Of a DNA stretch of 64,000 bases, positions 1-64,000 are shown piece after piece. The notes beneath the pieces are model-generated. The model was not told the DNA's origin, did not search any database, and was given only the letters and a program-made list of their open reading frames with translations. Position 1 is the stretch's first letter, and every line of letters starts with the position of its first letter. Source of the DNA: Yersinia ruckeri ATCC 29473 (GTDB lineage Bacteria > Pseudomonadota > Gammaproteobacteria > Enterobacterales > Enterobacteriaceae); contig NZ_KN150747.1 in the NCBI RefSeq assembly GCF_000754815.1, positions 3,239,328 to 3,303,327 on the forward strand, in the 5' to 3' direction. Position numbers and translations under genes: made by a program.

Positions 1-76
1 TGGTGGGCGATACCAGATTCGAACTGATGACCCCCTCCGTGTAAAGGAGATGCTCTACCAACTGAGCTAATCGCCC
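1..76 (-). tRNA. tRNA-Val (anticodon TAC)
   Basis: The reverse complement gives a complete 76-nt tRNA with encoded CCA end, D-arm motif TAGCTCAGTTGG, anticodon loop CTTTACA and T-arm GTTCGAAT. Anticodon UAC decodes valine. It is the downstream member of a tandem pair; the window edge cuts directly after its CCA. Confidence 0.93.
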
Positions 77-118
77 TCATCTATCTCATTTTACTTCTGA
101 CTACCAACACGTCGAGTT

Positions 119-194
119 TGGTGGGCGATACCAGATTCGAACTGATGACCCCCTCCGTGTAAAGGAGATGCTCTACCAACTGAGCTAATCGCCC
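119..194 (-). tRNA. tRNA-Val (anticodon TAC), second copy
   Basis: This copy appears identical to the neighbouring tRNA-Val, separated by a 42-bp spacer, so the two are probably cotranscribed from a promoter near 200-300. The same order of tRNA-Val genes divergent from gltX is known in E. coli. Confidence 0.93.
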
Positions 195-470
195 CGCCGT
201 CTTGTTGGAGTCGCATTATAGGGATAGTTCGAAGTGAGTCAACGGTTTTTAAAACGAAAACAATCGTTCGCCGCAATTTTAAACAGGATGCGATATTTAT
301 CACCAGCGCTGACGGTTCTTTAGCCATAACAACTATGAATAACATCAGTCAAATCCGGAACGGCGTTGAGGAATTGGAGCAGAGTGATAGAATGTGGCTT
401 ACTTTTTTCAAATTTCGAGCAATCGTCGGCATCTGCCGACAGGCGTAGCGTAATAAGGCAATTGATCTCA

Positions 471-1886
471 ATGAAAATCAAAACCCGTTTTGCACCTAGC
501 CCAACCGGCTATCTTCATGTTGGTGGTGCCCGTACCGCCCTTTATTCATGGTTGTTCACCCGCCACCTCGGTGGTGAGTTCGTATTACGTATAGAAGATA
601 CCGATCTGGAACGTTCTACGCAGGAAGCCATCGATGCCATCATGGACGGGATGAATTGGTTGAATCTGGATTGGGATGAAGGCCCATACTTCCAAACCAA
701 ACGTTTTGACCGCTATAACGCGGTCATTGATCAAATGCTGGAAAATGGTACTGCCTATCGTTGCTACTGCTCCCGTGAACGCCTGGACGAACTGCGCGAA
801 ACTCAAATGGCCAACGGTGAGAAGCCGCGTTATGACGGTCACTGCCGTGATAGCCAATGCACCCACAGCGCTGATGAGCCATCCGTAGTGCGTTTCCGTA
901 ACCCGCAGGAAGGTTCTGTTATCTTTGATGACAAAATTCGTGGACCAATCGAATTCAGCAACCAAGAGCTGGATGATTTGATCATCCGCCGTACCGATGG
1001 CTCGCCAACCTATAACTTCTGCGTCGTCATTGATGACTGGGATATGGAAATCACTCACGTTATTCGGGGCGAAGACCATATCAATAACACACCACGTCAA
1101 ATCAATATATTGAAAGCACTGGGCGCACCGGTACCGGTTTACGCTCATGTGTCCATGATTCTGGGCGACGACGGCAAGAAACTCTCTAAACGTCATGGCG
1201 CAGTAGGCGTAATGCAATACCGTGATGATGGCTATCTGCCAGAAGCGTTACTGAATTATTTGGTGCGATTAGGCTGGTCTCACGGCGATCAGGAAATCTT
1301 CTCTATTGAAGAGATGAAAGAACTGTTCACACTGGATGATATCAGTAAATCTGCCAGCGCCTTCAACACTGAGAAATTGCAGTGGCTGAACCATCACTAC
1401 ATCAATACCTTACCAGCAGAACAGGTTGCGGTTCATCTGGCATGGCATATTGAGCAGCAAGGTTTTGACACTCGCAATGGCCCTGAACTGGTCGAGATCG
1501 TTAAACTGCTCGGCGAGCGTTGCAAGACGCTGAAAGAAATGGCCGAGTCTTGCCGTTACTTCTATGAAGAATTTGACGAATTTGACGTTGATGCTGCTAA
1601 AAAACATCTGCGTCCGGTTGCACGCCAACCGTTGGAAGCCGTTCGTAGCAAACTGGCTGCGATTACCGACTGGACGGCAGAAAACGTTCACAATGCGATT
1701 CAGGGTACCGCAGACGAACTGGGCGTTGGCATGGGTAAAGTGGGTATGCCACTGCGCGTTGCTGTCACTGGTGCCGGCCAATCTCCAGGCATGGATGTGA
1801 CTGTTTACGCTATTGGTCAGTCACGTTGTTTGTCGCGCATTGATAAAGCACTGGCATTTATTACCGAACGTGAAGCCCAACAGTAA
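471..1886 (+). CDS. gltX: Glutamyl-tRNA synthetase
   Basis: This class I aminoacyl-tRNA synthetase charges tRNA-Glu with glutamate in the cytoplasm. The start at 471 ([19 protein letters not shown]) gives 471 residues, the usual family length; the reading frame is open further upstream but without family similarity. The HIGH-type motif is HVGG at residues 16-19 and the KMSKS-type motif is KLSKR near residue 240. A CYC...GHC cysteine cluster near residues 98-125 matches the zinc-binding insertion of the enterobacterial enzyme. It is monocistronic, divergent from the tRNA-Val genes, and followed by a hairpin terminator. Confidence 0.97.
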
Positions 1887-1910
1887 ATATTCTGTTTAGC
1901 TTAATATCCG

Positions 1911-1934
1911 AGCGGCTCCTGTAGCCGCTTTTTT
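1911..1934 (+). terminator. Rho-independent terminator of gltX
   Basis: A stem AGCGGCT / AGCCGCT with a 5-nt loop is followed by a run of six T. It starts 25 bp after the gltX stop codon. Confidence 0.85.
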
Positions 1935-2102
1935 CATACTACTTTTGGCAAAAACTGTGAACACGCCTCCAATATTTCGCAGTTTCATCGCTGATTTGGC
2001 GGCTTTTTCAGCGCTTAGCGTCAGAAATGGAATTAGCCGTTGACACTGTTTCTGCGGTTTCATATTATGCGCCCCGTTCACACGATTTATTATGTGTACA
2101 TC

Positions 2103-2178
<76 letters not shown>

Positions 2179-2263
2179 AACTTCGCTTGATTGAATGCAG
2201 TCAAGGTTGATTGGCGGTACAGATAATTTTCAGTGCGAATTTCCAGTACTACACCACCTTTGT

Positions 2264-2339
<76 letters not shown>

Positions 2340-2345
2340 ACTTTT

Positions 2346-2372
2346 AAAAAACCAGCCGATGGCTGGTTTTTT
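2346..2372 (+). terminator. Terminator of the tRNA-Ala pair
   Basis: Stem ACCAGCC / GGCTGGT with loop GAT, flanked by an A-run and a T-run, so it is a strong intrinsic terminator just after the second tRNA-Ala. Confidence 0.85.
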
Positions 2373-2455
2373 GCTTTCCTGCCCACGCATAAATAAAGTA
2401 TGATCCCCCGCTGCTATGCTCTCCACGATTTATTCAACAAATTGGCCAGATTGGA

Positions 2456-3019
2456 ATGAATATCGCTCAGCAACAGCAAGTTATTGAATGGATACAGGCA
2501 GATAATCAGCGCATGACGGCTCTGCGTTACGCCCGAAATCTCGGGCTTAATCAGTGGTGTCTGGCCGCTGGTTTTGTACGTAATCGGGTGTGGGATAGTC
2601 TTCACAACTATCATCAGGCCACGCCGCTGAACGATATCGATCTGGTCTATTTTGATCGCGAAAATTGCAGCGCTGAACGGGATAAATGGTTAGAGTCTCG
2701 CCTGTTAACGCAATCCCCTTTGCCGTGGTCAGTAAAAAATCAGGCGCGAATGCATTTACGCAGTGGTCGCCCGCCCTATGCCAGTACCCAAGACGCTATC
2801 AGCTATTGGGTTGAGATCGAAACGGCCATCGGTGTCAGGCTGGAACCGGATGATACGCTGACGCTAATTGCCCCCTTCGGTTTACACGCCCTGTTTGACT
2901 CAACCATTACCTTTAATCCAAAGAATGGTGATCTAGCGACGTTTCATCAGCGCGTTGCCGAAAAAGGCTGGTTAATACAGTGGCCTAATTTGTATTTAAG
3001 CCATGACGCTAAAGCCTGA
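2456..3019 (+). CDS. Nucleotidyltransferase-like protein (DUF925 type)
   Basis: A 187-residue soluble protein. The segment LAAGFVRNRVWD followed by LNDIDLVYFD (an Asp-x-Asp pair near residues 60-62) is typical of the small NTP_transf_6 (DUF925) nucleotidyltransferase-like family. The substrate is unknown. It stands alone between the tRNA-Ala terminator and the FlxA-like gene. No signal peptide or membrane segment is visible. The family assignment is fairly secure; the function is not established. Confidence 0.8.
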   Translation: MNIAQQQQVIEWIQADNQRMTALRYARNLGLNQWCLAAGFVRNRVWDSLHNYHQATPLNDIDLVYFDRENCSAERDKWLESRLLTQSPLPWSVKNQARMHLRSGRPPYASTQDAISYWVEIETAIGVRLEPDDTLTLIAPFGLHALFDSTITFNPKNGDLATFHQRVAEKGWLIQWPNLYLSHDAKA

Positions 3020-3103
3020 GCGTTGAAATATGCAGCGATACAGCTAAAGATCCGCACTATTTTGCCGATAGGTTTGCTACAACCCAAATGTTAGGAGAAA
3101 AGG

Positions 3104-3463
3104 ATGTCTAATACCATTACGGCTGCGCCAGTTTCACAGCAAGTCAGAAGCGAAAATAAAGCCAGCACCACCCCGACTGGCAGCGACGCTCAGGCGCAAA
3201 TCAAGGCCCTTAGCCAGCAAATTAAAAACCTGACCGAAAAACTGAATTCCCTTAAAGATTCTGATCTTCCTATCAATGAAAAACAGAAACAGCAGCAACT
3301 AATCCAAAATCAAATCAAGACATTACAAGCAGAAATTGCCCGAATTCAAGCGAAGGAAGCGGAAAAATCGCAACAAAATGCGAGTACCACCAGCCAAATG
3401 GCAAAAAATGGTGACGGTATCAACCGCCCTTCGGAACAGAATAAAATTAACGTTTTTATCTAA
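3104..3463 (+). CDS. FlxA-like coiled-coil protein
   Basis: A 119-residue, Gln/Lys/Ala-rich protein with a long predicted coiled coil from about residue 27 to 90 (heptad-like IKALSQQIKNLTEKLNSLK). This composition and layout match the FlxA-like family of small enterobacterial proteins of unknown role. A good Shine-Dalgarno sequence (AGGAGAAAAGG) precedes the ATG. It is a single gene between the nucleotidyltransferase-like gene and ypeB. No catalytic motif is seen. Confidence 0.7.
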   Translation: MSNTITAAPVSQQVRSENKASTTPTGSDAQAQIKALSQQIKNLTEKLNSLKDSDLPINEKQKQQQLIQNQIKTLQAEIARIQAKEAEKSQQNASTTSQMAKNGDGINRPSEQNKINVFI

Positions 3464-3533
3464 CCCATACAGATTAAATCAGGGTTAGGCCATGCTGATG
3501 CCCGCGTCAGAGAAACAACGCCATCATCATGTG

Positions 3534-3749
3534 TCAACCGCGTTTAAGCGGTTTGACCAGTCCTTCAAGCCCTTCCATCTTGATCGTCATGGTGAGAGCC
3601 ATCAGCATGCCTAATTTACCGGGTGGGAACTCGCCTTTGCGAGCAAACCACAGTAAATACTCTTCCGGTAGATCAATTAACCTCCGGCCTTGGTATTTAC
3701 CAAAAGGCATCCGGGTATTAGCGATTTCGATCAGACTTTCTTTTTCCAT
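3534..3749 (-). CDS. ypeB: DUF3820 protein YpeB
   Basis: A 71-residue protein with the DUF3820 core motif MPFGKYQGRRLIDLPEEYLLWF. In E. coli the same small gene follows ligA, as here: 49 bp separate the ligA stop from this start on the same strand, so cotranscription is likely. The motif resembles the GKY..G/LP..YL core shared by small proteins in exonuclease and quorum-related families, but the function is unknown. Confidence 0.85.
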   Translation of the reverse strand: MEKESLIEIANTRMPFGKYQGRRLIDLPEEYLLWFARKGEFPPGKLGMLMALTMTIKMEGLEGLVKPLKRG

Positions 3750-3798
3750 ACCGTTTCCGCTATCAGATCAGATGCACGCCACCGCCGAAGCGGTGGAT

Positions 3799-5826
<2,028 letters not shown>

Positions 5827-5840
5827 TCACCATCAAAGAT

Positions 5841-5865
5841 AAAAAACCCCCGGCATGCGGGGGTT
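5841..5865 (-). terminator. Terminator between zipA and ligA
   Basis: Read on the minus strand, stem AACCCCCG / CGGGGGTT is followed by a T-run. It lies 30 bp after the zipA stop and 18 bp before the ligA start, so ligA probably depends on its own promoter or on read-through. Confidence 0.7.
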
Positions 5866-5895
5866 CGGGTTAATTCGTTTCGCTACCTGAGCGCA

Positions 5896-6843
5896 CTATT
5901 CGGCGGTAGCATCCAACACTTCACGGATGCGTGCCTTATAGGTCTCCAGCTTCTGCGGAGTCATCATGCGGCGCTCATCATCCAGCACCACACCACCGAC
6001 GTCATCAGCAATACGTTGAGCCGATTGCAGCATCAACTTAAAGTTTTGATTCGCATCGCCATAAGACGGCACCATCATAAACATTGAGATGCCAGGCGTT
6101 GAGAAATCAGACATGCTGTCAGGATCAAATGACCCTGGCTTGACCATATTCGCCAGACTGAACAGAACCGGGCCACTACCTGCCGGGCTGAGATGACGAT
6201 GGAAAATACCCATTTCGCCAAACTGGAAACCAGACTGTAGTACGCTCTGCAACAGCACTTCGCCACCAATGGAACCACCATGATGTGCGGAAACATGCAG
6301 AACCAAAACCGTTTCTTTCAGCTTTTCTTTCTTCGCTTCCGGAGCCGGAGCAGCAACAGGTTCGTGCTGCGGTTCCATTCGTGGTGGTTCTGGAGCCGGT
6401 TCTGGCACTGAATAGTGTTCAGTTGCCGATCCCAACAACGGATCCCCCAACGAGACATGCGGTGGTTGTTCAGGCGAGAGTCCGCCCAGCAACGGATCGT
6501 CATATTCAGGCTGCACTGGTGTTGCCGCCATCTGACGAGACGCTACGTTTACCGAAGCCGGTTTCGGTTCAGTATGTTGGATGATCGGCACTTCATCGTT
6601 GTCATCAGCGTGACTGAACGAAGGCTTATCCTGTGGATGAGAAGTCCGTACCCGCACTTCTCCAACCCCTTCATCGAAAGTCTCGATCGGGGTTTCATCA
6701 CGTTCTTGTTTCGGACGTTTAACTGGGCGATCGCGAAAAAGTGAAGAGCGCTCTTTACGGCTGGTCCATAAACCATGCAATAACAACGCTATTATGGCGA
6801 TCGCGCCAACAACGATTAATATCAGACGCAAATCCTGCATCAT
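5896..6843 (-). CDS. zipA: Cell division protein ZipA
   Basis: ZipA anchors the FtsZ ring to the inner membrane. The start at 6843 ([20 protein letters not shown]) matches the family N terminus and gives 315 residues. It has one N-terminal membrane segment (about residues 5-25), a charged stretch, a long Pro/Gln/Glu-rich linker (about 40-180), and the globular FtsZ-binding domain from about residue 185 ([15 protein letters not shown]) to the end. It is divergent from cysZ, as in E. coli. Confidence 0.95.
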
Positions 6844-7053
6844 TACTATCTCTGTTGTTCCAATACATTGCCACCGCGGCAAACATTCACCCTTTAACTC
6901 TATTTCTCAACGAACACAAGTGCAAGTCCGTGCTCGATTTTCTGTTAAGAAAGATGATTATGCTAGTTATTTCGCTTACTAATTGAACAATATGGTACTG
7001 GAAGACAACAATTGATAGCAATATGATAGTCTGGACAATTCAGTTATTGAGAA

Positions 7054-7830
7054 ATGGAAGGCATGTTGCACTCGCAAAAAACTCCAAAAACCGTCAGCGG
7101 GTTTCACTATTTTGTGGAAGGCTGGCGATTAATGACCCGTCCGGGTATCCGACGCTTCGTTATTTTACCCTTGTTGGTAAATGTGCTGTTAATGGGTGCC
7201 GCGTTCTGGTGGCTGTTTAATCGTATTAGTGATTGGGTTCCCCAACTCATGAGTTATGTACCGAACTGGCTACAGTGGTTGAGTTATCTGCTGTGGCCGC
7301 TGATGCTGATTTCCGTATTATTGGTATTCAGCTATCTGTTCAGTACGCTGGCAAACTTTATTGCGGCACCGTTTAATGGATTATTAGCCGAACAGCTAGA
7401 AGCTGAACTGACAGGCAAGCCTTTGCCGGATACTGGCGTGCTCGGTCTGGTAAAAGATGTGCCACGCATCATGGCGCGGGAATGGCGTAAGCTGATGTAC
7501 TACTTACCAAGAGCCTTGATGTTATTACTGCTCTACTTAGTACCCGGCATTGGTCAGACCGTTGCGCCGCTCTTATGGTTCCTGTTCAGCGCCTGGATGC
7601 TGTCAATTCAGTACTGTGATTATCCTTTTGATAATCACAAAGTGAGCTTCCACGCCATGCGTAGCACGCTACGGCAAAATAAGGTCGATAATATGCAGTT
7701 CGGTGCACTGGTCAGCGTATTTACCATGATTCCGTTTCTCAATCTGGTGATTATGCCCGTTGCCGTCTGCGGAGCTACCGCTATGTGGGTAGAGCGTTAT
7801 CGTCATCAGTTTGTCCAATCATCACGCTAG
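7054..7830 (+). CDS. cysZ: Sulfate permease CysZ
   Basis: An inner-membrane protein of the sulfate uptake route for cysteine synthesis. The 258-residue sequence has the family opening ([28 protein letters not shown]) and several hydrophobic segments, including residues near 35-55, 80-110 and 150-185. It lies just upstream of cysK, the standard enterobacterial order. A second in-frame ATG at 7063 is possible, but the Shine-Dalgarno-like sequence is too close to it. Confidence 0.93.
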
Positions 7831-7870
7831 TCCAGCCAGGGCGCGGCTTACGCGCCCTTCTTGTCAAGAT

Positions 7871-7925
7871 GAAAACTTATTTCCTAATAACATATCGATA
7901 TACCAATTCTTTACTTCCATAGCCA
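7871..7925 (+). promoter_or_regulatory. Probable CysB-controlled cysK promoter region
   Basis: The AT-rich interval upstream of cysK, with ATAACATATCGATAT and TTCTTTACTTCCATAG, lies where the CysB-activated cysK promoter is found in enterobacteria. CysB sites are degenerate, so this rests on position and base composition only. Confidence 0.35.
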
Positions 7926-7983
7926 ACCTGTTAGCGTATGCTTTGAACGTTTCCTACATTTTCATAGAGTTAAAGGACGGGCT

Positions 7984-8952
7984 ATGAGCAAGATATATGA
8001 AGACAATTCTTTAACAATCGGCCATACGCCGTTGGTTAGACTGAACCGGATCGGCAACGGAAAAATTCTGGCCAAAGTAGAGTCACGCAATCCCAGCTTC
8101 AGCGTAAAATGCCGCATTGGTGCCAATATGATTTGGGACGCAGAAAAACGCGGCGTTCTAAAACCGGGCATTGAACTGATTGAACCCACCAGCGGCAACA
8201 CCGGGGTTGCATTGGCGTTTGTCGCCGCCGCTCGCGGTTACAAACTGACATTGACGATGCCTGAAACCATGAGTATTGAACGGCGGAAGCTGCTGAAAGC
8301 CCTCGGTGCCAATCTGGTATTGACCGAAGGTGCCAAAGGCATGAAAGGCGCTATCGCCAAAGCTGAAGAGATTCAGGCTACCGATCCGGCTCGCTATCTG
8401 CTCCTGCAACAATTCAATAACCCTGCGAATCCGGAAATCCATGAAAAAACCACCGGCCCGGAAATCTGGGAAGATACCGATGGCGGTGTGGATGTGTTTA
8501 TTGCCGGTGTCGGCACTGGCGGCACGCTAACTGGCGTTAGCCGCTATATCAAAAAAACCAAGGGTAAAGCTATCACCACGGTCGCGGTGGAACCGCTGGA
8601 TTCTCCCGTTATTACCCAAGCGCTGGCTGGTGAAGCCATCAAGCCAGGTCCCCATAAGATTCAAGGGATCGGTGCAGGTTTTATTCCCGGTAATCTGGAT
8701 TTAACATTGGTTGACCGCGTAGCGCTGGTTTCTAATGATGATGCCATTGCCATGGCACGCCGACTGATGGAAGAAGAAGGCATTCTGGCGGGTATTTCTT
8801 CCGGCGCAGCCGTCGCCGCAGCGCTGAAGCTTTCCGAAGAAGTCGGCTTTACTGATAAGGAAATTGTGGTTATTCTTCCTTCCTCGGGTGAACGTTATTT
8901 AAGCACCGCGTTGTTCGCAGATCTGTTCACAGAGCAAGAGCTGCAACAGTAA
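7984..8952 (+). CDS. cysK: Cysteine synthase A (O-acetylserine sulfhydrylase)
   Basis: Makes L-cysteine from O-acetylserine and sulfide with pyridoxal phosphate. The PLP-binding lysine is K42 in SFSVKCRIG, the phosphate-binding loop is TSGNTG and a glycine-rich loop GVGTGGT follows. The length of 322 residues is typical. A clear Shine-Dalgarno sequence (AAAGGA) precedes the ATG. It sits downstream of cysZ, but 150 bp and a probable promoter separate them. Expression is probably CysB-dependent. Confidence 0.97.
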
Positions 8953-8974
8953 CCACGCCGTCGCACTAAATGCT

Positions 8975-9002
8975 AAAAAAGCACCCTCTGTGGTGCTTTT
9001 TT
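8975..9002 (+). terminator. Terminator of cysK
   Basis: Stem AAAAAAGCACC / GGTGCTTTTTT with a 6-nt loop and a T-run, 23 bp after the cysK stop. Confidence 0.88.
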
Positions 9003-9354
9003 TGTGGTGTGCATCAAATTTTTCACTACATAATGATTGATTTTACCCTCTGGGTTTAGTATTTAACCGGTCAATTATTTTGATGCACAAAATTAATCCC
9101 GCAGCGCTTATTACTTTTAGCTGAATCGATTTAATCCTTTCGCTGATTATAGAGTAGTATACGGCAGATAAAGTGCTGATTGGAGACACCACGCCAGTAG
9201 CAGGTTATCCTGCCAGGCGATGACTCTGGTTTCTTGTTGCATCAGAGCTTGTCTTTGCTCCATAGTCAGGCGCTAACCAATACAGGCTAAAGTTGGATAA
9301 TTAAACTAGACTTTAGCTCCACAACATAAATCCAAAATAAGTTGGGGAAACACC
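9003..9354 (+). promoter_or_regulatory. ptsH-ptsI-crr promoter region
   Basis: A 350-bp gene-free stretch upstream of ptsH. In E. coli this region holds several pts promoters controlled by CRP and Mlc. I see AT-rich promoter-like sequence (for example near 9145-9165) but cannot place binding sites with confidence. Confidence 0.4.
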
Positions 9355-9612
9355 ATGTTCCAGCAAGAAGTTACTATTACCGCACCGAATGGCCTACACA
9401 CTCGTCCTGCCGCACAGTTTGTAAAAGAAGCGAAAGCTTTCACTTCAGACATTACCGTGACTTCCAATGGCAAAAGCGCCAGCGCCAAGAGCCTGTTCAA
9501 ACTGCAAACTCTGGGTCTGACCCAAGGCACCGTTGTCGTCATCTCTGCTGAAGGTGAAGACGAAAAGAAAGCCGTTGAACACCTGGTAAAACTGATGGCA
9601 GAGCTTGAGTAA
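9355..9612 (+). CDS. ptsH: Phosphocarrier protein HPr
   Basis: HPr passes phosphate from enzyme I to the sugar-specific EIIA domains of the PTS. The 85-residue protein has the active-site motif NGLHTRPA with phospho-accepting His15 and the regulatory-site region [16 protein letters not shown] Shine-Dalgarno sequence (GGGGAAAC) precedes the ATG. It is the first gene of the ptsH-ptsI-crr operon, 48 bp before ptsI. Confidence 0.98.
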
Positions 9613-9660
9613 AAGAAGCCCAGTCTTTTAAGTTAAACCAGTCAAGAGTAAGGTAGGGTT

Positions 9661-11388
9661 ATGATTTCAGGCATTTTAGTTTCACCGGGTATCGCTTTTG
9701 GTAAAGCACTTTTACTGAAAGAAGATGAGATTGTTATCAACCGGAAAAAAATCTCTGCTGACCAAGTAGAGCAGGAAGTCGAACGTTTCAAATCTGGCAG
9801 GGCGAAAGCATCTGAACAGTTAGAAGCGATCAAGACCAAAGCTGGCGAGAGCCTTGGCGAAGAAAAAGCTGCCATCTTCGAAGGCCACATCATGCTGTTG
9901 GAAGACGAAGAGCTTGAGCAGGAAATCATAGCCCTAATCAAAGATGAGCATGCTTCGGCTGACGCAGCCGCTTACACCATTATTGAAGGCCAGGCGAAAG
10001 CACTGGAAGAACTGGATGACGAGTACCTGAAAGAACGCGCGGCTGACGTGCGTGATATCGGTAAGCGTCTGCTGAAAAATATTCTCGGCCTGACTATCGT
10101 CGATTTGGGTGCCATTTCAGAAGAAGTTATTCTGGTTGCAACGGATCTGACGCCATCTGAAACCGCGCAGTTAAACCTGGATAAAGTTCTGGGCTTCATT
10201 ACTGACCTCGGTGGTCGTACTTCTCACACCTCGATTATGGCGCGCTCGCTGGAATTGCCAGCCATTGTTGGTACCAGCAATGTCACCAAACAGGTGAAGA
10301 ACGGTGATTATCTGATCCTCGATGCGGTTAACAACAAGATTTACCTTAACCCAACCAGCGATGTGATCGACCAATTGAAAGCGGTGAATAACCAATATAT
10401 CACCGAGAAAAATGATCTAGCCAAACTGAAAGATCTGCCAGCTATCACTTTAGATGGTCATCAGGTTGAAGTGGTTGCCAATATTGGTACCGTGCGCGAT
10501 ATCGCGGGTGCAGAACGTAATGGCGCTGAAGGCGTGGGTCTGTATCGTACCGAATTCCTGTTTATGGATCGCGACTCGCTGCCAACGGAAGAAGAACAAT
10601 TCCAGGCCTACAAAGCGGTTGCGGAAGCCATGGGCTCTCAGGCAGTGATCGTTCGTACCATGGACATCGGCGGTGATAAAGACCTGCCGTACATGAATCT
10701 GCCAAAAGAAGAAAACCCGTTCCTGGGCTGGCGCGCCATCCGTATTGCTATGGATCGTAAAGAGATTCTACATGCGCAATTACGTGCCATTCTGCGTGCC
10801 TCTGCCTTCGGCAAACTGCGTATCATGTACCCGATGATCATTTCTGTTGAAGAAGTGCGGGCGCTGAAAGTCGAACTTGATATGCTGAAAGCCCAGTTAC
10901 GTGAAGAAAATAAAGCCTTCGATGAGTCTATCGAAGTCGGTGTTATGGTGGAAACACCTGCGGCGGCAACCATCGCGCACCATCTGGCAAAAGAAGTTGA
11001 CTTCTTTAGTATTGGGACAAACGATTTAACTCAGTATACTCTGGCAGTAGATCGTGGCAATGAGCTGATTTCTCATCTCTATAATCCAATGTCGCCTGCG
11101 GTATTGGGCCTAATCAAACAGGTTATTGATGCATCTCACGCTGAAGGTAAGTGGACCGGTATGTGCGGTGAACTTGCTGGTGATGAACGTGCTACACTGT
11201 TGTTATTGGGCATGGGGCTGGATGAATTCAGCATGAGTGCAATCTCGATCCCGCGCATCAAGAAAATTATCCGTAACACGAATTTCGAAGATGTGAAGGC
11301 GTTGGCAGCAGAAGCACTGTCTAAACCAACGGCGCAAGAATTGATGGATTTGGTTAACACATTCATCGAAGAGAAAACACTCTGCTAA
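9661..11388 (+). CDS. ptsI: PTS enzyme I
   Basis: Autophosphorylates from phosphoenolpyruvate and transfers the phosphate to HPr. The length of 575 residues is standard. The phospho-histidine motif [21 protein letters not shown] places the active His near residue 189. The C-terminal PEP-binding TIM-barrel domain shows GVMVETPAA and [14 protein letters not shown]. It is the middle gene of the operon, with only 48 bp to crr. Confidence 0.98.
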
Positions 11389-11436
11389 TTCCATGAGACT
11401 GGAACGCTGTCCAATATAAATACTTAGGAGAAGATC

Positions 11437-11946
11437 ATGGGTTTGTTCGATAAACTGAAATCGCTGGTTTCAGATGATAAGAAAGACAGCGGCACTATCG
11501 AAATCGTTGCGCCGTTGTCTGGCGAAATCGTTAACATCGAAGATGTGCCAGATGTTGTTTTTGCCGAAAAAATCGTTGGTGATGGTATTGCCATCAAACC
11601 ATCAGGCAGCAAAATGGTTGCTCCGGTTGACGGTACCATCGGTAAAATTTTCGAAACCAACCATGCATTCTCTATCGAATCAGATAGCGGCATCGAGTTG
11701 TTTGTCCACTTCGGTATTGATACCGTTGAACTGAAAGGCGAAGGCTTCAAACGTATCGCCGAAGAAGGTCAACGTGTCAAAAAAGGTGATGTGGTTATTG
11801 AGTTCGATCTGGCCCTGCTGGAAGAGAAAGCCAAGTCTACCCTGACTCCGGTGGTTATCTCCAACATGGATGAGATCAAAGAAATGATCAAACTCTCCGG
11901 CAGCGTTACCGTCGGTGAAACACCGATTATCCGTATCAAGAAGTAA
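11437..11946 (+). CDS. crr: PTS glucose-specific EIIA component
   Basis: EIIA-Glc takes phosphate from HPr, feeds EIIBC-Glc and regulates adenylate cyclase and non-PTS permeases. The 169 residues are typical, with His75 (NHAFSIES) and phospho-accepting His90 (LFVHFGID). It is the last gene of the pts operon, preceded by the Shine-Dalgarno sequence AGGAGAAG and followed by a strong terminator. Confidence 0.98.
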
Positions 11947-11962
11947 TGATATTGCGGATAAG

Positions 11963-11988
11963 AAAAACGACGCTTCGGCGTCGTTTTT
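11963..11988 (+). terminator. Terminator of the pts operon
   Basis: Perfect 11-bp stem AAAAACGACGC / GCGTCGTTTTT with a TTCG loop, directly after crr. It could also serve cysM, transcribed from the other side. Confidence 0.92.
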
Positions 11989-12075
11989 TATTTATTAGAT
12001 AACTCTTTCTCATCTGCTTGACCAAGCTGCCCTACTCAGCATTTTGGCATCTCCCGTGCGTGAGTAAATGATGAG

Positions 12076-12957
12076 TTAACCAAAAACACCCGTGGAAAGA
12101 TAACGATCACCGCGATCGCAAATAATCGCCACGATCACCGCACCCGGATTGTCCGCCGCTATGCGCAAAGCGCCTGCTACCGCACCGCCGGAACTCACAC
12201 CGCAGAAAATACCTTCCTGTTTGGCCAGTTGGCTCATGACTTTTTCTGCATCACGCTGCTGGATATCCAGCACTTGATCCACCAGCTCAGGGCGGAAAAT
12301 TCCCGGTAAATACGCCGGAGACCAACGACGAATACCAGGAATGCTACTACCTTCCGCCGGTTGCAGACCAATAATTTCTACCGCAGGATTTTGACTTTTC
12401 AGATAGCGACTAACACCGGTAATGGTACCAGTGGTACCCATACTGGAAACAAAATGGCTGATTTTACCCGCCGTTTGCTGCCAGATTTCCGGACCGGTAC
12501 CAGTAAAGTGCGCTAGTGGATTATCCTGATTATTAAACTGATCCAGTACCTTTCCCTGCCCTTGCTGAGCCATGGACCATGCCAGATCCCGCGCACCCTC
12601 CATTCCCTGCTCGCGACTAACCAGAATCAGTTCGGCACCGTAAGCCTTCATCGCTGCTTGGCGTTCCTGGCTCATGTTTTCCGGCATCAACAACTTCATC
12701 CGGTAACCTCTCATCGCGGCAATCATCGCCAACGCAATGCCGGTGTTCCCACTGGTGGCTTCAATCAATACATCGCCAGGATGAATCTCACCGCGTAATT
12801 CCGCCTGCTGAATCATAGCCAATGCTGCCCGATCCTTGACCGAACCGGCGGGATTGTTACCTTCCAACTTGACCCACACTTGCGCATTCAGACCTTGAGT
12901 CAAACGCTGTAATTTTACCAGCGGTGTATTACCGATGCATTGTTCCAAGGTTGTCAC
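12076..12957 (-). CDS. cysM: Cysteine synthase B
   Basis: A PLP enzyme that uses sulfide, or thiosulfate to form S-sulfocysteine. K41 in NPAGSVKDRAA is the PLP lysine; TSGNTG and the SMGTTGT loop follow. The length of 293 residues matches CysM and is shorter than CysK. It is downstream of cysA on the same strand, as in the cysPUWAM operon of relatives, but 250 bp with a structured repeat separate the two genes here. Confidence 0.96.
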   Translation of the reverse strand: MTTLEQCIGNTPLVKLQRLTQGLNAQVWVKLEGNNPAGSVKDRAALAMIQQAELRGEIHPGDVLIEATSGNTGIALAMIAAMRGYRMKLLMPENMSQERQAAMKAYGAELILVSREQGMEGARDLAWSMAQQGQGKVLDQFNNQDNPLAHFTGTGPEIWQQTAGKISHFVSSMGTTGTITGVSRYLKSQNPAVEIIGLQPAEGSSIPGIRRWSPAYLPGIFRPELVDQVLDIQQRDAEKVMSQLAKQEGIFCGVSSGGAVAGALRIAADNPGAVIVAIICDRGDRYLSTGVFG

Positions 12958-13049
12958 ATTATTTACCTATTAAAAGTGTCCTGTTGCCTAATTTTTTGGA
13001 CTGCGGTTGAAGCGAGTAAAAAAGTAAAAAGGCGGCCTGTAGGCCACCT

Positions 13050-13180
13050 CAGACTGCTGACAAACCTCGATTTTACCCTCTTTGGTGAGGACAGCTGGGT
13101 GAGAGTCAAGTCCCCGTGCCTACCAGGATATCTTGACGATCTGCCAGCTTTCACCACTGCGACTACATTGCCATTAACCG
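13050..13180. repeat. Structured intergenic repeat between cysM and cysA (copy 1)
   Basis: This segment shares CAGAC-x-GCTGACAAAC at its left end, GAGTCAAG / CTTGACGATCT internally and CATTAACC at its right end with 40959-41121. It can fold: GGTGA..AGCTGG..GTCAAG pairs with CTTGAC..CCAGCT..TCACC around a central loop. It looks like a member of a dispersed palindromic repeat family of Yersinia-type genomes; I cannot name the family with certainty. Confidence 0.7.
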
Positions 13181-13210
13181 TACTTTTATGTCTGTGGTCA
13201 GCAAAAACTA

Positions 13211-14305
13211 TCAGGCGCTTTGAGCCATAGCAATAGGCTGTAATAATTGATCGCCCGAATATAAACGCGCATTCAACCCACCGACATAGTAGCGGCTACC
13301 ACGGATTGGCGCAGCAGCAATACCGCTTTCCGATAACACCACGCTGATCGGTTCCTGATGCCAGCCAATCGGCTGCACAGTCAGTTGCCAGAAGTGGCCT
13401 CGAGGACTGACCTCCAGCACTTGTACCGGCAAAGGGCAACGAGCACTGGCCTGACTACTGATTTCCATTTCCCACGGACGCAGGAACAAATCAACGCTGC
13501 CCTGATGCATCGGCGTCAGTACCAGCGGCCAATGGTGCACACCAACAAATAACTGCGAGCCGCGAATTTCACCGCTCAGACGGTTAACTTCGCCGAGGAA
13601 TTCCAACACAAAACGGGTTGCCGGTTCACGCCACACTTCATCCGGAGTCCCCACCTGCTCAATATTCCCCTGACTCATCACCACCACTCGATCCGCCACT
13701 TCCATCGCTTCTTCCTGATCGTGAGTGACGAAAACGCTGGTGAACTTCAGTTCTTCATGCAATTGACGCAACCAGCGGCGTAGTTCTTTACGGACCTGAG
13801 CATCCAGCGCACCAAAAGGTTCATCCAGCAACAGAATTTGTGGCTCTACCGCCAGCGCACGCGCCAAGGCGACTCGTTGTTTCTGCCCACCAGAAAGCTG
13901 GGAAGGAAAACGGGTCGCCAGATGCCCAAGTTGCACCATTTCCAGCAACTGTTCGACTTTTTGCCGGATCGCGGCGGCATTGGGTCGCTCCCGACGTGGT
14001 AATACCGTCAAGCCGAAAGCGATATTATCGAACACCGTCATATGGCGGAATAGCGCGTAATGCTGAAACACAAAACCCACCCGCCGATCTCGCGCGTGCA
14101 GTCGGCTGACATCGGTACCGTGGAAACTTAAATGCCCAGCATTCTGATTTTCCAGACCGGCAATAATCCGCAGCAGCGTGGTTTTTCCTGAACCGGAAGG
14201 TCCCAGTAGCGCGACCATTTGTCCCGAAGGTATGTCCAGCGTGATGTTGTTCAATACTTTGGTACGACCAAAATATTTGCTGATATTGTTAATTTCAATG
14301 CTCAT
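13211..14305 (-). CDS. cysA: Sulfate/thiosulfate ABC transporter ATP-binding protein
   Basis: The ATPase that powers sulfate/thiosulfate uptake through CysT-CysW. The start at 14305 ([18 protein letters not shown]) gives 364 residues. Walker A is GPSGSGKTT, the signature is [15 protein letters not shown], Walker B is [12 protein letters not shown] and the H-loop is [10 protein letters not shown]; a C-terminal TOBE-like region follows. Its start overlaps the cysW stop by 11 bp, so translation is coupled. Confidence 0.96.
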
Positions 14306-15170
14306 GCTTTTCCTCCTGTTCGAGGCGAACAACCTGACGAGCCAAACGCCATTGCAGGCCGCTCTTCAGAAATAGGGTGACTATCGCCATCAGGGTAAGT
14401 AACGCCGCAGCAGTAAAGGCACCGGCGGTGTTGTAATCCTGATGCAGTAATTCGACTTGCAGTGGCAAGGTATATGTTTCGCCGCGAATGGAGCCGGATA
14501 CCACCGAAACTGCGCCGAACTCACCAATGGCTCGGGCGTTGGTCAACACCACGCCGTATAACAGCGCCCAGCGGATATTCGGCAGAGTGACCCGACGAAA
14601 CATCTGCCAACCGGATGCCCCGAGTAATACGGCGGCTTCGTCTTCTTGGCTGCCCTGACTCATCATCACTGGCACCAATTCCCGCACCACAAACGGGCAG
14701 GTAACAAACACCGTGACCAATACCATGCCCGGCCACGAGAACATCAGTTGGATATCGTGGGCATCCAGCCAGCCACCAACCACGCCGTTAGAGCCGTAAA
14801 ACAGCAAATACATCAAACCGGCAACCACCGGTGAGACAGCAAAAGGAATATCAATCAACGTCATCAATAATTGGCGACCTGGGAACTGGAAGCGCGTCAC
14901 CAGCCAAGCCATCACCACGCCGAACACCAGATTTACCGGCACGGTAATCAAAGCCACCAACACCGTTAGCCAAATAGCGTGCAACATATCTGGATCGGCC
15001 AGATTCTGCCCGACTATCTCAATGCCTTTGGAGAATGCAGTAATAAAAATCCAAATAATAGGTATCACCAGCAGTAACACTGAAAACAACGAACCAAGGG
15101 TAATCAGCGTCCATTTTCCCCAGTTGAATGGTGGGCGAGCTACGCCGTTAAACGTTGAAATATCCGCCAT
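14295..15170 (-). CDS. cysW: Sulfate/thiosulfate ABC transporter permease CysW
   Basis: One of the two inner-membrane permease subunits of the sulfate/thiosulfate transporter. It has 291 residues with about six hydrophobic segments and the ABC-permease EAA loop ([24 protein letters not shown], given in part) near residues 175-195. Its start shares a base with the cysT stop, and it overlaps cysA by 11 bp, a compact operon. Confidence 0.96.
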
Positions 15171-16003
15171 TAATGCCCTCCAATCCGCTGACCAAAGCGA
15201 CTTTGTAACACATTGATACTGAAGAGTAATAAGAGTGATACGGCCAGAATGACCGAGGCAATGGCGCTGGCCGCTGGGTAGTCAAACTCCTGTAGACGGA
15301 TAAAGATCATCAGCGAGGTGACTTCGGTTTTCCACGCGATATTACCGGCGATAAAAATCACTGCACCGAACTCGCCCAAACTGCGGGTGAAAGACAGCGC
15401 CGTTCCTGCCAACAGCGCCGGAGCCAATTCTGGCATCACCACCCGGCGGAAACTTTGCCAACGGCTGGCACCCAGCGTTTCAGCCGCCTCTTCGTATTCC
15501 GGCCCTAATTCTTCCAGCACCGGCTGCACGGTTCGCACCACAAACGGCAGGCTGGTAAAAGCCATCGCCACAGCAATGCCCAACCAGGTAAAGGAAACTT
15601 TAATATCAAACTGTGCCAGCCAACCGCCATACCAACCGGTGGTAGAAAATAACGTCGCCAGCGTTAAGCCAGCCACTGCCGTCGGCAAAGCAAAAGGCAA
15701 ATCCATCAAACCATCGAGAATACTACGGCCTGGGAACTGATAACGGGTAAGAATCCACGCCATTAACATGCCGAATACCGCGTTAAACACGCTGGCTACG
15801 CCAGCAGCCAACACAGTCACCTTGTAGGCAGCAACCACTTGCGGGTTAGAAATCACTTCCCAGTATTGCGCCAAGCTCATCTGTGCCAACTGCATCACCA
15901 ATGCGCTCAAGGGCAAAAGCAGGATCAGGCAGGTGTAAAGCAGGCTGCTGCCGAGACTGAGGGTAAATCCGGGCAAAACCCGCTTACTGGATGCCGATAA
16001 CAT
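15170..16003 (-). CDS. cysT: Sulfate/thiosulfate ABC transporter permease CysT (CysU)
   Basis: The partner permease of CysW. It has 277 residues, about six membrane segments, and an EAA loop (EEAAETLGASRWQSFRRVV) near residues 170-190. The stop of cysP and the start of cysT share one base (TAATG type), indicating translational coupling. Expression is likely under CysB from a promoter upstream of cysP. Confidence 0.96.
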   Translation of the reverse strand: MLSASSKRVLPGFTLSLGSSLLYTCLILLLPLSALVMQLAQMSLAQYWEVISNPQVVAAYKVTVLAAGVASVFNAVFGMLMAWILTRYQFPGRSILDGLMDLPFALPTAVAGLTLATLFSTTGWYGGWLAQFDIKVSFTWLGIAVAMAFTSLPFVVRTVQPVLEELGPEYEEAAETLGASRWQSFRRVVMPELAPALLAGTALSFTRSLGEFGAVIFIAGNIAWKTEVTSLMIFIRLQEFDYPAASAIASVILAVSLLLLFSINVLQSRFGQRIGGH

Positions 16004-17040
16004 TACTGATGCCCTTCCGCTAACAATTTATCCAGCACCCCACCGGTGACAAAATGCGTGCTCATCACTGTTGGCCAACTGCCAAACTGATCTTCTACGC
16101 GGAAAAGCTTGGTTTCCGGAAATTGGGATTGGGTTGCCGCCATTGCAGCTTTGTCATACACACGGTAGTTAAAGCCGGTAATAATCTGCTGGGCTGCTGG
16201 GCTGTAGAGATAGTTCAGGTAAGCTTTGGCTGCTTTTTCGCTGCCGTTTTTCTCAACATTTTTATCGACCCAGGTAACAGGAAATTCCGCCAAAATATCC
16301 ACTGGAGGGACGATAACTTCATACTGATCGCTGCCGTATTCTTTACGGATATTATTCACTTCAGATTCGAAACTGATCAGCACATCACCCAAGCCACGTT
16401 CGACAAAAGTGGTGGTTGCGCCACGGCCACCGGTGTCAAACACCACCACATTTTTCAGGAAGCGTTTCATCCAGTCGCGCGTCTTGGCATCATCCCCACC
16501 GTCAGCCTGACTGGCCGCGCCCCAGGCGGCTAAATAAGTGTAACGACCATTACCGGAGGTTTTCGGATTCGGAAACACCAGTTTAACGTCTTCGCGAACC
16601 AGATCGTTCCAGTTGTGGATCCCTTTTGGATTATCCTTACGCACCAGAAATGCCATCGTGGAATAGAATGGCGAACTATTGTTTGGCAAGCGTGCCTGCC
16701 AATCGGCCGGAATCAGATTACCGCGATCGTGTAGGATTTGTACGTCAGTCACTTGGTTATAGGTGACAACATCCGCTTTTAATCCTTGTAAAATCGCCAA
16801 TGCCTGTTTGGATGAGCCAGCATGAGACTGTTTAATCGTCAGCTTATCGCCGGGGTTCTGCGCTTCCCACTGTTTCTGAAAAGCCGGATTCAACGCCGAA
16901 AACAACTCGCGAGACACATCATAAGAACTGTTGAGTAATTCAGTGGCAGAAACGGCCACACTGCTCAAGACTAATGCGCTCAGAAGCGCCACTTTCGATA
17001 ATCCGTTCAGTCTTCCTTTGTTCATCGAAATCTGTTTCAT
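16003..17040 (-). CDS. cysP: Periplasmic thiosulfate/sulfate-binding protein CysP
   Basis: Binds sulfate or thiosulfate in the periplasm and delivers it to CysTWA. It has an N-terminal signal peptide ending near [19 protein letters not shown]. The ligand-binding region shows SHAGSSKQ and NPKTSGNGR, typical of the family. Its position as first gene before cysT favours CysP over the unlinked paralogue Sbp. An alternative start at 17025 (MNKGRLNG) gives 340 residues, closer to the usual length. Confidence 0.92.
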
Positions 17041-17211
17041 TCTGCACCTTAGTCACTGGATTCACCGGCTGCTAACGCCTTAATGATGATCAGTGTATTT
17101 ATAACTGAGCGAATAGCTGTAACGCTTTTATATACCGTTTAGTGATGTGCAAGTATGAAATGCTCTAAGGCAGTAAAATGGCTGGTTTCCAGCGCTCGCC
17201 CCATAAGCAAA

Positions 17212-17233
17212 GCCCGGCTGAGATAAGCCGGGC
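17212..17233 (-). terminator. Hairpin downstream of nanT
   Basis: An 8-bp stem GCCCGGCT / AGCCGGGC with a 6-nt loop, 28 bp after the nanT stop. Only a short T-rich tail follows, so it is a moderate terminator. Confidence 0.6.
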
Positions 17234-17260
17234 GGGAAGAAACCGTATTTATTAGGTTAA

Positions 17261-18796
<1,536 letters not shown>

Positions 18797-18922
18797 CTAT
18801 TATCCCGGCCACACGTAGAGGAATCAGCATCTCATTGTTTTTAAATATATTTAAACGACCAACGACACTGATAGCTACGCTTATGTTTTTTTGCAGTTAA
18901 ACACCTAAAATCAACACAAAGA

Positions 18923-18935
18923 GGAGTAAAACTCC
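18923..18935. promoter_or_regulatory. Candidate NanR operator upstream of nanT
   Basis: A perfect inverted repeat GGAGT-AAA-ACTCC. Similar sequences occur upstream of nanE and nanA in this window (21633, 21784, 22533), so it is a candidate operator for the RpiR-type regulator encoded next to it. Confidence 0.5.
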
Positions 18936-19111
18936 ACTTGAGTGTATAAGATCACCTTGGCTTTTCAATCACAATATGTAAAAAACGTGACAAAGGTGGC
19001 GAAATGTTTGTATTACTGTGGGAAGTAGATAAGCCACCGAAGATATTACTCAGGGGTGGCAGATAACCGGGGAAAAGGTCATTACAAAAAGCAGCTATTT
19101 ATTTTTGCAGC

Positions 19112-20005
19112 TTATCCGTTATGGCTAACGGCCTGGGTTGTTTTACGCTTGGTGCTTTCAGCCTGAGCAGGATCGGCTTTAACCAGTAAGGCATAAATCA
19201 GATCCAGTACAAATAACTGGGCAATTTTAGTGCCGATGGAGTCACCTTGTAATTTTCCCTGCCGATTCCCATTAATTAATACGTAATCGGCTAACTCGGT
19301 GATACGCGATCCCATATTATGGGTCAGAGCAACGGTAGTGGCACCGGCCAGCTTCGCCAGTCTCAACGCTTCTACGGTCTCCGCTGAGGTGCCTGAATGA
19401 CTAATACCAATGGCCACATCGCCAGCTTTCATTAATGACGCCTGCATATACATAAAATGATTATTGGTCGCGGCATCCACCCGCAGACCGATACGCATTA
19501 ATTTTGCTTTAGCATCTTCTGCCGTAATACCCGAAGAGCCTACACCAAAAATACAAATCCTCTCCGCAGGACGCAGTAACTTGACGACCTGTTCGACACA
19601 TTCCAGCGAAAGTAAATTCAGGGTTTCTGACAGGACGTTATTGATCGCCGACTGTAACTTACTGCCAATAGTCAGAGTATCGTCGCTATCCTGAACGTCT
19701 GCATCCAGCAAACTATTTTCATCGGTCGTAATATTACTAGTGGCGATTTCAATTGCCAGATCCATTTTAAAATCATGGAATCCTTTATACCCCAGAGTCC
19801 GGCAGAAACGGATAATAGTAGCTTCACCGGCCTGAGTTAACGAAGACAGATCAGCAATAGAAAGCTGAGTCACCTTAGCAGGCTCAGTCAATATATAAGC
19901 GGCAATCCGCTGGGCGGAACGGGTCAGACTATTTTGCATCGCCCCTAAGGCATCAAGAATCTTTCCTGGCTGGAAACGTGGACGACCCGTTTTCATCGTG
20001 AACAC
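19112..20005 (-). CDS. nanR: RpiR-family regulator of the nan cluster
   Basis: A transcriptional regulator with an N-terminal HTH_6 domain (LSIADLSSLTQAGEATIIRFC, given in part, about residues 50-70) and a C-terminal SIS sugar-phosphate-binding domain (ICIFGVGSSGITAEDAKAKL near 150-170, ISHSGTSAETVEAL near 200). Enterobacterial E. coli NanR is GntR-type, but RpiR-type NanR proteins are known in Vibrio and other groups. Its position between nanT and nanQ supports control by a sialate-derived sugar phosphate. The likely start is MKTGRPRF at 19996. Confidence 0.85.
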   Translation of the reverse strand: MFTMKTGRPRFQPGKILDALGAMQNSLTRSAQRIAAYILTEPAKVTQLSIADLSSLTQAGEATIIRFCRTLGYKGFHDFKMDLAIEIATSNITTDENSLLDADVQDSDDTLTIGSKLQSAINNVLSETLNLLSLECVEQVVKLLRPAERICIFGVGSSGITAEDAKAKLMRIGLRVDAATNNHFMYMQASLMKAGDVAIGISHSGTSAETVEALRLAKLAGATTVALTHNMGSRITELADYVLINGNRQGKLQGDSIGTKIAQLFVLDLIYALLVKADPAQAESTKRKTTQAVSHNG

Positions 20006-20094
20006 CTCAGGGTGAGATTAATTTGGGGTGCATGATTACATAGTTGGCGGGTTTCGTGAAGATAAATGAGGCGACTGGGTAGCGGGAGCAACAA

Positions 20095-20120
20095 TAAAAA
20101 ACCCCGGGGGGCCGGGGAAA
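20095..20120 (-). terminator. Terminator of the nanK-nanQ unit
   Basis: On the minus strand, CCCCGG / CCGGGG-type pairing is followed by a T-run (TTTTTTATTG). It lies between the nanQ stop and the nanR start. Confidence 0.75.
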
Positions 20121-20156
20121 ATGTCAAAGATAATCGAGCTTATTATTATAGATAAA

Positions 20157-20648
<492 letters not shown>

Positions 20649-20680
20649 TTATATCCTTCCAGATAATACTAATCATTAGC

Positions 20681-21556
20681 CTATGACAGCACCGCTCGGC
20701 CCCACATCGCTGCACCGGATAAACCACTATCCTGCTGATAATAAGCCCGTAGCAGTGGAGCACGATAAATGGCTGGCAGTACCTGTTGAGCCTGCTGTAC
20801 CTGCGCGAGATAACCGGTAGCCAGCCCTACGCTGCCACCGATAACCACCACTTCCAAATCCAATGCCATCGTCATATCGGCTATCATTTGTGCGATGGCA
20901 TTCGCCGAGCTAGCAATGATTTTTTCTGCCTCAATATGTCCGTTTCTCGCCAGCTGGAAAACATCCACAGCCGCTACCGGTTGCTGCCAAGATGCTGTCG
21001 CCGCGCCTATTGCCGTGCCAGATGCCATACTTTCTACGCAGCCTTGGCGACCACAGCCACACCGTGGCCCACGAGGATCTGCCAAAGTATGACCAATATG
21101 TCCGGCCAGCCCCTGATTGCCGATATGCAGCTGTTTATTCAGCACGACACCACCACCAACGCCGGTTGAAACCGTAACATACATCATATTGTCGCGATCA
21201 ACGGGCAAAGCCTGATACTCGGCCCAGGCCGCAGCCTGTCCATCATTGAGTAACACGCAAGGTAAATCGGCAATACTTTTAATACAGTCTTGCAACGGGA
21301 AATTTGCCAAGCCGCCAAGATTGGCAGGATTCAGCGCCGTCAGATTGCCGTTATTAATGATGCCGGTGGAAGCCACGGCAATAAAATCAGCCTGTTGACG
21401 ATAAGATGAAATTAACGTTTCCAACGCCTGGCTCAGTTGCCCCGCATCGCCTCCGGGCGTTGAAATTTGCTGTCGTTGACTCAACTCACCCCGCTGATTC
21501 ACCAGCGCGGCGGCGATTTTTGTTCCGCCAATATCCAGTGCCAAACCCTGTTCCAT
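20681..21556 (-). CDS. nanK: N-acetylmannosamine kinase
   Basis: Phosphorylates N-acetylmannosamine in sialate catabolism. A ROK-family protein of 291 residues: ATP-binding [12 protein letters not shown] at the N terminus, [11 protein letters not shown] near residue 105, and the zinc motif [21 protein letters not shown] (cysteines in C-x-C-x4-C). It is divergent from nanE, with a 270-bp shared regulatory interval. Confidence 0.92.
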
Positions 21557-21632
21557 TCGACCCAGCCTCTTTACATCTTGTTATCTCTGCCCGGTATGAG
21601 CTTAAACAGACTCCAAACAATATCTACAAAAT

Positions 21633-21645
21633 GGAGTTTTACTTC
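21633..21645. promoter_or_regulatory. Candidate NanR operator, nanK-nanE interval (site 1)
   Basis: GGAGTTTTACTTC, a near match to the GGAGT-AAA-ACTCC palindrome upstream of nanT. Confidence 0.4.
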
Positions 21646-21783
21646 AATAGGAAATTAACTCAACTTTATTTATTAGGCAATCAGAAAAGCAATAACTTCC
21701 ATAGGGGTATCCTCCATCATTATTCGCGTCACATTTTGTTCTTTCTCTCGTTGCGCCCATCGAATAAAAGATCTAACATGACC

Positions 21784-21796
21784 GGAGTTAAACTTC
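21784..21796. promoter_or_regulatory. Candidate NanR operator, nanK-nanE interval (site 2)
   Basis: GGAGTTAAACTTC, a second near match to the nanT-upstream palindrome, 31 bp before the nanE start. Confidence 0.45.
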
Positions 21797-21826
21797 ATTT
21801 AAAATTAAAATACGGAGTTAAAGACC

Positions 21827-22504
21827 GTGAGCAACTCAACCCTTCTCCGCCACCGGCTCCAAAATGGATTGATCGTTTCATGCCAGCCAGTTCCCAACGG
21901 TGCTATGGATAGACCTGAAATTATTGCGGCGATGGCTCAAGCCGCAATCGACGGCGGCGCTATCGGTTTACGCGTTGAAGGTGCCGCCAATGTCGCCGCG
22001 GTACGCCACGTCACCGATGCCCCGATTATTGGCATAGTCAAGCGGGATCTGCCGGATTCAGCCGTCAGAATCACCCCGTGGCTGGAAGATGTCGACGCGT
22101 TGGTCGCTGCGGGTGCCGATATTATTGCCTTTGATGTCACCCAACGAGAACGTCCGGTTCCGGTAAAAATGCTGTTTGAACGCATCAAAGCCGCAGGCCG
22201 CTTATCGATGGCAGATGCCTCCAATTATGATGATGCTATTAGCGCCTATCATCTGGGTATCGATTTTATCGGCACCACGCTATCCGGCTACACCACCGAA
22301 CCAACGCCGACCGAACCGGATCTAGCGCTGGTTAGCCAACTGGCTCAGGCGGGTTGCCGGGTCATTGCTGAAGGTCGCTATAATTCACCATCGCTGGCAG
22401 CGGCAGCCATTGAGGCTGGTGCCTATGCCGTCACCGTCGGCTCCGCAATCACCCGAATCGAACATATTTGTGGTTGGTTTATTGATGCCATCAAACTGCG
22501 TTAA
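21827..22504 (+). CDS. nanE: N-acetylmannosamine-6-phosphate 2-epimerase
   Basis: Converts ManNAc-6-P to GlcNAc-6-P. A TIM-barrel protein of 225 residues with the family segments [29 protein letters not shown] and [13 protein letters not shown], and C-terminal [10 protein letters not shown] and [13 protein letters not shown]. The start is GTG at 21827, supported by a GGAG motif 13 bp upstream. It is the first gene of the nanE-nanA pair. Confidence 0.93.
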
Positions 22505-22532
22505 TCAACCTGACAGACTTGATTTTAACGGC

Positions 22533-22545
22533 GGAGTTATCCTCC
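22533..22545. promoter_or_regulatory. Candidate NanR-type site before nanA
   Basis: GGAGTTATCCTCC between nanE and nanA resembles the other three sites, with two differences in the right half. It could allow separate control of nanA. Confidence 0.3.
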
Positions 22546-22590
22546 ATATGGATACCCTACCCTGCTATCTCTTCGTTTTTAAGGATATGT

Positions 22591-23481
22591 ATGAAAAAGT
22601 TAACCGGCCTTATCGCAGCACCACACACGCCTTTTGATGAGCAAGGCGCAGTCAATTATCCGGTCATTGATCAGATTGCCGAGCACCTCATTAATGATGG
22701 TGTACAGGGCGTTTACGTTTGTGGCACTACCGGGGAAGGTATTCACTGCTCCGTTGAAGAGCGTAAGAAAATTGCCGAACGCTGGGTGGCGGCGGCACAA
22801 GGCCAGCTCAGTATTACGCTGCATACTGGGGCACTCAGTATTAAAGACGCAGTAGATTTATCCCGCCATGCCGAAGAGTTGGATATTTTTGCCACCTCGG
22901 CCATCGGCCCCTGCTTCTTCAAACCGGGTAATCTGGATGATTTGATCGCCTATTGCCAGGCTATTGCCGCCGCCGCACCATCAAAAGGTTTCTATTATTA
23001 CCACTCAGGTATGTCAGGCGTGAATCTGGATATGGAACAATTCCTGATTAAAGCCGAATCTAAAATTCCTAATCTGTCTGGAATTAAATTCAATAATGCC
23101 GATTTATATGAATTCCAACGCTGCCTGCGGGTAAGTGGCGGCAAATTCGATATTCCATTTGGTGTAGATGAACATTTACCGGGCGGTTTGGCGGTGGGCG
23201 CAATTGGTGCGGTAGGCAGCACTTATAACTATGCCGCTCCACTGTTCCATAAAATCATTGCAGACTTCAACGCAGGTAATCAGGCGGCAGTACAAAGAAG
23301 TATGGATCAGGTTATTGCATTAATTCGCGTACTGGTGGAGTTTGGTGGCGTCGCAGCAGGTAAAGCCGCAATGCAATTGCACGGTATTGATGCAGGTAAT
23401 CCACGTCTACCATTGCGCGCTCTGACCAAAGAACAGAAACAGACGGTAGTTAACAGAATGCGTGATGCTATCAGACTGTAA
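22591..23481 (+). CDS. nanA: N-acetylneuraminate lyase
   Basis: Cleaves sialic acid to ManNAc and pyruvate via a Schiff base. The start at 22591 (MKKLTGLIAAPHTPF) with upstream AAGGAT gives 296 residues, the family size. A TIM-barrel enzyme of the DapA superfamily: substrate loop CGTTGEG near residue 45, catalytic Tyr in FYYYHSGMSGV, and Schiff-base Lys in LSGIKFNNADLY near residue 165. It follows nanE by 86 bp. Confidence 0.95.
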   Translation: MKKLTGLIAAPHTPFDEQGAVNYPVIDQIAEHLINDGVQGVYVCGTTGEGIHCSVEERKKIAERWVAAAQGQLSITLHTGALSIKDAVDLSRHAEELDIFATSAIGPCFFKPGNLDDLIAYCQAIAAAAPSKGFYYYHSGMSGVNLDMEQFLIKAESKIPNLSGIKFNNADLYEFQRCLRVSGGKFDIPFGVDEHLPGGLAVGAIGAVGSTYNYAAPLFHKIIADFNAGNQAAVQRSMDQVIALIRVLVEFGGVAAGKAAMQLHGIDAGNPRLPLRALTKEQKQTVVNRMRDAIRL

Positions 23482-23517
23482 TTAACGCTCATTAGATTTA
23501 ACGCTGAAAATAATAAA

Positions 23518-23554
23518 GGCCGGGTATGCTGAATAGCGACCCGGCCTGTTTTTT
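23518..23554. terminator. Terminator between nanA and yfeX
   Basis: Stem GGCCGGGT / ACCCGGCC followed by T6 on the plus strand, placed between the convergent nanA and yfeX genes. Confidence 0.85.
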
Positions 23555-23581
23555 GCATAATAACGGGCAAAAAGTTAAGCG

Positions 23582-24481
23582 TTACAGTGACAGTAATTTC
23601 GTCAGCGATGGTGCAAAATAATAGCTGCCGGAAACGGCTTTAGTGAAGCGTAACAATTGATCGTGTTTTCCGTCCATCTCACCAAACATGCTCAGCAATT
23701 GCTGTTCGATATTATGCAAACGAGCGCAATAGGCGATGAAATACAGGCCATGCTTACCACTGGCAGTGCCATAGGGCAGACTTTGGCGCAGAATTTTCAA
23801 TCCCTTACCATTTTCTTTCAAATCAACCCGGCTGACATGGGAAGTATCTGGACGCTGATCCGGCGATAACTCTTCACTATCAGGCTTGGTACGACCAATA
23901 ACCTGCTCTTGTTTTTCCTGTGATTGGCGCTGCCAGGTATTCAGATTATGTTCATAACGCTGAACCAGAACATAGCTACCACCAGCATCTTCTTCACCGT
24001 CGGCAATCACAGCGACTTCTGGTCGGCTATCCCCTTGCGGGTTTTCAGTACCGTCAATAAAACCGGTAAGATCACGTTCATCAACCCAACGAAAACCATG
24101 AGTTTCTTCTTCAATAACAATAGCTTTTCCGAAAGCAGTTAGCGCAGCTTGTGCTAAAGAGAAATTCACGTCATGGCGTAAAGACTGAATGTGAATCAGC
24201 ATATCCCGTTGAGTCGCCGGAGCCAAACCACCCCCAAGTGGCACAAAAGGCTTGAGTTCCGCCGCGCCTTGGCCGCCAGACAGGTCATGCCAGACGTCAG
24301 AACCGAAGGCAATGACCGCGCCTAAATGTGCATCCGGGTATTGCTGTTGCAGCTCGACCAGTGACTGGCAAAATGTTTTACAGCCAGTACGAATAGCATC
24401 GAATTCGCCCTGAATTTGCGCTTCCATAAAAATGGCAAAACGGCAATGCTCCAACAGAATACCGCTCTGAACTTGAGACAT
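23582..24481 (-). CDS. yfeX: Dyp-type heme peroxidase YfeX
   Basis: A cytoplasmic dye-decolorizing-type heme peroxidase of 299 residues. The family motif [12 protein letters not shown], with the distal Asp, lies near residues 140-151, and the basic/aromatic segments SHVSRVDL and GLYFIAYC follow. No TAT signal is present, in line with the YfeX group. It is followed in order by yfeY, as in E. coli. The physiological substrate is debated. Confidence 0.92.
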
Positions 24482-24643
24482 GGTTTCTTCCTCAATTAAA
24501 ACTGGAAGTTGAGGTTATTCCCCAACTTTATTCTGTTTGACATCATACTCGACAAAGCAATTATTACATTGCGTCAGCGCAAAATAAAACCGGAATCAGT
24601 CATGTCCCTATATCCTCACCTTAATCACAACCATCAATAATAA

Positions 24644-24662
24644 AGGCTCCCAATAGGAGCCT
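24644..24662 (-). terminator. Terminator of yfeY
   Basis: Stem AGGCTCC / GGAGCCT with a 5-nt loop and a T-rich tail on the minus strand, 33 bp after the yfeY stop. Confidence 0.75.
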
Positions 24663-24695
24663 AGGCAATGTGAGTCATCTTCAGAAAGTAATCAA

Positions 24696-25280
24696 TTAAT
24701 TGGCTTTTGCATGCCAGATGATTTTGCTGACCTTCCAGTTTTTGAGTGCATCATCTGATGGCATTAGTCCCTCTGGTCCATGCCATATGCCGCTAAATAC
24801 ATAGCTAACATGCTGACTTTCCGATGCCATACATTCTACGCCCTCGGCGTCATCGCCCGTTCCTTTCTGGCAGGCACCGTAAGCTTGCTTAAAGATATCG
24901 CTGAAAGGCGCGCCCAATTTAACGCCCCACTGACTGGCAATACTCGGATCCATAACTTCAATTTTTTCAACACTACCTTTAGGCTGACCCGAAATAATCA
25001 GTTTGACCTGATCGTCTTTCAGTGCCTGATAGAAGGAGACCAGTTGGCCACCGTTGCCTGCCATACCGCTACGCAGGCGATAATCACCGTTCAAACCCGC
25101 GTTGATATCCGTTTCATTCATGGCGGTGGTAGCCGTAATTCCCCCCACGCCTTGTTCGGTCACCTCAAGGCTACTGCCAAACCAATGAGTCGGAGAAAGA
25201 CTCGACCAGGAAAAGTTTGAAAGAGCAGAACACCCCGTCAGTAATAGCGGTAACCCAAGTAATAACGGGCGTAACTTCAT
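24696..25280 (-). CDS. yfeY: DUF1131 lipoprotein YfeY
   Basis: A 194-residue predicted outer-membrane lipoprotein. The start at 25280 (MKLRPLLLGLPLLLTGCSAL) places a lipobox LLTGC with Cys17. The upstream extension of the frame shows no signal-peptide-like features and is not used. The mature part belongs to the RpoE-regulated YfeY/DUF1131 type. The function is unknown. Order yfeX-yfeY-ypeA is conserved in relatives, apart from the gene and island found here. Confidence 0.88.
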   Translation of the reverse strand: MKLRPLLLGLPLLLTGCSALSNFSWSSLSPTHWFGSSLEVTEQGVGGITATTAMNETDINAGLNGDYRLRSGMAGNGGQLVSFYQALKDDQVKLIISGQPKGSVEKIEVMDPSIASQWGVKLGAPFSDIFKQAYGACQKGTGDDAEGVECMASESQHVSYVFSGIWHGPEGLMPSDDALKNWKVSKIIWHAKAN

Positions 25281-25683
25281 GGTAAAGCTCCTTAAAATTA
25301 ACTGATAAACACTGTCGTACCGATAATCATCCGCTGCTCTATAGGCAAGAACGGTGTCAATCGCCACCCTCAATTATTCAGGGTTTGGAGTTCTCTTTAT
25401 GAGAAAAGTGCCCTACCAAGCTGACGTAATGCAGATAATCGCATTTAACCGGCTCCAGTTTAACTGAAACCCAGTCGAGCGGTAGTCACTGGACATTTAT
25501 CTGAACACCTGTTTTTTTTCGCTAGCTGCTCGATTATTGCTTACCCAGGCTCATTAACTATAATGTCCACTTGAGTCGCGATGTCTAAATATTTTCTTAC
25601 GGTTTGATTGATTATCGATAATCAAATGGGTTCATTATACCCACTATCAAGCATAAATTTTCATTGATGGAAGGAACAATAAC

Positions 25684-26097
25684 ATGAAGAAATTAGTGAC
25701 AGCAGCGGCACTATTGGCATTATGTAGTGCACCGGCATTAGCGCAGAAAACCGCAGCACCTGCTCAGGGTGGTTTTGACGGCCCGACGACGACTCAAACT
25801 CAAGCAGTCAATCAGGGCGGTTTCCAAGGGCCAAATGCCACCAGTACTACGGTTGATAAAGTCAAATCCATGCGTGACAATACCCGAGTAACATTACAGG
25901 GCAACATTGAAGAACGCTTAACGCATGATACTTATACTTTCCGTGATAGCACCGGTACCATCACCGTAGATATTGATGCCAAACGCTGGAATGGCCAGAC
26001 TCTCACGCCAAAAGATAAAGTACAAATTGAAGGGAAAGTGGATAAAGACTGGAACTCTGTTGAAGTCGATGTGAAAAGCATTACCAAACTACCATAA
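25684..26097 (+). CDS. YgiW/YdeI-family stress-tolerance OB-fold protein
   Basis: A 137-residue periplasmic protein: signal peptide MKKLVTAAALLALCSAPALA, then a Gln/Gly/Thr-rich linker with two similar QGGF(D/Q)GP segments, and an OB-fold (BOF) domain from about residue 58 (VKSMRDNTRVTLQGNIEERL, to the end). YgiW/VisP-type proteins are linked to stress tolerance and virulence in Salmonella. Paralogues occur, so I give no symbol. The 400 bp upstream are gene-free. Confidence 0.85.
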   Translation: MKKLVTAAALLALCSAPALAQKTAAPAQGGFDGPTTTQTQAVNQGGFQGPNATSTTVDKVKSMRDNTRVTLQGNIEERLTHDTYTFRDSTGTITVDIDAKRWNGQTLTPKDKVQIEGKVDKDWNSVEVDVKSITKLP

Positions 26098-26104
26098 TTC
26101 CTAA

Positions 26105-26137
26105 CGCCCTATCTCTGCGTTCATCACGGGGATAGGG
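26105..26137. terminator. Hairpin after the ygiW-like gene
   Basis: GCCCTATC / GATAGGGC pair across a 17-nt loop, 8 bp after the stop. No T-run follows, so it may be an mRNA 3' stabiliser rather than a terminator. Confidence 0.4.
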
Positions 26138-26168
26138 CTATGTCTGCCAGCCTAAAAATAACCCGCAA

Positions 26169-26351
26169 TCAATACTCCTGATCAACAATCAGCCGTTTGC
26201 CCAGCATGATGCTGTCCTGAATTTCGTAATCCAGCTTTTCATACATCCCCAGCACTGCGTCATTATCGTCGCGCACCATAATGTTTATTTTCGGGCAGCC
26301 CCGGGCGATGAGTTTCTTTTCCAGCCGGCTGATCAGCGCATTGGCAATGCC
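26169..26351. repeat. Left 183-bp direct repeat (displaced ypeA 3' end, attL side)
   Basis: Identical by eye to 38774-38956. It equals exactly the last 183 nt of ypeA, including its TGA stop, with no upstream part of the gene. It marks the left end of the 12.6-kb island; the offset to the right copy is 12,605 bp. The truncated 61-codon fragment is not expected to be functional. Confidence 0.95.
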
Positions 26352-26475
26352 AATTTAAACTCTGGTGAGAACTGGGGTTAAGACTATATTCTCAATAAAA
26401 ATCAAAATATTATATAAACAAAGAATTGCAGTATTGTGCGTTGTAGGTGTGGCATAAATAAAGAGAATCTTAATA

Positions 26476-27201
26476 CTAATAAATCGAATATGCGGAAAAA
26501 TTCTCACAATCACTTTGTATATCCAGAGTTTTCTCCTCTGAAAAATTAATCATTAATACACTAGCATCGTCTTCAAGTTCTTCCCAGATGACACACTCAT
26601 CTATATGCTCAGCCCAGTAACCATCAGTAGATAAGACAAGTTTTTCTATATCTATTATAGGGAATTCATTCAGTTCTGGTGTATAGAAACGTTTGGCATT
26701 TAGATGGCGAGTAAGCGTAAAACGTGAATATGCATGAGAGTTGCACTGGCAATCAGCTGCCAGTAATTGCAGATGTTGTTGATATGTATTATGTGGTTTA
26801 ATTAACCAGCGTATCGAAAGTGCATTTTTTTGTTTTCCAAATAAACAATCCCCACAATGTAGAGTCGTCACAACTTGGAGTTCTTTATCCCAAAAAACGA
26901 CAGCATAGCTTGCAGTTTCATGTAAATAGCTATGGCGTAAGTTTTTTTGTTTCTCTCTCAATATAGCAACAATTTCATTTATATCGATCTTTAACATTGA
27001 AGTACTATCTATACGAAGTTTGCATTCGGCTATTACTGTATTTGCCCAATATTTTGCCAGGCCAGACTCATGCGATATATTATTTTTCTCCGCAGCATCT
27101 ACTGCTATCGCAATAAATATTTCATCATTTTCATACAAAGCCACTGCGTCATTATTTTTCAACTTTTTCAAACCTTTGCGGCTAACCCATGTTATCAGCA
27201 T
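26476..27201 (-). CDS. PP2C-like phosphatase-fold protein
   Basis: A 241-residue protein that I read as a divergent PP2C-family Ser/Thr phosphatase: KNNDAVAL (D18) and IAVDAAEK (D35) align with the first two metal motifs, LHCGDCLFG (115-123) with the GDSR strand, LSTDGYW (190-196, D193) with the SDGLW motif, and EDDASVLMI (210-218) with the DNxT motif. It is the last gene of an HTH / nucleotidyltransferase / PP2C operon, 2 bp after the nucleotidyltransferase stop. The target is unknown. The glycine normally following the second Asp is Ala, so activity should be tested. Confidence 0.6.
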   Translation of the reverse strand: MLITWVSRKGLKKLKNNDAVALYENDEIFIAIAVDAAEKNNISHESGLAKYWANTVIAECKLRIDSTSMLKIDINEIVAILREKQKNLRHSYLHETASYAVVFWDKELQVVTTLHCGDCLFGKQKNALSIRWLIKPHNTYQQHLQLLAADCQCNSHAYSRFTLTRHLNAKRFYTPELNEFPIIDIEKLVLSTDGYWAEHIDECVIWEELEDDASVLMINFSEEKTLDIQSDCENFSAYSIY

Positions 27202-27203
27202 AA

Positions 27204-27911
27204 TTATTTACCAATCTCGATTATCTTCTCTAGCCTTTCATAGATCTCATCTTCTCGCGCTTTATCACCATATGTATGACTTTGAATTGCATAATCGAAA
27301 TCATTCAATTTAAGAAGGGCTTCAATTTGTTGACTAATATATATTTTTAAATCATTTTCCGCTGTAGATATTTCATTTACAAGCTCTGATCGGCCATCAA
27401 CTAAATTGAGAATATCTTCAATATCGCGACTTTCTAGAGGATCCCCCCTTCCACGGCCATTGTATGCTTCCAATTTAGTAGCAATAAAATAAACAGGACT
27501 TATCAAATTAATACTTAGCTCAGGTGCTAAGTTAAAATAGGTGCTTGTTTCCATTGCTTTCCTATACCATCGGTTAGTAAAACCTAATACACTTTCATCA
27601 TCTGGCATAAAATCAACTCGCAAATCACCAAGCTTCATTGCACAAATAGGCGCACCATCGTCATCAGGCACCTCAATTTTAAATCCATGCGCTTGAAGCT
27701 CTTGCTGAAGTGCTGAATAATTTGTATAGCTCATGACATGCATAATGAGATCAACATCATCGGTGTGGCGTATTTGTTCCCGAGTAAACTCATCGGTGAC
27801 TAAAAGACTTGTCGTACATCCCCCAACAAACGTCATTTTCTCACGTAAATCAGAGCCTAATGCTTCAGCAACACGCTGGAGCATATCTAATTGAATCTCA
27901 CTATTAATCAT
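27204..27911 (-). CDS. AbiEii-like nucleotidyltransferase
   Basis: A 235-residue protein with the motifs of the AbiEii/MenA-type nucleotidyltransferase toxins: FVGGCTTSLL (28-37), the Asp-x-Asp motif TDDVDLIM (50-57), a third acidic strand LRVDFMPD near residue 97, and a KLEAYNGRGRGDPLESRDIED segment near residue 150 (given in part). Such enzymes typically modify tRNA 3' ends, but that is family knowledge, not shown here. It overlaps the upstream HTH gene by 4 bp (ATGA). Confidence 0.7.
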   Translation of the reverse strand: MINSEIQLDMLQRVAEALGSDLREKMTFVGGCTTSLLVTDEFTREQIRHTDDVDLIMHVMSYTNYSALQQELQAHGFKIEVPDDDGAPICAMKLGDLRVDFMPDDESVLGFTNRWYRKAMETSTYFNLAPELSINLISPVYFIATKLEAYNGRGRGDPLESRDIEDILNLVDGRSELVNEISTAENDLKIYISQQIEALLKLNDFDYAIQSHTYGDKAREDEIYERLEKIIEIGK

Positions 27912-28570
27912 TGAGTTACTTCCATCTGTTTCATCAACATACCTGATGCTAAATTACGTTCACGCGGTTGTCCAATACGTACAGCATCTATGAGCGCTAA
28001 CAAAGCATACATTTCAGGATCTCGCCGAACCGCATAAGTTGCCGTTTTAAATAAAGGCTCAACCGATTGGCCCTTGGTATTACCTTTCGCATCAGGCCAA
28101 ACAGGGATGACATCTCCCGCCCCCATCAGCTTTCCTTGCAGTACCGGAGCACCAATTGATGTTGCAATGCCTCGAGTCAATTCTCCTGATCTGGTTGGGA
28201 ATATGTATCTCAATCCATATATAATGAGTTCGAAAAGTGCTTTGACATTGGTACGTGGTACACCTAATTTTCTGTCCCGCTTTACAAGACCTACTGAGAT
28301 CATATCTTGCAGAGATAAACTTACCTGACTTTTACTTATTCCTGTTTCGGCAGCCAAAGCCCTAACGCTGTAACGCTCCACAAGCCAGTCATCAACAGAC
28401 GTATCAGGCGTCAGTAGATTGGTTGTAGGCGTATACAAATCCTCCGCAGCTTCCCAATCCCACCAAATATTGGAAGCTAACGCGAACGAATTCCGCTGAT
28501 TTTTTAGTCGACTTTCTTGCTTTTGCAAGCAAATGAGTTTTAGCATCAAACCAACATCTTGACTTTTCAT
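27908..28570 (-). CDS. Winged-helix/HTH regulator of the nucleotidyltransferase operon
   Basis: The start at 28570 (MKSQDVGLMLKLIC) has GGTGG just upstream and gives 220 residues. An upstream in-frame start at 28642 would run through the predicted promoter and operator, so I reject it. The HTH is VRALAAETGISKSQVSLSLQ near residues 80-100, followed by a C-terminal domain conserved in regulator-nucleotidyltransferase pairs. By analogy with AbiEi it may be both autorepressor and antitoxin. A 30-bp palindrome covers its promoter. Confidence 0.65.
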   Translation of the reverse strand: MKSQDVGLMLKLICLQKQESRLKNQRNSFALASNIWWDWEAAEDLYTPTTNLLTPDTSVDDWLVERYSVRALAAETGISKSQVSLSLQDMISVGLVKRDRKLGVPRTNVKALFELIIYGLRYIFPTRSGELTRGIATSIGAPVLQGKLMGAGDVIPVWPDAKGNTKGQSVEPLFKTATYAVRRDPEMYALLALIDAVRIGQPRERNLASGMLMKQMEVTQ

Positions 28571-28585
28571 TTTCACCACCCAATA

Positions 28586-28615
28586 ATTGTCCCAAGTCCT
28601 AGGACTCAGGACAAT
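28586..28615. promoter_or_regulatory. 30-bp palindromic operator of the HTH-NTase-PP2C operon
   Basis: Thirteen of fifteen base pairs match around the centre 28600/28601: outer arms ATTGTCC / GGACAAT, inner core AGTCCTAGGACT. It overlaps the -10 element and the likely transcription start of the operon, so it fits an autorepression site. Confidence 0.7.
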
Positions 28616-28642
28616 GTACTTATTAATTTTCCATCTAGTCAA
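28613..28642 (-). promoter_or_regulatory. Promoter of the HTH-NTase-PP2C operon
   Basis: On the minus strand, -35 TTGACT (28637-28642), an 18-bp spacer and -10 TACATT (28613-28618). The transcription start would fall inside the palindrome, 36 nt before the start codon. Confidence 0.55.
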
Positions 28643-28904
28643 GCAATAAATTCACGCTCCACGAGTGAGAGATAGTGATGTGAATTAGTAGCCAAATTTA
28701 GTTTGGATCAAATAGTCGAATACGTGCCGTCTAAGCCTTCACAATTGCAAATACGAGTCACTAAATAAGCCCTATATTTTCAAGTCATTCAATAGGCCAA
28801 AAAACGCATAGCGTTCTAGAAATAATTAAGTTATTAGGTGTGAAAATTCTCTATTGCTCTACCGCGAGGTTTTTTCATCACCCTGCAAGTATTGCACTTA
28901 GCGC

Positions 28905-29154
28905 ATGGCTGGTGCTGGTGCAGCGGCATTAGTTGCTATGTCGGCGGCAACCTACCGCTGGAGGTAAAATTGCTTCTTCTATTCGTGAAAATACGCAATC
29001 AAGAATGAATGCTGGAACATCTCAAGATACTTTCGAGAATGACAGCCTTGGTGCGGGGAAAAGCACTGCGACTGAACGCCCCAATGTAGAAAACCTTAGT
29101 GAACAAGAAATGATCGATAACTTCGTTAATAAAACGCCAAGGGATGATAGCTAA
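28905..29154 (+). pseudogene. C-terminal remnant of an unidentified (possibly membrane) protein
   Basis: Two overlapping frames encode an Ala/Gly-rich stretch (GAGAAALVAMSAA) and then a hydrophilic tail (GGKIASSIRENTQSR ... MIDNFVNKTPRDDS). Joined by one frameshift near 28950 they look like the C-terminal end of a larger protein. The composition recalls TrbL/VirB6-type conjugation proteins, but this is a weak impression. The stop overlaps the next start (TAATG), suggesting both came from one operon. Confidence 0.3.
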
Positions 29155-29390
29155 TGGACAATTCACAACCCATCAAGCAGGTTGAAAATTTCATCCCCTT
29201 TTTAAATGAGTTAATAACAATTATCGCCACACCAGCTGAAAACACTCAGCCAAAAAGCCAAGCCATAGCTTTTGCAGACCTACTGATTGATATCAGTGTT
29301 ATGTTGCACTGCCACCTTAGCGGTGGCCCTGTGATATCAGCACGACAAATTGACGAGCTAAAAGCTGATGCCAGGAAAATTATAAGATAG
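29154..29390 (+). CDS. Small hypothetical protein, coupled to the upstream remnant
   Basis: A 78-residue acidic-neutral protein (MDNSQPIKQVENFIPFLNEL ...), mostly helical by composition. I do not recognise the family. Its ATG overlaps the stop of the preceding fragment, which argues for a former operon. It may be a leftover of the element that founded the island. Confidence 0.4.
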   Translation: MDNSQPIKQVENFIPFLNELITIIATPAENTQPKSQAIAFADLLIDISVMLHCHLSGGPVISARQIDELKADARKIIR

Positions 29391-29403
29391 TCGAGTAAAA
29401 AGA

Positions 29404-29548
29404 TTATTCAGCAAATCCAGCGTAGCAATCAGACGCTGGTTTTTTATTTCGTAATACCCACCGCTTATGGTTATCCTGGACGTTAAACCAAAACTCGGGA
29501 TTAGTATCGAAGAATGCTGCTAGCAGTGATATTTCCTTAGCATTTATC
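29404..29548 (-). pseudogene. higA-like antitoxin gene, 3' half (split by an insertion)
   Basis: The frame NAKEISLLAAFFDTNPEFWF followed by NVQDNHKRW matches the C-terminal half of HigA-type XRE antitoxins. The 5' half lies at 33677-33835 on the same strand. Joining the halves at the shared GATAAA sequence gives one uninterrupted frame of about 97 residues, the usual HigA length. The gene was therefore split by the 4.1-kb element 29549-33676. No higB toxin gene is seen next to either half. Confidence 0.8.
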
Positions 29549-29573
29549 TGTATTAGTTCAAACTCGACCTGAC
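29549..29573. repeat. Left terminal inverted repeat of the retron-bearing element
   Basis: A 25-bp repeat beginning TGTATTAG and ending CGACCTGAC, inverted relative to 33652-33676 with 24 of 25 matches. It abuts ATTTATC, the probable target duplication. Confidence 0.85.
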
Positions 29574-29816
29574 AGTTTTCTCGGAAAGAACACAATCAAG
29601 TCTGACTGTCGGTTGTGAGCGAGAAAGAGACATCTAACCTTCTTAACGAATGATTCGTGGTAGCACTACGAAAGTGCCTAGATTAGCCGCAGTAATCCAA
29701 GAAGAATAAGTCACGCGTCCATATTTTTATCAAAAAAATCCATGATGCAAAACAGCGCTTGTATCTTTCTTAATAAATAGTAGCATTACTTTTTCCCTGA
29801 AAATCATCAATCTAAA

Positions 29817-31178
29817 ATGAATATTAGAAAAATAAAGCAGTCCAGATTTGATTCTCTAGCGGCGTATGCGAGGGACCCTCGGGCAAAAACCTTTGGCAGG
29901 GAGATCGCTTGGTATGAAACTGAAGACAAAAGTATTGTTTCATGCATCATACAAGATTACACAGATAAAGATTTTTTCGGGATATTAATGGCGCGTGATG
30001 AATCTGAACGATACCGTTTTATTGATAATTCCGAATGGAATGAAAATTTTGCTCTTTCTGAATCCGCCTTGTTGACCAAAATACTAGAAATACATGAAAA
30101 TATTGATAAGGAAAGATTGCAAGGGGGGATTCATAAGGCCCCGGTTGATTTTTTTATTCCACTAATAAAAACAAAAAACAAACTATCTCCTCTTTTCAAT
30201 GAGTTGGTATCTAATTCATTATTTGCTTCTGCAAAGAATATTATTGAACCCATGATGCGTTGGTATGAAGATACCGATGGTAATTTTGTAGAGCAATTTC
30301 AGACAACAGGTTTTAATCAACGAATATGGGAGCTGTATCTATTCGCTCTTTTGACTGAAAATGATATAACATTCAATCAGAAAGAAGCTATTCCTGACTT
30401 TATTTGTGATAGCTTCCATGGTGAATTTTGCATAGAAGCTACAACTGTCAACCCTTCAATAATAGAGGGTAAAGATGAAGAATTGCCACAATATCACAAC
30501 TTAAAAGATTTGGAGGATATAAAGAATAACTATTATCCTATAAAATATGGAAGTGCTCTTTTTTCAAAACTTAAAAAAAAGTATTGGGAAAAGCCAGCTT
30601 GCAAAGATAAGCCTTTAGTTTTTGCTATCACAGACTGTCTCTGTCCTGCTTCCGGTAAAGATTCCAGGGCATCATTACCATATTATCTTTATGGGTACAG
30701 ACATGAGGCCAAAGTAGACGATAGTGGGAGTGTGACAATAGTTCCTGTTAAGATCGAAGAGCATACTTGGGGAAAAAAAGTAATACCTTCAGGTTTTTTT
30801 AATCTTCCAGAAGCGGAAAATATTAGCGCTGTGATTTTCTCTAATGATGCATCATTTGGAAAGTTCAATCGTATGGGACTTCTAAATGAATTTGCACCTG
30901 AAGGTTCGGAGATGATTAGGACGGGACTTAGAATTAATCATGATGTCAATGCAATAAGGCCTCAATCATTTAGCCTGGAAGTCGACTCTCCTTCCTACCA
31001 TGAGCAGTGGAGTGAAGGTCTTGAGGTTTACCATAACCCTAACGCTTTACATCCTCTATCTAGGAATGTATTTCAAGAGGCCGCGAATCATTATTTATTA
31101 GCTGATGGGCAAATTAAAACATATTTACCAGACTTTCATCCGCTTGGTTCAATTACTAAAGTAAAACATTTAGAGTAA
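29817..31178 (+). CDS. Putative PD-(D/E)XK-superfamily protein, unknown function
   Basis: A 453-residue protein that I cannot assign to a named family. The segment RIWELYLFALLTENDITF ... IPDFICD ... GEFCIEATT (residues 169-210) has the layout of a PD-(D/E)XK nuclease core: E172, D194 and E207, with Thr/Ala where Lys is usual. The N-terminal 130 residues and C-terminal 200 residues show no known motif. It is convergent with the retron RT and shares its element. There is no good Shine-Dalgarno sequence at 29817; codon use is AT-rich. Confidence 0.55.
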   Translation: MNIRKIKQSRFDSLAAYARDPRAKTFGREIAWYETEDKSIVSCIIQDYTDKDFFGILMARDESERYRFIDNSEWNENFALSESALLTKILEIHENIDKERLQGGIHKAPVDFFIPLIKTKNKLSPLFNELVSNSLFASAKNIIEPMMRWYEDTDGNFVEQFQTTGFNQRIWELYLFALLTENDITFNQKEAIPDFICDSFHGEFCIEATTVNPSIIEGKDEELPQYHNLKDLEDIKNNYYPIKYGSALFSKLKKKYWEKPACKDKPLVFAITDCLCPASGKDSRASLPYYLYGYRHEAKVDDSGSVTIVPVKIEEHTWGKKVIPSGFFNLPEAENISAVIFSNDASFGKFNRMGLLNEFAPEGSEMIRTGLRINHDVNAIRPQSFSLEVDSPSYHEQWSEGLEVYHNPNALHPLSRNVFQEAANHYLLADGQIKTYLPDFHPLGSITKVKHLE

Positions 31179-31221
31179 GCGTTAGTATTTATTTTAAAAA
31201 GGCTATTATATACTATTTGAT

Positions 31222-31251
31222 TATCGAAGGTGGGGCAACCCACCTTCGATA
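31222..31251 (+). terminator. Perfect 13-bp hairpin after the PD-(D/E)XK-like gene
   Basis: TATCGAAGGTGGG pairs exactly with CCCACCTTCGATA across a GCAA tetraloop, 43 bp after the stop. There is no T-run; it may be a terminator core or an mRNA 3' protective structure. Confidence 0.6.
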
Positions 31252-31265
31252 TATGTCAGTAACGT

Positions 31266-31286
31266 CCGCTCCGTGCCAGAAACGGA
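31266..31286. repeat. 21-bp inverted repeat flanking the retron, left copy
   Basis: The reverse complement reads TCCGTTTCTGGCACGGAGCGG and matches 33595-33615 at 18 of 21 positions. The pair encloses the RT gene and its RNA. Confidence 0.55.
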
Positions 31287-31322
31287 CTTAAGAATTACAG
31301 CGGACATGGTGGCTGAATAGTG

Positions 31323-31357
31323 AAAAATCAGTTGTTAGCTGTACTCAACTGATTTTT
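31323..31357. terminator. Bidirectional terminator between the retron RT and the convergent gene
   Basis: A 12-bp stem AAAAATCAGTTG / CAACTGATTTTT with an 11-nt loop and T-runs on both strands, 72 bp after the RT stop. Confidence 0.8.
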
Positions 31358-31429
31358 CTGTAATTATAATGCTATGTATTGACATACGTGAAGTGAATGA
31401 AATGTGAATCGAAAGAGCAGCACGTCATA

Positions 31430-33268
31430 CTATTCTTTAACAGTATCATAATGGTTTATAACTTTTTCTAAACGTTCTAGAAGACTTGTAAATCCACTAA
31501 AATCAATATCATGCTTTTTGGCATGAACAATATGCGTCGCGAATGATTCCTTGCTTAAGTCATTATCAGGATCACGTTTTGAAGCGGTATTGAAAACTTT
31601 TCCTTTATGCGGCCTGAGTCTATCTGTATCTGTAAAAAAATGTTCTATATCAGTTTCCGCATATCCCTTAATCTGAGGTGTAAGCACTAAGTAGAGATTA
31701 TGAAAAATATGTACAAATTCAGAAGACCGGATATCCATTAATCCTGTTGGGGAAATTTTGATATCATTAATCTTACTGACATAATTGATCAAGTCTTTTG
31801 GGCCGCTATCATTATCAACAAATATAATTACTGGATTAGATGGTTTTGGAGCTTTGTAGTAATTAAAGTTATTTTTATAATGAATAATAAAATCCTTTAA
31901 ATAATCAGCGCCGCCATAGAGTTCCAGTAAATATTTTGTTCGCTCATTATAATCAATAAAATTTGTAAGTATTTTATACGGGGAACTTGCGCTTTTCACT
32001 ACAGCCAGTTTGGGGAATAATGAGGCTAGTTTATGTATTGCTGCCTTTAAATAGACATTATCGGTTTTACCTTCCGTAAGGATTGTTGGTAAGTTGTTAC
32101 CATAAAACAAACGATAGAATAGAAATTTACTAAATGTTTTTTCTCTTGAGTTATGTAAGCAACGCCTGCTTTTGGCTTGGCCTTTTTTAATGGCGTCTTT
32201 TTTTAAATGGTATTTTGGATTTAATTTTTCACCTTGGCGTAGTCGATTGTAGTGATCGATTTGATCTATGAAATTAAGCTTTCCTTCAAGGCGATTGATA
32301 TTCCCTTTTGTTTCTTTACTATCAATTATTTCTACAAATTCACCGTTCTTAAATAAATGATTGCACTGAGCGCGTACAAGCCTCCAATATTCTTTTTTTG
32401 TATTAGGTTTTTTATTTACAACCAAACCTGTTACTTCTTGCCTTGAGTCTTTGTACTGATTTCTTGTTTTGCTTTCATTAATTATAAAGCCTGAAAGAAT
32501 TATTTCATTTCTAACTCTCTTACTAATAACATACTTGTTATTTTGTTTTTTTGCTATAGAAGAAGAAAAGTCGCTCTTTCTTGTTGAAAATGTAATGTCA
32601 TCAGCATATCTCGTATATGTAAATGAATTTTTTTTTGCTATTGCAGCTAGTTTAATATCTAAAGAATGAGTGATTAGATTGGTAATTACTGGGGAGCAAG
32701 GGCTACCTTGGGGGAGTTCATTATTGCAGCAAGCAATTTTAGCAATTACAGTGGCAATTTCTGGATCAAGTAAAAAATTTCTATTTTTTATGAAAAAGCC
32801 TCGAACTCTACCGAAGTTAAAACTCCCAAAAAAATCCTCTAAGTCTATGTTAAAAACATACTTCTTACCTAAATGCATCATTGCATTTGTTATAATCGAA
32901 CGCTTTCTTTCAAATCCATGAGATAGCGAAGGTTGTTTTATTTCGGCACTAGAGCATTTTATCTTTAATATTTTTGAATTTTTTGCTTTCTGCCTTGCTA
33001 GTTCTGACTCTGGAAACTTATTATGAATAATTTCGTCTAAGCAATCGAGTAACAGTCCTGATAAAGATGACTGAATCATCTTCAATATTCCGTTAGGAGC
33101 GTTTATTATCCTTTCACCGCCATTTTTCTTTGATATTTTAAACTGAGTATATTGATTTTCAGGTTTTAATACATATAGGCTGTATGTGAACGCTGACGGC
33201 TTGATTCCTAATAGTTTAGCCAAATCAGGCTTTGTTTTTGCTTCTTTCAATGATTGTAGTCTTTTCAC
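31430..33268 (-). CDS. Retron reverse transcriptase with C-terminal TOPRIM domain (Ec67-like)
   Basis: A 612-residue protein. RT motifs: NAMMH (128-132, the retron NAxxH motif), FNIDLEDFF (motif A, D142), ELPQGSPCSPVITN (184-197), catalytic YADD (221-224) and VTGL (279-282, the retron VTG motif). A TOPRIM domain follows: ILTEGKTD (396-403) and VDNDSG (484-489). The fused RT-TOPRIM layout is that of retron Ec67 (Retron-Eco2), a known antiphage system in which the TOPRIM part is the effector. The GTG start at 33268 has AAGGTGA upstream and lies 17 bp after the ncRNA a2 repeat. Confidence 0.92.
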   Translation of the reverse strand: MKRLQSLKEAKTKPDLAKLLGIKPSAFTYSLYVLKPENQYTQFKISKKNGGERIINAPNGILKMIQSSLSGLLLDCLDEIIHNKFPESELARQKAKNSKILKIKCSSAEIKQPSLSHGFERKRSIITNAMMHLGKKYVFNIDLEDFFGSFNFGRVRGFFIKNRNFLLDPEIATVIAKIACCNNELPQGSPCSPVITNLITHSLDIKLAAIAKKNSFTYTRYADDITFSTRKSDFSSSIAKKQNNKYVISKRVRNEIILSGFIINESKTRNQYKDSRQEVTGLVVNKKPNTKKEYWRLVRAQCNHLFKNGEFVEIIDSKETKGNINRLEGKLNFIDQIDHYNRLRQGEKLNPKYHLKKDAIKKGQAKSRRCLHNSREKTFSKFLFYRLFYGNNLPTILTEGKTDNVYLKAAIHKLASLFPKLAVVKSASSPYKILTNFIDYNERTKYLLELYGGADYLKDFIIHYKNNFNYYKAPKPSNPVIIFVDNDSGPKDLINYVSKINDIKISPTGLMDIRSSEFVHIFHNLYLVLTPQIKGYAETDIEHFFTDTDRLRPHKGKVFNTASKRDPDNDLSKESFATHIVHAKKHDIDFSGFTSLLERLEKVINHYDTVKE

Positions 33269-33284
33269 TATATCACCTTGAAAA

Positions 33285-33421
33285 ATGGTTTATGGGCACT
33301 CTTACGCAAACTTGACAAGAACCTCGAGTAGCGCGGAGAACGTGAGACCCTGAAAGGCAATCCTATCGGACATTTTTTTCACTGATCGCGAAACGCGATC
33401 CAAAATCTGCCCATAAACCAT
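33285..33421 (-). ncRNA. Retron msr-msd RNA
   Basis: About 137 nt, directly upstream of the RT gene. The 14-nt a1 repeat (33408-33421, RNA ATGGTTTATGGGCA) is perfectly complementary to a2 (33285-33298). After a1 comes GATTTTG, then a 7-bp msr hairpin GATCGCG-TTT-CGCGATC (33384-33400) followed by AGTG. The likely branching guanosine is the G just after a1 (33407), by analogy with Ec67, whose GGCAGATTT, hairpin and AGTGCC landmarks I recall as similar. The copied DNA would start near 33301 and run to about 33370. Confidence 0.85.
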
Positions 33422-33594
33422 CATTACCATAGCAAAACTTAAAGAATATACAATTAACAAATTCACCTTAATGTGTATGGTCTTTACTAGTGTGATTAAT
33501 ATCACGCTTAGCTGTGAACCTTAGATCTCAAACTTTGAGTAAATCCTGAAGGCGTTGAATTGCTTATACAGAAGTAGGATATTTTTGAGCAACA

Positions 33595-33615
33595 TCCGCT
33601 TCTGGCACAGAGCAG
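33595..33615. repeat. 21-bp inverted repeat flanking the retron, right copy
   Basis: TCCGCTTCTGGCACAGAGCAG, inverted partner of 31266-31286. It lies 36 bp inside the right terminal inverted repeat of the larger element. Confidence 0.55.
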
Positions 33616-33651
33616 CCTGTCAGATTAGGTATAGCTCTGTGATGTAATAGG

Positions 33652-33676
33652 GTCAGGTCGAGTTTGAGCTAATACA
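33652..33676. repeat. Right terminal inverted repeat of the retron-bearing element
   Basis: The inverted partner of 29549-29573 (24 of 25 matches). It lies directly inside the 5' half of the split higA-like gene. Confidence 0.85.
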
Positions 33677-33835
33677 ATTTTTTATCCGACCAGTTCCTTC
33701 ACAGATCGCCCTAACCCGCTCAATAGAAAGTCCAAGCTCTTCAGCAAGCATAGGCTGACTAATATTGGTTGGGTTCATAAACTCCTCAACCAGCATGACA
33801 GCTACAGTTGTAGGCTCTCGTGAAATAGTATCCAT
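33677..33835 (-). pseudogene. higA-like antitoxin gene, 5' half (split by an insertion)
   Basis: The frame starts MDTISREPTTVAVMLVEEFM and has the XRE helix-turn-helix ISQPMLAEELGLSIERVRAI typical of HigA. After CEGTGRI the frame runs into the inserted element and stops at 33653. The rest of the gene is at 29404-29548. A divergent palindrome upstream (33859-33883) may be its operator. The truncated product keeps most of the HTH, so residual DNA binding cannot be excluded. Confidence 0.8.
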
Positions 33836-33858
33836 GTCGCTCCTATCGGGTTGTATTT

Positions 33859-33883
33859 ATACTAAACAGTGCTAGGTTAGTAT
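33859..33883. promoter_or_regulatory. Candidate HigA-type operator in a divergent promoter region
   Basis: Inverted arms ATACTAA / TTAGTAT separated by 11 bp, between the higA-like 5' half and a divergent small ORF. The size fits an XRE-type operator. Confidence 0.45.
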
Positions 33884-33908
33884 CTATTAACCTTCAGGGG
33901 AGAACAAT

Positions 33909-34079
33909 ATGGCAAAGTCTATTATCGACCTAATTGGCAGAGAAGAAGCCAACAGGCTGATGGCCGCAGCAGTGGCCAAGGCAGCTCAAGAGAATAGAGA
34001 TCTTGGATTGCCGGAACCAGTTAAGGTTAATGGGGTATGGGTTAAAAAATATCCAGATGGGGAGATTAAAAAAATGTAA
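33909..34079 (+). CDS. Small 56-residue protein divergent from the higA-like gene
   Basis: MAKSIIDLIGREEANRLMAA is followed by an Ala/Lys-rich helix and a C-terminal VNGVWVKKYPDGEI segment. A strong Shine-Dalgarno (AGGGGAG) lies 7 bp before the ATG, so it is probably translated. I do not recognise the family. The shared palindrome suggests co-regulation with the former antitoxin gene. Confidence 0.5.
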   Translation: MAKSIIDLIGREEANRLMAAAVAKAAQENRDLGLPEPVKVNGVWVKKYPDGEIKKM

Positions 34080-34256
34080 ACACTAAACTGATATACATTA
34101 TATTTTGAAGTGATATATTAAGTATTTAATAATAGTTAAAACCTACTTAACAAACTGAAGTAGAATAATATTATATATTCAACAAAACCAACATATCAGT
34201 TGACTTAACATAACTTTAATATTAAAATTCGGCGTATAGAATAGAAGGTAATTTTA

Positions 34257-34838
34257 ATGTTAAACGACTCTTTAATAAGAAAAAATTTAATAGATTTTCT
34301 TTCCAAAAAAAAACCATCTCCAACTAGCATTGTGGAAGAGTTGCATGTACATAACGGAAATGCGATTGCTGACGTTGTTGCCATTTATAGCCACTTACAT
34401 TGCTTTGAAATAAAAGGAGAAACTGACTCAGTAAGTAGAGTATTGGTTCAATCTAATTTTTACAATACTTCTTTTGATAAAATAACCTTAGTAACTACAG
34501 CCAATCATATGCCTTGGGCATTAAAGAATACTCCTTCATTTTGGGGTATTATTGTTGCTGAAGAAATTTCAGATGTAGTAAAGCTAAGATATAAAAGAGG
34601 GGCAAGAAGCAATCCATTCTTCTGCAAAGAAAAAGCTCTTATGATGCTATGGAAAGATGAACTTAAAAATATAGCATATACATCTAAATTAAAAATAAAG
34701 TCTTCTGATACAAGAAATGACTTAGCTAACAAAATAGGCGATATTCTGCGAAAAGATGACGCTTTAAATGCTATTCAAAGCGCCATAATGAATAGAGAAT
34801 CATCAAGGAAGACTTCGTACGATATAAGTAATATGTGA
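34257..34838 (+). CDS. sce7726-family-like protein (PD-(D/E)XK nuclease-like)
   Basis: A 193-residue protein. NAIADVVAIYSHLHCFEIKGETDS (positions 35-58) carries D39 and the E-x-K pair E51/K53, the PD-(D/E)XK nuclease signature seen in sce7726 and MmcB-type proteins. The following VQSNFYNTSFDKITLVTTANH fits that fold. A Shine-Dalgarno GAAGGT precedes the ATG. Its last 36 bp overlap the 3' end of the convergent beta-family gene. sce7726 genes are often paired with sce7725/beta-like genes; the function is unknown. Confidence 0.65.
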   Translation: MLNDSLIRKNLIDFLSKKKPSPTSIVEELHVHNGNAIADVVAIYSHLHCFEIKGETDSVSRVLVQSNFYNTSFDKITLVTTANHMPWALKNTPSFWGIIVAEEISDVVKLRYKRGARSNPFFCKEKALMMLWKDELKNIAYTSKLKIKSSDTRNDLANKIGDILRKDDALNAIQSAIMNRESSRKTSYDISNM

Positions 34839-35888
34839 TGTTAACATAGCTTTAATCCATGAGCCTGGACTACCAGCCTTAGCAGGTTTTTTAATTGAAA
34901 AGTCACTACGCTGATGAGTATATTTCTCACCATATGAATCAGTTATATTTCTAAAAAAACGCTGTTCAGCAATAGTAGTAGCTATTTTAAAATATTGTCC
35001 ATTCCCGTCAGGATCATTTTGGAAAGAACCACCTCTTACACCTAGATAATTACCTTCAAAAGTATAGAATACCTTAGGCGTAGACACTTTTCTCATTAAC
35101 TTAGGATCAATATCCAAGTCTGAATAATCAGGGCTAACAATACCATAATCGCCGTATACCATGAGAGGAGTTTCTTTATCCTTAATTAAGTTGCTCCATA
35201 TTTTCCATTCACTTCTTGTAATAACTTTGCTTTCATATGTCGTTAATATTTCAGCTATATTTGCAGGAATAGTTGATCCCGTAACTGAAATCATTTCAAA
35301 CGGATAATCTTTAGTAATACTTTTCAAGAAAGATGCCACTTTATGCGTCAACTTACTTACATCAGTAGGCAATATATATCTAAGGTCTATCAATAAATGG
35401 ATTTCATTTACACTAAGATTTTTTAGTTTTCGCCAAATAGGACTAATTGACAACTTAGTTATAGTATAACTATCTATATCTTCATATGATAATCTGAACG
35501 CGACCTTACCACCGTGATTATGGATATATTCAAAAACAGCTTCATTGTGCTCTTCATTCCGGTCTAATCCAACAACCGGTATAATATTATATTCACCAAA
35601 AAAACCTAAAATATAACGGTACTGTTCATTTCCATTAATTAAAATATCTTCATCTAAATCATAATTATCAAGATAAAACTCAATAGGTTCTTTACAGTCA
35701 TAAAATTTACTTAGACTCTTATTAAATGTATTTATTTTTCTTAAAATCACATCTTCACTTTGGTTTTTACTTTCTCTAGGTAAATCAAAAAAAGGCTTGA
35801 CCTTATTTAATATATCACCAGATAATTCTGATAATGCTAATACCTCATTGCTTTTAGCTTTTAAAAACGGAATATATTTAGTCATCAA
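34803..35888 (-). CDS. Beta-family / sce7725-like protein
   Basis: A 361-residue protein beginning MTKYIPFLKAKSNEVLALSEL, the opening typical of the phage beta-protein (PF14350) and sce7725-type families. It is predicted soluble; the repeated alpha/beta pattern recalls a TIM-like fold. Its start overlaps the ImmA/IrrE-like gene by about 11 bp, and it is the last gene of the three-gene operon. Families of this type recur in defence islands, without an established mechanism that I know of. Confidence 0.65.
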   Translation of the reverse strand: MMTKYIPFLKAKSNEVLALSELSGDILNKVKPFFDLPRESKNQSEDVILRKINTFNKSLSKFYDCKEPIEFYLDNYDLDEDILINGNEQYRYILGFFGEYNIIPVVGLDRNEEHNEAVFEYIHNHGGKVAFRLSYEDIDSYTITKLSISPIWRKLKNLSVNEIHLLIDLRYILPTDVSKLTHKVASFLKSITKDYPFEMISVTGSTIPANIAEILTTYESKVITRSEWKIWSNLIKDKETPLMVYGDYGIVSPDYSDLDIDPKLMRKVSTPKVFYTFEGNYLGVRGGSFQNDPDGNGQYFKIATTIAEQRFFRNITDSYGEKYTHQRSDFSIKKPAKAGSPGSWIKAMLTSHITYIVRSLP

Positions 35889-36729
35889 TCCCTAATTCCT
35901 TTCGTATATTAATAGAGTTAACTAACTCAGAGAATATATAATAGTTTTTAAACTTATTCCTGATCGCACCAGCAACAATTATAGGATGTAGGTTTAAACT
36001 ATTACTGACTGATAATAGATCACTAGGGGAGTCTTTTAGTCTATATACAGTTCGTGCATATTTTCTAGGTATTAAGCTATCAGCAGCAACTCTATTAGCT
36101 TCAACCTCTATTTCAGAGTCACATGTTATATCTAAATCATCAAGAATAGGTGTAGTCAATTGCTCATAGTGCAAACAAACATGAGATAATTCATGCATTA
36201 AAGTAAACCAAAAATTATCATACCTAGAGTATCTTAAGCTCAAGGCTACAACAGGTGTTCCATCAAGTAGACAAAAGCTGCATCCATCTAGTTTCATACC
36301 GGTAAATGCACGCTCTATTATTAATATAACTCCATAATTATTTAATAAGAAATCATCAATCCAATGAATTGAACTTTCGTCTAAACTTAATTTAGCAATA
36401 TTACTTAAATCATCAAAACTGATATTTCCATTTTTTTTAAAATCACTATTAAATCGATAGTTAATAGCTTTATTTTCTATGATAGAAAACCAAGTATTTA
36501 TAATATCAAAATTGGCATCATCTCTCTTCCGATACAGTTTTTTTGAATTATTACTTATATTGAGAGCTAATTTATAAAGAAAACCGGAATCCCCCTCATT
36601 AGAAGGCTTGTCGCTTAATATCCTTTTTAAATTTTTACTTTTCAACAATTTATCAAAATTTAGTATTACATCTTCTATTTTCGAACCACTTTGAGGTAAT
36701 ACCTTGAAATCGTCATCATTATTATGCAT
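35878..36729 (-). CDS. ImmA/IrrE-family metallopeptidase
   Basis: A 283-residue protein with the zinc-peptidase motif FWFTLMHELSHVCLH (HELSH at 179-183) and a downstream glutamate in EIEVEANRVAADSLIP as the probable third ligand. The preceding strands (VVALSLRYSRYDNFWF) match the ImmA/IrrE class that cleaves repressors. No HTH is fused, so its target must be another protein. It overlaps both neighbours by 8-11 bp, showing a tight operon. Confidence 0.8.
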   Translation of the reverse strand: MHNNDDDFKVLPQSGSKIEDVILNFDKLLKSKNLKRILSDKPSNEGDSGFLYKLALNISNNSKKLYRKRDDANFDIINTWFSIIENKAINYRFNSDFKKNGNISFDDLSNIAKLSLDESSIHWIDDFLLNNYGVILIIERAFTGMKLDGCSFCLLDGTPVVALSLRYSRYDNFWFTLMHELSHVCLHYEQLTTPILDDLDITCDSEIEVEANRVAADSLIPRKYARTVYRLKDSPSDLLSVSNSLNLHPIIVAGAIRNKFKNYYIFSELVNSINIRKELGIDD

Positions 36730-37351
36730 GAGCTATCCCCCCCAATTTGCAGGCAATTACCTCTGGAGCTTCAAAAATACGTAAGTTTTCTTTACTCGGA
36801 TCGATTCCAAAGTCTTGCATTCCTAAATGAGAATAAAAACCTTCTGCGTCAGGAAGAGAATGAAGACAAAAACCTGGCCGATATCCCCAATTCTTATTTG
36901 CATACTTAATCGCATGCTCTATGAGTAAAGTACCCGTTCTCTTAAATTGTGCTGAGTAACCTGGACGTGACCTGTTCCAGTTAGCAGATGCTATATAATC
37001 TATATAGAAAATTGGCTTGTTATCAAAATGACTTTGTTTTGGATGATAAATTATACAAGCAGACTGAACTTTATTATCAGCAATCAAATAAAACCAAAGA
37101 TAATCAATAGTATTGCAGAAAAAAATCTTACGATTCCAATCCCAGCCAAAATCACCGATGTTATAATCAGAAACAACTTGGTTCCGAATTGTTGGATCTT
37201 GGTTAAATGTTGGGAAGTTAGTAAGAATTTCTTGAGCTATAATCCCCTTATAACCAGACCATTCACTATTCATTTGTTGAGTTAAATTTAAATCAAAACC
37301 AGAAGTGATACTGTAGGGTACTGATTTTTGTGTATGGTTACATAGTAGCAT
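36722..37351 (-). CDS. GNAT-like acetyltransferase
   Basis: A 209-residue protein. The C-terminal half (FYIDYIASANWNR, then FKRTGTLLIEHAIKYAN near residue 150, then LPDAEGFYSHLGMQDFG) follows the GNAT strand-loop-helix pattern with an acetyl-CoA-binding turn and the terminal aromatic motif. It is the first gene of the operon GNAT-ImmA-beta. It could be a toxin, like tRNA-acetylating GNATs, or a modifier; nothing in the sequence decides this. A GAGG motif lies upstream of the ATG. Confidence 0.55.
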   Translation of the reverse strand: MLLCNHTQKSVPYSITSGFDLNLTQQMNSEWSGYKGIIAQEILTNFPTFNQDPTIRNQVVSDYNIGDFGWDWNRKIFFCNTIDYLWFYLIADNKVQSACIIYHPKQSHFDNKPIFYIDYIASANWNRSRPGYSAQFKRTGTLLIEHAIKYANKNWGYRPGFCLHSLPDAEGFYSHLGMQDFGIDPSKENLRIFEAPEVIACKLGGIAHA

Positions 37352-37443
37352 TCATTCTGCCTCTACAACTTATATAGGTTTCTATACAACACCATGTTTA
37401 ACCAAGTATACACATATTAACATTATTTAATACATGGAAATAT

Positions 37444-38521
37444 TTAAACCAACTTCTTCGCCAAATCCTCTGCCCTAGGATGATAGTATCTCATCAGCAT
37501 TCTAGGGTCTTTGTGGCCAGTTATTTTTGTGAGTTCGTGCATGGGAAAGATTTCAGCCAGGCGTGACGTGGCTTCATGGCGTAAATCGTGGAATCGCAAA
37601 TCCAGTAAATAATCTGAGTTGGCTTTCTTTCCTGAAGCAGCACACTCTTGCTCATACAGTTTACGGGCACGCTTTCTGGCTCTATCGAATGCACAGCTTA
37701 TTGCGTCTACTCGGGCTTTAAATACCCGGTCATCAGTTGAATTCTCGCCCTCTTCCCTGGCCTCCGCGATAATCTTTAACTTTTCTAATACTGCTACCGC
37801 TTTTGAAGAAAGCGGCACATCACGCGAATCGCCATTTTTTGTCTTAGGCAAGTGAGCGACACGCAGCTTTAAATCGACATATTTCCAGCGTAACCCAACA
37901 ATCTCACCACGTCGCATGGCCGTTTCCAACGCCCGGCAAACCGCTGATGGCAATATCGGAGATTGAGTATTGGTAATAATCCGCTCGATTTCGTCCTGAG
38001 CGCTGTTTCTTGGCGTTTTAACCTCATTATCTGATTCGTCTACAGATAGCACAGCCTCGACCGCTATACACCGTGTAGGTGCATTATCGGGTTGGGGTTT
38101 GCGGATCAGGTGGATTAATCAGGCTTTCCATTCCCCACTCTTTGCGGGAAATATTAAATAAGTGAGAAAGCAGAGATAGGCGGCGTAGCACCGTGGCCGG
38201 CGCATAGTCTTTTAACCATTCGTCTCTTAATTTGGCAACATCGGCACTACGAGTACTGGCCATATAGCATCTGGCTAATGGTTGCCGTTTAAAGATACGG
38301 ATAATAGACCTATCTTGCACCGCTCCCTTTTTATTGGCGACAATTTCATTTTCATAACCCACAAGCGAGTCATATAGCGTTGTCAATTCCGATTCGCTAC
38401 GACTAAGCCACACGCCGCGAGCCATTTCCGACTCAACCATTTTTGCCCAGGCATCAGCCTCGCCTTTGGTATTAAACGTTTTAGTTTGTGACGGGAAGCC
38501 ACGCTTGCGGATCGTCGCTAT
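37444..38521 (-). pseudogene. Tyrosine recombinase (integrase) of the island, decayed
   Basis: The C-terminal catalytic domain is intact: Arg in ETAMRRGEIVGLRW, FHDLRHEATSRL (HxxR), ITGHKDPRMLMRYYHP (H and Tyr). The N-terminal part is at 38084-38521 in another frame; continuity is restored by a frameshift near 38100-38110 (IRKPQPDNAPTRC continues the family pattern). The expected start reads ATA-GCG-ACG-ATC (IATIRKRGFP) where ATG is usual. It lies 250 bp from the right repeat, the normal place for an integrase. Confidence 0.85.
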
Positions 38522-38773
38522 TCTGCACTCTATTTATTTCTAACTGTGGCAAGAGTGTGGAGAAAAATTTTATTGCTGCGTGTGGATAAGTTACGACCAA
38601 TAAGATCTTTTTTAGGAGAGAAAAACAGCAGAAAACAGAAAAGTTGGCGGCTGAAATTTTTGAGATAAAGGCCAAAATCACCTTATCTATTGCTCGGTCA
38701 TTTCGGCCAGTGGTGCTATTGAATTAAAAGTGAAATTAAAACCAATACTCTTTAAATCCAACAATATAAACCC

Positions 38774-38956
38774 TCAATACTCCTGATCAACAATCAGCCG
38801 TTTGCCCAGCATGATGCTGTCCTGAATTTCGTAATCCAGCTTTTCATACATCCCCAGCACTGCGTCATTATCGTCGCGCACCATAATGTTTATTTTCGGG
38901 CAGCCCCGGGCGATGAGTTTCTTTTCCAGCCGGCTGATCAGCGCATTGGCAATGCC
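38774..38956. repeat. Right 183-bp direct repeat (ypeA 3' end, attR side)
   Basis: Identical by eye to 26169-26351. It begins at the ypeA stop codon and covers the last 60 codons of the intact gene. Confidence 0.95.
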
Positions 38957-39199
38957 TCGACCACGATAGTCGGGATGAACACCAAGATAATAAGCCGCAC
39001 CGCGATGGCCATCATAGCCGCCCATCACTGAACCGACTACCTCACCATTAACCTCTGCCACCAAAAATAAATCGGGATCATGAGTGAGTTTCCGCTCAAT
39101 ATCCATCTCAGGATCATTCCATGGCCGCAATAAATCACAACGCTCCCACAGAGTGATCACTTCTTCAAAATCGTCTTGTCGAAATACGCGAATTTCCAT
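38774..39199 (-). CDS. ypeA: GNAT acetyltransferase YpeA
   Basis: A 141-residue GNAT-family N-acetyltransferase (start [14 protein letters not shown] at 39199). The acetyl-CoA loop is [14 protein letters not shown] near residues 76-90. The physiological substrate is unknown. Its final 183 nt form the right direct repeat of the island, so the element integrated in this gene and rebuilt the 3' end. The complete coding frame indicates that the gene remains functional. In E. coli it lies between yfeY and hemF, as here. Confidence 0.9.
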
Positions 39200-39455
39200 C
39201 ACTGTTCGCCGCTATGAATGTAAAGTTTATACTCTGATTATCGCGGGATTATCCGTACACGCAATATTAAATTGATGCCTTAGGACGTTATTGAAAAAAT
39301 AGTGTCCAATTAGCGCGATGATTATCAATGTGCTAGAACCATAAGCCCCGCAGAGCCTAATACTGATTTGTATTTTTCCACCGACGAACGTTGATAACGG
39401 GAACCCACACTGACGGTACAACAATAGCGCCGAATCGAGGTATACTAGCGCCTGA

Positions 39456-40417
<962 letters not shown>

Positions 40418-40418
<1 letters not shown>

Positions 40419-40876
40419 TGCAAATCTGGGTCGATGCAGATGCCTGCCCCAACGTCATCAAAGAAGTGCTGTTTCGCGCCGCTGACCGCGTAGGCATGAT
40501 GGTCACTTTAGTCGCCAATCAGCCGTTAAAAACGCCGCCATCGAAGTTTATCCGCACATTACAGGTTGCAGCGGGTTTTGATGTGGCAGATAACGAAATC
40601 GTGCTACGGGTTGAGATCGGTGATTTGGTGATTACCGCCGATATTCCATTAGCTGCTGAAGTGATTGAAAAAGGTGGTATTGCCTTGAATCCTCGCGGTG
40701 AACGCTATACGCCAGATACTATCCGTGAGCGCCTGAATATGCGTGACTTTATGGATACCATGCGTGCCAGCGGCATTCAAACCGGTGGCCCTAATACACT
40801 GCATCAGCGCGATCGTCAGCAATTTGCCAATGAACTGGATAAATGGTTACAACAGGCAAAGAAAAACACCGTCTAA
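40418..40876 (+). CDS. YaiI/YqxD-family protein (DUF188)
   Basis: A 152-residue DUF188 protein ([20 protein letters not shown]). The acidic DADACP motif and C-terminal [11 protein letters not shown] match the family, which has a PIN-like arrangement of acidic residues; nuclease activity is not proven. It is translationally coupled to hemF. Confidence 0.9.
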
Positions 40877-40930
40877 CTCGCCCCCTCGTTGCCCGATGCT
40901 GCCGAGCAGCGCAGGGCAATATTGATCAAA

Positions 40931-40960
40931 AAAGCCTCTGTCCCACGGAACAAAGGCTCA
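40931..40960. terminator. Terminator hairpin after the DUF188 gene (first copy)
   Basis: AAGCCTcTGTCC pairs with GGaACAaAGGCT. A second, very similar hairpin is at 41124-41153, on the other side of an intergenic repeat. Confidence 0.55.
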
Positions 40961-41121
40961 GACGGCTGACAAACCGCGATCCTGCGATCTCTGGTGGGGA
41001 AGACCGGTAGAAGAGTCAAGCGTCCGCGCCAGGGATGGCGTGGAACGAGCCGACAAGGACGTATTGACGGTGTCTTGACGATCTACCGGTTTTCACCGCA
41101 ACGAGCACTTTGTCATTAACC
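40959..41121. repeat. Structured intergenic repeat (copy 2)
   Basis: It shares its ends and its GAGTCAAG / TCTTGACGATCT stem with 13050-13180. The stem here is ACCGGTAGA..GAGTCAAG with CTTGAC..TCTACCGGT. Its central loop (GCGCCAGGGATGGCG ...) is longer than in copy 1 and forms its own hairpin. It is flanked by duplicated terminator-like hairpins. Confidence 0.7.
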
Positions 41122-41123
41122 CC

Positions 41124-41153
41124 AAGCCTCTACCCCAACGGGACAAAGGCTTG
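41124..41153. terminator. Terminator hairpin before maeB 3' end (second copy)
   Basis: AAGCCTcTaCCCC / GGGaCAaAGGCTT, near-identical to 40931-40960. It lies 28 bp from the maeB stop. Confidence 0.6.
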
Positions 41154-41180
41154 CACTTGATTCTGGTGATGTAGGAAAGA

Positions 41181-43460
41181 TTACAGCGGCTGAGTTTGTG
41201 CCTCAACCACCGCTAACGCCACCATGTTGACAATACGGCGCACGGAAGCAATCGGCGTCAGAATATGCACCGGTTTCGCCACGCCCATCAATACCGGCCC
41301 GACGGTTACGCCTTCCGATGAAGTCACACGCAGCAGGTTGTAACTGATACGAGCGGCCTCCATATTCGGCATAATCAGCACATTGGCCGCACCTTTCAGC
41401 GGGCTGTCTGGCATTAAATCGTGACGAATACTTTCCACCAAGGCGGCATCGCCGTGCATCTCACCGTCGATTTCCAACTGTGGAGCCATTTGGTTGACTA
41501 ACTCCAGCGTACGACGCATTTTGCGAGCAGACGGGCAATCCGATGTGCCGAAACTGGAATGAGAAACCAGCGCCACTTTTGGCTCAATACCGAAACGACG
41601 CACGGTTTCTGCCGCCATCAGGGTGATTTCCGCCAGTTCTTCCGGCGTAGGATCATCATTGACATAAGTATCGGCAATAAAAGTGTTACCCGTCGGCAAT
41701 AGCAATGCGTTCATCGCACCCGCCACATGTACCTGATCACGGAAGCCAAATACTTTCTCAACCACCGCATAATGATCATGATAATTGCCGATAGTGCCAC
41801 AAATCATGGCATCGGCCTCGCCACGGTGTACCATGATCGAACCAATTACCGTTGTATTGCTGATCACCGCCCGACGCGCCTGTTCCTGAGAAACACCACG
41901 ACGTTTCATGATCTGATAATATTCCTGCCAGTATTCATTAAAGCGCGGATCGGATTCGTTATTGACCACTTCGAAATCGATACCAGCCACAATTTGTAGC
42001 CCCAATTTTTTCAACCGCATATCAATAACACTCGGGCGGCCAATCAGTATCGGGAAGGCCAATCCTTGAGAGATCAACTCCTGAGTAGCGTGTAATACCC
42101 GTTCTTCTTCCCCTTCCGCTAACACTACGCGTTTGATCTCTTTTTTGGCCTGAGAGAAGATCGGTTTCATAAACAGATTGGTTTTATAAACAAACTCTGA
42201 CAGTTTCTCGACATAAGCATCGAAATCTTCGATAGGCCGAGTCGCGACACCGGACTCCATTGCCGCCCGGGCAACCGCTGGTGCGATCTTGACGATCAAA
42301 CGTGGGTCGAAGGGTTTTGGAATGATGTATTCTGGTCCAAACGAAAGATCCTGCTCACCATAGGCAGAAGCCACAACGTCACTTTGTTCGGCCAATGCCA
42401 GATCGGCAATAGCGTGTACGCAGGCCAGTTTCATTTCTTCGTTAATGGTTGTTGCGCCAACATCCAGCGCGCCACGGAAGATGAACGGGAAACATAATAC
42501 GTTGTTAACCTGATTCGGATAATCCGAACGCCCAGTACAGATAATTGCATCAGGACGCACGGCTTTGGCCAGCGGTGGCAGAATTTCCGGTTCCGGATTT
42601 GCCAGCGCCAGAATCAGCGGATTAGGTGCCATGGTTTTCACCATATCTGGCGTCAAGACACCCGGGCCGGAACAGCCGAGGAAAATATCTGCATCTGGAA
42701 TCGCATCGCCTAAGGTGCGCTGGCCGTTATCGGCGATAGCATAGGCGGCTTTGGTTTCAGCCATATTGGCTTCACGGCCTTGATAAATCACGCCTTTGGA
42801 GTCACAAACCGTAATATTGTGATGTTTCAGCCCCAATGCAACCAATAAGTTCAGACAGGCAATGGAAGCGGCACCGGCACCGGAGACCACCAGACGAACA
42901 TCGGAGATATTTTTCTCAACCACCCGCAGACCATTCAGTACCGCAGCGGTACAGATAATGGCCGTACCGTGCTGATCATCGTGGAATACCGGAATTTTCA
43001 TCCGTTCACGGAGTTTTTTCTCAATATAAAAACACTCAGGCGCTTTGATGTCTTCCAGGTTGATACCGCCAAAAGTCGGTTCCAGTGAGGCAATGATGTC
43101 GATCAGTTTATCGGGATCATGTTCGTCTACTTCAATATCGAAAACATCAATACCCGAGAATTTTTTGAACAGGACGCCCTTGCCTTCCATGACCGGTTTA
43201 CCGGCCAGCGCACCAATATTACCCAGCCCCAGCACCGCAGTGCCGTTGGAAATAACGGCGACCAGATTGCCGCGTGCCGTGTACTTATAGGCAGCCAAAG
43301 GATCGGCGGCAATTTCCAGACAAGGCGCCGCAACCCCCGGTGAATAGGCCAAGGCTAAATCCCGTTGCGTGGCCAGCGGTTTGGTTGGCGAAACCTGAAT
43401 TTTCCCCGGCGTAGGAAATTGGTGAAAATCCAGAGCACTTTGTTTCAACTGTTCGTCCAT
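41181..43460 (-). CDS. maeB: NADP-dependent malic enzyme (two-domain)
   Basis: Oxidatively decarboxylates malate to pyruvate with NADP+. The 759-residue protein has the malic enzyme domain in its first 430 residues ([12 protein letters not shown], then [11 protein letters not shown] and the nucleotide-binding [12 protein letters not shown]) and a C-terminal phosphotransacetylase-like domain (from about 440) that regulates activity in the E. coli enzyme rather than acting as PTA. It is a single gene, convergent with the hemF-yaiI pair. Confidence 0.96.
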
Positions 43461-43626
43461 TGTAGGATCCCTTTTGCTTTTATATGTTGAGAAGGTAAAA
43501 CCAGGAACAGAACCAGTATAGTGAGTGATTTAGCTCAAACTATGAAGCAGGCCAAACTCTTCGCAACATTTTGCACTTAACTCACTTACATAACTTGGTT
43601 TACCCGTCAAACGCAGCAAAGATAAC

Positions 43627-44205
43627 CTATTTGTTCAACCAGCCCTGAATTTGTGCATATTGCAACAGCATGATGGTCTTGCCATCTTTAATTCGCCCGT
43701 CGGCAATCATTGTGATGGCTTCACTGAACGGCAGCTCGATAACATCGATATCTTCGTCGTCAATACCGCCTCCGGCATTGATACGCTGTTCAGGCTGATA
43801 TTCTGCGGCAAAGAAATGAACCAGCTCGGTAACCCCCCCTGGAGACATATAGGCCGCAAACAGTTTTTCCACGTCACCCACCTGATAACCGGTTTCTTCA
43901 ACCGCTTCACGACGAATACATTCTTCAGGAGAATCAGCATCCAACAGGCCTGCGCATGTTTCTAATAACATGCCGCTTTCATTGCCATTAACATACGTTG
44001 GCATCCGGAATTGGTTAATTAAGATCACCGTGCCCTTGCGGCGGTTATATAACAAAATGGTGGCTCCGTCCCCCCGGTCGTACACTTCACGCTCTTGGTG
44101 TACCCACTCGCCATTGTTCCTTTCCAGGTCATAAGCGTACTTATTGAGTACATACCAATTATCCGATAACAGCTGTTTCTGAATATTCACGACCTTCACT
44201 GACAT
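43627..44205 (-). CDS. nudK: GDP-mannose pyrophosphatase (Nudix)
   Basis: A Nudix hydrolase of 192 residues acting on GDP-mannose and related sugars in the E. coli homologue. The Nudix box is [21 protein letters not shown] near residues 86-106 (given in part as [10 protein letters not shown] and RREAVEETG). The N-terminal strand exchange region ([16 protein letters not shown]) is typical of NudK. It is transcribed alone between the nap operon and maeB. Confidence 0.9.
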
Positions 44206-44282
44206 AAAATATTTCCATTTTATCTAAATAACGAGTTTCAATCCTGCTAGCTAACGTCAGTGACTAAAAATTTGCAAATAAA

Positions 44283-44316
44283 AAACACCCTGCCAGCCTA
44301 CGCTCACAGGGTGTTT
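44283..44316 (-). terminator. Terminator of the nap operon
   Basis: A 10-bp stem AAACACCCTG / CAGGGTGTTT; on the minus strand it is followed by a T-run. It is 28 bp after the napC stop. Confidence 0.85.
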
Positions 44317-44344
44317 GCAAATAAATTACGACGCTTTCAGTCAA

Positions 44345-44944
44345 TTAAAAACCGTTAGGAATTTCCCGCATATCCGGTAACTTATGCGCAATGCCTTTAT
44401 GGCAATCGACGCAGGTTTTACCTTCGGTAATGGCCGTATTATGCATTTTCGCCGCCACGGTTTTTTGTGCGCTGAAATCCATATTGTCAAAATTATGGCA
44501 GTTACGACATTCTTGCGAGTTATTGGCTTTCATCCGCGCCCATTCACTTTTCGCCATCGTTAAGCGGTGTGCCTCGAATTTCTGCGGCGTATCGATCAAA
44601 CCAAAAGTTTTCGCGTACAGCTCTTTACTGGCTTTGATTTTACGCAGCATTTTCGGGCCCCACTCATGTGGGACATGGCAATCCGGGCAAGTCGCTCGCA
44701 CACCGCTACGGTTGCTGTAGTGGATGGTGCCCAGATACTCTTGATACACGTTGTCTTTCATTTCATGGCAACTCAGACAGAATTTTTCTGTATTGGCCAT
44801 TTCCATACCAGTATTGAAACCACCCCAGAAAATAATTCCGCTGACAAAGCCGATCAGTAGCAAGGTTCCCAGTGCCAAGCGGCTCGGTCTACGCCACCAC
44901 TGCCATAACCGCCGGATAACACCCGGTTTTTTCACGTCAGTCAT
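44345..44944 (-). CDS. napC: Tetraheme c-type cytochrome NapC
   Basis: An inner-membrane quinol dehydrogenase that passes electrons to NapAB. The start at 44944 (MTDVKKPGVIRRLWQWW) gives 199 residues. It has one N-terminal membrane anchor (about 25-45) and four CxxCH heme sites: CLSCH, CPDCH, CRNCH, CVDCH. It is the last gene of napFDABC, 11 bp after napB. Confidence 0.95.
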   Translation of the reverse strand: MTDVKKPGVIRRLWQWWRRPSRLALGTLLLIGFVSGIIFWGGFNTGMEMANTEKFCLSCHEMKDNVYQEYLGTIHYSNRSGVRATCPDCHVPHEWGPKMLRKIKASKELYAKTFGLIDTPQKFEAHRLTMAKSEWARMKANNSQECRNCHNFDNMDFSAQKTVAAKMHNTAITEGKTCVDCHKGIAHKLPDMREIPNGF

Positions 44945-44955
44945 AACTACCTCGG

Positions 44956-45408
44956 TTATTTGCCAAAGCCAGGAGCAGGCTGGAAGGTATTTTCCACAAT
45001 CGGCGCAGCGTCCGTTTGTGGGACATGGCATTGCAGGCAGAAATAGCGACGCGGTGAAACATCACTGGAAACTTTGCCATCGCGGTCGGTAAAGTGCGTT
45101 GGGCTAACGCGCAGCGCACCGGTGGTACGGTAATGTTCCACACCGTGACATTGTAAGCAGCGGTTAGTATTTTTACTTACCTGATAGCCATCAACACTGT
45201 GCGGAATCATCGGTGGCTGGTTGACGTAATTTAATGCCATACGCTGTTGCTGCTTTGGCATTTTCACTTTCCCTTCCTGCGTGCCGGACACTTCCGGTGA
45301 CTGGCTGAGATCCATTTCAACATTGCTGGCAGCATATGCCGCTCCGCACAAAATCAGTACTAACAGTACCAATCCACAATTAAACGACGTTACAATTTTA
45401 TTTTTCAT
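44956..45408 (-). CDS. napB: Diheme cytochrome NapB
   Basis: The periplasmic electron-transfer subunit of nitrate reductase. The start at 45408 (MKNKIVTSFNCGLVLLVLILC) has the Shine-Dalgarno GGAG upstream and gives 150 residues with a signal peptide. There are two CxxCH hemes (CLQCHG, CLQCHV) and conserved histidines (MIPHSVDGY, SPTHFTDRDG) for axial ligation. It is 91 bp downstream of napA. Confidence 0.95.
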   Translation of the reverse strand: MKNKIVTSFNCGLVLLVLILCGAAYAASNVEMDLSQSPEVSGTQEGKVKMPKQQQRMALNYVNQPPMIPHSVDGYQVSKNTNRCLQCHGVEHYRTTGALRVSPTHFTDRDGKVSSDVSPRRYFCLQCHVPQTDAAPIVENTFQPAPGFGK

Positions 45409-45499
45409 TATTTGGCTCCCGAAAGACACTTCATCGTACCCTTGGTTCGGCCTGCGCCCGCAGTATCAGAGCCTGCGGGCCACAAACCAGCAATCAGGG

Positions 45500-48238
<2,739 letters not shown>

Positions 48239-48249
<11 letters not shown>

Positions 48250-48745
48250 TTTCGCTCCGGGTAAGTGTCACCGCCTGCACCGGACAACCCGGTACACAGG
48301 CACCGCATCCGTTGCAGGCGATAACGTCTAATTCTGGTTGGGCAATGCCACTCAAACGCGGGGAGAATGCAATCGCCCGGCTTTCACAGTTGTCTTGGCA
48401 ACTTCGGCATTCGATACCGTTAAACGGCAGGCAACTCGGCGAAAAAGTGGCTTTCCATTGCCAAGGTGCGTCATCCAATGAGGTAAAAACCGATGCCTCA
48501 CAGGCGGTTACGCAACGGCGACAGAAAGTACACTCTGCACGTTGGAAATCTATCTCGGGGAAACCGCCACTTCCGACAATGAGTACGCCAGTTTCACAAG
48601 CGGTAACACAGGCATGGCAACGGGTGCAGCCAGCGGTAAAGTCAGCCTCATCAACCGACCAGGGCGGTCGGATAATAGAAGACGTATTGCCAGAATTGCG
48701 ACGCCATTGCCCTGAAAGCAGTCGACGCCGTGACAAATTAGCCAT
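48239..48745 (-). CDS. napF: Ferredoxin-type protein NapF
   Basis: A cytoplasmic iron-sulfur protein linked to NapA maturation or activity. The start at 48745 (MANLSRRRLLSGQWRRN) gives 168 residues. Three cysteine clusters are visible: CTRCHACVTAC, CTFCRRCVTAC and CNGCGACVPGC, each with a fourth Cys nearby; a fourth cysteine-rich segment is CRSCQDNC. It is the promoter-proximal gene of the operon. The frame upstream to 48805 is not family-like. Confidence 0.92.
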
Positions 48746-48924
48746 GCTGATACCTTTGACATTGCGGACACCATTGCGTGCCGTATTGCAAAATACTTCC
48801 CCCACTCCCGCTTATTTATGCGGTTTAGCAGATAAAGTCCGGCTGCTCTTGCCGGGAAAATGAAATAGTGATAGTTATTATTCGTATTATCACTAAATGT
48901 TTTCCCTAATTTAGTGACATTAAA

Positions 48925-48940
48925 TACTCAATAATGAGTA
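48925..48940. promoter_or_regulatory. Candidate NarP/NarL 7-2-7 site at napF
   Basis: TACTCAA-TA-ATGAGTA: two inverted heptamers of the TACYYMT type with 2-bp spacing, the arrangement NarP prefers. Confidence 0.6.
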
Positions 48941-48979
48941 AAAACATAATTACCCATTAGAGTTAATCAGGGGGAAAGA

Positions 48980-48993
48980 TTGCGCTAGATCAA
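48980..48993. promoter_or_regulatory. Candidate FNR site at napF
   Basis: TTGCG-CTAG-ATCAA matches the TTGAT-N4-ATCAA consensus at 8 of 10 positions. Its centre is 54 bp upstream of the NarP-type site, farther than the 20 bp of E. coli, so it could serve a second promoter. Confidence 0.5.
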
Positions 48994-49463
48994 TTATTTC
49001 CACCGTTATTTTGGTTTTTGGCTCGGCTTAAAGCCACTTTCGTTATTTATTTTTTTATATAACGATTAAACTTACAGCTAATTTTGTCATAAATTTGATA
49101 AGTACTTTCGTGATGACTTTATTCATTAAATAGAATAATAAATCCGTATTTTATTTATTAACTAATTGAGGAAATATTAGTGATAAAACTAATCACTTTA
49201 AACCGAGATACATCGATTGATTTATAAAGAAATCATGATTGAGCCGAACAGATTTATAATAATCATGTCGATTGGGTTACACTAATTAGCGCTTCAATCC
49301 GTTATAATGCGACAAAGCAGCGTTTCGCGATAAAAGAATCCACTTTGGGTCGCCTAAATTTTCGCGCCGTTACTGCGTCATTTCATCAGAGTCTTGCTAC
49401 CAGAACTGGTGCCACACTGGCCATCTGGGCGCGTTTTACTGCCTACAGGGAGCATTACCCATC

Positions 49464-50093
49464 ATGACGAAAATTCACACCATTATGATTGTCGACGATC
49501 ATCCTTTAATGCGTCGAGGAATCAGGCAGTTATTGGAACTGGAAGCCACATTCTCAGTGGTCGCTGAAGCCAATAACGGCAAAGAAGCCGTAACGCTGGC
49601 CAACCATACTTTACCTGATGTCATCCTGCTTGATTTGAATATGAAGGGAATGACCGGTCTGGATACTCTGAAAGCACTGCGTCACGAAGGCATTGCTGCC
49701 AAAATTATCGTTCTGACCGTTTCTGACGCCCGAAGCGACGTTTATGCCATGATTGACGCTGGAGCCGATGGTTACCTGTTAAAAGACAGCGAACCCGAGG
49801 TGTTGCTGGAACATCTCTGTCTGGCGGCCCAAGGCGAAAGCGTATTCAGCCGTGAAGTGACCGATTATCTCGCCTCTCGCCATGAACAAATTAACCCTTT
49901 TGCTGAATTAACCGAACGCGAACTGGATGTCTTGCAGGAGGTTGCGCGCGGCATGTCCAACAAACAAGTGGCTTTTGAACTGCATATATCCGAAGAAACA
50001 GTCAAAGTGCATATTCGCAATCTACTGCGTAAGCTGAACGTACGCTCGCGGGTCGCCGCCACTATTCTGTATCTGGAAAATAAACGTCACTGA
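49464..50093 (+). CDS. narP: Nitrate/nitrite response regulator NarP
   Basis: A LuxR/NarL-type response regulator of 209 residues. The receiver domain has IVDDHP and phospho-acceptor Asp in VILLDLNMKGM near residue 59 with Thr/Lys at LTVSDA and LLKDSE. The HTH is LTERELDVLQEVARGMSNKQVA ... SEETVKVHIRNLLRKL at 145-190 (in part). Divergence from napF with a 7-2-7 site in between supports NarP over NarL. The partner sensor NarQ is not in the window. Confidence 0.85.
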   Translation: MTKIHTIMIVDDHPLMRRGIRQLLELEATFSVVAEANNGKEAVTLANHTLPDVILLDLNMKGMTGLDTLKALRHEGIAAKIIVLTVSDARSDVYAMIDAGADGYLLKDSEPEVLLEHLCLAAQGESVFSREVTDYLASRHEQINPFAELTERELDVLQEVARGMSNKQVAFELHISEETVKVHIRNLLRKLNVRSRVAATILYLENKRH

Positions 50094-50099
50094 GATTAA

Positions 50100-50115
50100 C
50101 CCCGGAAAACCGGGG
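50100..50115. terminator. Hairpin between narP and the small HTH gene
   Basis: CCCCGG-AAAA-CCGGGG, 7 bp after the narP stop, between convergent genes. There is no T-run. Confidence 0.5.
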
Positions 50116-50394
50116 CTACTCAATGGCCGCTAAAATAGCCTGATGCTGTTCCAGCACCCATTTTTTATTCAACGGCCCCCAGCTTTCCAGGCAATAAAAA
50201 CCATCATTATTTCTCACGCCGTCCTGAATAAAGCTCAGGGTTACCCCCAATCCCGGCAAAGCTTTAAGCACGTCTTGCAATGTACGACGCGGCCAGCCGG
50301 TTAACGCCATCAGGCGGGGGACATTAGGTTTGTCGCTGACGCTGATTAGCCAGCATAAATAGAGTCGTCGGGCGAATACCGGATTGAGTTCCAT
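50116..50394 (-). CDS. Small winged-helix DNA-binding protein
   Basis: A 92-residue protein with an HTH pattern KPNVPRLMALTGWPRRTLQD followed by a short wing segment (VTLSFIQDGVRNNDGFYCLE). The layout suggests a winged-helix regulator, perhaps of the HTH_43 type; I am not sure of the family. It is convergent with narP and divergent from acrD, so control of the pump gene is possible but unproven. Confidence 0.55.
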   Translation of the reverse strand: MELNPVFARRLYLCWLISVSDKPNVPRLMALTGWPRRTLQDVLKALPGLGVTLSFIQDGVRNNDGFYCLESWGPLNKKWVLEQHQAILAAIE

Positions 50395-50591
50395 AACTGT
50401 ACTCCATAAATAATCACTGAAAATCAGTCTATCTGATGGTGAAAAAGAGCGACCTTGTGTTTTTTTACACTATCTCCTTTTTTTCTCCACGTTTCATTAG
50501 TGATTCCCACGTAAAGTATCGATAGATTCACATAAATAATAATTTCCCCCATCCTGTGATACTGGTCACGGATCAACGAGGTTCTCGCTAC

Positions 50592-53500
50592 ATGGCAAAT
50601 TTCTTCATCGACCGCCCGATTTTTGCATGGGTGTTAGCGATAATACTGTGCCTGACCGGAACACTGGCAATTTTCTCCTTACCCATAGAGCAGTACCCCA
50701 ACCTGGCGCCGCCTAACGTACGGATTTCCGCCAACTACCCAGGTGCATCAGCGCAAACACTGGAAAACACCGTCACTCAGGTGATAGAGCAAAGCATGAC
50801 CGGTTTGGATAACCTGCTGTATATGTCTTCGCAAAGCAGCAATACCGGTAGTGCCAGCGTAACCTTGACCTTCCAGGCCGGCACCAATCCCAACGAAGCG
50901 ATGCAGCAAGTGCAGAACCAATTGCAGTCTGCCATTAAAAAGTTACCGCAGGATGTCCAACAACAAGGGGTTTCCGTCTCAAAATCCGGCGATAGTACGT
51001 TAATGATGTTGGCATTTGTCTCTACCGACGGCAGCATGGACAAGCAGGATATTGCCGATTATGTCGCCAGTAACCTGCAAGATCCTCTTAGTCGTATTGA
51101 AGGCGTGGGCAGCGTTGACGCCTTTGGTTCCCAATATGCGATGCGTATCTGGCTCGATCCATCCAAGCTGAACAATTACCGCTTAACCACGCAGGATGTG
51201 GTGACGGCCATTCGGTCACAGAACAGCCAGATTGCAGTGGGTCAGCTTGGTGGCACGCCGTCCGTGGATAATCAAGCATTAAATGCCACCATGAATGCCC
51301 AATCCCAACTACAAACGCCAGAACAGTTCCGCGATATTACCCTGCGGGTGAATCAGGATGGTTCACTGGTGACACTAGGTGACGTAGCAAAAATTGAATT
51401 GGGTGCAGAAAAATACGATTATCTGAGCCGCTTTAACGGGCAGCCCGCCTCAGGAATGGGTATCAAATTAGCCTCCGGGGCCAATGAATTACAAACCGAT
51501 CAGCGGGTCAAAGCCCGTATTGCCGAATTGACGCCGTTTTTCCCTCATGGGCTGGAAGCCAAAATCGCCTATGAAACCACACCTTTTGTGCAGGCTTCGA
51601 TTAAAGATGTCGTGAAAACCCTACTGGAAGCCGTGCTGCTGGTGTTTTTAGTGATGTATTTATTTTTGCAAAATTTCCGTGCCACACTGATTCCCACTAT
51701 CGCGGTTCCGGTAGTGCTGCTGGGAACCTTTGCCATTCTGTCGGCTTTTGGTTTCAGTATTAACACCCTCACCTTGTTTGCCATAGTACTGGCTATCGGT
51801 CTGTTAGTGGATGACGCCATTGTCGTGGTGGAAAACGTTGAACGGGTGATGAGTGAAGAAGGCTTATCGCCGAGGGAAGCCACACGGAAATCGATGGGAC
51901 AGATACAGGGAGCCTTGGTCGGAATTGCCTTGGTGTTGTCGGCAGTATTTATCCCGATGGCTTTCTTTGGCGGAACCACCGGTGCGATTTATCGCCAGTT
52001 CTCCATTACCATCGTCTCCGCGATGGTGTTATCGGTACTGGTGGCTCTCATTCTGACTCCCGCACTGTGCGCCACCTTACTCAAGCCGGTCACTGCCGGA
52101 CATCATCACGGTAAACGCGGTTTCTTTGGCTGGTTTAACCGTATGTTCGACCGTAGTGCCAAACGCTATGAGAACGGCGTAGCACGCGTTCTGCATCACA
52201 GCGTACGTTATCTGGTGGTTTACTTGCTGCTACTCGCCGGCATGGCACTGTTATTTCTCAAATTGCCGACGTCATTTTTACCGCAGGAAGATCGCGGCGT
52301 ATTTATGGCTCAAGTGCAGCTCCCGGTGGGTTCCACTCAGCAACAAACCCTGAAAGTAGTTGAAAAAGTTGAAAATTACTTCCTGACGGAAGAGAAAAAT
52401 ACCGTGGTTTCCGTCTTTTCCACTGTCGGAGCTGGCCCTGGGGGCAATGGGCAAAACGTCGCCCGCCTGTTTATTCGCCTGACAAATTGGGAGCAGCGAA
52501 CCGATAGCCGAGACTCTTCTTTTGCCATTATTGAACGCGCTACAAAAGCATTTAATAAAATTACTGAGGCCAGGGTATCCGCCAGCAGCCCACCCGCTAT
52601 TTCAGGTTTGGGCAACTCGTCCGGTTTCGATCTGGAATTGCAGGATCACGGCGGTCAAGGCCACGATAAACTGATGGCAGCGCGGGATAAATTACTACAG
52701 TTGGCAGCCAAACAGCCGGAGTTGGTTCGGGTACGTCACAACGGTCTGGATGACAGCCCACAACTGCAAATTGATATCGACCAGCGTAAGGCACAGGCGC
52801 TGGGCGTCTCAATAGATGATATCAATAACACGCTGAAAACCGCCTGGGGTTCGACCTACGTCAATGATTTTGTCGATCGCGGACGGGTCAAGAAAGTCTA
52901 TGTGCAATCCGAGGCGACGGCGCGCATGTTGCCGGAAGACATTAACAAATGGTATGTCCGTAATAACAACGGTGGCATGGTACCATTCTCAGCCTTCTCA
53001 ACCACCCGCTGGGAATACGGTTCGCCGCGTTTAGAGCGTTACAACGGTTATTCTGCACTGGAAATTGTCGGTGAGGCTGCCGAAGGGGTCAGTACCGGTA
53101 CCGCCATGGATGTCATGGAAACACTGGTTAGCCAATTGCCTAACGGTTTTGGGTTGGAGTGGACGGGTATGTCATATCAGGAGCGGCTATCCGGCTCGCA
53201 GGCACCAGCACTTTACGCTATCTCGCTGTTGGTGGTATTCCTTTGCCTGGCGGCACTCTACGAGAGCTGGTCAATTCCCTTCTCCGTGATGTTGGTGGTG
53301 CCACTTGGGGTGATCGGTGCCGTTGCCGCAACCTGGATGCGTGGGCTGGAGAATGATGTTTATTTCCAGGTCGGGTTGCTAACCATCATCGGGCTTTCGG
53401 CGAAAAATGCCATTTTGATCGTCGAATTTGCCAATGAATTAAATCATAAAGGTAAGGATCTGGTTGAAGCCACGTTGGAAGCTTCACGTTTGCGTCTCAG

Positions 53501-53732
53501 ACCCATCTTAATGACTTCGCTGGCCTTTATATTCGGCGTGTTACCGATGGCCATCAGTCAAGGGGCGGGATCAGGTAGCCAGCACGCAGTCGGTACTGGC
53601 GTGATGGGCGGCATGATATCTGCAACCGTGTTGGCGATCTTCTTTGTGCCATTATTCTTCGTTCTGGTACGTCGCCGTTTCCCCGGTAGAACGGTGATAT
53701 CACAGCAAGATACCCGGACAAACAAGCCTTAG
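50592..53732 (+). CDS. acrD: RND multidrug efflux pump AcrD
   Basis: An inner-membrane RND transporter that works with AcrA and TolC to export aminoglycosides and other amphiphiles. The start at 50592 ([17 protein letters not shown]) gives 1046 residues. It has the family's twelve hydrophobic segments, proton-relay Asp pair [16 protein letters not shown], and large periplasmic porter loops. No membrane-fusion gene adjoins it, as for acrD of E. coli. Gene order acrD-ypfM-yffB-dapE supports AcrD over AcrB. Confidence 0.93.
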
Positions 53733-53751
53733 TCGGCTATTTGAATACAAA

Positions 53752-53801
53752 ACACGCCGTTAAACCGCTCTGGCAGGTTTATCGGCGGCGTTTTATATCG
53801 T
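53752..53801 (+). terminator. Terminator of acrD
   Basis: AACGCCG / CGGCGTT pairing (ACGCCGTTAAACC with GGTTTATCGGCGGCGT across a short loop) followed by TTTATAT, starting about 20 bp after the acrD stop. Confidence 0.65.
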
Positions 53802-54038
53802 GAAAATATCGGCAAAAAAGAGAATTAACAGCTTAAATCATAAATAAAATTTAATAGTCATTGCATATTGATTGATGTGAATAATGCTATTGCAGATACT
53901 GTTATTAACATAAGCAGGGTGTGAGTTAACAATCAACCCGTTACATTTTTATTGACTGACTAAAAAAATAGGATTAACTCATACAAAAAGTAAATATTTC
54001 TTTTAATTCAATACATCAATAACCGGTAATAAAAAAGG

Positions 54039-54066
54039 CGGACTCACATTAGAATCCGCCTTTCTG
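54039..54066 (-). terminator. Terminator of ypfM
   Basis: On the minus strand AAAGGCGGA / TCCGCC with a 12-nt loop is followed by T6. It lies about 80 bp after the ypfM stop. Confidence 0.75.
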
Positions 54067-54142
54067 CGAGCGAGTACCTCGCTCCCTGGGTAATTAAAAG
54101 TAAAATAACGAGCAATTGAACTACTGTGATTGATTTATCAAA

Positions 54143-54205
54143 TTACGACTTACGTAACATCAATTCGATAAACTCTTTCCATGTATCTAATTCTACATCA
54201 ACCAT
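54143..54205 (-). CDS. ypfM: Small protein YpfM
   Basis: A 20-residue protein, MVDVELDTWKEFIELMLRKS, highly similar to the 19-residue YpfM encoded after acrD in E. coli (same WK-x-FIE-x-MLRK pattern). The Shine-Dalgarno AGAGG lies 7 bp before the ATG. It is predicted to form an amphipathic helix; its function is unknown. A terminator follows. A perfect 20-bp palindrome lies 74 bp upstream. Confidence 0.85.
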   Translation of the reverse strand: MVDVELDTWKEFIELMLRKS

Positions 54206-54278
54206 AACATCCTCTCTAATAACAGCGGATAATTGTACGCTTATTTTTTGAACAAATAAAAGAAAATAATACTCTCGC

Positions 54279-54298
54279 TTGTCGCTATATAGCGACAA
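54279..54298. promoter_or_regulatory. Perfect 20-bp palindrome upstream of ypfM
   Basis: TTGTCGCTAT-ATAGCGACAA, a perfect inverted repeat in the divergent interval of ypfM and the TPR gene. It is probably a repressor operator; I do not recognise the regulator. Confidence 0.55.
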
Positions 54299-54394
54299 TA
54301 TAGAGGCGAAATCCTACACACTGAATTAATTCAGATTATTCTGTCTGACTGAAAAATCTTAATGAGCTTGCCTGTTTAAACACGACGGAGTAGC

Positions 54395-54904
54395 GTGCTG
54401 GTTATTCTTAAGTCGCGGCGTCATATCATCATGAAACACACCATTGACTCACTCCAGGAACTTGGCCGTTATGATGATGCTATCAATATGGCATTCAAGC
54501 TGCTGGTCGTCGATCCGCTGAATGGCAGCCTGTTGCATAAAATTGCAGCGCTATATGATGTACAGGGATTAGAGCTACAGGCGATTCCCTTTTATCTGTC
54601 GGCACTCGAACAGCATTTACCGGCAGCAGAATTACAGCAGGTTTATCTGGGGTTAGGCAGTACCTATCGATCATTGGGACTGTTTAAAGAATCGCTGGAT
54701 ACCTTTCAATTGGCGCTCACGCAATTTCCTGATGCGAAGGAAATCACACTGTTTCGGGCGATGACGTTATATAACCTGGGTGAAACCAAGGATGCAGTGG
54801 CATCCTTGCTATTATTACTGGCAGAAACCTCCAATCATAAAGAGATCAGTCAGTACCAAAAAGCTATACGCCAGTATGCTGCGGATTTAGATCGTATTGG
54901 CTAA
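54395..54904 (+). CDS. TPR-repeat protein
   Basis: A 169-residue protein with tetratricopeptide-like helices (DDAINMAFKLLVVDPLNGSLL, given in part; LQQVYLGLGSTYRSLGLFKESLDTF; KEITLFRAMTLYNLGETKDAV in part). It is a probable scaffold for protein contacts. The GTG at 54395 has GGAG 4-5 bp upstream; the ATG at 54431 (MKHTIDSL, 157 residues) is the alternative but lacks a Shine-Dalgarno. No signal peptide. The gene is convergent with the chorismate mutase gene. Confidence 0.7.
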   Translation: MLVILKSRRHIIMKHTIDSLQELGRYDDAINMAFKLLVVDPLNGSLLHKIAALYDVQGLELQAIPFYLSALEQHLPAAELQQVYLGLGSTYRSLGLFKESLDTFQLALTQFPDAKEITLFRAMTLYNLGETKDAVASLLLLLAETSNHKEISQYQKAIRQYAADLDRIG

Positions 54905-55458
54905 TGGTTGGCTGGTTTATTATCAATCAAACGAATGGACTGTAGTGCAGCGAAAATATGTCTTTTATCGCCATCACTCAAGTTCAACTGATGGACAATA
55001 TCCATAAAACGCACCTGCTCACTATTGTCAATTTTCGCCCCAGAAGCCAACAGTGCATAAATTTCCGCAATAAGCTGCTGACTCAAGCTGGCAATTTCGG
55101 GGCGGATCTTGTCCAAGCTGCGAGGTTCCCAGCCGGTTACCGGATTCGACAACCAATCAGCCAGATAGCGATACTGAATGGCTTTGGCGGCATTGATTGA
55201 GGCAATAAAGAAGGGTTTAATCGACTGTGGATCAATGCCTTTTTTTTCCGCCTCAGCCATGACCTGTTTTAACACCTGCTCTTCCTGAGCCAAATCCTCA
55301 ATCGGTAGACGGTGAGCTGCTTTATAGCCCGCCACATCTTTCATGTAAGATAATCGCTGATCAATCAGTGAAAATACACCATTCGGTTCGGCCGCACTGG
55401 CAGTTAACATCGTCATACAACACCCTAAGAAAACACAGACACGTAATATCCCTTGCAT
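54901..55458 (-). CDS. Secreted chorismate mutase (AroQ-gamma type)
   Basis: Converts chorismate to prephenate, in the periplasm. The 185-residue protein has a signal peptide ending near LTASAAEPNG. The all-helical core shows LIDQRLSYMKDVAGYK (Arg and Lys of the active site), EEQVLKQVMAEAEKKG, and IQYRYLADW with RPEIASLSQQL. These match the AroQ-gamma class seen in Yersinia, Salmonella and Mycobacterium. Its role in the periplasm is unclear. Confidence 0.85.
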   Translation of the reverse strand: MQGILRVCVFLGCCMTMLTASAAEPNGVFSLIDQRLSYMKDVAGYKAAHRLPIEDLAQEEQVLKQVMAEAEKKGIDPQSIKPFFIASINAAKAIQYRYLADWLSNPVTGWEPRSLDKIRPEIASLSQQLIAEIYALLASGAKIDNSEQVRFMDIVHQLNLSDGDKRHIFAALQSIRLIDNKPANH

Positions 55459-55677
55459 GTTTATATTCCTGTCAGAACAAGTACCTTAATAAACGCTACG
55501 GTATCAGGACACAAACTGAAATGGCAACTTTATCCAGCGATGGAGGCGATTGGAAATAGCCGTCTGGATTCACCGGGCATTTTGCCGCATTATGTGGTGC
55601 ATTCCGAACCTAAGGTTCTGCACAATTTTCTGTTTGTCAGCGTTAATTTGCCCATCTTGTAGAGGCCATTGTTATTT

Positions 55678-56061
55678 ATGTCAGATAGCCCGGAAAAAAA
55701 CACCTTCAGTCTCTATGGCATCAAAAATTGCGACACCATTAAAAAAGCCCGCCGCTGGCTGGAAGAGAATGGTGTTGCCTATCAGTTTCACGATTATCGC
55801 GTTGATGGCTTAACCGATGCTTGTTTGCAAGATTTTATCGAACGTCTGGGTTGGGAAGTGTTGCTGAATACCCGCGGCACCACCTGGCGTAAACTGGATG
55901 AAAACCAACGCGCCGCCGTTGTGGATGCCCAAAGCGCTAAAATGCTGATGCTGGAATATCCGGCCATCATTAAACGCCCGCTACTGGAAGCGGCTAACGG
56001 CGCAATTTTGCTGGGTTTCAAACCTGAGAGCTACCAACAATTTTTTGCTGAGGTACGTTAA
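55678..56061 (+). CDS. yffB: ArsC-like protein YffB
   Basis: A 127-residue thioredoxin-fold protein of the arsenate reductase/Spx type. The motif [16 protein letters not shown] has the conserved Cys of the family. E. coli YffB resembles ArsC but no arsenate resistance role has been shown. The ATG at 55678 (MSDSPEKN) is preferred over the upstream TTG. It directly precedes dapE. Confidence 0.9.
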
Positions 56062-56062
56062 G

Positions 56063-57190
56063 ATGATCTGCCCTGTTATTGATCTGGCCCAACAGTTAAT
56101 CAGACGCCCGTCCCTTAGCCCTGAAGATGCCGGTTGCCAGGACATTATGATCCAACGGCTACAGGCGATTGGCTTTACCATCGAACCGATGAATTTTGGC
56201 GATACGCTCAATTTCTGGGCATGGCGCGGCCAGGGTGAAACCCTGGCATTTGCTGGCCATACCGATGTGGTGCCAACCGGAGATGAAAACCTGTGGACCC
56301 ATCCGCCGTTTGATCCGGTGATTCGTGACGGCCTGTTGTATGGACGTGGCGCGGCGGATATGAAAGGCTCGCTGGCCGCGATGGTCGTCGCCGCCGAGCG
56401 TTTTGTTACAGCTCACCCTGACCATAAAGGTCGCCTGGCCTTTATGATCACCTCAGATGAAGAAGCGAAAGCCATCAACGGTACGGTGAAAGTGGTCAAC
56501 GCCCTCATGGCACGCAATGAAAGGCTGGATTATTGCCTGGTCGGTGAGCCATCCAGTACCCAACACGTCGGTGATGTGGTCAAAAATGGCCGACGTGGAT
56601 CGATCACCGCCAATCTTCGTATCCACGGGATACAAGGCCACGTCGCTTATCCACATCTGGCGGATAATCCGGTGCATCGCAGCATGGCAGCGCTACAAGA
56701 ACTGGTTACGACTCAATGGGATGAAGGCAACGAATTTTTCCCTGCCACCAGCATGCAAATCGCCAATGTACAAGCGGGTACCGGCAGCAACAACGTTATT
56801 CCTGGTGAATTTTATGTTCAGTTCAATTTTCGTTTTAGCACTGAATTGACTGATATAGTTATTAAACAACGGGTTAAGGAACTGCTGGATCGGCATCAAT
56901 TAAATTACAGCATCGACTGGGTACTGTCTGGCCAACCGTTCCTGACGGCGCGTGGTGCTTTAGTGGATGCGGTAGTGAACGCCGTTGAGTTCTATAATGA
57001 AATAACGCCGCAGTTGCTCACTACCGGTGGCACCTCTGATGGACGTTTTATCGCACAAATGGGCGCACAGGTGGTTGAGCTTGGCCCGGTGAACGCCACC
57101 ATTCATAAAGTGAATGAATGTGTTAACGCCGCCGACCTGCAACTGCTCAGCCTGATGTATCAACGTATTATGGAGCAACTGATTGCATGA
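56063..57190 (+). CDS. dapE: Succinyl-diaminopimelate desuccinylase
   Basis: A lysine/peptidoglycan-pathway metallopeptidase-like enzyme (M20) that yields LL-diaminopimelate. The start at 56063 ([24 protein letters not shown] in part) gives 375 residues, the family length. Metal-site motifs are [11 protein letters not shown] (His), [10 protein letters not shown] (Asp), and [13 protein letters not shown] (Glu). Its ATG lies 1 bp after the yffB stop. The last 4 bp overlap the VanY-like gene. Confidence 0.96.
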
Positions 57191-57861
57191 TCTCTCCCAA
57201 GATGCTGACTGGAAAAACCGGTGATCATTTGGTGACATTAAGCGGTAATCACCGTTTACAAGCTCCTGTTGTGGCAGCATTTCTGGCGATGCAGCAGGCA
57301 GCGAAGCAGGATGGATTGGATCTTCAGCCAGCCAGTACCTTTCGAGATTTTGAACGGCAATTGGCAATCTGGAACGGTAAATTTCGCGGTGAACGGCCGG
57401 TTTTGGATCGGAACAGCCAACCGCTGGATATGACGGCACTTAACGTAGCAGAACGTTGCGAAGCGATTCTGCGCTGGTCTGCGCTTCCGGGTGCCAGCCG
57501 CCATCACTGGGGCAGTGATTTGGATGTTTACGACCCGACATTGCTGCCCGCAGGTAAAAAATTACAGTTGGAGCCGTGGGAATATGAGGCAGGCGGTTAT
57601 TTTTATCCGCTAACCCAATGGCTAACAAAGCATATGGCCGATTTTGGCTTTTATCGTCCTTTCACCGAAGATAACGGCGGTATTGCCGTAGAACCCTGGC
57701 ATTTAAGCTATCGACCACTGGCGGAACAGGCAGAGCATCTACTGACACCCGAACTGCTACTGGCAGCCTGGCAACAACAAGACGTTGCCGGAATTGAGTG
57801 GTTAGCAAGCCACTTACCTCTGGTATTCATGCGTTTTATATCCACAACCAAAGGAGTGTAG
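57187..57861 (+). CDS. M15-family D-alanyl-D-alanine carboxypeptidase (VanY-like)
   Basis: A zinc peptidase of 224 residues. The motif [14 protein letters not shown] (His and Asp ligands) near residues 100-113 and EPWHLSY (His ligand) near residue 176 are complete. There is no visible signal peptide, so it may act on muropeptides in the cytoplasm or be exported otherwise. It is coupled to dapE by an ATGA overlap; ypfN starts 2 bp after its stop. Its position links it to cell-wall metabolism. Confidence 0.85.
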
Positions 57862-57863
57862 CT

Positions 57864-58055
57864 ATGCAATGGTTAGCAGATTACTGGTGGATTATACTGA
57901 TCCTGTTGTTAGGGATTATTCTTAATGGTATCAAAGAGCTACGCCGTCTCGATCACAAAAAGTTTTTGAGCAATAAACCGGAGATACCGCCTCATCGCGA
58001 CAATAATGCCCAATGGGATGACGATGATAGTTGGCCGGACAACAAGAAAAAGTAA
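57864..58055 (+). CDS. ypfN: Small membrane protein YpfN (UPF0370)
   Basis: A 63-residue protein with an N-terminal membrane segment ([19 protein letters not shown], residues 5-23) and a basic then acidic C-terminal tail ending in [12 protein letters not shown]. It matches YpfN, which follows dapE in E. coli. Shine-Dalgarno AAGGAG precedes the ATG. The function is unknown. Confidence 0.88.
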
Positions 58056-58157
58056 CAAAAATACGAACTAAATAGCCAATCCAGGCATCGTATTCTTCGC
58101 ATATCAAAAGGGCAAAGACCGAGTTATCGCACCTTTGCCCTGCTTTGTTATCGGTAT

Positions 58158-58847
58158 TTAACGAAACGCAACCCGCTCACCGCGTTGGCCTGACAGCGCC
58201 TCATCCCAATAATGTTGCGGAATATAGTAACGCAGGCGTTCTAATGCATATTCCCTCATACTCTGATTAATCGCATGGCCATTATCCGCTGCCAGATCCA
58301 ATGTTACATCTGAGCCTAACGCAGCCAAACGGCTCGCTGCCGCTTTACTGTGTTCGACGCTGATAACGCCATCGTCTTCGCCGTGAATTAAATGAATCAC
58401 CGTCTCTTTTAGCGGCTGCTCAGGCAAGGTGGCAAAGCGCCCACTAAACGCAATCACCCGCCCGGCAAGCTGAGGCTCAGCCTTGACCGCTTCGAGGGAC
58501 ATAATCGCCCCCTGAGAGAAACCGACCAAGGCGGTTGCCTGTGCACCCAAACCGCTTTGTTGTTGCCAATGGCGTACCACGGCGACAAAAGTCGGCATCA
58601 CTTCATCAATACGGGACTGGCGATTCTCTTCCTTCACGCCTTGCACGGAAAACCACTGTCGTCCGCCAGCCGAGCCGCAGGCAAAAGGACCACCGATGCT
58701 GACGACCAACGCCTGCGAGAATTCTTTGGCAAAATAGCGAGCGATCTGCCCCATATTGACCGGATTATCTCCTACACCATGAAAGAGCAAAATCAACTGT
58801 TCAGCCGGTGTCACGGGGCTTTGTACAACGAAATGCTCATGTTTCAT
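58158..58847 (-). CDS. ypfH: Esterase YpfH
   Basis: An alpha/beta hydrolase (phospholipase/carboxylesterase type). The start at 58847 (MKHEHFVVQSPVTPAEQLI) with GGAA upstream gives 229 residues; the longer TTG-started frame is less likely. The nucleophile motif is GFSQGAIMS near residue 110, with Asp (HGEDDGVI) and His (DNGHAINQ) completing the triad. E. coli YpfH has esterase activity; the natural substrate is unknown. Confidence 0.9.
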   Translation of the reverse strand: MKHEHFVVQSPVTPAEQLILLFHGVGDNPVNMGQIARYFAKEFSQALVVSIGGPFACGSAGGRQWFSVQGVKEENRQSRIDEVMPTFVAVVRHWQQQSGLGAQATALVGFSQGAIMSLEAVKAEPQLAGRVIAFSGRFATLPEQPLKETVIHLIHGEDDGVISVEHSKAAASRLAALGSDVTLDLAADNGHAINQSMREYALERLRYYIPQHYWDEALSGQRGERVAFR

Positions 58848-59016
58848 AAGATATTCCTTCAATTCAATACGTTTATCTATTGATACAAACCTGGCTCATG
58901 CACCCACATTCAGGTGACTATAACAATAACTATACGCCGCTGATTACTGATGAATATCGGGTTTTCTTGAATGAGTTATTCCATTTTTTTGGCATGAAGA
59001 TAATTTATTACCCTCA

Positions 59017-61092
59017 CTACACTGATGTCCCTTCGACCCTCTCCCGCCACCGGCAGGTCATTTCTGCATCTAATGCCTTCATCGCCTGTGCCGTTTCCTC
59101 CCGCCAGCAGGCAACCAGGGCTTTTCGACCGCTAAGTTGCAGGCGCTGACAAACCTCAGCAAGTGATAAATCATCTTGTAGATGGTACCGAAGTGCGGGA
59201 AGTGGTAGAGAACTTTGCAGTAATAAACGGTTCAGCGCCGCGGTACTGGCCTCTATCGAGCGGAAAGCAAAGGCAAAACCAGCCAGTTCCTGCCAATCAT
59301 CGTCATTGAGCGCCGTATCACTGTGGTCGGGGATAGGTAGCCTTAAATCTATTTTTGGCCGTAACCAGCGCCAGTCACGAGCCAACTGCCGTGAAGCGGC
59401 CTGACACAAAGCCATCGCGGCGGATGTCAATGGCAAGATGCCCATCGCGGCATAGCAGCCGCTGCTGGCTTCTTTGTGGCTCCCCATCCGCACCAGTTCA
59501 AAGTCGCAAGCCTGCCAGAAGCGCCATAATTCCTCGGTAAAACCAAAGCTCACAGACAGAAAATCCACGCCTTGCTCCGCTGCTCGGCGAGTTTCTGCCT
59601 CGATCATTTGCTGCGCGATTCCCTGACGTCGCCATTCAGCAGCAATAGCGACCCGACTGATACGGCGAGAACGTAATGTCGGTGCCTGCCATTGTCCACC
59701 GTGCGCCGCCAATGATTGTGCCACCAGACTGCCTCGAGGTCGGCGTCGACCAGCCCATACCGCCCAGGCCAATGCGGGTTCTAACCCACCTTCGTCGACC
59801 AACCACAACGCACCTATGACCCGATTGACACAACTTACCGGGTTTACACAACTTACTGGGTTTACACAACAGGCGGCGGAAAAGCCCATGCCCGGCGCAT
59901 CCATTAAACGGCGTAAATCCAGCGGAGAAGTGCGGTAATGCGCGCTGCACAGCAAGCCATAATACTCGCTGAGCAAATCAGGATCAGCCAACCAATCACG
60001 CTGCTGGCAATGGCGGATGGTTAACGGCCCGCTGATATTCGTCAGGATAGGATCGTTAAACAATAACGCCGCATCCAGCCAGTACTCCAACGGATCGCCA
60101 CTGGCCCAGCGCATCGGCTCGGTTAATGCCAATCCCCGCCAACGGGGAAGAGAAGCACAGAATTTTAATAGGAACCCACGGCCAGTGCCTTCGTAACCCT
60201 GCACGGTGCTGACCAGTAATGTCCGTGGAAAATAAGCCAGTAACGCCAATAACTGTGGGGTGGGTATGGCGGCAGCTTCATCGACAATTAACCAATCAAC
60301 ATCGTTTATCGCTTGGGTTTCAAGATGTTGAAGCAGTGCATCCGGTGCCCAGAAAATGGCCTTTTGATCCGATGATTGGCTTAGTATTTCGGTAGCCGAT
60401 TTACCTGGCCCGGTTATCCAGCAACTGCCGGGCCAGCGTTTAACCAGCATTCCCGCCAGCGTGGATTTGCCTCGCCCACGCGGCGCGGTCACCACCCAAA
60501 CACCGGCGTCAGAACCCAGTAATTCGTTCAGAATGGCCTGCTGCTCAGCCGTAGGTTCACCCGTAGGCGGCAGCCAGAGACTGCGCGGTGGAAATGATGG
60601 CCAGTGGAGTGGTTGATTTTCCCGCCACACCACCACCTCATTATCCGCCAATAGATGCCGTTGGAGATGTTGAATAAAATTCGGTGTTGCAATCGGTTGT
60701 GGCTGTTCGCTCCAACGCAAACTGTCCCGATCAGGCTGTAGCGGCCAACACTCCCATTTGGGTACCCGGATAACCAACCAACTCCCCGCCTGCAAGCAAC
60801 CCGCCAGAATCGCCAACGCTTCGATATTCAGTTCCTGAGTCGCATCAAAAAAACCGTGTAAGCGCTCTTGCCCCAGCAAGGTTTTCGCCGCAGAGAATGG
60901 AATAACTTCGGCCGCTGCCGGACTACTATCGCCTAGCCACAGGCCGCAGCCAAGAAGCGAGTAGATTGCCGACGCCTGCTGTTGGCTCCACTCGCTGCTA
61001 CCGCTCAACACCAGTAAACGACGAATACCTTGCTGGGCCATCAGCGGTTGGAGTGCGGCCAAAGGTTGAAGTGCAGCAAGTGGTTGAATCAC
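59017..61092 (-). CDS. tmcA: tRNA(Met) cytidine acetyltransferase
   Basis: Forms N4-acetylcytidine at the wobble position of elongator tRNA-Met, using acetyl-CoA and ATP. The 691-residue protein contains Walker [10 protein letters not shown], the DEAH-like [11 protein letters not shown], and a GNAT domain [22 protein letters not shown] (in part). It is about 20 residues longer than E. coli TmcA, partly because of two in-frame 18-bp tandem repeats (PLAALQ units at the N terminus; CVNPVS units near residue 420). It is followed by the DUF441 gene upstream on the same strand. Confidence 0.94.
59828..59870. repeat. 18-bp tandem repeat inside tmcA
   Basis: Two copies of an 18-bp unit (ACACAACTTACYGGGTTT) plus a partial third, encoding CVNPVS repeats in frame. 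It is a small length-variable spot in a loop of the enzyme. Confidence 0.8.
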
Positions 61093-61093
61093 G

Positions 61094-61546
61094 TTATTGC
61101 TTACCGATAATTAAAGACAGTAAACCGGCCGCAATCAGTGGGCCAACCGGCACCCCTTTAAACAACGCAACCCCCAGTACCGTCCCAACCAGTAAACCAG
61201 CAACAACCGAAGGCTGGTGCGTCATCAGGGATACACCACGGCCACCCAGCCACGAAACCCCGATGCCGACGGCGATCGCCAGCAGCGATTTCCATTGAAC
61301 AAAGGAATGTAACACTTCGCTGGCACTGATCTTCCCGCTGGCTATCGGCGCCATCACACCAATAGTCAAAATCAATATACCGATGGTTAAACCGTATTTT
61401 TCCACTAGCGGAAAATACTGACTCAATGGCGTAATGCGGATGGCAAGCAACGTCAGTATCGCCAACGTTACCGTCATATTGTGACTGATGATGCCCAACG
61501 CAGCCAATCCCAGCAGGATCAGCAATGTAGGATCGAGAGTAGCCAT
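61094..61546 (-). CDS. DUF441 membrane protein (YeaL family)
   Basis: A 150-residue inner-membrane protein (start [18 protein letters not shown] at 61546) with four to five hydrophobic segments and the glycine-rich [21 protein letters not shown] typical of DUF441. It lies immediately upstream of tmcA on the same strand (1 bp gap), so the two are cotranscribed. The function is unknown. Confidence 0.88.
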
Positions 61547-61950
61547 GGTAATCCCTGCCTTAGTGGTCAAAAAAATAAAATGATAAAAAAACAAATGCCG
61601 GTCGCAAAAGCCCCGGCAAGAATCGAAAGATTATACTGCAACCGCGATCGCGATGGGCTTTATCGGCTGGCAAAGGTGTTACTGCGGTTCGGTTCGGCTC
61701 ACCGCCGCCCGATGCGTTTCCACAACGATGCTTAACATTGTCACTTTCTCGACGACCTTGCCAGCACATAGATTTATGCCAGAACAGGCTTTTCACTTAT
61801 CGTAGAAAATCACATTGATGAATACCATTAAAAATAGTGTCAGAAGAGATAATTGGCAGGATTCAAATCAAATATTAAATAATAGGGGGGAGATACGGGT
61901 GATCTCCCCCTGCTGTTTAGCATCTCAATACAACGTAATCGATTGCGCGG
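61547..61950. other. Gene-free interval between the DUF441 gene and purC
   Basis: Apart from the purC terminator, this 400-bp stretch shows no convincing gene. A GGCAAAGG ... CCGCCG GC-rich patch near 61660-61720 may form weak hairpins. The promoter of the DUF441-tmcA unit is expected near 61560-61620. Confidence 0.5.
61884..61912 (-). terminator. Terminator of purC
   Basis: Stem GGGGGAGAT / ATCTCCCCC on the minus strand with a 7-8 nt loop, followed by TATTATTT, 40 bp after the purC stop. Confidence 0.8.
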
Positions 61951-62664
61951 TTAGTCTAATTTAACACCGATACGGTGTGCAACAGCCTCGTAAGCTTCAA
62001 TCAAACCACCCAAACCTTGACGATAACGATCTTTGTCCATCTTGTTCAGCGTTTCCTTATCCCACAGACGGCTACCATCAGGAGAAAATTCATCGCCCAA
62101 CACCACTTCACCATTGAACAAACCGAACTCAAGTTTGAAGTCCACCAGAATCAGGCCAGCGTCATCAAAAATTTTACTCAGTACGTCGTTGGCTTTGTAG
62201 CTCAGTTCTTTCATGCGCGCCAAATGGGTTTCGCTGGCCCAGCCAAAGGTTTTGCAATAGGACTCGTTGATCATTGGGTCATGCATGGCATCATTTTTCA
62301 AAAACAAATCGAACAATGGCGGATTCAGCACCAGACCTTCTTCGATACCCAGACGCTTGACCAGAGAACCGGCTGCACGGTTACGAATCACGCATTCCAC
62401 GGGAATCATATCCAGTTTTTTCACCAACACTTCGGTATCAGAAAGCAGGCGTTCCATTTGAGTTGGGATACCAGCTTCTTCCAGTTTGGTCATAATAAAA
62501 TGGTTAAACTTGTTGTTCACCATACCCTTACGATCAAACTGCTCAATGCGCTGACCATCCAGTGCTGACGTATCGTTACGGAACTCCAACACCAACAGGT
62601 CAGGATTTTCGGTGGTGTAGACGGTTTTAGCCTTTCCACGATACAACTCAGCTAGCTTTTGCAT
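61951..62664 (-). CDS. purC: SAICAR synthetase
   Basis: Ligates CAIR and aspartate in purine synthesis. The start at 62664 ([18 protein letters not shown]) gives 237 residues, the family size. Motifs: [24 protein letters not shown] (PRPP-like phosphate contacts) and [28 protein letters not shown] in part. It is separated from bamC by 150 bp; the order dapA-bamC-purC matches E. coli. Confidence 0.97.
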
Positions 62665-62792
62665 CTTATTACTCCAATGTATGTGACAATTTTTGATAGA
62701 AAGTGACGATGTTGACAAAAATGGATGTGAACAAAAGGGTCGCAAACCATCACCTCAATGCCACCCTTTTCCATATAAAAAGCACCATGACA

Positions 62793-62812
62793 AAAGGGGC
62801 CGAAGCCCCTTT
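62793..62812 (-). terminator. Terminator of dapA-bamC
   Basis: An 8-bp stem AAAGGGGC / GCCCCTTT around a CGAA (TTCG on the minus strand) loop, directly after the bamC stop. Confidence 0.85.
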
Positions 62813-62814
62813 AT

Positions 62815-63864
62815 TTAGTTTGCGCTCGTCTGGCTGAACGCGGCCTGTAACACTGCCACCAGTGCGTCATTTTGCGACTGGGTCAATGTGTGTCCTTTCG
62901 GATCAATGAACTGCATGCTGCTGCGGTTATCAAGATCGCCGACCTGAAGTTTGTAATCGCCTTCCTTCAGCTCAGGATCTTTCGCACCCAACGCATCCCA
63001 GCTATTGCTGCTCATCGATTTGTAGGTCACGGCCACGGTACCCTGCGGACGGCTACGGTCGGTCACTTTCATGCCCATTTTTTCCAGCGCAGCGGGCAGA
63101 CGTTCCCACAGTGTGGCATAAGGTGCGCGCACGATAAGGTTCGGCAAGCCGGTATCATCGCTGCCACTTTGAACATCCAGAGAACCCACTTTACGTGCGG
63201 CCTGATTGTTTTCGCTGTCAGTACGGATTTTATCCAGACCGTAGATGATGGTGTTCAGCATCGCACCGTTATAACGCTGAATAGCGCTGTATTCAGTGAC
63301 GGGTTTACCTGCCTGTTGCAGCTCCAGTGATTTCACCACTAATGCCAGTTGGTAACCCTGTTCGATAACGCTAACCTGATAACGACCTTCGAACTGAACG
63401 TCTTCATCAGCACGGCTCCACTTGATCCAATCGGTCGTCAGCGTTTGATTGGCATCTTGGCGGCTGGCAATCGGCAGGTTTTTCTCTTGGATCACGCGGG
63501 TAACCTGAGTCCACAAGTTACGGTTCTGCGGGCTGCTTTCTAACAATAGCTTGCTGGTATCGCTAGTATATTCCGTACGTGAACCGCTCAACAGAGCCAG
63601 AGGTTGTACCGGAGGACGGATGTCCAAGGCTTTACCAACGCTGCCGTTGGTCTTCACATCACGAATATCAAAATCACCGTTTTGCAACGGCAGGATCATA
63701 CCAGCTGGCGCGTTAAGCGGCTTCAGCGCCGGCGCGTCGAGATAGGATTCATCTCCGCTCACCTGACGTTTATAGCGTTGATCCGTTGAACAGGCTGCCA
63801 GCAGCATGACCAGCGAAATACCCACAACCTTTGCCACCATCGACTTTTGCAATGATATTGCCAT
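62815..63864 (-). CDS. bamC: Outer-membrane assembly lipoprotein BamC
   Basis: A lipoprotein of the BAM complex that inserts beta-barrel proteins. The start at 63864 ([18 protein letters not shown]) gives 349 residues with lipobox LLAAC. The long unstructured N-terminal part (about 25-100) that contacts BamD is followed by two helix-grip domains. It lies downstream of dapA on the same strand, 16 bp apart, as in E. coli. Confidence 0.95.
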
Positions 63865-63880
63865 CAAATTTCCCTAAGAG

Positions 63881-64000
63881 TTACAGCAAACCGGCGCTTT
63901 TCAACGCTTTTTCCACTACCAGTTTGGCAGGGTCAGTCAGCGGCGTCATTGGCAGACGCATAGCGTCATTTGCCATCAACCCCAGCGCCTTACAGGCCCA
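63881..64000 (-). CDS. dapA: 4-hydroxy-tetrahydrodipicolinate synthase, 3' end (partial)
   Basis: Only the last 39 codons are in the window: [18 protein letters not shown], then [21 protein letters not shown] and stop. This matches the C terminus of enterobacterial DapA, the first enzyme of the lysine branch. The rest of the gene lies beyond the right edge. Confidence 0.93.

Follow-up and report, generated by a model that had tools for sequence, protein, structure and literature searches.

It is an open question by what means phage-defence genes are turned over at fixed places in prophages and islands. Within the stretch of Yersinia ruckeri ATCC 29473 that we analysed (contig NZ_KN150747.1; 64,000 nucleotides, hereafter the window), a 4.1-kb element carrying a retron interrupts a HigA-like gene. 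What put this element there, and did its cargo arrive with it? An interpretation made from the letters alone, the sequence-only reading, had proposed a non-autonomous defence-cargo transposon moved in trans. The IS481-type repeats, the 7-bp duplication, the target signature and the empty sites described below agree with that proposal, the mobilisation itself being what we infer from them. We consider it highly probable that the element is built in two layers, a non-autonomous IS481-type frame and site-specific exchange of cassettes at inner cores. In the outer layer, a non-autonomous transposon of the mobile insertion cassette kind, with terminal repeats of 25-26 bp, would be inserted by an IS481-family transposase acting in trans, and the 7-bp duplication would result. 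In the inner layer, site-specific recombination of L with L and of R with R would swap, in place, the cargo between two dyad cores, which lie about 74 bp from the ends and have asymmetric centres (L: TGAGCGA; R: TGTGCCA). The window's frame would now be carrying a PD-T7-1 cassette together with an Ec67-like retron cassette.

The terminal repeat TGTATTAGyTCAAACTCGACCTGAC stands at both ends of the element (29549-33676) with one mismatch, just where 25-bp inverted repeats identical at 24 positions had been described. A 24-base pattern of it, allowing up to 3 mismatches, had two matches in the window and none in 100 shuffles, and it found no third site in the whole 3.77-Mb host assembly; at the same tolerance the repeat was present in 3 of 25 genus genomes, the host included. 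The genome search for the repeat yielded the full element of Yersinia aldovae and transposase-bearing IS relatives of about 1.2 kb. In Y. aldovae the repeats lie at the identical point of the HigA-like gene between perfect 7-bp copies of GATAAAT, so the right copy in the window has three extra T; the proposal that ATTTATC and ATTTTTTATC form a target duplication with growth of a T-run is thereby borne out. Three congeneric loci (L046, L047 and L048) have the gene intact, with a single GATAAAT and no terminal repeat, and in each of them a single open frame reads RINAKEISLLAAFF through GATAAAT. The predicted HigA of about 97 residues thus exists as an uninterrupted frame, but it is 89 residues long in L046, and since this intact homologue scores 46.7 bits against TIGR02607 (HigA), one bit under the curated cut-off of 47.7, "HigA-like" is a fair label. 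Genome comparison therefore places the repeats at the boundaries of an insertion. The C-terminal fragment of the gene has a tail longer than, and different from, those of the intact homologues, and judged by this tail it may have changed further after the insertion.

Table 1 Features of the element and of its target site in the window.
Feature	Position	Strand	Basis
Left target-duplication copy, ATTTATC	29542..29548		Flank sequence and Y. aldovae comparison
Left terminal inverted repeat, IS481-type	29549..29573	+	Repeat pattern search, end alignment
Right terminal inverted repeat, IS481-type	33652..33676	-	Repeat pattern search, end alignment
Right target-duplication copy, grown to ATTTTTTATC	33677..33686		Flank sequence and Y. 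aldovae comparison
HigA-like gene, C-terminal part after interruption	29404..29541	-	ORF, congener comparison and TIGR02607 match
HigA-like gene, N-terminal part after interruption	33687..33835	-	ORF, congener comparison and TIGR02607 match
Left frame, 74 bp through L-core centre	29549..29622	+	72/74 identical to Y. aldovae; 24/76 beyond
L core, centre GAGCGA at 29617-29622	29608..29634	+	Core model
Lone internal core separating cassette 1 from cassette 2, centre GTGCCA at 31273-31278	31264..31290	+	Weak R-model match, 12.1 bits
R core, centre GTGCCA at 33603-33608	33591..33617	-	Core model
Right frame, 74 bp	33603..33676	-	72/74 identical to Y. aldovae; 23/76 beyond
Cassette 1: PD-T7-1/PD-T7-5 family protein, 453 aa	29817..31178	+	E 2.3e-167 and 4.5e-42
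Cassette 2: retron RT-Toprim, 612 aa, Ec67 type (I-C)	31430..33268	-	Profile and protein identity
Retron non-coding RNA region, fold closed by 14-bp a1/a2 pair	33285..33421	-	Folding

Two cassettes make up the cargo. The first had been called a PD-(D/E)XK-like gene, a label that was not confirmed: its protein had no Pfam match at E up to 0.01 and aligns instead in full length to the PD-T7-1 profile (residues 4-449 to profile positions 2-446 of 452). The retron that had been recognised is indeed present, as an RT-Toprim protein scoring 748.8 bits against NF038237 (Ec67 family; cut-off 450), with its a1/a2 RNA region. It belongs to type I-C and shares 84% protein identity with the Ec67-family retron of E. 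coli H6. Ec67 is also named Eco2; the window's retron differs from it in sharing one frame with a PD-T7-1 cassette. The motifs YADD and LTEGKTD/VDNDSG are visible in the protein. The RNA region folds well (33270-33440, z -3.79), with none of 200 shuffles folding as well; Rfam gave nothing on the element up to E 1, and on eight loci at the gathering threshold nothing besides tRNA and traJ-II. Judged by family, both cargo genes are probable anti-phage systems. The genes adjoining the element match PD-Lambda-2_C (34803-35888) and PD-Lambda-2_B (35878-36729), and the site accordingly resembles a portion of a defence island. Elsewhere in the window, a 193-aa protein (34257-34838) matches the PADLOC profile "cll" (E 6.3e-23), and a gene pair at 27204-28642 is weakly AbiE-like, with an AbiEii-like nucleotidyltransferase match below cut-off (E 0.0028) beside weak winged-helix matches.

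A search for an IS481 transposase inside the window element found no match, in line with the claim that the element lacks a transposase. The consensus repeat pattern (up to 3 mismatches) had matches in 68 of 295 genomes of the order, some of them as pairs about 1.2 kb apart with an IS481-family transposase gene between (profile NF033577: E 7.7e-86 for L017 and 3.4e-83 for L019). By tblastn, the transposases of L018, L019, L024, L025 (two) and L026 are 82-91% identical to that of L017, the one in L026 being in two pieces (91 and 88%). These IS copies share with the elements the terminal repeat, the 7-bp duplication and the target signature: the duplication was exact in 7 of 7 copies tested, and in every one its third base is T and its fifth A. 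Among six further IS481-like loci both ends were located only in L118, which also has an exact 7-bp duplication. The ISs differ from the window element in carrying a transposase, and their ends align to the frame ends mostly over the terminal 27-33 positions, the inner part of the frame being absent from them. One genome, G197 (L024-L026), has at least four copies of the 1.2-kb IS plus more repeat matches, and is a candidate active source.

To survey such elements, we built end models from alignments of 13 right (A1) and 11 left (A2) ends, whose mean column identity is 86% on the right and 81% on the left. The right-end model had matches in 40 of 394 order genomes (E up to 1e-4) and in 110 of 392 family genomes (E up to 1e-6). 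From 60 regions, nearly all taken around strong right-end matches, together with 12 earlier loci and the window, we obtained 39 paired elements of 0.5 to 10 kb; the remaining regions had no acceptable partner end in the stretch. An exact duplication of 7 bp flanks 17 of the 39 pairs, or 22 if one mismatch is allowed, and exact duplications of 4-6 or 8-10 bp flank none. When flanks of different elements were paired, 0.39 exact cases were expected, or 0.0 without same-site pairs. The 17 exact duplications fall at 13 distinct 7-mers (T3 in 13, A5 in 12). By tblastn, none of the 39 paired elements contains an IS481-like protein. All 39 have one L plus one R end, a result that is partly by design, the loci having mostly been chosen by their R-end match and 24 ends of the set having built the models.

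Taken together, the shared repeats, the 7-bp duplications, the T3/A5 signature and the lack of any IS481-like protein inside the 39 elements indicate that an IS481-type transposase inserted them from outside. On this sequence evidence, transposition of the frame by an IS481-type enzyme is strongly supported, and mobilisation in trans by an IS481 transposase would follow as a well-supported reading. Some observations count against it. An exact 7-bp duplication is lacking in 22 of the 39 pairs, the window included; the best relative of the transposase in the host assembly has 33% identity and is not a close one; and relatives, taken at E up to 1e-60 and counting fragments, turned up in no more than 22 of the 392 family genomes, against 110 genomes with R ends. 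R ends accompany the relatives in 11 of these 22 genomes and occur in 99 of the 370 others, a modest association (one-sided Fisher p 0.021). Cross-matching of IS ends with the R model was rejected as a cause of this co-occurrence, as IS ends reach at most 18.6 bits. In having the repeats of a known IS, no internal transposase and a 7-bp duplication (imperfect in the window), the element resembles mobile insertion cassettes such as MIC231A1 and mic-qnrD, which have inverted repeats, a target duplication and a passenger gene with no transposase. In the available part of its report (PMC3913671), mic-qnrD differs in its 24-bp imperfect repeats and 2-bp duplication, and inner exchange cores are not described there.

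Such cores are present here. A dyad core lies about 74 bp inside each end and its centre is fixed, GAGCGA on the left and GTGCCA on the right. In majority letters, counted from exact-centre matches only (53 of 69 L and 70 of 89 R), the left core reads GTCnGCTnT-GAGCGA-nnAGCGGA and the right core GkCmGCTyT-GTGCCA-nnAGCGGA. The window and Y. aldovae have the insertion point, the orientation and the outer 74 bp in common (72 of 74 identical on each side, comparable to the 96% identity of the flanks), and from base 75 inward they are unrelated (24 of 76 and 23 of 76). The same insertion therefore holds other cargo in Y. aldovae, as had been thought worth checking in further copies, and with cassettes exchangeable the present cargo of the window need not have come with the insertion. 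The pairing of L and R is not absolute, because the internal core of the window has an R centre where the E. coli retron has an L centre.

In several multi-module elements and islands, the module boundaries are marked by a back-to-back pair of one R and one L core with a short spacer. Imperfect R-core/L-core palindromes of about 75 bp stand between modules (L013 10464-10541, L010 23115-23192, L093, L104 and others), some of them outside IS481-type frames. A 111-base query of the palindrome junction had a partial match in 1041 of 5426 E. coli genomes, with 80% covered in only 6. Within one multi-cassette element (L013, 8325-8927) lies a 200-aa "site-specific integrase" gene, a candidate recombinase; of the 80 cargo proteins, one had a Phage_integrase match among the matches listed (25 of 93 Pfam families).

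The same switch of cargo within a kept frame was found elsewhere. An E. coli island site holds three different cargos (L010, L013 and L052) in frames that are 100% identical over 60 bases, and in the G651/G435 pair (L060, L077) frames 90 and 93% identical surround unrelated inner sequence. Five frame sets were compared, with copy numbers of 2, 3, 2, 6 (5 on the right) and 3. Identity is 78-100% over the 60 bases that lead to the core centre and drops to 39-58% over the 60 that follow inward, near the shuffled control (means 40-52%). A lambdoid left frame is abundant: at least 80% of a 456-base stretch that ends in it is present in 1462 of 5426 E. coli genomes. In five genomes, picked from 40 rows spread through the ranking, the retron is replaced by a DUF7380 gene (annotated incomplete), a DUF262 gene, three hypothetical genes, two hypothetical genes and a DUF5677 gene, respectively, which with the retron of L113 makes six different cassettes in one frame. 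The left frame stops at GAGCGA in every one of the six copies (GGGCGA in L133), and the right frame at GTGCCA in five; the sixth copy, L129, has no recognisable right core.

The reciprocal comparison, one cassette in two frames, was provided by the retron. Window DNA was matched in 17 of 5426 E. coli genomes through an Ec67-like retron, and nine of these 17 loci were examined. Four (L113, L122, L123, L125) have it in a lambdoid prophage adjoining hokD, and five (L114, L124, L126, L127, L128) in a second frame rich in phage genes. The two prophage frames are unrelated outside the cassette, yet the boundaries are the same, and beside both cores, inward of the left GAGCGA and of the right GTGCCA, the cassette sequences are identical or almost identical. 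For L113 and L114, the frames are 46 and 49% identical and the cassettes 100 and 100%, over 60 bases on each side. Between E. coli and the window, the 60 cassette bases beside the cores are 65% identical on the left and 57% on the right, above all 200 shuffles (maxima 58 and 56), and the adjoining frames are 38% on the left, below the shuffle mean, and 53% on the right, equal to the shuffle maximum, as would be expected if that frame is a distant relative. A more distant Ec67-like retron in Proteus mirabilis (L115, NZ_OL790812) is bracketed by R- and L-type ends in an orientation reversed relative to the E. coli frames. Compared in both directions, the breakpoints strongly support site-specific exchange, for which a putative recombinase would be responsible.

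The other cargo is varied. Twenty chosen cargo proteins were scanned singly; nine match PADLOC families and eleven, the Y. aldovae cargo protein among them, do not. L010 carries a second PD-T7-1 protein (34% identical to that of the window over 313 residues) and an Aga nuclease; further matches are LeoBC (L013), AbiTii (L073), KwaB (L020), PDC-S31 (L054), PDC-S15 (L089), PDC-S64 (L061) and Avs5 (L099). Some cargo has no obvious defence role, such as the short-chain dehydrogenase gene of L015. Transposases of other families, Transposase_mut, ISL3 and IS1, occur once each in the cargo (among the matches listed, 25 of 93 Pfam families), and we read them as nested ISs such as ISEic2 in L001. We do not claim an enrichment of defence genes in the cargo: 61 PADLOC families were matched with 80 cargo proteins and 151 with 80 flank controls, both counts being of families matched and not of proteins having a match. 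L055, which duplicates L052, was kept out of the cargo set, as were the window and, for their uncertain ends, L066 and L108; 110 flank proteins were drawn, and the 30 left out were mostly short, one being very long.

Could the cargo have reached these frames by other means? That the terminal repeats are due to chance or unrelated to insertion is a negligible prospect: we found no point in its support, and the empty sites, the target duplication and the homologous elements have already refuted it. A plain mobile insertion cassette, with each cargo arriving by its own transposition and the same-site sets being independent insertions into a preferred target, would account for the 7-bp duplications and IS481 ends, which are real. 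We nevertheless regard it as quite improbable, because the targets are loosely specified (13 different 7-mers in 17 exact cases) and same-site copies share site, orientation, duplication and identical or nearly identical 74-bp frames around unrelated inner sequence; moreover, the cassettes differ all the same where the repeats are degenerate, in the P2 and lambdoid frames.

If the cassettes were exchanged by homologous recombination, of the ordinary or the phage type, across the short conserved ends, no dedicated recombinase would be needed, and the conservation of the ends (86% right, 81% left), together with the finding of no recombinase in the cargo scanned, fits this route. Crossovers within 74-bp ends, however, should leave donor alleles at varying depth, whereas in five frames the switch falls on the core centre at either side, a position that the reciprocal retron comparison also returns, which makes this route unlikely. 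It is very improbable that an unrecognised integron system uses the junctions as attC-like sites. A fold into nested hairpins is possible for the 15 internal two-core junctions; 4 of 500 shuffles reached the covariation score of this nested fold, and 70 of 500 reached that of a two-hairpin fold, which is suggestive only: the sequences number 15, their four arms are mutually complementary anyway, and the count of pairs changed on both sides was reached by 52 of 500 shuffles. The core motif of integrons is GTTRRRY. The cores here are not consistently GTTRRRY at the arm ends, and the breakpoints lie at the dyad centre (GAGCGA/GTGCCA) and not at a GTT box. We thus retain the two-layered reading, in which a site-specific enzyme would exchange cassettes at the cores of an IS481-type frame.

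Exchange at these repeats is partly known already, because the inverted repeats of the P2 Z/fun region (Nilsson et al. 2004) belong to the family. A phage-record search with the right end of the window gave 32 records, including Z regions of P2-type prophages with inverted repeats annotated by the depositors. In the three P2-type records examined (AJ512676, AJ512681 and AJ512685), which the R and L models all match, the annotated left repeat matches R-model positions 1-86 or 1-87 (E about 5e-18), and at the other end there is a match to parts of L-model positions 6-93 (E 3e-15 to 4e-13). Both repeats are annotated in AJ512685 and in AJ512681, the right one of the latter being placed elsewhere than the L-model match; in AJ512676 the left repeat is annotated and another repeat is unlabelled. 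With homologous repeats, the same core centres and the same switch points as here around different cassettes, the three records conform to Z-region exchange cassettes, and they differ in that the P2 terminal repeats are degenerate. A seeded frame could thus lose its terminal repeats, as in the P2 Z region and the lambdoid frame, while its cassettes would still be exchanged. The P2/P4 hotspots, which adjoin cos, are distinct from the Z region. For those hotspots the recombination route is left open in the available part of Rousset et al. 2022 (PMC9122126), and the part of a review available (PMC8987985) credits Nilsson et al. on the P2 Z/fun region. In the literature searched, which comprised titles and the beginnings of abstracts, covered few subscription papers and had Nilsson 2004 outside it, we found no report of an IS481 origin of the frames, of the 7-bp duplication or of the two-layer architecture.

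The sequence-only reading had delimited the element correctly and interpreted it rightly as far as it was taken; the frame-plus-cassette system is the larger finding. Many enterobacteria have frames of the same kind in their prophages, plasmids and islands, and this points to a way in which defence genes can be exchanged in place. As the exchange points are fixed to a few bases and the frames are abundant, the enzyme and its reaction are directly testable, and the frame ends offer a handle for finding new defence cassettes without knowing their genes. On balance we favour the view that enterobacteria share a natural form of recombinase-mediated cassette exchange. IS481-type transposition would seed L/R docking frames in prophages, plasmids and islands, and a putative site-specific recombinase would swap their cargo, often anti-phage, in one orientation, the P2 Z/fun region being one old frame among very many.
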